The translations under genes and the position numbers were made by a program. The notes beneath the pieces are model-generated. The model was given only the letters and a program-made list of their open reading frames with translations. It searched no databases and was not told the DNA's origin. This document shows positions 1 to 37,268 of a stretch of DNA of 37,268 nt, in pieces; the first letter of the stretch is position 1, and each line of letters opens with the position of its first letter. Source of the DNA: Planctomycetota bacterium (lineage in GTDB: Bacteria; Planctomycetota; Planctomycetia; Planctomycetales; Planctomycetaceae); assembly GCA_003670925.1 (NCBI GenBank), contig QWQG01000035.1:1-37268 (forward strand). The letters run 5' to 3'.

Positions 1-205
1 ATTCGGGGCCGTTAATCGGCTTAATGAAGTCGTGCAGAAAAATGGTGTTCCACTTGATTTCCCGCCCCCTTTCGAAGGAATGGGAAAACTCGTACGGTGG
101 CCCCAGTGCCGCCGTCATCCACCGCAGCCGCTCAAGAAACGCCGCAGAACTCGCAGCAAACGCCCGCGCGAGTGTTTCGGTTTCAGCGTCAAACAATCCT
201 GCCAT
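1..205 (-). CDS. Hypothetical protein, partial (3' end beyond left edge)
   Basis: An open minus-strand frame starts at ATG (complement of 203-205) and stays open for 68 codons to the window edge. An AGGAA sequence lies about 9 bases upstream of the ATG, and an in-frame stop further upstream bounds the frame. The translation begins MAGLFDAETETLARAF and has a balanced, protein-like composition, including an aromatic-rich stretch (IKWNTIFLHDF). I do not recognise a family. It lies downstream of, and on the same strand as, the decayed integrase, so it may be cargo of the same element or the first resident gene beside it. The overlapping plus-strand frames are Arg/Pro/Ser-rich and look like shadows. 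Confidence 0.5.
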   Translation of the reverse strand, partial: MAGLFDAETETLARAFAASSAAFLERLRWMTAALGPPYEFSHSFERGREIKWNTIFLHDFIKPINGPE

Positions 206-309
206 CGTCGGGGGTTCCTGTACGCCCGCACCCTGAGAAAAAAAACACTACGGCAGGCGTTCAGGAAAACGCTTTTCGGGGATCAGCCTAGCCGAAGTGT
301 GTTCGCAGT

Positions 310-432
310 CTAACGCAAAGCCCGCTGAACGTCCCGCAAAATCTTCGCCCGAGTTGCTTCGTTCAAATGGGGCCACGCATCAATGACCGTTTGCAGATCG
401 GGGCCAATGGGGCCGCCTGTGGGGCCAGGCAT
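310..432 (-). CDS. Small integrase-associated reading frame (40 aa)
   Basis: A 40-codon minus-strand frame starts at ATG (complement of 430-432) and ends at TAG (complement of 310-312). It overlaps the end of the recombinase remnant in another frame. Its core, PDLQTVIDAWPHLNEATRAK, resembles, from memory, the short helical segment (aspartate-leucine, then DAWP-x-L-x-E-x-x-RA) found after planctomycete tyrosine recombinases. The N-terminal part is Gly/Pro-rich, produced by GGGGCC repeats. It may be a separate small protein, or the former C-terminal tail of a longer product displaced by a frameshift. No function is assigned. Confidence 0.4.
   Translation of the reverse strand: MPGPTGGPIGPDLQTVIDAWPHLNEATRAKILRDVQRALR
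369..426. repeat. GGGGCC hexamer cluster
   Basis: Four GGGGCC hexamers on the plus strand (369-374, 400-405, 409-414, 421-426) lie within 58 bases. Further copies lie at 5-10, 99-104 (as the complement) and 946-951. Elsewhere in the window the hexamer is seen only sporadically. The cluster sits at the end of the recombinase remnant and encodes the Gly/Pro-rich start of the 40-codon frame. It could be simple-sequence drift or part of an attachment or repeat region; the sequence does not decide. Confidence 0.5.
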
Positions 433-878
433 TTCCGAAAGTGCCCTTTGCCCAGCGTTTCCCGTAGTACGTTCGAGCCCTGGTCGGGTTATTTTCTAAA
501 AGGCTTTCCCCAGTGTTTTCAGCGTTTTCTGGGGTTTCGTCGGTCCCAATCGCAGTAAAAATCGCAGCATTTCCAAGGGTTGCGACGGGTTGCTGCTGCG
601 CATTTTGCTGCGATTTTTCGAAGTGCGAATCTGTCACCTGAAGATAGTGCTTCTGAGCTACCTTCGGAGAGTTGCCCAGCCACCGGCAAACGACGTGAGT
701 TGGGAAAGTTTCTTCCAGTTCCGTCTTCCAGTTCCGTCTGCCTGCTGGCCCGCATATTCTGAAACAACTTCGGCCACGGTTTCAGGCCTGCCCTCTCGAT
801 CACCTTCAGAAAGGTTGATCGTAAGTTTTGGCTGTTGCATCGGTATTGGGTAATGGCAAATTTCGCTCCTGAAGCCCC
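380..878 (-). pseudogene. Tyrosine recombinase/integrase C-terminal remnant, frameshifted
   Basis: Two minus-strand frames join into one recognisable planctomycete-type tyrosine recombinase C-terminus. The upstream frame (from an in-frame TAG at 879-881) reads NLRSTFLKVIERAGLKPWPK, then LFQNMRASRQTELE. The downstream frame continues ETFPTHVVCRWLGNSPKVAQ, then KHYLQVT. The match to the family is to box II (NMRASR) and the catalytic segment ending in the nucleophile Tyr (codon at 644-646). The two frames are separated by a 13-bp tandem duplication at 712-737; removing one copy restores the reading frame exactly. The SAM-like and N-terminal catalytic parts are missing, because an in-frame stop at 879-881 precedes the remnant. 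The downstream frame ends at 380. It is therefore a dead recombinase marking an old integration event next to hflX. Family identification is by motif recall, not by search. Confidence 0.75.
712..737. repeat. 13-bp perfect tandem duplication inactivating the integrase remnant
   Basis: The plus-strand sequence CTTCCAGTTCCGT occurs twice head-to-tail (712-724 and 725-737). Because 13 is not a multiple of 3, the duplication shifts the recombinase frame in the middle of the conserved TELEE segment. The residues before and after the duplication belong to the same conserved block, so the duplication is the likely inactivating lesion rather than part of the original gene. Confidence 0.85.
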
Positions 879-904
879 CTAGCCTGCGACCACGCGATTA
901 AACG

Positions 905-932
905 ATTCACTCTGTAACCTAGGCGGTATACA
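905..932 (+). promoter_or_regulatory. Possible sigma-70-like promoter upstream of hflX
   Basis: ATTCAC at 905-910 is followed after 16 bases by TATACA (927-932), about 75 bases upstream of the hflX start. The -10 element is a good match and the -35 element is weak. Planctomycete promoter consensus is poorly defined, so this is only a suggestion. Confidence 0.25.
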
Positions 933-1005
933 ATGTCCAAACAGCGGGGCCTTGTGCCGGACAAATGGGGCGGCGAACTTTACCGAATAGATTCTTAAAG
1001 GATGT

Positions 1006-2331
1006 TTGAACTTGGGTGATCCAAAACGAGATTCGCTGAAAGTCGGCAGTCAACGTGCCATTTTAGTGGGAGTGTTTCATCCGGATGATGCTTTTGCGAG
1101 GACCGGCGCGCTCGATGAGCTGAAGGGCCTTGTAAGAACGGCTGGAGTCGAAGTTGTGGGCGAAATGACTCAGCTTCGTGAGTCTCCGCATCCCTCCCTT
1201 TGCATCGGTCGCGGAAAGCTGGAAGAGCTCAAAGAGTTGGTGTTGCAGACTGACGCACAAGTTGTGATCTTCGACAACAACTTGACGCCGTCGCAGGGAC
1301 GCGCGCTCGAACAGTCACTCGAAAAGCCGATCGTGGATCGCAGTGAAGTGATTCTGGATATTTTTGCCACCCACGCCCGAACACAAGAGGCCATGTTACA
1401 AGTTGAACTGGCTCAGCTGATGTATTTTCGCACGCGTTTGAAACGGATGTGGACACATCTTGAACGCATCGGAGGCGGCGGCCTTGGAGGCTTGGGGGCT
1501 GGTCGTGGTCCTGGTGAAAAGCAGTTGGAAACCGACCGGCGATTGATTGATAAACGGATCTCGGAGTTGAAGAGCAAGTTGCACGACGTGGAGTCTCGGC
1601 GAGTCCGTACCGTTTCATTAAGGCGCGAGCAACCAACGGTGTCCATCGTGGGCTATACAAACGCGGGTAAGAGCACATTAATGCGTTCACTGACTGGTGC
1701 AGACGTCCTAGTGGAAGACAAACTCTTTGCCACACTGGACACGCGTACGCGCCGTTGGAAGCTGCCGCATTTTGGCGATGTGTTGTTGAGTGATACGGTT
1801 GGTTTTGTTCGCAATTTGCCACACCATTTGGTCGCGTCGTTCCGGTCAACCTTGGAAGAGGCTCGGCACGCGGATTTATTGCTGCACGTTGTTGATGCGA
1901 GCAGTCCTGAAGCCGAACGTCAGATTCAAACGGTGTATCAAGTCCTGGATGAGATCGGGATTCATGTCAAAAATGTCTTGTTAATCCTGAATAAGGTTGA
2001 TCGCATCGAAGATCAATCAATGGTCGATGTGCTGCGGCGACATTACGAAGATACAGTGACGATCAGTGCGGCGACCGGCATGGGACTGGATAAATTGGCA
2101 GACATCGTTGCTGAACGATTGTCGGGGGGATTTTCCGAAATTGAAATTGAGGCCAGTGTGGGGAACGGTCGGTTGCTTGCTTGGCTGACGCAACATGCCG
2201 AAGAACTCAGCCGCACCTATACTGACGAGACATACACGCGTGTACGGATCCGATGTCGCATCCCACGGCAGGCGATCGGCCAAATCCCAGGTGCCGACAT
2301 CACAATTATTGAACCGGCTGTCGCGACATAG
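1006..2331 (+). CDS. hflX: Ribosome-associated GTPase HflX
   Basis: HflX is a cytoplasmic GTPase that binds the 50S subunit and splits stalled or stress-inactivated ribosomes. The 441-residue product has the N-terminal HflX domain and the diagnostic glycine-rich linker (GLGAGRGPGEKQLETDRR). It then has a TRAFAC G domain with Walker A GYTNAGKS (about 216-223), DTVGF (from 263), NKVD (from 329) and a SAATG G5 element. Length is normal for the family. The start is uncertain. No ATG fits; the frame opens at TTG 1006, but a second TTG at 1012 sits at better spacing (9 bases) from AAAGGA at 997-1002. The gene faces the czcA-like gene convergently, with no obvious terminator hairpin in the 118-bp gap. 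Upstream lies decayed integrase sequence, so the promoter may lie in element debris. Confidence 0.95.
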   Translation: MNLGDPKRDSLKVGSQRAILVGVFHPDDAFARTGALDELKGLVRTAGVEVVGEMTQLRESPHPSLCIGRGKLEELKELVLQTDAQVVIFDNNLTPSQGRALEQSLEKPIVDRSEVILDIFATHARTQEAMLQVELAQLMYFRTRLKRMWTHLERIGGGGLGGLGAGRGPGEKQLETDRRLIDKRISELKSKLHDVESRRVRTVSLRREQPTVSIVGYTNAGKSTLMRSLTGADVLVEDKLFATLDTRTRRWKLPHFGDVLLSDTVGFVRNLPHHLVASFRSTLEEARHADLLLHVVDASSPEAERQIQTVYQVLDEIGIHVKNVLLILNKVDRIEDQSMVDVLRRHYEDTVTISAATGMGLDKLADIVAERLSGGFSEIEIEASVGNGRLLAWLTQHAEELSRTYTDETYTRVRIRCRIPRQAIGQIPGADITIIEPAVAT

Positions 2332-2449
2332 CAGGCCTCTCAGACTCGAAGCGTTTTGTACTCAGATCAGCGCCGCGACACGTCAAGGTTTTGTTGCATG
2401 CTGTCGGATCATTGAGTTGCATGGGGCCTGAAGATCGCAGATTTCCAGA

Positions 2450-5400
2450 CTACACCTCAATTGCTCGGCTATCGTTGTCTTCTTCCAACGACAATCTGCG
2501 TGCAAACCATGGATAGATTGCCGGCACGACAAGTGATGTGAGGAGCGTCGATGTGATGAGACCGCCAATCACAACGGAAGCCAACGGACGCTGCATCTCT
2601 GCCCCATCGCTCGTGGAAAAGGCCATCGGGAGGAAGCCGAGACTTGCCACAAGGGCAGTCATCAGGACCGGACGCAGACGTGACAGCGCCGTTTCGCGTG
2701 TCACATCAGGCAGCGGCAGTCGTTGTTTTCGTAGATGTTCGGCGGCGCTGACCCAGACCAGCCCGTTCAGGACGGCGACTCCGAACAGCGCTATGAATCC
2801 GACACCAGCCGAGATACTGAACGGCATCCCGCGCAGCTTCAGGGCAAAAATCCCTCCGCTGGCCGCCATGGGAACCGCCATAAAAATCAGTAGCGCCAGT
2901 CGCGTAGATTTGAACGACGTGTAGAGCAGCAGAAAGATGAGCAGCAACACAATCGGCGTGATTAGGATCAATCGCTGACTCGCGGACTGTAGATTTTCAA
3001 AGTCACCGCCCCAGCGAATCTCGTAACCAGTCGGCACAGCTAGGCCTTCTTCGACTGCGTGTTGTGCTTCGTTCACGAATGTGGCTACATCGCGACCTCG
3101 GACGTTGGCAGAAACGTATGTGCGACGGCGATTAGATTCATGCTCGACACTTGGAGGCGTTTCTTCAATCCGAATATCCGCTAGGTCGTCGAGTGGCACC
3201 GGCTTTCCGCCTGCTTCTGCCACGGGCAACTGTTTAATTCGTTCGATTTCAGCTCGCCAGTCATCGGGAATGCGGACGCGAATCGGAAACCGTGCACGAC
3301 CTTCAAAAATAATGCCGACGTTGCGACCACCAAGCGCCTCAACAACGTCCATCACTTGCTGCGCTGCAACGCCATATCGGGCCATTGCCGCGCGATCGGG
3401 GACGATAGTCACCGTGGTGAGATTCGCCTGATAGTCGGCCTTTACATCAACCGCTCCGGGAATGGAGCGCAGCGTCCGCTCGATATCTTTTGAAAGTTTG
3501 GCAAGTGTTTCGAGATCGTCGCCATAGATCAGCACGGCGACGTCGGCCTTGACCCCCGCTACAAGTTCATCGACACGCATTTCAATTGGCTGCGTAAACC
3601 CAAACGCGACACCCGGAATTTTGTTGTTCAGTCTTTGCGACATCTCTGCAATCAAGTCATCGCGCGTGATTCCCGGTCGCCATTCCTGGTGATCCTTCAG
3701 CATGACCCAGACATCGGTTTGATGCACACCCATCACATCATTGGCAATTTCTGGGCGCCCAGTCTTGCAGAAGACGGTTTTGACTTCGTCGTGCAGTTGC
3801 AAGAGTTCCGCTTCGATCTGCTGTGACATGTCGATCGCCCCCTCCAGTGTCGCGCTGGGCAGCCGCACAGCTTCGATCAGCAAATCCCCTTCTTCGAGAC
3901 GCGGCATGAACTCGGCACCCAAGTTCATACCGACTGGAATACTGAGGGCAAACACGAGAACTGCAAGCAGAGTTGTCGTGACAGGATTTCCAATCGCGCG
4001 TGTTACGAGGGGTGCGTAGAAATATTTTATCCAACGCAGCAGAAGCACGTCTTTGTTGGACATTTTCTTGGGTAAAGCCAGCGACGCGATTGCGGGCATA
4101 AACGTCATCGAAAGAATTAGTGACCCACCCAAAGCGAACAATATGGTGAGGGCCATGGGGCGAAATAGTTTACCTTCGGTTCCCTGCAACATCAGAATGG
4201 GAAGGTAAACGATGGAGATAATCAGTTCTCCAAACATCGTCGGCTTGCGAACTTCTATCGCTGCGTCGCGAATCACGTCAATCCGATTTCGGCCTTGCGA
4301 ATTGTGCGAAAGCCGATGAATGCAGTTTTCGACCATAATGACAGAAGAGTCCACGATCAGCCCAAAGTCGATCGCTCCGAGACTCATCAAGCTGGCCGTG
4401 ACACCAAAGGTGTGCATCATGCTGGTGGCGAACAACATCGACAACGGGATAGCCATAGCCGTAATCAATCCAGCGCGAAAACTGCCGAGCATCACGAGGA
4501 GCACGATCATCACGAGTGCTCCGCCTTCGAACAGATTCTGCAACACGGTGCGCAGGGTGCGAGCGATCAAGGCCGAGCGGTCATAGATAATTTCAAGCCG
4601 CACCCCGTGAGGCAGGGTTTTTTCAATCGCCGTGATACGTTCTTTAATGCGTCCGACGACTTCGCGAGAATTCTCGCCGATCAGCATCATAACGAGGCCG
4701 GTGACTGCTTCGCCGCGCGCATCGCGCGTGACGACGCCCTGGCGCGTCATGGGCTCAATCGAAACCGCCGCAATATCGCGAATCAGCAGTGGCGTGCCGC
4801 CTTCTTCGCGGCGAATCACGATCTGTTCGATGTCGGCCACGTTTTTCACAAGTGCTTGGCCGCGCACAAATCTCTGTTCACCATGATGAATCACATATCC
4901 ACCGCCAGCCGCTGCGTTGTTCGCTTCAAGCGCCTGGAATATCTGAGCGAACGTCAACGAATAGCTGGACATCAGGGCAGGGTCTGGACGCACTTCAAAT
5001 GTCTGATAGTATCCACCGTGCGTATTGATTTCTGTGACACCCGGCACTTCGCGCAGCCGAGGGGCAATGTCCCATTCCAGCACAGTGCGCAGCGCCATCG
5101 GTGAATATCCTTTGCCACGCACTTCAAACTGCAAAATCTCACCAAGCGCAGTGGTCAGCGGACCCATTTCAGGAGTTCCGTATCCGGCGGGGATGAGTGC
5201 GGCAGCGGCACTCAGGCGTTCGGCTACAAGTTGTCGTGCGTGGTAAATCTCTGAGCCTTCCGCAAATACGATTGTGACAACAGAAATTCCAAACTTTGAA
5301 ATACTCCGAAGTTCTTCCACATCAGGCAACCCTCCCATCGTAACTTCGACCGGTTGCGTCACGTAGCGTTCGACTTCAACCGGTGACAGTGAGCCGGCCT

Positions 5401-5554
5401 CGGTAATCACGGTTACCTGAACATTCGTCATGTCCGGGACTGCGTCAATCGGCAGATGCAGGGCGGCGTTCACACCGGCGACTGCCATCAGGGCCGTGCC
5501 CATCAGCACCAAGAATCGATTTTCAAGTGTCAGTTTGATAACTTGAGCAAGCAT
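2450..5554 (-). CDS. Heavy-metal efflux RND transporter (CzcA/CusA family)
   Basis: This is the inner-membrane proton-driven pump of an HME-RND tripartite efflux system, probably exporting divalent or monovalent metal cations from the periplasm or cytoplasm. The 1034-residue length is normal. An N-terminal membrane helix is followed by the first porter region (LPIDAVPDMTNVQV), a membrane block, a second porter region (GAEFMPRLEEGDLL) and a final membrane block. The TM4 signature reads DFGLIVDSSVIMVEN. Its acidic residues, near D396, D402 and E409, match the DFG-D-E arrangement of the CzcA-type (divalent cation) subgroup rather than the CusA variant. Metal specificity cannot be fixed by eye. 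The adaptor gene lies 99 bp upstream on the same strand and is presumably co-transcribed. No outer-membrane factor gene is adjacent. No clear Shine-Dalgarno site precedes the ATG. Confidence 0.93.
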   Translation of the reverse strand: MLAQVIKLTLENRFLVLMGTALMAVAGVNAALHLPIDAVPDMTNVQVTVITEAGSLSPVEVERYVTQPVEVTMGGLPDVEELRSISKFGISVVTIVFAEGSEIYHARQLVAERLSAAAALIPAGYGTPEMGPLTTALGEILQFEVRGKGYSPMALRTVLEWDIAPRLREVPGVTEINTHGGYYQTFEVRPDPALMSSYSLTFAQIFQALEANNAAAGGGYVIHHGEQRFVRGQALVKNVADIEQIVIRREEGGTPLLIRDIAAVSIEPMTRQGVVTRDARGEAVTGLVMMLIGENSREVVGRIKERITAIEKTLPHGVRLEIIYDRSALIARTLRTVLQNLFEGGALVMIVLLVMLGSFRAGLITAMAIPLSMLFATSMMHTFGVTASLMSLGAIDFGLIVDSSVIMVENCIHRLSHNSQGRNRIDVIRDAAIEVRKPTMFGELIISIVYLPILMLQGTEGKLFRPMALTILFALGGSLILSMTFMPAIASLALPKKMSNKDVLLLRWIKYFYAPLVTRAIGNPVTTTLLAVLVFALSIPVGMNLGAEFMPRLEEGDLLIEAVRLPSATLEGAIDMSQQIEAELLQLHDEVKTVFCKTGRPEIANDVMGVHQTDVWVMLKDHQEWRPGITRDDLIAEMSQRLNNKIPGVAFGFTQPIEMRVDELVAGVKADVAVLIYGDDLETLAKLSKDIERTLRSIPGAVDVKADYQANLTTVTIVPDRAAMARYGVAAQQVMDVVEALGGRNVGIIFEGRARFPIRVRIPDDWRAEIERIKQLPVAEAGGKPVPLDDLADIRIEETPPSVEHESNRRRTYVSANVRGRDVATFVNEAQHAVEEGLAVPTGYEIRWGGDFENLQSASQRLILITPIVLLLIFLLLYTSFKSTRLALLIFMAVPMAASGGIFALKLRGMPFSISAGVGFIALFGVAVLNGLVWVSAAEHLRKQRLPLPDVTRETALSRLRPVLMTALVASLGFLPMAFSTSDGAEMQRPLASVVIGGLITSTLLTSLVVPAIYPWFARRLSLEEDNDSRAIEV

Positions 5555-5653
5555 GTTTTATGGCCATCAGAATTGCAGGCAGATCAATCTCTTAGAGATC
5601 GCGAATTGAAGGGCGGCGAGCAGGGAGATTTGAAGATTCGACTCCGTGCAGCG

Positions 5654-7147
5654 TTACTCTTCGCCCTCAAGCAGCAGTTCACTTTTCAGGTAGAAACCAC
5701 CACGCGACACCACCTGCTCACCCGCAGACAGTCCCGAGATCACTTCGACAATTCCGTTCATGCGTAGCCCAAGGATGATGTCGATGCGACGAAAGCCGCC
5801 GTCACCGTCTGGACTGAACACAAAAGTCCGCTGATCGTGTTCGAGGACAGCGGATTCAGGCACCGTCAGGGCTTCCCGCGATGCCGCGAGGGGCACGGCA
5901 ACTTGCACAAACATGCCCGGGCGCAATTCACCATCAGCATTGTCGATCACGGCCACAAGGGGGATCGCATTTGTTAAAGGATCCACTTCGCGTCCGACAA
6001 AATGCACGCGAGCCGATAATGTTTTCTTGCCCAGTGTTGACGGCTCGACACGAATTTCGTCCCCTGGCTTAAGGATTAGCGCCTTCCATTCCCGTTCGCG
6101 AAGATCGGCATAGACCCAGAGTGTTGAAGTATCGGCCAAGGTCAGCAGGCCGTCGCCAACGGCAACTCGTTCACTGGGAGAGAATTGACGTCGCTCAATT
6201 GTACCAGCAAACGGGGCTCGCAATTGTACTAGCGACAGTGACTCGGGGATCTCTTTCTGGCTGACACTCGTGTCTGTGTCATTTTTTGCCGCTGACGCCT
6301 CATCCGCTGCACTTTGTCCCAACAGGGTCTGCACGGCCTGTTGGCAGATGCTAAGCCTTCGTTCGAGATCCTCTGCTTGTGTTTCCGCATGCCGTTGACT
6401 GACTTTTGCCGTGAACGTGAGATTTTCCAGTGCAGTAAGCAGGGTGGCTTCGGCATTGTCACGATTGTTGATGCGTTCTTCGATGATCCGGCCGGATACG
6501 CCGCCGCTCTTCGCATTTTCCTCGACCGCAGTAGCCAGTGATTCAGCAAGCAAGACATCGGAATAAGCCGAAAGAAGTTGCTCGCGATTTTTGCCGAGCG
6601 TAACGTGCTTAAAGTCCTTTTTGATCACCTCGATTGGCATTCGCTCGCGAATGGCGTCCGTCAATTTCGCGAGGCCATCGCAGATCTCCTTTTCCCAGTC
6701 ACGGTTTTCTACCGCCAGCTTCAGTTCCGAAGTTCGTTGCAGCACGTCGGCTCGTGCATTGCCAACTTCGGAGCTACTGAGTTTAATCAGGACATCACCA
6801 GCTTTGACCTTATCGCCAGGGTTGACGCACACCGCCGTAATAATCCCAGGTGTCGCTGTGCGAACTTCGACGTGTCGTCGATCATCGTATTTCAGGCGGC
6901 CCGGGACGTTGTTCTCCAAACGCAGCACCGTCGTCACGGCCTTTGTCAGTATAATGTCAGCGGCTTTGAGTTTATCCGGAGGCAACTTTACGGCCTTAGG
7001 ATCCCTGTCTGCGGCGACATCGTCCCGCGCTTTTTGAGACTGATCAATCCCGAAGGTTACTGCCGCAGAAAAATAATGGCGTCCACCGTAAACGGCAACC
7101 GCGGCCACCGTGAGAACAAGAACGCCGGTGAGGACACGTAACTTCAT
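5654..7147 (-). CDS. RND efflux periplasmic adaptor (CzcB-like membrane fusion protein)
   Basis: This adaptor links the RND pump to an outer-membrane channel. From the chosen start, MKLRVLTG, there is one N-terminal hydrophobic anchor or signal (about residues 1-22). A lipoyl/barrel half follows (PGIITAVCVNPGDKVKAGDV), then a long helical hairpin rich in Glu, Arg, Gln and Ala. The second lipoyl half reads LRAPFAGTIERRQFSPSERV, and a beta-barrel and membrane-proximal domain end near SAGEQVVSRGG. At about 497 residues it is longer than a minimal CzcB, mainly in the hairpin. The frame is open to 7231, but ATG at 7147 is preceded by a strong GAGGAG at 8-base spacing, so that start is preferred. 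It precedes the pump gene and follows the His-rich protein gene. Confidence 0.9.
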   Translation of the reverse strand: MKLRVLTGVLVLTVAAVAVYGGRHYFSAAVTFGIDQSQKARDDVAADRDPKAVKLPPDKLKAADIILTKAVTTVLRLENNVPGRLKYDDRRHVEVRTATPGIITAVCVNPGDKVKAGDVLIKLSSSEVGNARADVLQRTSELKLAVENRDWEKEICDGLAKLTDAIRERMPIEVIKKDFKHVTLGKNREQLLSAYSDVLLAESLATAVEENAKSGGVSGRIIEERINNRDNAEATLLTALENLTFTAKVSQRHAETQAEDLERRLSICQQAVQTLLGQSAADEASAAKNDTDTSVSQKEIPESLSLVQLRAPFAGTIERRQFSPSERVAVGDGLLTLADTSTLWVYADLREREWKALILKPGDEIRVEPSTLGKKTLSARVHFVGREVDPLTNAIPLVAVIDNADGELRPGMFVQVAVPLAASREALTVPESAVLEHDQRTFVFSPDGDGGFRRIDIILGLRMNGIVEVISGLSAGEQVVSRGGFYLKSELLLEGEE

Positions 7148-7245
7148 GCCTGAAACTCCTCTGTGAAAACTTGCGGCAGAATGCCTGACAACCAAGCATT
7201 GCGCAATACTTCGCCGGATCATCGACGACACACAGAGATTCGTGG

Positions 7246-7722
7246 CTAGACCAAGTCAACGCCTGTCACCGCCGACAGCGGAATTTCGCTCAGCAGCGTC
7301 TGCAGAAACGAACGAGGCCTTGTTGTGTCCGGCCGAGGCACACGTGGTAGGATCACAACGTCAGAATTCACGTGTTCCGGACACGCACGCAGCATGAGTT
7401 GCATTGTCTGAGCTTCGATCGATTCAAAGCACAATGCTGCTGACGCGCATGCGAACAGTGGCAGTTCAGAAGTTGCGTCGTCTCGCACAGGGCACTGATC
7501 GCCGTTGAGATCTTCAGGAAATGCGAGGTGCCAATGCAACCCCACGATCTGGTCCAGCGACTGCCCTTCATGAAACACCAATGCGTGTCTGTTTTGCAAT
7601 GCTTCATCTGTCAGTGCATGATGATCATGCAACACAGGCACAGGCCCACGCCAAGCGCAGAGACTAATCAGCAAGCAGATGACCTGCTGCAGCGTTTTGT
7701 GATTGTTGACAAATTTGGACAC
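7246..7722 (-). CDS. Small exported His-rich protein upstream of the metal efflux genes
   Basis: A 158-residue frame starts at GTG 7722 with AGGA about 8 bases upstream. The N-terminus has a hydrophobic segment (LQQVICLLISLCAW, residues 11-24) that could be a signal peptide. It is followed by a His-rich stretch with seven histidines between residues 32 and 65 (HDHH, then RH, FHE, HWH). The rest is unremarkable, with a few cysteines. I recognise no family. Its position 98 bp upstream of the adaptor gene on the same strand, together with the clustered histidines, suggests a periplasmic metal-binding or metal-sensing accessory protein of the efflux operon. That role is inference. Confidence 0.6.
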   Translation of the reverse strand: MSKFVNNHKTLQQVICLLISLCAWRGPVPVLHDHHALTDEALQNRHALVFHEGQSLDQIVGLHWHLAFPEDLNGDQCPVRDDATSELPLFACASAALCFESIEAQTMQLMLRACPEHVNSDVVILPRVPRPDTTRPRSFLQTLLSEIPLSAVTGVDLV

Positions 7723-8152
7723 GGATTTTTTCCTGAGGCACCCATATGCGGCGCGTCAACAATACTCTCGAATAGGGAATAACACCGTCGTGTTCCTCGC
7801 CAAAAAAGGATAGCACCTTCTGGAAACGATGGCGAGCGACGTGTTCAGTTTGCCGAAAATCGTGAGCCTCAACAGGTCGTTGATGCTGGCCTGTTAGCGG
7901 CAAAGGAACACTGCCACCGTAGCCCGATATGATCCGACATTCCGTGAGGGTTGTGCAACAGCAAAAAATGAATTTGGAGGTAGTTCATCAAAATCGAATT
8001 TAGAAAATCGATCTCTGCGCGACACCCCTCCTACCAGTGATTAGCCGAGCGTTCGCAGAATCTAGAGAAAAGTTGGGCCTGATCGCAACGAAATGGGTGG
8101 ACTTCCGCTAGGATTCAACCCCCGTTTGCTCCCTCCAGTTTGGTCCCATCAC
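7723..8152. other. Divergent intergenic region between metal-efflux operon and symporter pair
   Basis: No convincing gene is visible in this stretch of about 430 bases, which should hold the promoters of both divergent units. A short perfect inverted repeat (AACAGG ... CCTGTT, near 7870-7900) is present. AT-rich sequence with repeated AATCGA-like words occurs around 7985-8010. No MerR-type dyad is obvious. Confidence 0.4.
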
Positions 8153-8449
8153 ATGACACGCCAGCAGGATCCAGTCGTCAATTCTTCATTTCGTGAAGCC
8201 ATTGTCGTCGTCAGCATTTGGCTCATTGCCATGACATGGACGATCACGGTGTGTTACCGCATGGGCTATAACCGGCCTGTGGAAGAACTCAAATTCGTGT
8301 ATGGATTTCCGGATTGGATCTTTTGGGGCATCGTGGCTCCTTGGTGCGTGTGCACAGTCATCTCATGCCTTTTCAGTGCGCTGTTATTTCGGGACGGGCA
8401 TCTGGGTGAGGACGTTGAAAATGCCGACGACCTTGGATTGGGGGGCTGA
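8153..8449 (+). CDS. YhdT/DUF997-like small membrane protein, symporter partner
   Basis: A small two-helix inner-membrane protein (98 residues from the ATG at 8153) resembles the YhdT/DUF997 family that accompanies pantothenate-type sodium/solute symporters. It shows the family pattern REA then helix 1 (VVVSIWLIAMTWTITVCY), then a GY-RP-EEL-FV-G-PDW loop, then helix 2 (WGIVAPWCVCTVISCLFSAL). A short acidic tail ends in DLGEDVENADD. The frame is open from ATG 8093, which would add 20 residues of less typical sequence (MGGLPLGFNPRLLPPVW). The inner start fits the family better, although neither has a Shine-Dalgarno site. Its stop is 3 bases before the symporter ATG, so translational coupling is likely. 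Confidence 0.8.
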   Translation: MTRQQDPVVNSSFREAIVVVSIWLIAMTWTITVCYRMGYNRPVEELKFVYGFPDWIFWGIVAPWCVCTVISCLFSALLFRDGHLGEDVENADDLGLGG

Positions 8450-8452
8450 GTC

Positions 8453-10186
8453 ATGCAGGAAACAACTCTTGGCTACTTTAATCACATCGTAAACCGGTTC
8501 GATAACGTAGCAAACGGACTGCTAAGTTTGGCTGTTGATCCGCCTGCGCCCCGTGCGGGTTACGGCGCGATGTTTATGCTCATTCTGTTTATTCTGGGAT
8601 CCGTCTGGATTGGCGTGATCGCTAATCGTGCAACGCAGAGCAGCGGATTCATGAAAGGCTTCTTCCTCGGCAATCGAGGCCTAGGGGCGTGGGCACTGGC
8701 ATTAACGGCGACCGTCCAGAGCGGCGGGACATTCATGGGATTTCCGTCACTGGTCTACAAACACGGCTGGATCGTGGCTTTGTGGATTGGGAGTTACATG
8801 ATCGTCCCGCTCACGGGATTTGGCATTATCGGAAAACGACTGGCACATTTGAGTCGCCGCACGGGAGCGATCACCGTTCCCGATCTATTTCGGACGCGTT
8901 TCAATAGCCCTGCTGTGGGATTGACTTGTACGATCTTTTTGCTGCTTTACATGTCGTTCCTGATGTTTGCTCAGTTCAAAGCCGGCGCGATCGTCATGCA
9001 ACTGGCGTGGCCAGATTCGTCAGAACTTGCGATAGCGGAAGATGCGGTTCCCACATCCGAAATCACATATGATCTCAGTCTGCCTGGTTTTCCGATCAAG
9101 CTGACGCGGTATCACATTGGACTCTTGATCTTTTCGAGCACTGTCGTGGGTTATACGTTGATCGGTGGCTTTCTGGGCGCTGTCTGGACAGACCTGTTTC
9201 AAAGCCTGTTGATGTTCGTTGGCATTATGATTCTGCTCTACGCTTCGCTGACAGCGGCGGGTGGACTCGAAAACGCAACGCTGACGTCGCTGAAGCATAC
9301 GGGGCCGGGATATGTGATGGGGCCAGGCTACAGTAGCGGGACAGATGCCTCGGATTTCCTGCCGCTGTCTCTCGCGATTTCGTTCTTTATTGTCTGGGTC
9401 TGTGGCGGTATTGGAAACCCTAGCGGACTGGTGCGACTGATGGCCAGTCAGGACACGAGCGTGATTCGCAAATCCATCTACCTTCTCAGTCTTTACAACA
9501 TGGGGATCTATTTGCCTTTAATCGTGATCTGTATCTGCGGTCGAGCGCTGATTCCGGACCTCGAAAAAACGGATGAGATCATTCCGCGTTTGGCGTTGAT
9601 GACGACAAGTCATTGGCCCGGGGGGTCGATTGTTGCCGGACTGATTCTCGCGGCTCCGTTTGGCGCCGTCATGGCAACGGTCAGTTCCTATCTGGTTGTC
9701 TTGTCCTCCGCAGTTGTTCGCGATATTTACCAGCGTTTTGTGAATCCCAAAGCGGAACGTAAGCACTTGCGTGTGGCCGCATGGTGTACGATGATTTTTG
9801 CTGGTTCGTTGTCAGTCGTGATTAACTGGAACCCCGTGAAATTTCTGCAGGCGTTTATCGTGTTTAGCACGTCTGGAGCGGCCGCCACATTTCTGGTTCC
9901 GGCGATTATGGCGTGTTACTGGCGGCGCGCGAACTCAAGCGGCATCCTGACAAGCATGCTCAGCGGAGCACTCACCGTGCTGGTCCTGTATACGATTGGG
10001 ATTGCCGATCTGCTGCCACAAACTCCAATTGGGGCACAGACTTTGTTCCGTCCGTACTTCCTGTGGGGTTACGACCCCCTGATCTGGGGACTGCTCACCT
10101 CGACCGTATCCGGCATCACTGTCACGCTGCTGACCGAACCACCTGATGAAGAACTTGTCGTGCGAATGTTCGATGTGGACCAGTAA
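8453..10186 (+). CDS. Sodium:solute symporter (SSS family, PanF-like)
   Basis: A 577-residue multi-pass inner-membrane transporter of the sodium:solute symporter family, with roughly a dozen or more hydrophobic helices. Recognisable pieces are GFFLGNRGLGAWALALTATV and SGGTFMGFPSLVYKHGW in the first helices. GYTLIGGFLGAVWTDLFQSL is the classic SSS segment, and the conserved later region around AAPFGAVMATVSSYLVVLSS also fits. About 37 extra residues precede the first helix. Together with the adjoining YhdT-like gene it resembles the PanF/YhdT pair, which points to a carboxylate or pantothenate-like substrate. The actual substrate is unknown. It converges on the PilZ-like gene with a gap of about 100 bp. 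Confidence 0.92.
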   Translation: MQETTLGYFNHIVNRFDNVANGLLSLAVDPPAPRAGYGAMFMLILFILGSVWIGVIANRATQSSGFMKGFFLGNRGLGAWALALTATVQSGGTFMGFPSLVYKHGWIVALWIGSYMIVPLTGFGIIGKRLAHLSRRTGAITVPDLFRTRFNSPAVGLTCTIFLLLYMSFLMFAQFKAGAIVMQLAWPDSSELAIAEDAVPTSEITYDLSLPGFPIKLTRYHIGLLIFSSTVVGYTLIGGFLGAVWTDLFQSLLMFVGIMILLYASLTAAGGLENATLTSLKHTGPGYVMGPGYSSGTDASDFLPLSLAISFFIVWVCGGIGNPSGLVRLMASQDTSVIRKSIYLLSLYNMGIYLPLIVICICGRALIPDLEKTDEIIPRLALMTTSHWPGGSIVAGLILAAPFGAVMATVSSYLVVLSSAVVRDIYQRFVNPKAERKHLRVAAWCTMIFAGSLSVVINWNPVKFLQAFIVFSTSGAAATFLVPAIMACYWRRANSSGILTSMLSGALTVLVLYTIGIADLLPQTPIGAQTLFRPYFLWGYDPLIWGLLTSTVSGITVTLLTEPPDEELVVRMFDVDQ

Positions 10187-10284
10187 CACTTTTGCGAAAT
10201 CATCCAATCCCAACGACTTCGACCTGGCAAAGAGACAAGTCGCCTACTCCCTTGGCGGGTTAGTCTGGTTTTGCCTCAACGGCG

Positions 10285-10785
10285 TCAAGATTGGGAAACT
10301 TCAGTCCGTCGATTTCTGAAATTTGATATCTGGATCGATTCCGGATCCACGATTTGAATGACATCCATCCCCAACTGCAGCCAGCCGCCTGGTCGAGTTG
10401 ATTGGTGGCGCACTTCCGTGAGAAAGAATCTCCATGATTCATCAAAGTCGGCAACTGCCACCAGAAATCGTGTGGCGGTCATTTTTCTTGCGACAAGCAC
10501 GCCGATTCCCTGACGTCGCAAATCGCATGTAACGGCGGGTTCCGCGCGGGACGTATCTGCGTCTGACGGGCTTTGATCGGCGTCAATCGGAATCAGCCAA
10601 ACACCGATCGAGATATGCCGTGTGCCGTCGCGACGACGATTTTTACTGACACCCTCGTCGTACGGCATCTCTCGCAGATCAAGCTGTGACAGGATACGTG
10701 ACAGCGAATAGCTGGCTTTTAGACGCGGGTTGGGCCCACGTAGCATTGATGCAATTGAACTGAGAATGGGAACGGGACTGATCAT
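10285..10785 (-). CDS. PilZ-like domain protein
   Basis: A 166-residue soluble protein starts at ATG 10785, chosen because GGAG lies 8 bases upstream. The frame continues open to 10980, but the added N-terminus is Cys/Arg-rich and untypical. The C-terminal half has the layout of a PilZ domain: a basic NRRRDGTRH segment about 55 residues in, a beta-rich DLRRQGIGVLVARKM region in the place of the D/N-x-S-x-x-G motif, and a closing EVRHQSTRPGGWLQLGMDVI. Similar planctomycete proteins are annotated PilZ-like. The DxSxxG motif is degenerate here (DLRRQGIG), so cyclic-di-GMP binding is uncertain. It is a single gene converging on the symporter. Confidence 0.55.
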   Translation of the reverse strand: MISPVPILSSIASMLRGPNPRLKASYSLSRILSQLDLREMPYDEGVSKNRRRDGTRHISIGVWLIPIDADQSPSDADTSRAEPAVTCDLRRQGIGVLVARKMTATRFLVAVADFDESWRFFLTEVRHQSTRPGGWLQLGMDVIQIVDPESIQISNFRNRRTEVSQS

Positions 10786-11379
10786 CGAGATATCTCCACG
10801 GGCAACTGCCCTACAAATATGAATCTGGCTCAGACTTCTCAACGGGGAAATGTGGCATACCGACCGACATGACTTCGCGAATTTCATCCGTAGCCACGTC
10901 TTTTCGGCATGTTTCCATCGACAATTTTGCTCCCCGCAATCCTCAGAAATAACCGGACTTCTGCCCCCAGAACTCGACACAGATTGACGCCCAGTGTCGA
11001 CGACCAGCTTAGAAACGCGGCAACTGACGAATCGAACAGCAAGTGCTGCAAGTCAAGGACCTAAATGGCATGCCGTTTAACGATGCAACGAGATCAGCCA
11101 GCATGCAGGAACGCTACTACCGCGATTTTGATTTGCAATCAGGTGTCAAAATATCAATATGTGGCTCCCTAGATAGTGAATGGACGGGTCCGAGAAAGCC
11201 GGGTGGTTTCTTAAGTGCAACGCTCGCTGAAGTGGTTTGGCAACCAGCCGCCAAATTCGAAATCCTTGCTCCTATCGCTATTCTCGATATGATCGGATGA
11301 GTCCCGCTCGGTTGCGTTCATCCATGGAGAGTGCCAACATGCGGCGGTGCACTTTCACATTAAGACACAGGAGCGATTT
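10786..11379. other. Intergenic region, about 600 bp, no convincing gene
   Basis: An 85-codon plus-strand frame (11043-11300, GTG start) has no ribosome binding site and an unconvincing composition, so it is not called. A perfect 7-bp inverted repeat (TCGACAC, 10974-10980; GTGTCGA, 10994-11000; 13-base spacer) lies upstream of the PilZ-like gene and could be a regulatory site. Confidence 0.4.
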
Positions 11380-12234
11380 ATGCCACCATGGCCAATTGGT
11401 GTTTTTGCGTCCATCGACGCCGGACTGGGAGTTCATCTGGATGTTGCTCGTGAGTTGAAAGTCCCGACCATTCAACTCCATGCACCTCATGCGGCGACGC
11501 GCAATGCGACTGCAGCCCAAGCATTCCTTAAGAAATGTGAAGAGGCCGCAATTACAGTGACAGCGGTGTTCGGCGGCTTCGAAGGCGAGAGTTATGCCGA
11601 CATTGCCACCTCCGCCCGAACTGTCGGCTTGGTACCGGAAGAAACTCGCGCAGCCCGCGTGCAGGAAATGAAAGAAATTAGCGACTTTACGCGGTTGCTT
11701 CACTGTCCCACGGTTGCCCTGCACATCGGCTTCGTGCCGCATGATACAGCATCCGCAAGCTACACAGACCTGATCGCCACGACGCGAGATCTACTGGATC
11801 ATATTGCCGCCAACGGCCAGCAGTTAAATCTGGAAACCGGACAGGAATCTGCCGATCATCTCCTGCATTTTATGGGGGACGTCGGACGAAACAATCTATT
11901 CATTAATTTTGATCCCGCCAATATGATTTTGTACGGAACCGGCGAACCGATTGCTGCTCTGAAACAAGTCGGGCACTTCGTGCGAAGTATCCACTGTAAG
12001 GATGCAAAATGGGCTGCGCCGGAAGTTCGTGGAACGAGTTGGGGCCAAGAAGTTCCACTCGGCGACGGCGACGTAGGCATGGAAACCTACCTACGAACGC
12101 TGTTGGCATTAGGCTATACGGGGCCGCTCACTATCGAACGTGAAATCGCTCAGGATCCCGAACGCCAAAAAACAGATATCGGTCACGCGGTACGGCTGCT
12201 GACGCAATTGCGTGCGAAGATTCTTGACAGCTAG
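11380..12234 (+). CDS. Sugar phosphate isomerase/epimerase-like TIM-barrel protein
   Basis: A 284-residue protein of the xylose-isomerase-like TIM-barrel (AP endonuclease family 2) superfamily, in which members isomerise or epimerise sugars using a divalent metal. Conserved metal-ligand positions are visible: the Glu of LNLETGQ (E152), the Asp of NFDPANM (D178), the His of SIHCKDA (H205) and the Glu of TIERE (E253). There is no signal peptide (MPPWPIGVFASIDAGLG), so it is cytoplasmic. ATG 11380 is preceded by AGGAG at 6-base spacing, and is preferred to the GTG at 11347. Length is typical. The substrate is unknown; such proteins are numerous in planctomycetes and often act in sugar or inositol breakdown. 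Confidence 0.85.
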   Translation: MPPWPIGVFASIDAGLGVHLDVARELKVPTIQLHAPHAATRNATAAQAFLKKCEEAAITVTAVFGGFEGESYADIATSARTVGLVPEETRAARVQEMKEISDFTRLLHCPTVALHIGFVPHDTASASYTDLIATTRDLLDHIAANGQQLNLETGQESADHLLHFMGDVGRNNLFINFDPANMILYGTGEPIAALKQVGHFVRSIHCKDAKWAAPEVRGTSWGQEVPLGDGDVGMETYLRTLLALGYTGPLTIEREIAQDPERQKTDIGHAVRLLTQLRAKILDS

Positions 12235-12387
12235 ATGTCCAGCCATCTGATCGAGTCGTGTCGCTCACAATCTTTCAATCTCCTAATCTTGCTTCTCATT
12301 GGAATCGATTCACGGCTCTCGTTCGAGACTTGCGTTGCAAAAGGAGATTGCGACAGGAGTCGGAGTTGTTAAGAAGTCAAGCTCATT

Positions 12388-12744
12388 ATGGCACGCTGTG
12401 ATCAGGGTTATCTGTGTGACGTCTGCGGTGAAGAAGTGGAATCCATTCGCGAGAGCGATTTGTATCTCCGCTTTGTCACCGGCGAGCTTTCTTCCAACGA
12501 ATTGCTAGGCGCGGCCGAACGCCATCTGCGTTGCAATCCTGTCGTATCGCAGTTCATCACGCACCCGGATTTTGTACCCGTCACTGTCGACGGTGATTTC
12601 GATCGGCGATTGTTTGATCCCGTTGATATCGCTGACCGTGAAACGCTGCTGACCCGCGGCTGGGTGCGTTTACAGGAGTTGGCTGAACTCGCCCAAACAG
12701 TACCCCTCCCGCATTATCCGCTCCCAGAATTTCAGAACAAATAG
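12388..12744 (+). CDS. Small conserved Cys-containing protein of unknown function
   Basis: A 118-residue cytoplasmic protein begins MARCDQGYLCDVCGEEVE. Cysteines at 4, 10 and 13, plus a later HLRCNP, suggest a small zinc- or iron-binding N-terminal module. The remainder (SDLYLRFVTGEL, then VDGDFDRRLFDP and TRGWVRLQELAEL) matches, from memory, a protein family common in planctomycete genomes but functionally uncharacterised. The ATG is clear but lacks a Shine-Dalgarno site. It stands 153 bp after the TIM-barrel gene and 30 bp before the ceramidase-like gene, so a shared transcript is possible. Confidence 0.75.
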   Translation: MARCDQGYLCDVCGEEVESIRESDLYLRFVTGELSSNELLGAAERHLRCNPVVSQFITHPDFVPVTVDGDFDRRLFDPVDIADRETLLTRGWVRLQELAELAQTVPLPHYPLPEFQNK

Positions 12745-12774
12745 TCCGTTAGCACATTGTTTGGAGGTGTCCCC

Positions 12775-14244
12775 ATGCTGTTGAAGCCCCGCACAACTTG
12801 GCACCCGCTTCTCTCGAGGTGTGACTTTTCCATGCGGCAGCAGTTTAAACGCAATCTTGGGGCTTTGTTACTCCAGCTATGTTTGACGATCGGAGTGTGG
12901 GTGGGTTCGATTGTTGTCGGACAAGCGGAAGATCCGGCCGCGGTGATGTTAGCCACCTTTGATGTGGATGTGACACCGCCAGTTGGCATGCACATGGCGT
13001 ATGATCGGGTCAAGCGGGTTGATGAATTGACGCTGCGATGTCGCGGAATCATCTTGCGCGGCAGCGACGCGCCGCTTGTGTTATGTGCGGTTGATTTCCT
13101 TGGCATCGCGAACGAAGCGCACGATCAGTGGCGTGAAGCGCTTGCTGCTGCTGCGGGGACGACCTCGGATCGAGTGGCCGTGCATACGCTGCATCAGCAC
13201 GATGCTCCGCATGTTGATTATACGGCCGAGCAACTGCTGCGTGATATCAATGCACCGCAACTTGGACCGTATGATGGCGCATTCGCGCGACAGGCCATGC
13301 ACGACACGGCGGAGGCGGTGAAAGACGCGATGCTCAAACTGCAGCTCGTAACACACGTGGGTTTTGGATCGGCTGACGTCGCCGACGTCGCGTCGAATCG
13401 CCGGATTTTGGGGGATGACGGAAAAGTGCGCGTGACTCGTTACACGGCGACGCGTGAAGCTGCCGTCCGAGCTGAACCGGTTGGCACAATCGATCCGCTC
13501 GTCAACGTTGTGTCGTTCTGGAATTCCGACGTTCCGATCGCCGTGCTCAGTTACTATGCCGTCCACCCACAGAGCTACTACCGGATGGGAATTCCAAGCC
13601 CTGACTTTCCCGGTATTGCTCGTTTTATTCGCCAGCAAGCCGTGCCGTCAGCCGTGCATGTGCACTTCAACGGGGCAGGTGGAAATTTGGGAGCAGGCAA
13701 GTACAACGACGGAAGTTATGAAAACCGTGTGGTGCTGGCGACACGTTTGGCAGACGGCATGAAACGCGCGTTCGATGCCACAGCGAAGACCGAATTAACG
13801 CCCACACAGGTCGCATGGACCGCCGTGAAAGTTTCTCTGCCCATGACAGAACGCTTCGATGAAGCCCGCTTTCGCGCTGACTTGCAGGCGTCGGCAAGCA
13901 ATCGTCCGGCATCGACTCAGGCTGCCCAGAAACTAGCATGGATGATGCGTCAACAAAGCCAGCATCAAATCGACATTCCGATGTTATCGCTGGGCGACAT
14001 TCGACTGCTTCACATGCCCGGCGAATTGTTTGTTGAATACCAGTTGGCGGCAAAAGCCATGCGTCCCGATTTAAAAGTCGCAATGGCCGCGTACGGCGAC
14101 TACGGCCCCAGCTACATCGGCACCGCCATTGCGTACGAACAAGGCGGTTACGAAACAAGTGAAGGCGCAACCAACGTTTCAGCGGCAGTTGAGCCGGTTC
14201 TCCTTGACGCCTTACGGCAACTACTGCAGCCACCGGATCATTGA
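12775..14244 (+). CDS. Exported neutral/alkaline ceramidase-like hydrolase
   Basis: A 489-residue exported protein resembles the N-terminal catalytic domain of neutral/alkaline non-lysosomal ceramidases. These are zinc amidases; the planctomycete homologues have unknown substrates. ATG 12775 has GGAGG 7 bases upstream. A second possible start at 12832 (MRQQFKRN) would give a more typical signal peptide ahead of the hydrophobic GALLLQLCLTIGVWVGSIVV. The mature protein starts near FDVDVTPPVGMHMA. Motifs are a His cluster HTLHQHDAPH (about 137-146), a conserved YYAVHPQSYYRMG and HFNGAGGNLGAGKYND, the latter two at expected active-site positions. It lacks the C-terminal beta domain of full ceramidases. 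It may act on a sphingolipid-like or other amide; the exact reaction is uncertain. Confidence 0.75.
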   Translation: MLLKPRTTWHPLLSRCDFSMRQQFKRNLGALLLQLCLTIGVWVGSIVVGQAEDPAAVMLATFDVDVTPPVGMHMAYDRVKRVDELTLRCRGIILRGSDAPLVLCAVDFLGIANEAHDQWREALAAAAGTTSDRVAVHTLHQHDAPHVDYTAEQLLRDINAPQLGPYDGAFARQAMHDTAEAVKDAMLKLQLVTHVGFGSADVADVASNRRILGDDGKVRVTRYTATREAAVRAEPVGTIDPLVNVVSFWNSDVPIAVLSYYAVHPQSYYRMGIPSPDFPGIARFIRQQAVPSAVHVHFNGAGGNLGAGKYNDGSYENRVVLATRLADGMKRAFDATAKTELTPTQVAWTAVKVSLPMTERFDEARFRADLQASASNRPASTQAAQKLAWMMRQQSQHQIDIPMLSLGDIRLLHMPGELFVEYQLAAKAMRPDLKVAMAAYGDYGPSYIGTAIAYEQGGYETSEGATNVSAAVEPVLLDALRQLLQPPDH

Positions 14245-14289
14245 AATCGATAAACCGCCAGCAAATTCAGATCTGGTGCAAATGCGGAT

Positions 14290-15567
14290 TCATATTTTTG
14301 GGCCGTCGTTCACGCGTTGAATCCGGGCGCCCAACTGATTCAGTTTTTGCTCGAACGCATGATAGCCGCGATCGAGATGATACACGCGACGAATTTCGGA
14401 ATGACCTTCTGCCGCTAATGCCGCGAGCACTAGGGCAGCACTGGCCCGGAGATCAGATGCCATCACCGGTGCTGCAGACAATTGAGTCACACCGTGGATG
14501 ACGGCGGAATTCCCTTGGATGCGGATGTCGGCTCCCATCCGTACCAGTTCTGCGGCATGCCTGAAGCGTTCTGGAAATACGGTATCCGTGATTCGACTTT
14601 CACCCGGGATTGTGGATAACAATGCCATAAATTGCGCTTGGCAGTCTGTCGGCAATCCCGGATACGGATCAGCCGTCAACCGCGCCGGACGAAGCCTAGA
14701 ACTCGCCCGAATGTGCAGCGTGTCGGGTGTGACTTCGAACGGGATACCGATCAAATCTAGGGCATTCAAGACGGATGTGAGATGCGTTGTTGGTGCGTTT
14801 TTAATCGTCACGTCACCGTGCGTGATGGCAGCCGCGATCGCCAGAGTGGCTGCTTCGATCCGATCCGGAATGACGGCGTGACGCACACCGCGAAGATGAT
14901 CCACGCCGTCGATTTCCACGATCGACGTACCAGCCCCAGAAATCTGGGCTCCGGCAGCATTCAAAAATCGCGCAAAGTCTTGCACCTCCGGTTCTTTGGC
15001 TGCGGAACGAATGCGCGTGCGGCCTTTTGCGAGCGCGGCAGCAATCATAATGTTGCAGGTACCGGTGACCGTGGGGCCATGTGGTCCGCACAGATCTAGC
15101 TCTGCGCCGTACAGTTGCGATCCTTCGGCAACGATGTACCCCGCTTCTAAGCGAATGTCGGCTCCTAGGGCAGCCAACCCGCGCAGATGTAGATCGATCG
15201 GCCGATGACCGATGTTGCAGCCACCCGGTAAAGAAACTCGCGCCGTACCAAAACGTGCAAGCAACGGGCCGAGCACGCACACACTGGCGCGCATCTGTCG
15301 CACTAATTCGTAAGACGCCACGGAGGATCGCACATCATGGGCGTTAATCCGGATGCTTCCGTCATCAAGCAGTTCGACCGCAGCCCCAATCGACTGCAGC
15401 AGTTGTCGCATCGTGGCAACATCCTGCAACTGCGGAATCTGCTCAAGCGTAACTTCACCTGCAATGGCCAGCGTTGCGGCCAAAATCGGCAACGACGCAT
15501 TCTTGCTGCCGTCAACATGAACAGTTCCTTGCAGCGGATGGCCGCCTTCAACCCAAAACATATCCAC
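14290..15567 (-). CDS. murA: UDP-N-acetylglucosamine 1-carboxyvinyltransferase MurA
   Basis: MurA catalyses the first committed step of peptidoglycan synthesis, transferring enolpyruvate from PEP to UDP-GlcNAc in the cytoplasm. The 425-residue protein shows the N-terminal DGSKNASLPILAA with the conserved Lys22 and Asn23. The mobile loop SLPGGCNIGHRPIDL carries the catalytic Cys at about residue 117, so a fosfomycin-sensitive enzyme is expected. The conserved PDRIEAATLAIAAA and DLRASAALVLAALAA also fit. Length is normal. It follows prmC on the same strand after 29 bp and is probably co-transcribed. Its presence agrees with peptidoglycan-containing planctomycetes. Confidence 0.96.
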   Translation of the reverse strand: MDMFWVEGGHPLQGTVHVDGSKNASLPILAATLAIAGEVTLEQIPQLQDVATMRQLLQSIGAAVELLDDGSIRINAHDVRSSVASYELVRQMRASVCVLGPLLARFGTARVSLPGGCNIGHRPIDLHLRGLAALGADIRLEAGYIVAEGSQLYGAELDLCGPHGPTVTGTCNIMIAAALAKGRTRIRSAAKEPEVQDFARFLNAAGAQISGAGTSIVEIDGVDHLRGVRHAVIPDRIEAATLAIAAAITHGDVTIKNAPTTHLTSVLNALDLIGIPFEVTPDTLHIRASSRLRPARLTADPYPGLPTDCQAQFMALLSTIPGESRITDTVFPERFRHAAELVRMGADIRIQGNSAVIHGVTQLSAAPVMASDLRASAALVLAALAAEGHSEIRRVYHLDRGYHAFEQKLNQLGARIQRVNDGPKI

Positions 15568-15596
15568 TATCAGCTGCCTTTCTGATCACTGTAGGC

Positions 15597-16484
15597 CTAC
15601 AGAATGCCTTCCACGATTCTTTCATGACCATTCAGATCTCGACGGATACAGGTAGACGTGAATCCTGACATTTTCAAGAGTGTGGCGACGATCTCACATT
15701 GTGCTGGATCAAGCTCCAAGGCGATAAACGCACCTGGTTTGAGTATTTTTGCCGCATCGGCTGCAATTCGCCGCACGATGTCCAGTCCATCTTTGCCGGC
15801 AAACAATGCTTCGGCAGGTTCGTGCTGGCCGACTTCCGGCTGGAGGGAGTCGCGTTCGTCGTCCCGAATGTAAGGTGGGTTGCTGACTAGCCCATCAAAT
15901 TGTTTGCCGCCATCCAGCAGCGGTTGCAGCACGTCGCCTGTCAGGAGTGTGACGCGGTCGGTGACTTCCAGTTTCTCCACGTTGCGCGTCGCGATCTCCA
16001 TCGCACGCTCCGACTGATCTGTTGCCACCATCCGGCACAACGGTCGTTGCCGCGCAATCGTGACTGTAATACACCCCGATCCAAATCCGACCTCCGCAAC
16101 AGTCCGTGACTCATCTTTCGGAATGCGTTCGAGGCAAATGTCAACGAGCGTTTCGGTTTCCGGACGCGGGATGAGCACCCCCTGTCCGACTTCAAAGCTG
16201 CGACCGTAAAATTCACGCGAGCCAATGATGTACGCGAGCGGTTCGCGCTTGGCGCGACGCTGCACGGATGCACGCATCTGCGTCCGCTCGGCTTCAGTCA
16301 GTTCGTTGTCAATGTCGGTGTACAGCCGGATTCTTTGGCATTGGCGCGCATGCGCCAGTAATAATTCTGCTTCCAGACGCGGTGATTCGACACCTTTTTG
16401 CTTCAGAAACCCGGCGGTCCATTCCAGAATTCGTCGCACCGTCCAGACATCAGCGTTTGCAGGTGGGTTGCCAGGTGTTGACAT
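15597..16484 (-). CDS. prmC: Peptide chain release factor N5-glutamine methyltransferase PrmC
   Basis: PrmC methylates the glutamine of the GGQ motif in release factors, using S-adenosylmethionine. The 295-residue protein has the family's N-terminal helical domain (VRRILEWTAGFLKQKGVESP), the substrate-binding PLAYIIGSREFYGRSFEV and the PRPETETLV segment. It also has the SAM-binding VAEVGFGSGCITVTIA and the catalytic NPPY (residues 202-205). The SAM motif has VGFGSG where DxGxGSG is usual, a conservative change seen in some homologues. No prfA gene adjoins it, unlike in many bacteria; it sits between pyrG and murA. No Shine-Dalgarno site precedes the ATG. Confidence 0.95.
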   Translation of the reverse strand: MSTPGNPPANADVWTVRRILEWTAGFLKQKGVESPRLEAELLLAHARQCQRIRLYTDIDNELTEAERTQMRASVQRRAKREPLAYIIGSREFYGRSFEVGQGVLIPRPETETLVDICLERIPKDESRTVAEVGFGSGCITVTIARQRPLCRMVATDQSERAMEIATRNVEKLEVTDRVTLLTGDVLQPLLDGGKQFDGLVSNPPYIRDDERDSLQPEVGQHEPAEALFAGKDGLDIVRRIAADAAKILKPGAFIALELDPAQCEIVATLLKMSGFTSTCIRRDLNGHERIVEGIL

Positions 16485-16703
16485 AAATTCGAATGGGTTT
16501 GAAGGATGAGCGGGGAATAAATACCGGAGTTCGTTGTATAGATCTGCTGTCGAACATGCAATCTATAACCCGCGCGGGCCTAAGTGGCGGTGTCGCCAGA
16601 TTCGCAAGAATTCGGCTCCAACACACATCTCTAGCAAACGTGGGCGGAGCATCGCAGTAAGACGGCCGCCGAGTCAGAGCCATTGCCCACGCACCAGTTC
16701 TGT

Positions 16704-18347
16704 TCATTCGGACTGGACCGTACCCGTCATAATACTGCTTCCGCGTTGCAGGCGGCGTTTAAGGGCGGCTTCGATGAAACCTTTAAACAGCGGATGGGCG
16801 TTGTGGGGTTGTGATTTGAATTCAGGGTGATATTGCACTGCGACGAACCATGGATGTGTTGCGAGTTCCACGATTTCGACAAGGCCCCCATCAGGGCTGG
16901 TTCCGGCAATAGTCATACCGGCGTCGCTGAATTGCTTGCGGTAGTCGGGATTAAATTCATAACGATGTCGATGCCGTTCGCTGATCTCTGTTGCATTGTA
17001 GGCAGTCGCCGTGCGCGTGCCCGGCGTCAAGACACACGGCTGAGCTCCCAGACGCATTGTGCCGCCCTTGTAGCGGATCCCTTTTTGCCCTTCGAGCAGA
17101 CAAATCACCGCATGCGGTGTGTCGCTGGAGAACTCGCTGCTGTTAGCGTCCGCAAGTCCTAGGACGTGTCGCGCAAACTCAATCACGGCACACTGCATTC
17201 CGAGGCAGACGCCAAAAAACGGAATTTCAGCCTCTCTTGCAAACTGAATCGCCTGAATCTTCCCTTCAATTCCCCGCATTCCAAATCCCCCAGGAATCAG
17301 CAGGCCGTCGATGCCCTTCAGCAACAGTTCTGGCTCTTGCCGCTCTAGTTCTTCGGCTTCAATTCGTTTGACATTAATCTGGGTGGAATGAGCAAAGCCT
17401 GCATGGTCGAGTGATTCGTAAATGGATTTGTATGCATCACGGTGTTCGATGTACTTGCCCACAACAGCGATTGTGACTTCGTTGCGTGGATTACGAATGC
17501 GGTGCACAAGTTGCCGATAATCGTCCATCTTCAACGGGCCTGCGTTGAGATGTAACTTCTGGCAAATCAATTCATCCAGACCATGTTCAATAAGGCCAAT
17601 TGGGACCTCGTAGATCGAAAATTCTTTGTCGACCTCTTCGATTACTGCTTTCTTTTCTACATTGCAGAAAAGCGCGATCTTGTCTGTGTGTTCGCGACCA
17701 ATTGGCCGTTCCGTTCGCACAATCAAAATGTCGGGCTGAATGCCGATTCCCCGAAGCTGCTGCACGCTGTGCTGGGTTGGTTTAGTTTTGGCTTCCCGCG
17801 CGGCTTTCAGATAAGGCACCAGCGTCAGGTGAATGAACATCACGTTCTCTTTGCCGATGTCCAGCGGGATCTGGCGAATGGCTTCGAGAAACGGTAGGCC
17901 TTCAATATCACCAACCGTACCACCAATTTCTGTGATGACAACATCCACATCTGGAGTGGCCAAGCTCAGGATACTTGCTTTGATCTCGTCGGTGATATGC
18001 GGCACGACCTGAACTGTGTGGCCAAGGTATTCGCCCCGGCGTTCCTTTTCAATCACCGATAAATAAATCTGCCCGGTCGTATAATTCGAATGCCGATTCA
18101 GTGTTCCGGACGTGAAGCGTTCGTAGTGGCCTAGGTCGAGATCCGTTTCTGAGCCATCGTCCAAGACGTAGACTTCACCATGTTGGTAGGGACTCATTGT
18201 CCCTGGGTCAACGTTGAGGTACGGATCCAATTTCTGCATCCGCACCGTTAGACCACGACGCTCTAGCAGCATCCCGATCGATGCAGACGTCAAGCCTTTT
18301 CCGAGAGAACTAACGACGCCACCTGTGACGAAAATATGCCGACTCAT
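16704..18347 (-). CDS. pyrG: CTP synthase PyrG
   Basis: CTP synthase makes CTP from UTP, ATP and glutamine. The 547-residue product starts [18 protein letters not shown], the invariant N-terminus. That makes ATG 18347 the start, although the frame is open 12 codons further upstream. The synthetase domain has [20 protein letters not shown], and the glutamine amidotransferase domain has GVCLGMQ with the nucleophile near Cys381. The HPEFKSQP site completes the triad. Length is normal. It is first in a minus-strand run of pyrG, prmC, murA, although 219 bp separate it from prmC. Two hairpins in its leader may be regulatory. Confidence 0.97.
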
Positions 18348-18850
18348 AATGGACCTGCGTTCCTGTCGGTGGTGAAAGTCCAACGTTCAGAAAGGGGGCT
18401 GCTGACGGCGCTCGGCTCAAATGGGGGCTTTGCTGCCACGGGGCCCCTGAAAGCCCCGTCTCTCAGGAAGTGCTTCATACAGGAGAGACGCACTCGCCTC
18501 AATGGAGCACGTCTGCATTCTCGCCGAACCAGAATAAATGGTCGGTGGTTCCCAGAATTTCTGCACATTGCAAGTTTCGAGGAGTGAGAAATCCCAAAAT
18601 TCGAGATGGCTAGGAGTTGCCCAAGGAACAACAACGTGGGCGAAAGTTCAATTTTAAAGGGCGTTGGTGCTGAAGAATGGTGGGTGGTTTGGCGAAACTA
18701 GGGAAAACGGATTGCGAAGAGATCACATTGACAGCTTGAGGCACACGCAGGCACCCGGGCAACCAACAACAAATCCTTGTGGCTTGAGAAATCAGTTTTT
18801 ATTCCTCCTGATTCAGCACTGCCTTTAAGACACATGAGTGACACAAACGA
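18348..18850. other. Divergent intergenic region between pyrG and the SDR gene
   Basis: About 500 bases with no convincing gene. A 96-codon minus-strand frame (18344-18634) is Arg/Cys/Ser-rich and overlaps the pyrG leader hairpins, so it is rejected. A perfect TTGACA at 18728-18733 is a possible -35 element for the SDR gene, but no good -10 follows at normal spacing. Confidence 0.4.
18424..18489 (-). promoter_or_regulatory. Two adjacent hairpins in the pyrG leader
   Basis: Two perfect inverted repeats lie end to end upstream of pyrG. The first is GGGGCTTT (18424-18431) with AAAGCCCC (18450-18457), enclosing a GGGGCCCC palindrome at 18440-18447. The second is GTCTCTC (18458-18464) with GAGAGAC (18483-18489). 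They fall 77-142 bases before the pyrG ATG, on the transcribed side if transcription starts further upstream. No U-tract follows on the minus strand, so neither is a standard intrinsic terminator. A pyrimidine-responsive leader is a possibility, not a demonstrated one. Confidence 0.4.
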
Positions 18851-19663
18851 ATGACAACCTCGATCTTTGATCTCAGTGGCGAAACTGCCGTTGTTCTCGG
18901 TGGCACCGGAGTTCTCGGCGGCGGCATGGCGGCCGCGTTAGCAGCAGCGGGTGCAAAGATTGCCGTTGTTGGGCGCAACGAAGAACGCGGCATAGCGCGC
19001 GTGAAGCAAATTGAAGCTGCGGGGGGCATCGCCATTTTTCAAGCCGCTGAAGCATTGGATGCTGGGTCATTGACTGAGGCTCGTGATGCGATTATCGCCA
19101 AGCTTGGGCCGATCAGTATTTTGATAGCGGCTGCTGGTGGAAATCGTCCGGATGCCACGTTGCCGCCTGGGAGTGACTTTTGCAAGCTTTCGCGAGACGG
19201 CTGGAATAGTGTGTTTGATTTGAATCTGGTGGGCGGTGCGTTATTACCGGCGCAGGTGTTTGGTGAAACGATGCTTGCGCAAAAAAAAGGCAGCATCATT
19301 AATATTGCTTCAATGGCTGGTATGATTCCGCTCTCACGAGTCGTCGCGTATTCCGCAGCCAAAGCGGCCGTGATCAATTTCACAAAATTTTTAGCTCGTG
19401 AATGGGCCACGCGCGGCGTGCGTGTGAATGCGATCAGTCCCGGATTCTTTCCGGCTGACCAGAACCGCGCGTTGCTGTTCAAGGACGACGGGTCTTACAC
19501 CGAACGTGGTGGCCAGATTATCGGTCATACCCCGATGTCGCGTTTCGGGCACGCGGAGGAACTGGACGGTGCCGTGGTGTGGCTCGCGTCACACCGCGCG
19601 TCGTCGTTCGTAACGGGGCAAAATATCGTGGTCGATGGTGGGTTCTCAGCGACAACCATTTAA
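18851..19663 (+). CDS. SDR-family oxidoreductase (fructuronate/gluconate dehydrogenase-like)
   Basis: A 270-residue short-chain dehydrogenase with an N-terminal Rossmann motif GGTGVLGGG (17-25), a catalytic Ser region NIASMAGM, YSAAK (Tyr167, Lys171) and C-terminal GQNIVVDGGFSATTI. The insertion GGNRPDATLPPGSDFCKLSR before the central NAG-equivalent helix is typical of SDRs that reduce or oxidise sugar acids (D-mannonate/fructuronate-like). That assignment is from memory and is only suggestive. It is cytoplasmic, with NAD(P) as cofactor. It is followed after 91 bp by the large unknown gene on the same strand. Confidence 0.88.
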   Translation: MTTSIFDLSGETAVVLGGTGVLGGGMAAALAAAGAKIAVVGRNEERGIARVKQIEAAGGIAIFQAAEALDAGSLTEARDAIIAKLGPISILIAAAGGNRPDATLPPGSDFCKLSRDGWNSVFDLNLVGGALLPAQVFGETMLAQKKGSIINIASMAGMIPLSRVVAYSAAKAAVINFTKFLAREWATRGVRVNAISPGFFPADQNRALLFKDDGSYTERGGQIIGHTPMSRFGHAEELDGAVVWLASHRASSFVTGQNIVVDGGFSATTI

Positions 19664-19754
19664 AAGAGCGAATTTGGAGTTCCAAATTAAAAGTTGAAAT
19701 TGTAGTCGACGGAACGACTGGGTTTTTATCAAGATTTTTCGTCAGGTTACAGTC

Positions 19755-21761
19755 ATGGCATCCGCTGCATTACTCAAAAAACGTCTCCACTCAATTCCCC
19801 TTGGGCGCAAAACCGATCCTGCTTTACGAGCAGCCGTGACGGCAGATGATCCTACCGCCTTTCAGGCTGCATTTCTGGCGGCGCTCGCCAAGCCGAAGAA
19901 GCGGCTTCGTAAGTACTTAAGGCAGTCGTCCCTGCTGGCAGCATGGTCAGTGGACGCGGTCGATTTGAGTGGTCGCGAGCGAGAACTTGCGGCATCGCTG
20001 GACGACTTATCTTCGCGTTCAGCAAAGCAGTCCCGTCCGCAAAAAAAACACAAAGGCAAGAAGCTTAAATCGCCGAGGACGGCGTTAGGCTATGACGAGG
20101 TGATCGCGAATTGGTTAGTCGAGATTGGCCCCGCGCCAGGGCCGTGGGAAACAATTGCAATCGCCGAAATTTTGCTCCGCGAGGGGCAGACCCTGTCGCC
20201 CGAAAATTTTACGCAGGCGCTCGCCTTGCTCGCCGGTGCAGCACTTCGCGATTCTTCCGGAAGCTTGTTTGATACACCGACCAAAACGGATGAAAACAAC
20301 GCGATCCGGCAGATGATTTACGAGGGAGAATCACCCTGGATCTGCAGCTTGCTGTTAAGTCCTCTCGGCGGTGTGCAGACTTTGGCAAAGTCGGCCACAG
20401 AAGCATTAAGAAAAGTTCTCTTGGAATGTTCCGATGCCGACGGATTGGTGCATGGATCACTGCTCAGTCGGCTCCCTGAATGGCTAGCGCCCGTCACGCG
20501 ATGTACGATCTGGTCTGACGCTTTCCATGTACCGCTGTGGGGCAACGATAGCGCGACACGGCTCACTTTAGTGACGGAGCGTGCGGCATTGCTCCTGCTG
20601 CCCGGATTGCCGCAGCAGGCGGCCGACGCGCCGCACAAGCCCGCACCGTCACTCGCGGATATCTTGGAACTGCTGATTCCCGAGTCCGGTTCCGGGCAGG
20701 AGAAGCGGCTGACCAAGTTGGTGAAGTCCAGTCGCAAGCAAGTCGGTGAGGTAACTCGCCCCCAGAAACTCAAGAAGTCAAAAGCTGACAACGATGCTAG
20801 CGTGGTTGCTCCTGCGACCGATGAATCCACAGCAAGTGAACCCGCCGTGAATGCGAGGAAACAGAAGCAAGAAGCAAACCGCAAGCCCCGTGAAAAATTG
20901 CCGCAGCCGGAAGTTTCATGGCAATCTGACCCCAGCTGCGTTGCTATTCTGCGATCATCAGCGGATCTGGATGCCGATACGCTGACTTTGGAATGGCATG
21001 CGAATACACCACAAGTCATGATCGCCGCTGCCGGTGTTCCGATCTTGGCTGGTAATTGGAATTGGTCCGTGCTGTTAGATGACGAAGTGCTGCCAACGCC
21101 AACCGCATGGAATTGTAGTTGCTGGTTCCTTGATCCGGAGACCGTTTTAGTCGAACTGGAAGCGGAAGGTACCGCAGACGTAAGGCAAGTGCGACAGTTG
21201 CTCCTCGCGCCCTGCGATCGCTTCGTCATGCTGACCGACAGCGTTACCAGTCATGACCCGGAACGCAAAGTGCAGTTGGTCACATCTGTGCCGCTTGTCG
21301 ACGGCGCGGCTTGTACCCCGTGCGATGTCACGCGGGAACTGACACTGTGTGTGGGGCCACGCACAGTGCGCACTTTTCCACTGTGGCTGGAGGACGATCG
21401 AATCCAGCACACGCTGGGCCGTTATCGGGAACACGACAGACATCTGGAACTAACGGGAGTCGGTAAAGGCGGCGTGACGCTGCCACTTGCTCTGGACTGG
21501 CATCCAAAGCGCATCGATCAGCCAGCTGACTGGACTCGATTATCCGTCACCGAATCGCGGCGGGCCGTGGGCGCTCATGAAGCCAGCGGGTTTCGGATCC
21601 GCATCGGCGATCATCAGGTGCTGGTTTATCGCAGTCTAATAGCCCCCACGATATCACGTGCCGTCCTTGGTCTGCATACTTGGGACGAATCTGTTTATGG
21701 CCGAGTCCCGTTGAAAGGCGGACTCCTACAACCGCTGGTTGAAGTTGAGTACCCTGAGTAA
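19755..21761 (+). CDS. Large conserved-looking protein of unknown function
   Basis: A 668-residue protein I cannot assign to a family. It has no signal peptide or membrane helix. Residues about 1-75 are helical and basic (KKRLHSIPLGRK, KPKKRLRKYLRQ). A Lys-rich linker (KKHKGKKLK) follows, then a helical middle (120-320). A second low-complexity linker rich in Lys, Ala, Ser and Glu spans about 325-388. The C-terminal 280 residues look beta-rich, with many W, V and L pairs (AGNWNWSVLLDDEVL, then RIRIGDHQVLVYRSLIAPT). The last part vaguely recalls the beta-sandwich C-terminus of heparinase-II/III-like proteins, but I cannot confirm this. The frame is long, uses codons like its neighbours and starts at a clear ATG. 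Confidence 0.7.
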   Translation: MASAALLKKRLHSIPLGRKTDPALRAAVTADDPTAFQAAFLAALAKPKKRLRKYLRQSSLLAAWSVDAVDLSGRERELAASLDDLSSRSAKQSRPQKKHKGKKLKSPRTALGYDEVIANWLVEIGPAPGPWETIAIAEILLREGQTLSPENFTQALALLAGAALRDSSGSLFDTPTKTDENNAIRQMIYEGESPWICSLLLSPLGGVQTLAKSATEALRKVLLECSDADGLVHGSLLSRLPEWLAPVTRCTIWSDAFHVPLWGNDSATRLTLVTERAALLLLPGLPQQAADAPHKPAPSLADILELLIPESGSGQEKRLTKLVKSSRKQVGEVTRPQKLKKSKADNDASVVAPATDESTASEPAVNARKQKQEANRKPREKLPQPEVSWQSDPSCVAILRSSADLDADTLTLEWHANTPQVMIAAAGVPILAGNWNWSVLLDDEVLPTPTAWNCSCWFLDPETVLVELEAEGTADVRQVRQLLLAPCDRFVMLTDSVTSHDPERKVQLVTSVPLVDGAACTPCDVTRELTLCVGPRTVRTFPLWLEDDRIQHTLGRYREHDRHLELTGVGKGGVTLPLALDWHPKRIDQPADWTRLSVTESRRAVGAHEASGFRIRIGDHQVLVYRSLIAPTISRAVLGLHTWDESVYGRVPLKGGLLQPLVEVEYPE

Positions 21762-21961
21762 TGAGCTTTTCAACTCCCGGGCGAAGGCAGTCAAGGCGCC
21801 TTGATGGATTGCTGATGGACCACATTCTGGCAGAGCGGTCCCCGAAATTATGCAATCGTGCACGGGCAGCCCACGCGGGCCGAAGTTTGCATTGACGTAA
21901 GATCCACATCCCCTGCACAAAATACGCAACTTCAAAAACGGAAGACTAGGTTCAGACAGGA

Positions 21962-21985
21962 GCAGATGTCAGAGACGACATCTGC
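21962..21985. repeat. Perfect 9-bp hairpin
   Basis: GCAGATGTC (21962-21970) and GACATCTGC (21977-21985) pair perfectly with a 6-base loop. No T-run follows on either strand, so it is unlikely to be a simple terminator. It could be an operator or an RNA structure in the leader of the downstream PSCyt gene. Confidence 0.6.
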
Positions 21986-22051
21986 GACTTGTATCTTGCC
22001 AAAGTTCAAGCCGTCGCAAATTATTGAGGAAGCGTCGCGTCGTGGCGACGG

Positions 22052-22088
22052 AATCGATATCATTTGAAGTCGCTTTTGAATATCGATT
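22052..22088 (+). promoter_or_regulatory. 9-bp inverted repeat immediately upstream of the PSCyt gene
   Basis: AATCGATAT (22052-22060) and ATATCGATT (22080-22088) are perfect inverted arms around a 19-base spacer, ending 15 bases before the ATG at 22104. The second arm lies just ahead of the GGAG ribosome binding site. The arrangement suits a dimeric or paired-dimer repressor site, or a structured leader hiding the ribosome binding site. Confidence 0.45.
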
Positions 22089-22103
22089 TCCGGAGTCTGT
22101 CTG

Positions 22104-25100
22104 ATGTGGAATCACAGCACGCTTTTGATTTGTTGCGCGGCTTCATGGCTCGTCATTCTCAGCCCCTGCGCGACCGCGCAGGACGAGATTGAATTCAACC
22201 GTGATGTGCGGCCAATTCTTGCTGCGAATTGTTTTGAATGCCATGGTTTCGATGGCAAAACTCGCAAGGCCGATCTGCGGCTCGATACGGCAGAAGGAGC
22301 TTATACTGAGCACAATGGCGTGATCGCCGTCAGGGCTGGCGACCTAGCTGGCAGCGAACTCTGGAACCGCATTAGCAGTCTGGATATTGAAGTCCTGATG
22401 CCTCCTCCGGAGTCCAAAAAATCGCTGACCGACGCTGAACAAGAGACGTTGCGTCGCTGGATCGAACAGGGCGCTCGGTACCAGAAGCATTGGTCCTTCG
22501 AACCGCCACTGGCATCGGCGATTCCCGACGTCCATCTGCCGGGATGGGTCAGAAATCCTGTCGATGCGTTCATCTTGGCAAAGCTGGAGCAACAGAAACT
22601 TACTCCGCAACGTGAGGCTGATCGAGAAGTACTGATTCGCCGTGTCGCGTTCACGCTTACGGGGCTGCCGCCAAAAATTGCAGAAGTCGATGACTACCTG
22701 AATGATGCCTCCTCCGAGGCGTACGAAAAAATGGTGGATCGATATCTCGCTTCGCCACACTTTGGCGAAGAACAGGCCCGGCAATGGCTAGATGTGGCGC
22801 GATACGCCGACACTCACGGTCTGCATCTGGACAACGAACGCGAGATGTGGGCGTATCGTGACTGGGTTGTCAAAGCTTTCAATCAAAATCTGCCTTTCGA
22901 TGAATTCACAAAGTGGCAACTCGCGGGCGATCTCCTGCCGGAACCGACTCAGGATCAGCTTATCGCCACGGGTTTCAATCGTTGCAACGTCACGACGAGT
23001 GAAGGCGGAGCCATCGCTGACGAATGGCTGTATCGTTATGCGGTCGATCGCACAAGTACAACGATGCAGACATGGATGGGGCTCACAGCTGGCTGTGCCG
23101 TCTGTCACGATCACAAATACGATCCCGTGACGCAGCAAGATTTCTATTCCATGTATTCATTCTTCTATTCCACTTCCGATCCCGCGATGGACGGCAATAT
23201 CAGCACGACAAATCCATTCCTAAAAGTACCCACCGCTGCACAGAAAGTCGCCCTCGATGCCGCTCAGCAACTGGCCGCCACTTCAAAGACTGACCTCGAT
23301 GATTCGCTTGCTGCGATCGAGTATTCCGATCCGGCAAATACTGCTGCCGAAGCATCGCCTGATCTGGTCGAAGTCAGTGATGTCCTCATCGACGATATTT
23401 TCCCACGCGGGACTAATACACGGAATACGTCCCGCAACGAGATGACATGGCGGCTTGATCCAGCATTCGGCGCAAAGTCCGGCCGACGTGTGATTGAACT
23501 GGCATATGGATCGCAGTATGACCTGAACCTTGATTTCACGCTGATTCCTGTCGTTGTCCCGCATGATGGCCGGCTAGAATTTGCCCTGCGGATTGATCCC
23601 TTCAACCCCCCGCAGGCGTTTGCCGTGCAATTTAACGATGGCGAAAATCGCCGCGTCGTTTGGGGCAAAAAATCCATCATCGGCTTCGACAAAGTCGCTG
23701 CCGATCTGGGGCCGATTCCGCGTGCGGGTGAATGGATTCAGGTTTCCATTCCTTTCGCATCAGCTGGATCAAAGGCTGGTGCCCACGTCAAGAGTATGGT
23801 GCTGATTCAGCACGGCGGCAAAGTGTGGATCGACGACATGCGGATCGCAGGAAAGACAGATCGCGTTAGCGATCCATTGTCATCGTTCGACCGGTGGTGG
23901 AAAATGAGCAAAGGGACAAATCCTGGAGGCATCGGTGGCGAACTTCGGACGCTGCTGGTCGCCGGTCAGCACGATTCCGTCTCCGCAGAACAACGCAACC
24001 AACTCCTGCGATTCTGGCAGCAGAACGTGCAACGTATTTCAGAATCGCCAGTCGCCCAGCTGCGTGAAGCTGCGAACATCGCCGATCAAACTGTGGCGAA
24101 TATTAGCGGCACGATTCCAGGCACGTTCGTTTTTAATGATCTGGCGGCACCACGCGATGCGTTTATCATGTTGCGAGGTCAATACGATAAACCCGGCGAA
24201 AAAGTGTTGCCGCGTGTTCCAAAGGAATTTCCTCCGCTCAAAACTGCTGACGGCAACCCATTCCCTGCGGATCAGCGCGCAAATCGCTTAGATCTCGCGC
24301 GTTGGCTCTTGGCTGAAGAAAATCCACTCACCACGCGCGTCACGGTCAATCGCGTCTGGCAGCAACTGTTCGGGACCGGGCTGGTCAAGACGAGTGACGA
24401 CTTTGGGACAAGGGGTAGCCTGCCCAGTCATCCCGCATTGCTTGATTGGCTGGCCGTTCAGTTTCGTGCATCCGGCTGGGACATGAAACAGATGTACCGG
24501 CTTCTGCTGACTTCGGCGACATTCCGTCAGGATTCGGCAACTACGCATGATCTGCAACAGTTGGATCCTGAAAATCGCTTATTGTCCCATGGTCCTCGGC
24601 TGCGACTCGATGGTGAACAACTCCGCGATAATGCATTGGCCGTGAGTGGCCTTTTAAATTCCGCGATGGGTGGTCGCGGTGTGATGCCGTATCAACCGCC
24701 GGACATTTGGGAGCCGGTTGGTTACGAAAACAGCAACACGCGATTTTACATGCAAGATCACGGCGAAGATTTGTATCGCCGAAGTCTGTACTGTTTTATC
24801 AAACGGACGGCACCGCCGCCTTTCATGACGAACTTCGACGGCCCGAATCGCGAGCAGTTCTGTTCCCGTCGCGAACGCAGCAACACGCCGCTGCAGGCAT
24901 TGCAGTTGATGAATGACGTGCAGCATTTCGAAGCAGCGCGAGCGCTCGCGGAACGTGTGCTAGCTGAAGGCGGCGCGGACACAAATTCTCGGCTAGAGTT
25001 TTTATATCGGACCGTTTTGTCACGTAAACCCACGGCAGGCGAGATCGAAATTGTAACATCCGCTTTGCAAACACAGTTAAAGTTATTTGCTGCTGACGTC

Positions 25101-25232
25101 AACGCTGCAACCAAAGCAATTCAGGTCGGTGAATCAGAACCACAGAAAGTTGCCGCTGAACTTGCGACTGCGGCGTGGACGATGATTGCAAATCTGATTT
25201 TGAACTTGGATGAGTCGGTCATGCGAAATTAG
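22104..25232 (+). CDS. Planctomycete cytochrome C / DUF1549 / DUF1553 protein with inserted beta domain
   Basis: A 1042-residue exported protein with a signal peptide (LLICCAASWLVILSPCATAQ, about residues 7-26). The Planctomycete cytochrome domain (PSCyt1) has one haem motif CFECH (C43-H47) and the MPP segment. DUF1549 (PSCyt2) spans about 155-365, with NPVDAFILAKLEQQKLTP, the QWLDVARYADT core and a second CxxCH, CAVCHDHKYDP (C331-H335). DUF1553 (PSD1) spans about 727-975, with NPLTTRVTVNRVWQQLFGTG. Between DUF1549 and DUF1553 lies an insert of roughly 200 residues with a beta-sandwich look (HDGRLEFALRIDPFNPPQAF ... GGKVWIDDM), likely carbohydrate-binding in type. GGAG lies 8 bases before the ATG. 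The role is unproven; such proteins are thought to be exported redox or catabolic components. A DUF1501 gene follows. Confidence 0.92.
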   Translation: MWNHSTLLICCAASWLVILSPCATAQDEIEFNRDVRPILAANCFECHGFDGKTRKADLRLDTAEGAYTEHNGVIAVRAGDLAGSELWNRISSLDIEVLMPPPESKKSLTDAEQETLRRWIEQGARYQKHWSFEPPLASAIPDVHLPGWVRNPVDAFILAKLEQQKLTPQREADREVLIRRVAFTLTGLPPKIAEVDDYLNDASSEAYEKMVDRYLASPHFGEEQARQWLDVARYADTHGLHLDNEREMWAYRDWVVKAFNQNLPFDEFTKWQLAGDLLPEPTQDQLIATGFNRCNVTTSEGGAIADEWLYRYAVDRTSTTMQTWMGLTAGCAVCHDHKYDPVTQQDFYSMYSFFYSTSDPAMDGNISTTNPFLKVPTAAQKVALDAAQQLAATSKTDLDDSLAAIEYSDPANTAAEASPDLVEVSDVLIDDIFPRGTNTRNTSRNEMTWRLDPAFGAKSGRRVIELAYGSQYDLNLDFTLIPVVVPHDGRLEFALRIDPFNPPQAFAVQFNDGENRRVVWGKKSIIGFDKVAADLGPIPRAGEWIQVSIPFASAGSKAGAHVKSMVLIQHGGKVWIDDMRIAGKTDRVSDPLSSFDRWWKMSKGTNPGGIGGELRTLLVAGQHDSVSAEQRNQLLRFWQQNVQRISESPVAQLREAANIADQTVANISGTIPGTFVFNDLAAPRDAFIMLRGQYDKPGEKVLPRVPKEFPPLKTADGNPFPADQRANRLDLARWLLAEENPLTTRVTVNRVWQQLFGTGLVKTSDDFGTRGSLPSHPALLDWLAVQFRASGWDMKQMYRLLLTSATFRQDSATTHDLQQLDPENRLLSHGPRLRLDGEQLRDNALAVSGLLNSAMGGRGVMPYQPPDIWEPVGYENSNTRFYMQDHGEDLYRRSLYCFIKRTAPPPFMTNFDGPNREQFCSRRERSNTPLQALQLMNDVQHFEAARALAERVLAEGGADTNSRLEFLYRTVLSRKPTAGEIEIVTSALQTQLKLFAADVNAATKAIQVGESEPQKVAAELATAAWTMIANLILNLDESVMRN

Positions 25233-25268
25233 GGTGTGGGATTCTGCCTGCACAGATCGAGAATAATC

Positions 25269-26738
25269 ATGAATTCCATTGACGATTATCTGTTGTCACA
25301 GACACGGCGACAGTTCTTCGGCCACGGTGCGTTGCGGATGGGGAGCGTTTCACTGGCGTTGCTGGCTGCGCAACGCGCGTCTGCTCAGGAAACGGCGTCT
25401 GGAGCGCGAGTTCATCCGCCGTTGCCAGGCTTCCCACACTTCGCCCCAAAAGCAAAATCCATCATTTATTTGCATATGAATGGTGGACCTTCGCAGTTGG
25501 ACACATGGGACTATAAACCGCATCTTTCCGCGCATTTTGACAAGGATCTGCCCGATTCAATTCGGTTAGGCCAGCGCATTACAACGATGACCAGCGGCCA
25601 AGCGCGTTTGCCAGTGGCGCCGTCGCTCTTTAAGTTTGCTCGTTACGGTCAGGCTGGAACATGGGCGAGTGAACTGCTGAATCATACGGCTCAACACATC
25701 GACGACATCGCGTTGGTTCGCAGTGTGCATACAAACGCCATCAATCACGATCCTGCGTGTACGTTTGTCACGACCGGCAATGAAGTGCCTGGCAAACCCA
25801 GTCTAGGTTCATGGCTGGCGTATGGACTTGGCAGTGAAAGCAACAATCTGCCCGCATTTGTGGTACTCACCCCGCGTTGGACCTCAAAACAGGCGGCTCA
25901 GGCGTTATTTTCACGCATGTGGAGCAGTGGGTTTCTGCCATCGAAGTACACCGGTGTCGCGCTGCGAAGTGTGGGCGATCCGGTGCTCTACATCGATAAC
26001 CCGGACGGCGTTTCTACGCGTCATCGACGGGCAATGCTGGACACGCTAGCAGAGCTGAATCAGCATACGTTTGAACGCTTCGGTGATCCAGAAACACAGA
26101 CTAGGATTGCCCAATACGAAATGGCATTTCGGATGCAAAGCAGCGTGCCGGAACTGATCGATTTGTCAGGTGAAACGCAGGCCACGCTCGATATGTACGG
26201 GCCGGAAGTTTCGAAACCAGGAACCTTTGCCGCCAGCGCGTTACTCGCGCGCCGCATGGTCGAACGCGGCGTGCGGGCGGTGCAGATTCTGCATCGCGGC
26301 TGGGATCAGCACGGATCGTTGCCGAGCGAGATTCGGCATCAATGTTATGACACAGATCAGCCCTGTGCCGCGCTGCTGCAGGATCTAAAACAGCGTGGCC
26401 TGTTACAGGACACACTGGTCGTATGGGGCGGTGAATTCGGCCGTACGGTGTATTCGCAGGGTTCTTTAACAGCCACAAATTATGGTCGCGATCATCATCC
26501 TCGCTGCTTCAGCATGTGGATGGCTGGCGGCGGCATCAAAGGTGGCATGGTGTATGGGGAGACGGATGACTTCAGCTACAACGTCATTGACAAGCCGTGT
26601 CATGTGAATGATCTGAACGCTACTCTTCTGCACTGCCTTGGGATTGACCACGAACGCTTTTCCTATCGTTTCCAAGGCTTGGAGCAGCGTTTGACCGGCG
26701 TGGAACCACAGCATGTCCTCCAAGAGATCTTGGCATAA
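25269..26738 (+). CDS. DUF1501 family protein, Tat-exported
   Basis: A 489-residue DUF1501 protein, a member of the alkaline-phosphatase/sulfatase-like superfamily of unknown activity. The N-terminus carries a twin-arginine signal (TRRQFF, then [16 protein letters not shown]). Typical features are [19 protein letters not shown] near the start, [20 protein letters not shown] in the middle, and [13 protein letters not shown] plus [20 protein letters not shown] near the end. These include the presumed metal-binding His and Asp residues. ATG 25269 is preferred over GTG 25236, since it gives a sensible Tat leader. It directly follows the PSCyt gene (36-bp gap), the usual pairing in planctomycetes. 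Confidence 0.92.
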
Positions 26739-26817
26739 CACGTAACCTGCCATATCGGAAGGGTCTCGCATCGTGCGGTCCGCGGAGGGTATGTGTGCCA
26801 TGCGGTCCTTGTTGGAA

Positions 26818-28221
26818 TCAGTTCAAGACGTCTTTCACAACATTCCCGAACACATCCGTCAGTCGATAATCTCGTCCTGCGTGGCGGTAGGTGAGATGTT
26901 CGTGGTTCAGACCGAGAAGGTGGAGAATCGTGGCGTGAAAGTCAGGCATGGTGACTTTATTGTCTTGAACGTAATAGCCAAATTCGTCAGTCTGGCCAAA
27001 AGTCATGCCACCTTTCACACCGCCGCCGGCCAGCCAGACACTGAAGGCGTGCGGGTGATGATCGCGACCGTCGGTGCCCTGAGCGGCCGGCGTGCGACCA
27101 AACTCCGTGCCAAAGATGACCAGCGTGTCTTCAAACAGGCCACGTTGTTTTAGGTCCTGCAGCAGCGCAGCAATGGGCTGATCCACTTTTTTAGCGTTGG
27201 TTGTGTGATTGTTTCGCAAGTCGCCGTGGGCGTCCCAGTAATTCCGCGGATAGCTAAAATTGACCTGCACGAATCGTACACCGGCTTCTAGGCAACGGCG
27301 GGCCAGCAGACACTGGCGGGCATATTCGTCGGTTGGTTCGATGTTGACTCCGTAGCGTGCCTGAGTCTCGGACGTTTCGCGGGAGATATCCATGACTTCC
27401 GGAGCTTCGGCCTGCATGCGAAAACTCATTTCAAACGATGCGATGCGAGCTTCGAGCTGTGGGTCATCACCGACTTTTGCAATGTGCTGCCGATTTCGCT
27501 GCATCAGCAGATCAAGCTGAAGTCGCTGCAGTGTCGGATCATCGCCGGGGGCAAGATTGGACAGTTGAGTCTCCCTGAAGTTTGTGCTGCCGTCGCCGAT
27601 GCGGGTGCCCTGAAAGCTTGCAGGCAGAAACGCCGATCCATAATTCTGCGTCCCTCCGTGATACAGCGATGGACTAAGGCTGATGAAGCCCGGCAGATTT
27701 TGATTCTCCGTGCCAAGCCCGTACAAGGTCCATGCTCCCAGACTCGGCCGCGCAAAGACTCCGCTGCCGGTGTTGATGTTTAGCAGTGCCGGGCCGTGTG
27801 ATACCTGATCAGCCCCATTCATCGAACGGATCACACAGATGTCGTCGATACACGATCCGATCTGCGGAAATAAATCACTCACTTCGATTCCACTTTCACC
27901 GTAAGGCTGAAATTTCCAAGGCGATGCCAACAGATTGCCTGTCGGAGCGAATTCAAATTTTGGCTTGGCAACCGGCAGTGGCTGCCCATTGAGTTCGGTC
28001 AACTTTGGCTTGGGATCAAAAGAATCGACATGAGACACGCCTCCGTGCATAAACAAAAAGATGACGCGTTTTGCTGTGGCAGGAAAGTGGGGCGACTGCG
28101 ACGCCAGCGGACCTGCATTGACTGCATCAGCCACGGTTGACTCTGTGAGCAGGCTCAACAAAGCCAGATTTCCAAAGCCGCACGCAGATTGGCGAAGCAG
28201 ATGTCGTCGGGATAATGTCAT
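26818..28221 (-). CDS. DUF1501 family protein, Tat-exported (second copy)
   Basis: A 467-residue DUF1501 protein with a twin-arginine leader (SRRHLLRQ, then hydrophobic FGNLALLSLL). It has FLFMHGGVSHVDSFDPKPKL, GSGVFARPSLGAWTLYGLGT, GTEFGRTPAAQGTDGRDHHP and HAFSVWLAGGGVKGGMTFGQ. It starts at ATG 28221 with GAGGT close upstream. It ends 79 bp from the other DUF1501 gene, tail to tail. The two are clearly divergent paralogues, not a recent duplication: shared motifs are short and the intervening sequence differs. It is the last gene of the minus-strand series, 36 bp after the PSCyt gene. Confidence 0.92.
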   Translation of the reverse strand: MTLSRRHLLRQSACGFGNLALLSLLTESTVADAVNAGPLASQSPHFPATAKRVIFLFMHGGVSHVDSFDPKPKLTELNGQPLPVAKPKFEFAPTGNLLASPWKFQPYGESGIEVSDLFPQIGSCIDDICVIRSMNGADQVSHGPALLNINTGSGVFARPSLGAWTLYGLGTENQNLPGFISLSPSLYHGGTQNYGSAFLPASFQGTRIGDGSTNFRETQLSNLAPGDDPTLQRLQLDLLMQRNRQHIAKVGDDPQLEARIASFEMSFRMQAEAPEVMDISRETSETQARYGVNIEPTDEYARQCLLARRCLEAGVRFVQVNFSYPRNYWDAHGDLRNNHTTNAKKVDQPIAALLQDLKQRGLFEDTLVIFGTEFGRTPAAQGTDGRDHHPHAFSVWLAGGGVKGGMTFGQTDEFGYYVQDNKVTMPDFHATILHLLGLNHEHLTYRHAGRDYRLTDVFGNVVKDVLN

Positions 28222-28257
28222 GGTGACCTCAAGACGGTTTGTGTGGGAATCCTAGGT

Positions 28258-31200
28258 TCATTCCACGTACAAGAATTCATTCGAGCAGAGCAGAGCCTGG
28301 CTGTAACTCTGCCACGCCATCAGCAGTCGGGTTTCGGCCGGGCGAGCCTGAGCGATTGAGGACGCGGCATAGGCTGCGAGGAATTCGCTTGCCTGAACTG
28401 ATTCCTTGGGAGTTGGATTTCTGCCAAACACCAACTGATGAACTTGTACAATTCGTTGTCCGTCAGCTTGAGACGCATCCGCCAGTAGACGTTCGGCAAG
28501 GGCTTTAGCTTGATCACGAACAAACGGACTGTTGAGCAGAAACAGGGACTGCGAGGCAACCGTCGTCTCGCTACGCACAGCGGTCACCCCATTTGGATCA
28601 GCGGCATCGAACAATGCGAGTACATCTGGCAGCATGTTGCGGACGATTGGAAGATAGATGCTGCGTTTGCGAAACGTTGTGTAGATCGGATCGTCCGCAG
28701 CAAGCCGATTTGGCAAAATCATGGCCCCAATATTTTCGGCTTTACTGACAAGATACTCACCACTTTCGTTTGTGCCGGGAATCCGATCCAAAGTTCCGCT
28801 CACTGCCAGCAGAGCATCGCGGAGCTCCTCTGCCGACAAACGTCGTCGATGAAAAAGTGCGGAATTCTGGATTGAAATCGTGGTAGCGCCGCGACTCCTC
28901 GTTTCGGTCTCGGCATTCTGCATTTGATAGGCATTTGACAGTACGACCAGCCGGTGCATCTCTTTCACGCTCCAGCCTGATTCGATGAATCGCGAAGCCA
29001 ACCAGTCGAGCAATTCCGGATGCGAAGGACGTTCACCACGTGTTCCAAAGTTGTCACTGGTAGCGACAAGTCCGCGGCCGAAATGGTGCTGCCAGATTCG
29101 ATTCACCATCACACGGGCGGTGAGCGGGTTGTCAGGGCTCGCGATCCAGTGCGCGAGTTCCAGACGACCGCTGCCAGCCACATCACCGGCGTTCACGCCC
29201 AACGCGTTGTGATTCGCCAGAATTTGCACAAACCCGCGAGGAACAGTTGCCCCCAGTGTGAACCGATTCCCCCGCGTGTGGATTCGCAGGTTTCGTGGCA
29301 TCGTTTCTTTGGGTGCCATGACGATGATTGGTTCTTGCCCATCACTCTGTGGAATCGGGAATTCCCACCACATCGTGGCATTCCGATTTTCATTTTGAAA
29401 CGGCTCCGTACTCCGAAATATTCCGGCTAACGCATAGTAGTCCGCGGTACGGATGGCATCAAACTTGTGATCGTGGCAACGGGCACATGCGATCGTCAAG
29501 CCCAGCATCGCACGGCCTGTCACGTCAATTTGATCATCCACAATATCAAGACGCGACTGCTCTTTGTCCGTCTCCGCCAAAGCCTTTGGCCCAACCATGA
29601 GGTAACCTGTCGCAATGGTCCGCCGCGAGTTCGTCTCTACCGAATCTGTTGGTGGCAACAGATCGCCAGCCAGTTGCTCAATGAGGAACTGGTCGTACGG
29701 CAAATCCTGATTGAACGCATTGATGACATAGTTACGATATCGCCATGCATACCGCATGACAGCGTTGGCATCATTCGCAGTAGTTTCCGCATACCGCACA
29801 ACATCCAGCCAGTGCCGGGCCCAGCGTTCGCCGTAATGAGGCGATGCAAGCAGTCGCTGCACGACGTGCTCATAGTCCTGCGGAGACTCATCCGCCAGAA
29901 ACGCCGCCACTTCCTCCGGAGTCGGAGGCAGGCCAGTCAGATCAAACGTCACGCGTTTCAACAGTGCAAGTTTGTCCGCTGGCAAGGCAGGTTTCAGCCC
30001 GGCATCTTCGAAGGTCTTCAGCACAAACTGATCCACCGGCGATTTGACCCATGCAGCGTTGATGATGGCCGGTAGGTCGGACTTTTTCACAGGCTGCCAT
30101 GCCCAAAAGCTCTGTTCGTCTGCCGTGAAAGTGGCCTTCGGAGCCAACTGGCTGAACCGCGGCAGTGTCAGCCCGAATTTTTCGGCGAGATGCCCCTCAA
30201 CGGCCAAACGCTCTCCGACTGCTAACGCCCTGTTGTAAACGATGACTTCGCCCACGTCGCCCTGAATCGCACCGGCCCAACTGACGGCTTTGCCAAGATA
30301 CGCTCCAATGTCGGAACGGTGCTGAATGTCAGGAACGGTGTCTTGACCTTCAAGCAGTCCACCCGCTGGCGGGACTGCTGGTTCTCCGTTGAGATAAAAC
30401 TGTGTCGTCGTCCGCATGGGACCAGGTTGCTTGGTGACGGTCAGAATAATCGTCCTGCCGTAGTGCGCTTTAAAAGAACCACTGCCGAGGGAAGCGTCAT
30501 GATTCCAGCCACCGGCGAAATGCAGTGCGTGATCATCGCCGCGATTGATCTGTATCAAAGCTGCAAGCGGTCGACCCGGATCGCCGCCCGGATTCGCGGG
30601 ATTGCCAAATCCGAAAACACCATCAAAGGGCGGCAGAGCTTCATGCGGCTGCAGGTTCATCACAAGGATGATGGACAACGCCGCATCGCCGCGAATGTCG
30701 AACGGACGATCCGGGGACGAGGCGAGCCCTGAAGTCGTCTCAAATCGCACCGCCGGGCGTTTCGACAAGGCACTCTCTTTGGCAAACTTCGGTGGCAATC
30801 CAACTCCATCGACGCGGACTCCTTTTGTCGCCGACACATCGCGCCCATGACCGCTGTGATCAGGCCAAAGATTCACAAGATCGCCATCGTTAAGCGTCAG
30901 GGAGTCTGCTTTGAGCCATAACTGCAGCGACTTCGCCAATTCGCCTGCATTGGGATCCGTCGATGGCGGAATCACGGTGTTCGTTGCCGGGTTCGGAGCC
31001 ACTGTCGTCGCTGCATCTGGCCAGAGCGCTCCCGTTCTGATCCACTCGGCGATCCCCGCAATCTGCACCTCCGTCAACTTGCCGTCCGGAGGCATTTTGA
31101 GCCCGTTCTCATGTCGCACGGCCTGCAACAGCAAACTCTCATCTGGTTTTCCGACGATGACCACTGGCCCTGTCTCACCACCTTTTTGCATTCCCTCACT

Positions 31201-31407
31201 AGAATCAAGCCGAAGTCCACCTTTCGTCATCGCTTCCGAGTGGCATTTGAAACATCGTGCGATCAGCACGGGGCGGACGTTCGTTTCAAAGAATCGTTCG
31301 GCCTCGGCGTTCTGCGTTGTGTCCTGACAAAAGCCGCGGCTGGATGAACTCAGCAGCAGCGTTACGACGAAAAAGCTGAAATGTATTGCTGCAGTTTTCT
31401 GAATCAT
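28258..31407 (-). CDS. Planctomycete cytochrome C / LamG / DUF1549 / DUF1553 protein
   Basis: A 1049-residue exported protein. ATG 31407 is preceded by GAGGTG, and the following hydrophobic stretch (FSFFVVTLLLSSSS) is the signal peptide; the frame is open 13 codons further upstream. Order of parts: PSCyt1 with CFKCH (C52-H56); a LamG/concanavalin-like domain of about 230 residues (LQLWLKADSLTLNDGDLVNL, VWLPDHSGHG-type motif, ending near VIVYNRALAVGERLAVEGHL); DUF1549 with WARHWLDVVRYAETT and a second haem site CARCHDHKFD (C641-H645); DUF1553 with NPLTARVMVNRIWQHHFGRG. Both haem motifs are intact. The LamG domain distinguishes it from the plus-strand paralogue. It probably acts with the downstream DUF1501 protein on a carbohydrate or related polymer outside the cytoplasm; the substrate is unknown. 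Confidence 0.92.
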   Translation of the reverse strand: MIQKTAAIHFSFFVVTLLLSSSSRGFCQDTTQNAEAERFFETNVRPVLIARCFKCHSEAMTKGGLRLDSSEGMQKGGETGPVVIVGKPDESLLLQAVRHENGLKMPPDGKLTEVQIAGIAEWIRTGALWPDAATTVAPNPATNTVIPPSTDPNAGELAKSLQLWLKADSLTLNDGDLVNLWPDHSGHGRDVSATKGVRVDGVGLPPKFAKESALSKRPAVRFETTSGLASSPDRPFDIRGDAALSIILVMNLQPHEALPPFDGVFGFGNPANPGGDPGRPLAALIQINRGDDHALHFAGGWNHDASLGSGSFKAHYGRTIILTVTKQPGPMRTTTQFYLNGEPAVPPAGGLLEGQDTVPDIQHRSDIGAYLGKAVSWAGAIQGDVGEVIVYNRALAVGERLAVEGHLAEKFGLTLPRFSQLAPKATFTADEQSFWAWQPVKKSDLPAIINAAWVKSPVDQFVLKTFEDAGLKPALPADKLALLKRVTFDLTGLPPTPEEVAAFLADESPQDYEHVVQRLLASPHYGERWARHWLDVVRYAETTANDANAVMRYAWRYRNYVINAFNQDLPYDQFLIEQLAGDLLPPTDSVETNSRRTIATGYLMVGPKALAETDKEQSRLDIVDDQIDVTGRAMLGLTIACARCHDHKFDAIRTADYYALAGIFRSTEPFQNENRNATMWWEFPIPQSDGQEPIIVMAPKETMPRNLRIHTRGNRFTLGATVPRGFVQILANHNALGVNAGDVAGSGRLELAHWIASPDNPLTARVMVNRIWQHHFGRGLVATSDNFGTRGERPSHPELLDWLASRFIESGWSVKEMHRLVVLSNAYQMQNAETETRSRGATTISIQNSALFHRRRLSAEELRDALLAVSGTLDRIPGTNESGEYLVSKAENIGAMILPNRLAADDPIYTTFRKRSIYLPIVRNMLPDVLALFDAADPNGVTAVRSETTVASQSLFLLNSPFVRDQAKALAERLLADASQADGQRIVQVHQLVFGRNPTPKESVQASEFLAAYAASSIAQARPAETRLLMAWQSYSQALLCSNEFLYVE

Positions 31408-31501
31408 GGATTCACCTCTTACACAGTCGAGATCACACGCCACCAATTATTTCGAATAAAACTTCCCTTTGGTAGTCTGTGAACATCCGTATGTCAAAGT
31501 C

Positions 31502-33013
31502 TTACCGGACTTGCCCCTTGGCGCGGACGTGTTCGAGGAGGGTCGAGAGTTCCCGCACTTTGTCAGGCTGTGCGGCATAGAGATTGTGCTTCTGCGCGAG
31601 GTCGTTGCGAAGGTTATAAAGCTCGCCGGGTTGCGTGTTCCTGGTGTATCCGTTGGCCTGATCGAACCATTCGGGGACTTTGCTGACTGCTCCTGTTTTC
31701 GCGGCGATGAGCACCCAGTCGCCGTGGCGGAGCGCGTAACCGTCGGCGTTCGTGTTGTGGACCACCGTGTCACGCGCGCTGGGGGAATCGCCTTTGATGA
31801 GCGTGAGCTGGCTATAGCTGTCCTCCCCGGAACCAGCGGGGATGTCTGCACCGACGACGGTGGCAATGGTCGCGAAGACGTCGATCTGACTGAGGATGCC
31901 GTCGTTCACTTTGCCTGCCGGAACGACGCCCGGCCAGCGGATCACGAAGGGAACGCGGTGGCCCCCTTCCCAGATGTCGCGTTTCAGGCCACGTAACGGG
32001 CCCATGCTGCGGTGCTGGAAGTTCCGGATGCGATCGTAGGCGTAGTGTTCCGGGCCATTGTCGGCGCTGAAGATGACGAGCGTATTCTCCGCGAAGCCGC
32101 CGTCTTTCAAGGCCTGCAACACGCGGCCCACGGTGTCGTCCGTTTGTGCCACGAAATCACCAAAGCCGCCTGCCTTCGATTTGCCGATAAAGTCCGGCGT
32201 CGGCACGATAGGCGCATGCGGCGAAGTGAAGGGCAAGTAGAGGAAGAACGGTTCGTCCTGCTTCTGCTGGGCAATCCATTCCACGGCTTTCTCGGTGAGC
32301 TTCGGCATGACGGCCCAGAAGTCCCAGTCCTTCACGGAGGGGCCCGGCCGCGCTTCCCACGCGCCTTCGGCAGTCTGCTTCGGCGTGCTCAGCGGCACGG
32401 TTGGTTCGGTGATAACGCGGTCGTTCTCGAACCACGCATAGGGCGGGAAGTTCGGCACATCGTCGCCGAAGTAGTAGTCGAATCCATGCGACAACGGCCC
32501 GCCGGGGATCGGCTTGTTCCAGTCAAAAGCGTTCGGCGCGAAGCTGCCCTGCCCTTTTCCCGCTTCCTTGGTCGGCATGGCTCCGGGCCTCTTGATTGCA
32601 TTCCAGTCCCAGCCGAGATGCCATTTGCCGATACACGCTGTCTTATAGCCTTTCGTTTTCAACATCTCCGGCAACGTTGTGCGGTCGGCATCAAGAATCG
32701 GCTGATCGAAGGCGTTCACGATGCCATGAAACTTCCGCCAGTGATACCGCCCATGCAACAGCGCGTACCGGCTTGGCGTACACACTCCGGACGAACTGTG
32801 TGCATCCGTAAATCGTGTCCCATGTGCCGCGAGGCCATCCAGATTCGGCGTGGGAATCCTGGACTCCGGGTTCTGTACGCCGAGATCACCATAGCCCATG
32901 TCATCGGCGTAAAGGATGACAATGTTGGGCCTGGCTGACGGCGCATCCGCGGACTGCAGAAGTGACAACGGCATCAGCAGCAAGGCGAGTGTTGTGAAGA
33001 GAGATCGGTTCAT
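31502..33013 (-). CDS. Exported sulfatase (formylglycine type)
   Basis: A 503-residue sulfatase with an N-terminal signal peptide ([19 protein letters not shown]). It carries the metal-binding Asp pair in [14 protein letters not shown], then CTPSR with Cys78 as the residue matured to formylglycine. [25 protein letters not shown] and [10 protein letters not shown] supply the other active-site His, Lys and Asp residues. An alternative ATG 4 codons upstream (33025) is possible. It hydrolyses a sulfate ester, most likely on a sulfated polysaccharide. It sits between the alpha/beta hydrolase and the PSCyt/LamG gene in the same orientation. Hand-counted 60-base samples inside it are 48-77% GC (five samples), against 52-53% in single samples of the two flanking genes. 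Confidence 0.93.
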
Positions 33014-33057
33014 GGGTCTGTACATATCTCGTGAGCCATTCGGGCGTGGGACGCGAC

Positions 33058-34401
33058 CTACATGGACTTCAGCCCGACTGTATTCACCGCGATGACCCGG
33101 TACTGATACGTCCTGCCGGCTTCGGCTGTGGTGTCGGTGTATCTCATCTCGACCAATGGTTGCGTGGGGGTATCGCTGTAGGACAGGTTTTGGAAGATCG
33201 GACGGCCGAAAGGATTCTTCCCCTGCTCGGGAACGCTGGCGAGGAACTGCTCATCACGCTCAATCACGAAGCTGGCGAGCCCGCTTTCGAGATCCGCATC
33301 GGCTGACCAGGTCAACACATTGCCGACGACGTGTAAATTTGTCGGAGCCGACGGAGGTGACGTGTCGGTCACGGCCGAGTCTTTGACGTACTGAGCCCAT
33401 GCGGTTGCCACAGATTCGTTCGGCAACCACACGGATTTCTCCAGGACGGATTTATCAACGGGACCTGAAAACTTCGCTGCCGGGACGGGAGCCCCGACAC
33501 TCGCACCTTCGGCATTCAGCAGAGCAATCCAGTGGTCTGTGCCAGCCATCGACTTCAGCGGATCGCCGCTCTTCGCTGGCAGACGTGCAGTCAGACAGGC
33601 ATCAAACCACGGCATCGCCAAATAACGCTGGTTGCCACAATCATGACTGGACAACGGATCAATCGCCACTCCGATGAGCCCGCCTTTGGCACGCACTGCA
33701 AGAAAGAACGCATGGTTTCCCGGCCACACTCCGGCAAACTGGCTTCCCTTATCCGTGACTCCTTCTTTCGTACCGAGATTCACCATTATTGGCACTTGGC
33801 AGGCGGCCTCAGAAATCGTGTATGGCGCGGGCTTGCCTTCGCTTGCAGTGATCGGCGGAACTCCCGAACGCAGCCACGCGGCGGCTACGCGATTGGGATG
33901 CAGCAAAGTCATGCCGCCCGCCCAATGTCCACCGCCACTGTGTCCCCAAATGGCCCACGGTACGGTGGCTAATTCAGGGTGACTCGACGCGGCTCCCAAG
34001 TCCGTTAGTGACTTTTGAAACTTTGCATCTGATCCGTTGCGAGGATCGCACCACAACTGGCAGTCGGCTTTCTCCGGCTGTTCATACACGGGGCTCAGCA
34101 ACGCGCAGTCGTGTTTCTTTGCCAAGGCCTGCCAATGCAGATCAAACGCGCCGGTCTGTCCCGACTTGCACGAACCTTCGCCGCACCCGTGCTGATGCAC
34201 GATCACCCCGCGTAGCATTTTGACCTGCGGCGGAATCCAGACTGTGAAGCTTACCGGATAGGACAGTTCACTCGCCTGGGTCGAACCTTCATAGCGCACG
34301 CGATAATACGGTGGATCAGCGTTAAGTGGATTGATATAAACTGGTTCCTGAGCGGAGACGCAGCCAATCAACGCGACAAATAACAGGGCAAACTGCCGCA
34401 T
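33058..34401 (-). CDS. Exported alpha/beta-hydrolase with fibronectin-III-like tail
   Basis: A 447-residue exported protein with a short signal peptide ([18 protein letters not shown]), an alpha/beta-hydrolase core and a C-terminal fibronectin type III-like domain. The nucleophile elbow is GHSGGG with Ser155. The oxyanion region is [13 protein letters not shown], and Cys and Trp are frequent ([10 protein letters not shown]). The last 95 or so residues ([20 protein letters not shown] to [14 protein letters not shown]) form the Fn3 domain. ATG 34401 has AGGAGG 9 bases upstream; the GTG at 34410 overlaps this site and is rejected. Likely an esterase or hydrolase of an extracellular carbohydrate ester; the substrate is unknown. 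The sulfatase starts 44 bp downstream. Confidence 0.85.
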
Positions 34402-34415
34402 AAATTTCACCTCCT

Positions 34416-34430
34416 GCGGGCTTCGCCCGC
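34416..34430 (-). promoter_or_regulatory. Hairpin abutting the hydrolase ribosome binding site
   Basis: GCGGGC and GCCCGC form a perfect 6-bp stem around a 3-base loop (34416-34430). On the minus strand the stem ends directly at the AGGAGG ribosome binding site of the alpha/beta-hydrolase gene. It may affect translation or mark an RNA processing point. It could equally be a common REP-like short palindrome. Confidence 0.45.
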
Positions 34431-34635
34431 ATTCCTACCTTAGCCACGCTCACTGTTCTCAGTTTGATGGGGAGCCGTGGCAGGCTACCCACGCCTGTGA
34501 GTATAGTCAAAAGATAAAAATGTTGCGCACTCCGTGCTGCTGAGTTGTTCCGCGGGAAGTCAAAGCGCGCCTTGCACGTGCGTCATCGCGCGCACTATCG
34601 TTTTAACGAAATCGTCTCAAACCAATGCGATTCGC

Positions 34636-35472
34636 TCAATGAGCGATTAAATGTCGAACCTGCTCATCGGTCAGGGCGTGTTTCCAGATGCGGACATCGT
34701 CGATCACGCCGTCCATGAACTCACCGGCGCCCGTATTGCCGATCGTCATGGTTTGGCCAGGTCGCATGAGACGAGGCTCACCTGTGAACGGAATCGTCTG
34801 CTTACGATCAGCATCTAGGTAAAGACGGCATTCTTTCAGTTCGTTATCAACGACGAATGAGACCATGTACCAGCGGCTCGTTTCGAGATCGCCACCTTGG
34901 CCGTTGCTCCCGACGTCATTTTTGTAGAAGTTAATCGCCGTGTCGATCCAGTGAGTGCCGTCACCGATATCGCCATGAACTTTTTCCGCATTCACTTTCA
35001 TGTCGAAGTTGAATTCTCCACCGGATCGCGTGCCAAGAATTCCCGAGAAGGTTGGTTCCTTCGTCAGCCATACCCAAGCCGATACGGTGAACGTGCCGAT
35101 CTCAAAGTCGGGCGAATGAGGAATGCTGACATGCTCTTTTTTCGGACGGTCGAAAAGTCGCGCCTTGCCGAACCGACCTTCGTGCTGGACGGTTCCGTGA
35201 ATCGTGCCGTGATGATTTCCCGCGATGTCGCGCGCCTCACTCCCTTCATCTTCGAGCTGCCAATGGGCAATGGGTGCAGGCACGCCCTCGATCCGAACAG
35301 ACGAACGCAACACGGCGACTGCTTCGTCGCACCGGGAGTTGGCATCCGAATGCAGGGGCTTCGCCGTGATCGCCCAGCCCGCTGGTGCGGCCGTGAGCAA
35401 GATACCGATTGCCAAGGTGAGCCTGCGACAAGCACGAACAGCACGGAAAATGTCCATGCACGAAAGTTCCAT
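34636..35472 (-). CDS. Exported LamG/concanavalin-like domain protein
   Basis: A 278-residue exported protein. Start ATG 35472 is chosen because AAAGG lies 10 bases upstream; a signal-like stretch (LTLAIGILLTAAPAGWA) follows. A second ATG 15 bases further in is possible. The mature protein is one LamG/concanavalin A-like jelly-roll: AHWQLEDEGSEARDIAGNHH opens it, FTVSAWVWLTKEPTF and YMVSFVVDNELKECRLYLDA are core strands. MDGVIDDVRIWKHALTDEQV closes it. Such domains bind carbohydrate or are accessory to enzymes. It leads the minus-strand series, with 234 bp before the next gene, so it may or may not share that transcript. Confidence 0.88.
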   Translation of the reverse strand: MELSCMDIFRAVRACRRLTLAIGILLTAAPAGWAITAKPLHSDANSRCDEAVAVLRSSVRIEGVPAPIAHWQLEDEGSEARDIAGNHHGTIHGTVQHEGRFGKARLFDRPKKEHVSIPHSPDFEIGTFTVSAWVWLTKEPTFSGILGTRSGGEFNFDMKVNAEKVHGDIGDGTHWIDTAINFYKNDVGSNGQGGDLETSRWYMVSFVVDNELKECRLYLDADRKQTIPFTGEPRLMRPGQTMTIGNTGAGEFMDGVIDDVRIWKHALTDEQVRHLIAH

Positions 35473-36186
35473 TGAGTGATCGCCTTTCAAGAGCTAAACA
35501 ATCTTATGGAGAAATTGATTTGCAGTAATCGAAACAAGTCCTGTGCCGGGTGCAATGAACCTTGCCAACTAGCCGTCGCTTCTCCTTCGTCGCTGGAGAA
35601 GATGAGTGTTGCGTACGAAGTCAGTGTGAGTCTTGGCGGCGTGTAAGGTAAACAACAGGGAGGCTACCTTGGACGCCAAGATTCACGTCTCTTGTGTGTC
35701 GCGTCATTTGGGCTCAACCCCTTTTGCCCCGTAGCCTAGACATTCTTGTCCAAGATTCCTCCCTTCCCCACGATGAAGAACAGAAAAAGATGGACAAAAA
35801 TGTCCATCCTCCCGAAAGGAGACCGACTTCCTGACGATCACCAAACCCGAGGAAATCTGCCTGAGTGAAAAATCGTAGCGATTTGCGTGCTCTGAACGGA
35901 TTTCGGCAGCGAGAAATGCTGGATGTACGGCAAATTGACGGCTATCCGGCTTGGGCTGCAATCAGAGCGGCTCATCCTCTATTATGCGCCGATGGGTGCT
36001 GAACATTGTCGAGACGGCTCGGCAAAAGCCGCGCCATCCCGCGCATAGGGTTGACGGGGCAATGTATACGCCGCGGAGGCAAGTGGCGGCACCAAAAACA
36101 TTTCAAGCAAAACCGCGCGGAGTCTAATCGATGCCGCATGCACGAATTTTCAAACGGATATTTTTTATTCAGGGAGTGCTGTGTCG
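35473..36186. other. Divergent intergenic region between LamG and TIGR02604-like genes
   Basis: About 710 bases with no gene I accept. An 85-codon minus-strand frame (35704-35961) spans the operator-like dyads and has unconvincing composition. An inverted repeat TTCTCC/GGAGAA lies at 35580-35600. The rest is unremarkable. Confidence 0.45.
35737..35806. promoter_or_regulatory. Two related TGGACA-N4-TGTCCA dyads, operator-like
   Basis: Site 1 is TAGACA-TTCT-TGTCCA (35737-35752). Site 2 is TGGACA-AAAA-TGTCCA (35791-35806), perfect and extended to 8-bp arms with flanking GA/TC. They share the same 6-4-6 layout, differ by one arm base and are centred 54 bp apart, close to five helical turns. This is the look of paired binding sites for a dimeric regulator between two divergent units. 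I do not recognise the regulator. Confidence 0.5.
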
Positions 36187-37268
36187 ATGAGCCCGGATGT
36201 CTCGATGCGATTGCTTTTATCGCCAGCCTTGCTGCTTAAAGTTACGTTCCGAGGCTGTGTTTTGATCGGTGCCTGCGTGGCAGCAACGCTGGGAATCTTG
36301 TCGGGCATGCTGCAGGCTGACGAACGGGAGGTCCCACCGGTTTCTGCGACCGAGGCTGATTCTAAAATCGTCGTCGATGGAATCAAAGTCCCGGATGGTT
36401 TTCATGTCGAGTTGTATGCCGATGATGATCTGGCTCACGACGTGCATTCGATGACGATGGATTCCAAAGGCCGCGTCGTAGTTTCGGGTCCGGGCTATAT
36501 TCGCATCCTCATCGACAGCAACAACGACGGCCGCGCTGACACGTTCAAGCAGTTTGCCGACAAACCTGATACTGGTTCGCAAGGCATGTTTTTCTTGGGA
36601 TCCAGTTTGTTGTGTTCCGGTGATCAGGGATTACAGATCTTTCGCGACAACAATCAGGACGACGTTGCCGATGGGCCACCGCAGGTTTTTCTGAAGATCT
36701 CCGCTGGCGGAGAACATCATGTCCATTCGATCCAGAAAGGTCCGGATGGATGGTGGTATGTGATGGCTGGTAATTTTGCCGGTGTCACACCGTCCTACGC
36801 AACAGTGCCCACATCGCCGATTAAGAAGCCGGTATCGGGAACGTTGCTGCGTCTGAAGCCGGATCTCTCTGGGGGCGAAATTGTGAGCGACGGATTTCGC
36901 AACGCTTATGATTTCACATTCAACGGTACGGGTGACTTCTTTACTTACGATAGCGACGACGAACGAGATATCTCATTGCCCTGGTATCTGCCGACGCAGG
37001 TGTTTCATATTCTGCCGCTTTCGAACGCCGGCTACGTGACGGTCGGACTCAAACGGCCGGGCAGTTATCCGGACATGCCTCCGGTGCTGGCAACTTTCGG
37101 ACGTGGGTCGCCCACGGGAGTCACCTGCTATCAACATCATCAGTTCCCGCAAACATACCATGGGGCGTTGTTCATGCTGGACTGGACTCTTGGACGAATC
37201 CTGACGGTCCCGCTAGTTCAGGAAGGTGCTGGCTGGAAAAAAGATGGTTTTGTGTTTGCCGAAGGCCG
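36187..37268 (+). CDS. PVC-type/TIGR02604-like exported propeller protein, partial
   Basis: An open frame from ATG 36187 (GTG 36181 possible) continues past the right edge; 360 codons are visible. GGGAG lies about 10 bases before the ATG. A hydrophobic segment (CVLIGACVAATLGILSGMLQ) near residues 22-41 is the signal or anchor. From residue 55 it matches the N-terminal beta-propeller of planctomycete TIGR02604-type membrane-bound dehydrogenase-like proteins: VPDGFHVELYADDDLAHDVH, IDSNNDGRADTF, GGEHHVHSIQKGPDGWWYVM, GTLLRLKPDLSGGEIVSDGF and RNAYDFTFNGTGDFFTYDSD are typical. Full-length members carry further domains and often a CxxCH motif beyond the window. Likely extracytoplasmic, perhaps a quinoprotein-like sugar oxidase; activity is unproven. 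Confidence 0.88.
   Translation, partial: MSPDVSMRLLLSPALLLKVTFRGCVLIGACVAATLGILSGMLQADEREVPPVSATEADSKIVVDGIKVPDGFHVELYADDDLAHDVHSMTMDSKGRVVVSGPGYIRILIDSNNDGRADTFKQFADKPDTGSQGMFFLGSSLLCSGDQGLQIFRDNNQDDVADGPPQVFLKISAGGEHHVHSIQKGPDGWWYVMAGNFAGVTPSYATVPTSPIKKPVSGTLLRLKPDLSGGEIVSDGFRNAYDFTFNGTGDFFTYDSDDERDISLPWYLPTQVFHILPLSNAGYVTVGLKRPGSYPDMPPVLATFGRGSPTGVTCYQHHQFPQTYHGALFMLDWTLGRILTVPLVQEGAGWKKDGFVFAEG

Follow-up and report, generated by a model that had tools for sequence, protein, structure and literature searches.

Why the remnant of a tyrosine recombinase lies directly against hflX, and what kind of element left it there, is the question raised by the start of a 37,268-nt stretch of a Planctomycetota genome (assembly GCA_003670925.1, contig QWQG01000035.1, positions 1 to 37,268), hereafter the window. 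Positions 1-878 are probably the end of an element targeting tRNA-Gln(UUG), made up of an integrase (int) pseudogene and an RNA leader that we propose to switch translation of the element's first gene. A broken integrase is ordinary by itself, and most of the interest lies in the RNA: the window exposes an undivided attachment site beside an orphan RNA family.

The integrase fragment and its lesions

An earlier note on this DNA had described two minus-strand frames at 380-878 as an uninterrupted recombinase C-terminus, broken by a tandem duplication that was thought to be the single identifiable lesion of an ancient integration next to hflX. A perfect 13-bp tandem repeat does split a tyrosine recombinase C-terminus, but neither the extent and end given for the gene nor the Pfam match expected of it held. 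The features of the integrase and its surroundings are as follows.

724 to 878, minus strand: int body, upstream frame (GASGAKFAITQYRC...QNMRASRQTELE), truncated at 878; 878-723 is homologous to residues 303-354 of L125
711 to 736, minus strand: perfect, frame-shifting 13-bp tandem duplication, from repeat comparison and as an insertion relative to L070
471 to 736, minus strand: int body, second frame (KVAQKHYLQVTDSHFEK...) with the presumed catalytic Tyr, from the joined translation and homologues
471 to 492, no strand given: predicted attachment core within the int frame, matching exactly the final 22 nt (nt 52-73) of the tRNA-Gln(UUG) that this genome encodes
464 to 470, minus strand: second frameshift, +1 nt relative to L070 in the alignment, at the edge of the core (about 466-470)
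310 to 470, minus strand: int C-terminal tail, third frame, ending ...DLQTVIDAWPHLNEATRAKILRDVQRALR and stop, homologous to the L070 tail
879 to 897, no strand given: putative rearrangement junction joining int to the hflX leader, from comparison with relatives
898 to 2331, plus strand: host hflX with its native leader, inverted in comparison with relatives G001 and G014, from the same comparison

The word TCTTCCAGTTCCG at 711-723 is repeated letter for letter at 724-736; no other perfect adjacent tandem repeat in the 37-kb window reaches 11 nt. The additional 13 nt are absent from the aligned int of L070 (genome G004), and the frame breaks exactly at the duplication, as had been claimed. With one copy omitted the two frames do join, giving ...FLKVIERAGLKPWPKLFQNMRASRQTELEETFPTHVVCRWLGNSPKVAQKHYLQVTDSHFEKSQQ..., but they do not run uninterrupted to 380. 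The native end of int, judged from the homologous tail of L070, is instead the stop at 310-312 in a third frame: the L070 tail reads ...DLQGLIEAWPALSETTKRKILRDVQRALK and stop, and the window tail reaches its own ending in another frame. Homology to int begins only at 878, and the missing N-terminal part was found neither in the window nor in the rest of the genome, whose other matches are a different int on contig C1 (45%) and decayed pieces. Rather than one lesion there are at least three, namely the truncation at 878, the 13-bp insertion and the +1 shift at about 466-470, and the window copy is a pseudogene, truncated and frameshifted twice.

The joined translation, for which a PF00589 match had been proposed as a check, matched no Pfam family at E <= 10, and PHROGs and Pfam searches of the joined fragment gave nothing useful, so that its identity as a recombinase rests on its homologues L070 and L089. 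The former is 66% identical to the stitched translation over query residues 2-161 without a stop, and the two score 31.1 and 48.1 bits against PF00589, respectively (cut-off 27.1). The joined translation also contains NMRASRQTEL and KVAQKHYLQ, which we take to be the box II Arg and catalytic Tyr motifs of tyrosine recombinases and which are consistent with the homologues. Most of the homologues listed are one open frame, and the two frames were not seen as separate conserved proteins. Through these homologues the description as a decayed recombinase of planctomycete type is upheld, as is the duplication as a real lesion. The age assigned to it fares worse: window positions 471-640 are 98.2% identical (167/170) to the end of contig C256 of the same assembly, and a copy with only 3 mismatches in 170 bp argues against an ancient event.

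Some further observations concern these integrases. A perfect 13-nt inverted repeat, AAAAATCGCAGCA and TGCTGCGATTTTT, lies inside the int coding region at 557-569 and 606-618, and one of its arms is mismatched in the C256 copy. At L070 (403-1461 on G004:C27) an HD-domain-like N-terminus is fused in frame to the int C-terminus, and the adjoining ORFs resemble type I restriction-modification genes by eye. A second decayed int of the window's own genome, with two in-frame TGA codons, lies beside tRNA-Met (L008 2363-2690, G000:C50).

The tRNA-Gln core and the contact with hflX

The 22-nt agreement between int and tRNA-Gln stands well above the background of the window, since the longest match among 200 other window 120-mers averaged 6.2 nt and never exceeded 9. 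L070 provides a parallel case, in which positions 570-589 equal nt 52-71 of a different tRNA-Gln, that of G004 itself, with the same boundary at nt 52. The identity between the window and C256 stops at 471, at the edge of the core, and C256 continues into a complete tRNA-Gln(UUG) (L010 6423-6495) through which the int C-terminus runs antisense. The two copies consequently differ in their tails, the window copy ending ...RDVQRALR and stop and the C256 copy ...RTWNDRTKICCVTITPSGYVD and stop. Ending antisense in a tRNA gene is a habit of this int family: at 46 of 56 int loci an antisense T-arm lies no more than 450 nt past the downstream end of the int match, compared with 1/56 for the upstream control (a set that leaves out L087, the genome's own C256 fragment, and L148, the same place as L071). 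The opposite end is seen at L173, from another family of the phylum, where a T-arm at -211 is followed by a leftover tail ...LVLVWDALPDYIRKAILTLAGVDG, its stop and, 9 nt on, the RNA. The core match, C256, the habit of the family and L173 together point to an attP inside int, and integration would then, as in phage Mx8, exchange the int tail for a peptide encoded on the antisense strand of the tRNA gene.

Among the 17 other genomes of the genus, 15 retain tRNA-Gln directly behind a TPR gene, and in three of these genus mates (G004, G005 and G014) an int of the same kind lies against the TPR-adjacent tRNA-Gln. In the present genome C256 holds tRNA-Gln with int and the window holds a 3' tRNA fragment with int; the tRNA gene and its displaced fragment sit on separate contigs, and their connection is presumed.

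On the minus strand the window runs int body, core, int tail, int-alpA RNA and first gene of the element. This is the undivided (attP-type) form, whereas C256 shows the tRNA-joined form. Such an undivided order belongs either to a circular form or to the joint of two elements in a row. The window may be a joint of this kind, between two related elements accreted at tRNA-Gln, of which the left one would contribute the RNA end and the right one int; the right-hand element would later have been severed by a rearrangement that placed hflX next to it. We favor a joint because the orientation fits: the int in which C256 ends starts at tRNA-Gln, and the window opens within the RNA-side end of an element pointing in the matching direction. 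Window positions 1-310 overlap no contig of the assembly other than their own, and since no contig bridging C256 and the window was found, the tandem arrangement is one that we infer from orientation and two contig ends, the contig starting at window position 1.

It remains to account for hflX. The hflX leader of G001 aligns with the window from 898 onward and that of G014 from 968 onward, and in comparison with both of these relatives the hflX block is inverted against the symporter block that begins at 8035 (window 898-10186 compared with L119 and L120). Within the fetched flanks of hflX, no tRNA gene occurs at any of 28 loci scanned. An attachment core taken from tRNA-Gln, the lack of tRNA genes at hflX and the inversion of hflX indicate that the contact between int and hflX is probably a rearrangement breakpoint, a separate event and not an integration site. 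Two candidates were rejected along the way: relatives carrying tRNA-Gln beside hflX as an empty site are ruled out by the same 28 loci, and a simple inversion that left the int N-terminus near 8035 should be visible there, where no trace of it was found. Just upstream of the hflX leader in G001 and G014, where the breakpoint falls, there is an inverted repeat (GTTTAACGGC...GCCGTTAAAC).

Could the locus nonetheless be an old integration next to hflX, inactivated by the 13-bp duplication alone, as the earlier note had it? There is indeed a frame-shifting duplication, and the int fragment and hflX are neighbors. However, the core derives from tRNA-Gln, tRNA genes being absent from the fetched flanks of all 28 hflX loci, the N-terminus is missing and a second frameshift is present, and both the near-identity to the C256 copy and the inversion of hflX relative to two relatives speak against it, leaving this explanation highly improbable. 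Alternatively, the junction, the duplication or the undivided attP order might be assembly errors. In favor of this, the assembly comprises 259 contigs, and C241 and C256 each have an end that falls at or within the repeated int or its neighbor. Yet an independent genome (L070) has matching tail and core sequences, and the hflX leader is collinear with G001 from 898 and nearly so with G014 from 968, so that we regard such errors as quite unlikely and retain the rearranged end of a tRNA-Gln element as the preferred reading.

The int-alpA RNA and the partners of its loop

Behind int lies an RNA of the int-alpA family, a name that denotes an RNA between int and alpA genes. Its parts in the window are these.

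231 to 298, minus strand: int-alpA RNA (RF02996), 45.9 bits against a gathering score of 35.8, 11 nt past the int stop
262 to 267, minus strand: loop word TTCCTG ('anti-SD') of the P3 hairpin, from the RF02996 alignment
232 to 236, minus strand: 3' end of the RNA, TCAGG, first partner of the loop (CAGG at 235-232 pairs with CCTG)
215 to 220, minus strand: CAGGAA, resembling a Shine-Dalgarno (SD) sequence, second partner of the loop, 9 nt before an ATG, from the centroid fold
2 to 205, minus strand: first gene behind the RNA, 68 aa visible, cut by the contig start, without a match to AlpA or any other family in Pfam and PHROGs

RF02996 matches occur in 28 of 149 relatives and, across the phylum, in 39 of 392 genomes; the 14 control genomes gave none. 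The overlapping lists of 45 matches (relatives) and 64 (phylum) gave 56 RNA loci for examination. At 50 of the 55 loci with sufficient sequence, an ORF of 84 aa or more begins 16-40 nt beyond the RNA, the median start of all 55 being 23 nt; the search for start codons covered 12-42 nt beyond the RNA, which partly builds in this spacing range. Four of the 55 have only ORFs below 30 aa, and the ORF of the window itself is truncated where the contig ends. Ten downstream genes were searched against Pfam and proved diverse: three integrases, one of them just below the PF00589 cut-off and with a SAM-like integrase domain, one each of ORF6N, YhcG nuclease, DUF1376 and a resolvase-like protein, and three without a match. 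At L044, L046 and L053 the RNA lies directly ahead of an integrase gene. Outside the phylum the RF02996 cut-off is passed at L180, L182 and L183 (Accumulibacter, Desulfobacterales and Nitrospinaceae), where the loop, 3'-end and SD words recur by eye. L181, from a genome scan, has no RF02996 match and was discarded as a chance match, and a pattern scan of viral contigs gave 0 hits. At L070, the closest int with this tail, the RNA had no match at E <= 10, and an int-alpA RNA recognized there by eye was dropped for want of support from cmscan.

The pairing of the loop was analysed at 50 loci, that is, the 56 less L058 (too short), L050 (whose RNA is that of L049) and four lacking a recognized P3 hairpin; several loops mis-called by the script (e.g. 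L059, L168 and L171) were kept. Complementarity between loop and 3' end averages 5.30 nt as against 3.21 nt when permuted, and that between loop and SD 5.02 nt as against 3.58 nt. In a set thinned to 38 loci of less than 80% similarity, beyond which the permutations ignore relatedness, the corresponding values are 5.21/3.14 and 5.05/3.59, and 0 of 5000 permutations did as well for either partner. Over offsets from -20 to +158 there are only two clear peaks of complementarity, one at each partner, and duplex energies are lower for the own pairs (-7.06 and -7.71 kcal/mol) than for permuted ones (-3.61 and -5.07 kcal/mol). Matches shorter than 5 nt make up 10/50 loci for the 3' end and 18/50 for the SD. 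The word on the SD side has the hallmarks of its position: it is at least 4 nt long at 46 of 50 loci, its end lies a median of 9 nt (IQR 8-10) upstream of the start codon, and 42 of these 46 words include GG, and a hairpin around the SD occurs at 37/50 loci, where 11.7 are expected. This comparison of sequences shows that the P3 loop has two overlapping partners, both covarying with it, and since they overlap the two predicted pairings would compete. Folding programs seldom display the alternation. In nested, single-sequence folding the loop:SD helix is rare (above 0.3 at 4/50 loci) and the switch mostly not seen; where the helix does not form, the pairing would need to be of loop-loop type. 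The leader of the window is no more stable than its shuffles (z 0.08).

A proposed leader switch and its known counterparts

We propose that the int-alpA RNA is a 5' leader acting as a translational switch of the element's first gene. When the loop pairs with the RNA's own 3' end, forming a pseudoknot, the SD would be left open; when it pairs with the SD, the SD would be closed, and the leader would thereby set translation of the first gene. The comparison thus offers int-alpA a concrete, testable mechanism, with one loop and two covarying partners of which one is the Shine-Dalgarno. If this is correct, an attP between int and the RNA means that integration and excision change the transcript that enters the leader: its input would be read-through from int in the circle and the host flank when integrated, and the switch would be tied to the element's state. 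A tentative generalization, which we hold with reservation, is that int-alpA RNAs are widespread translational switches of mobile elements, in which an anti-SD loop picks either a 3'-end decoy or the real SD, coupled to element state. A leader switch would change the sRNA annotation in Rfam and give a handle on the control of first genes in such elements.

It is possible to explain the same words differently. They may be DNA sites, short repeats for an integrase or excisionase near attP, with the RNA reading a by-product. Recombinases use arm-type repeats, which counts for such sites, and the RNA can indeed be near a core, about 170 nt away in the window and with a T-arm at -167 to -211 at 5 of the 56 RNA loci. 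However, most of these 56 loci have no tRNA core nearby, and it is not evident why a DNA site should keep the spacing of an SD and its GG, or be enclosed in a hairpin at many loci, so that we consider this unlikely. A small RNA or an attenuator, in which a stem and U-run terminate transcription and the downstream pairing is secondary, would agree with the sRNA class given by Rfam and with the U-rich stretch after P1 in the consensus. Against this stand the ORFs that follow at nearly all loci and the covarying SD partner, both of which fit a leader, and a simple terminator scan that gave no site at the RNA of the window; an RNA of this type is rather unlikely as the whole explanation, although attenuation could coexist with a leader role. 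The translational leader therefore stays our preferred proposal.

Much of the setting is already known, namely attP inside int and int-alpA as an orphan motif; the int fragment adds a new, broken example to a known kind. The source of the int-alpA description is reportedly a 2017 paper, which lay outside the literature that we searched; within that literature we found no description of the dual loop pairing or of the SD partner. Like the RNAs in Rfam, that of the window scores above the cut-off and sits directly behind an integrase gene; the visible part of the gene that it precedes, which is cut by the contig start, has no AlpA match, and both the dual pairing and the SD partner are absent from the Rfam structure line. 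Phage Mx8 of Myxococcus xanthus carries attP inside the 3' part of int and swaps the C-terminal tail upon integration (PMC4701971; PMC4383910). The window resembles Mx8 in having a tyrosine integrase with a core inside the int frame (471-492, likewise in L070) and tails that differ between forms, but it targets tRNA-Gln, its int is a truncated pseudogene followed by an int-alpA RNA, and the undivided form is in a chromosomal contig. Genomic islands in tRNA genes (Islander) are known to occur in tandem arrays (PMC4383910). As in these islands, a 3' tRNA fragment marks the element's end, but in the window the far boundary is lost to the contig end on one side and to the rearrangement on the other. 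Integration of the SSV type splits int, whereas here only the tail would be exchanged. In archaeal integrases of that type int extends across attP (PMC4383910).

Further int-alpA RNAs deserve mention. The second one of this genome (L002 1325-1568, G000:C50) adjoins a 3' tRNA gene segment that by eye resembles tRNA-Lys, with no int gene on that side. G276 has 8 matches, with several RNAs on one contig: those at G276:C35 150-217 and 269-337 start 119 bp apart, and further matches lie on G276:C100.
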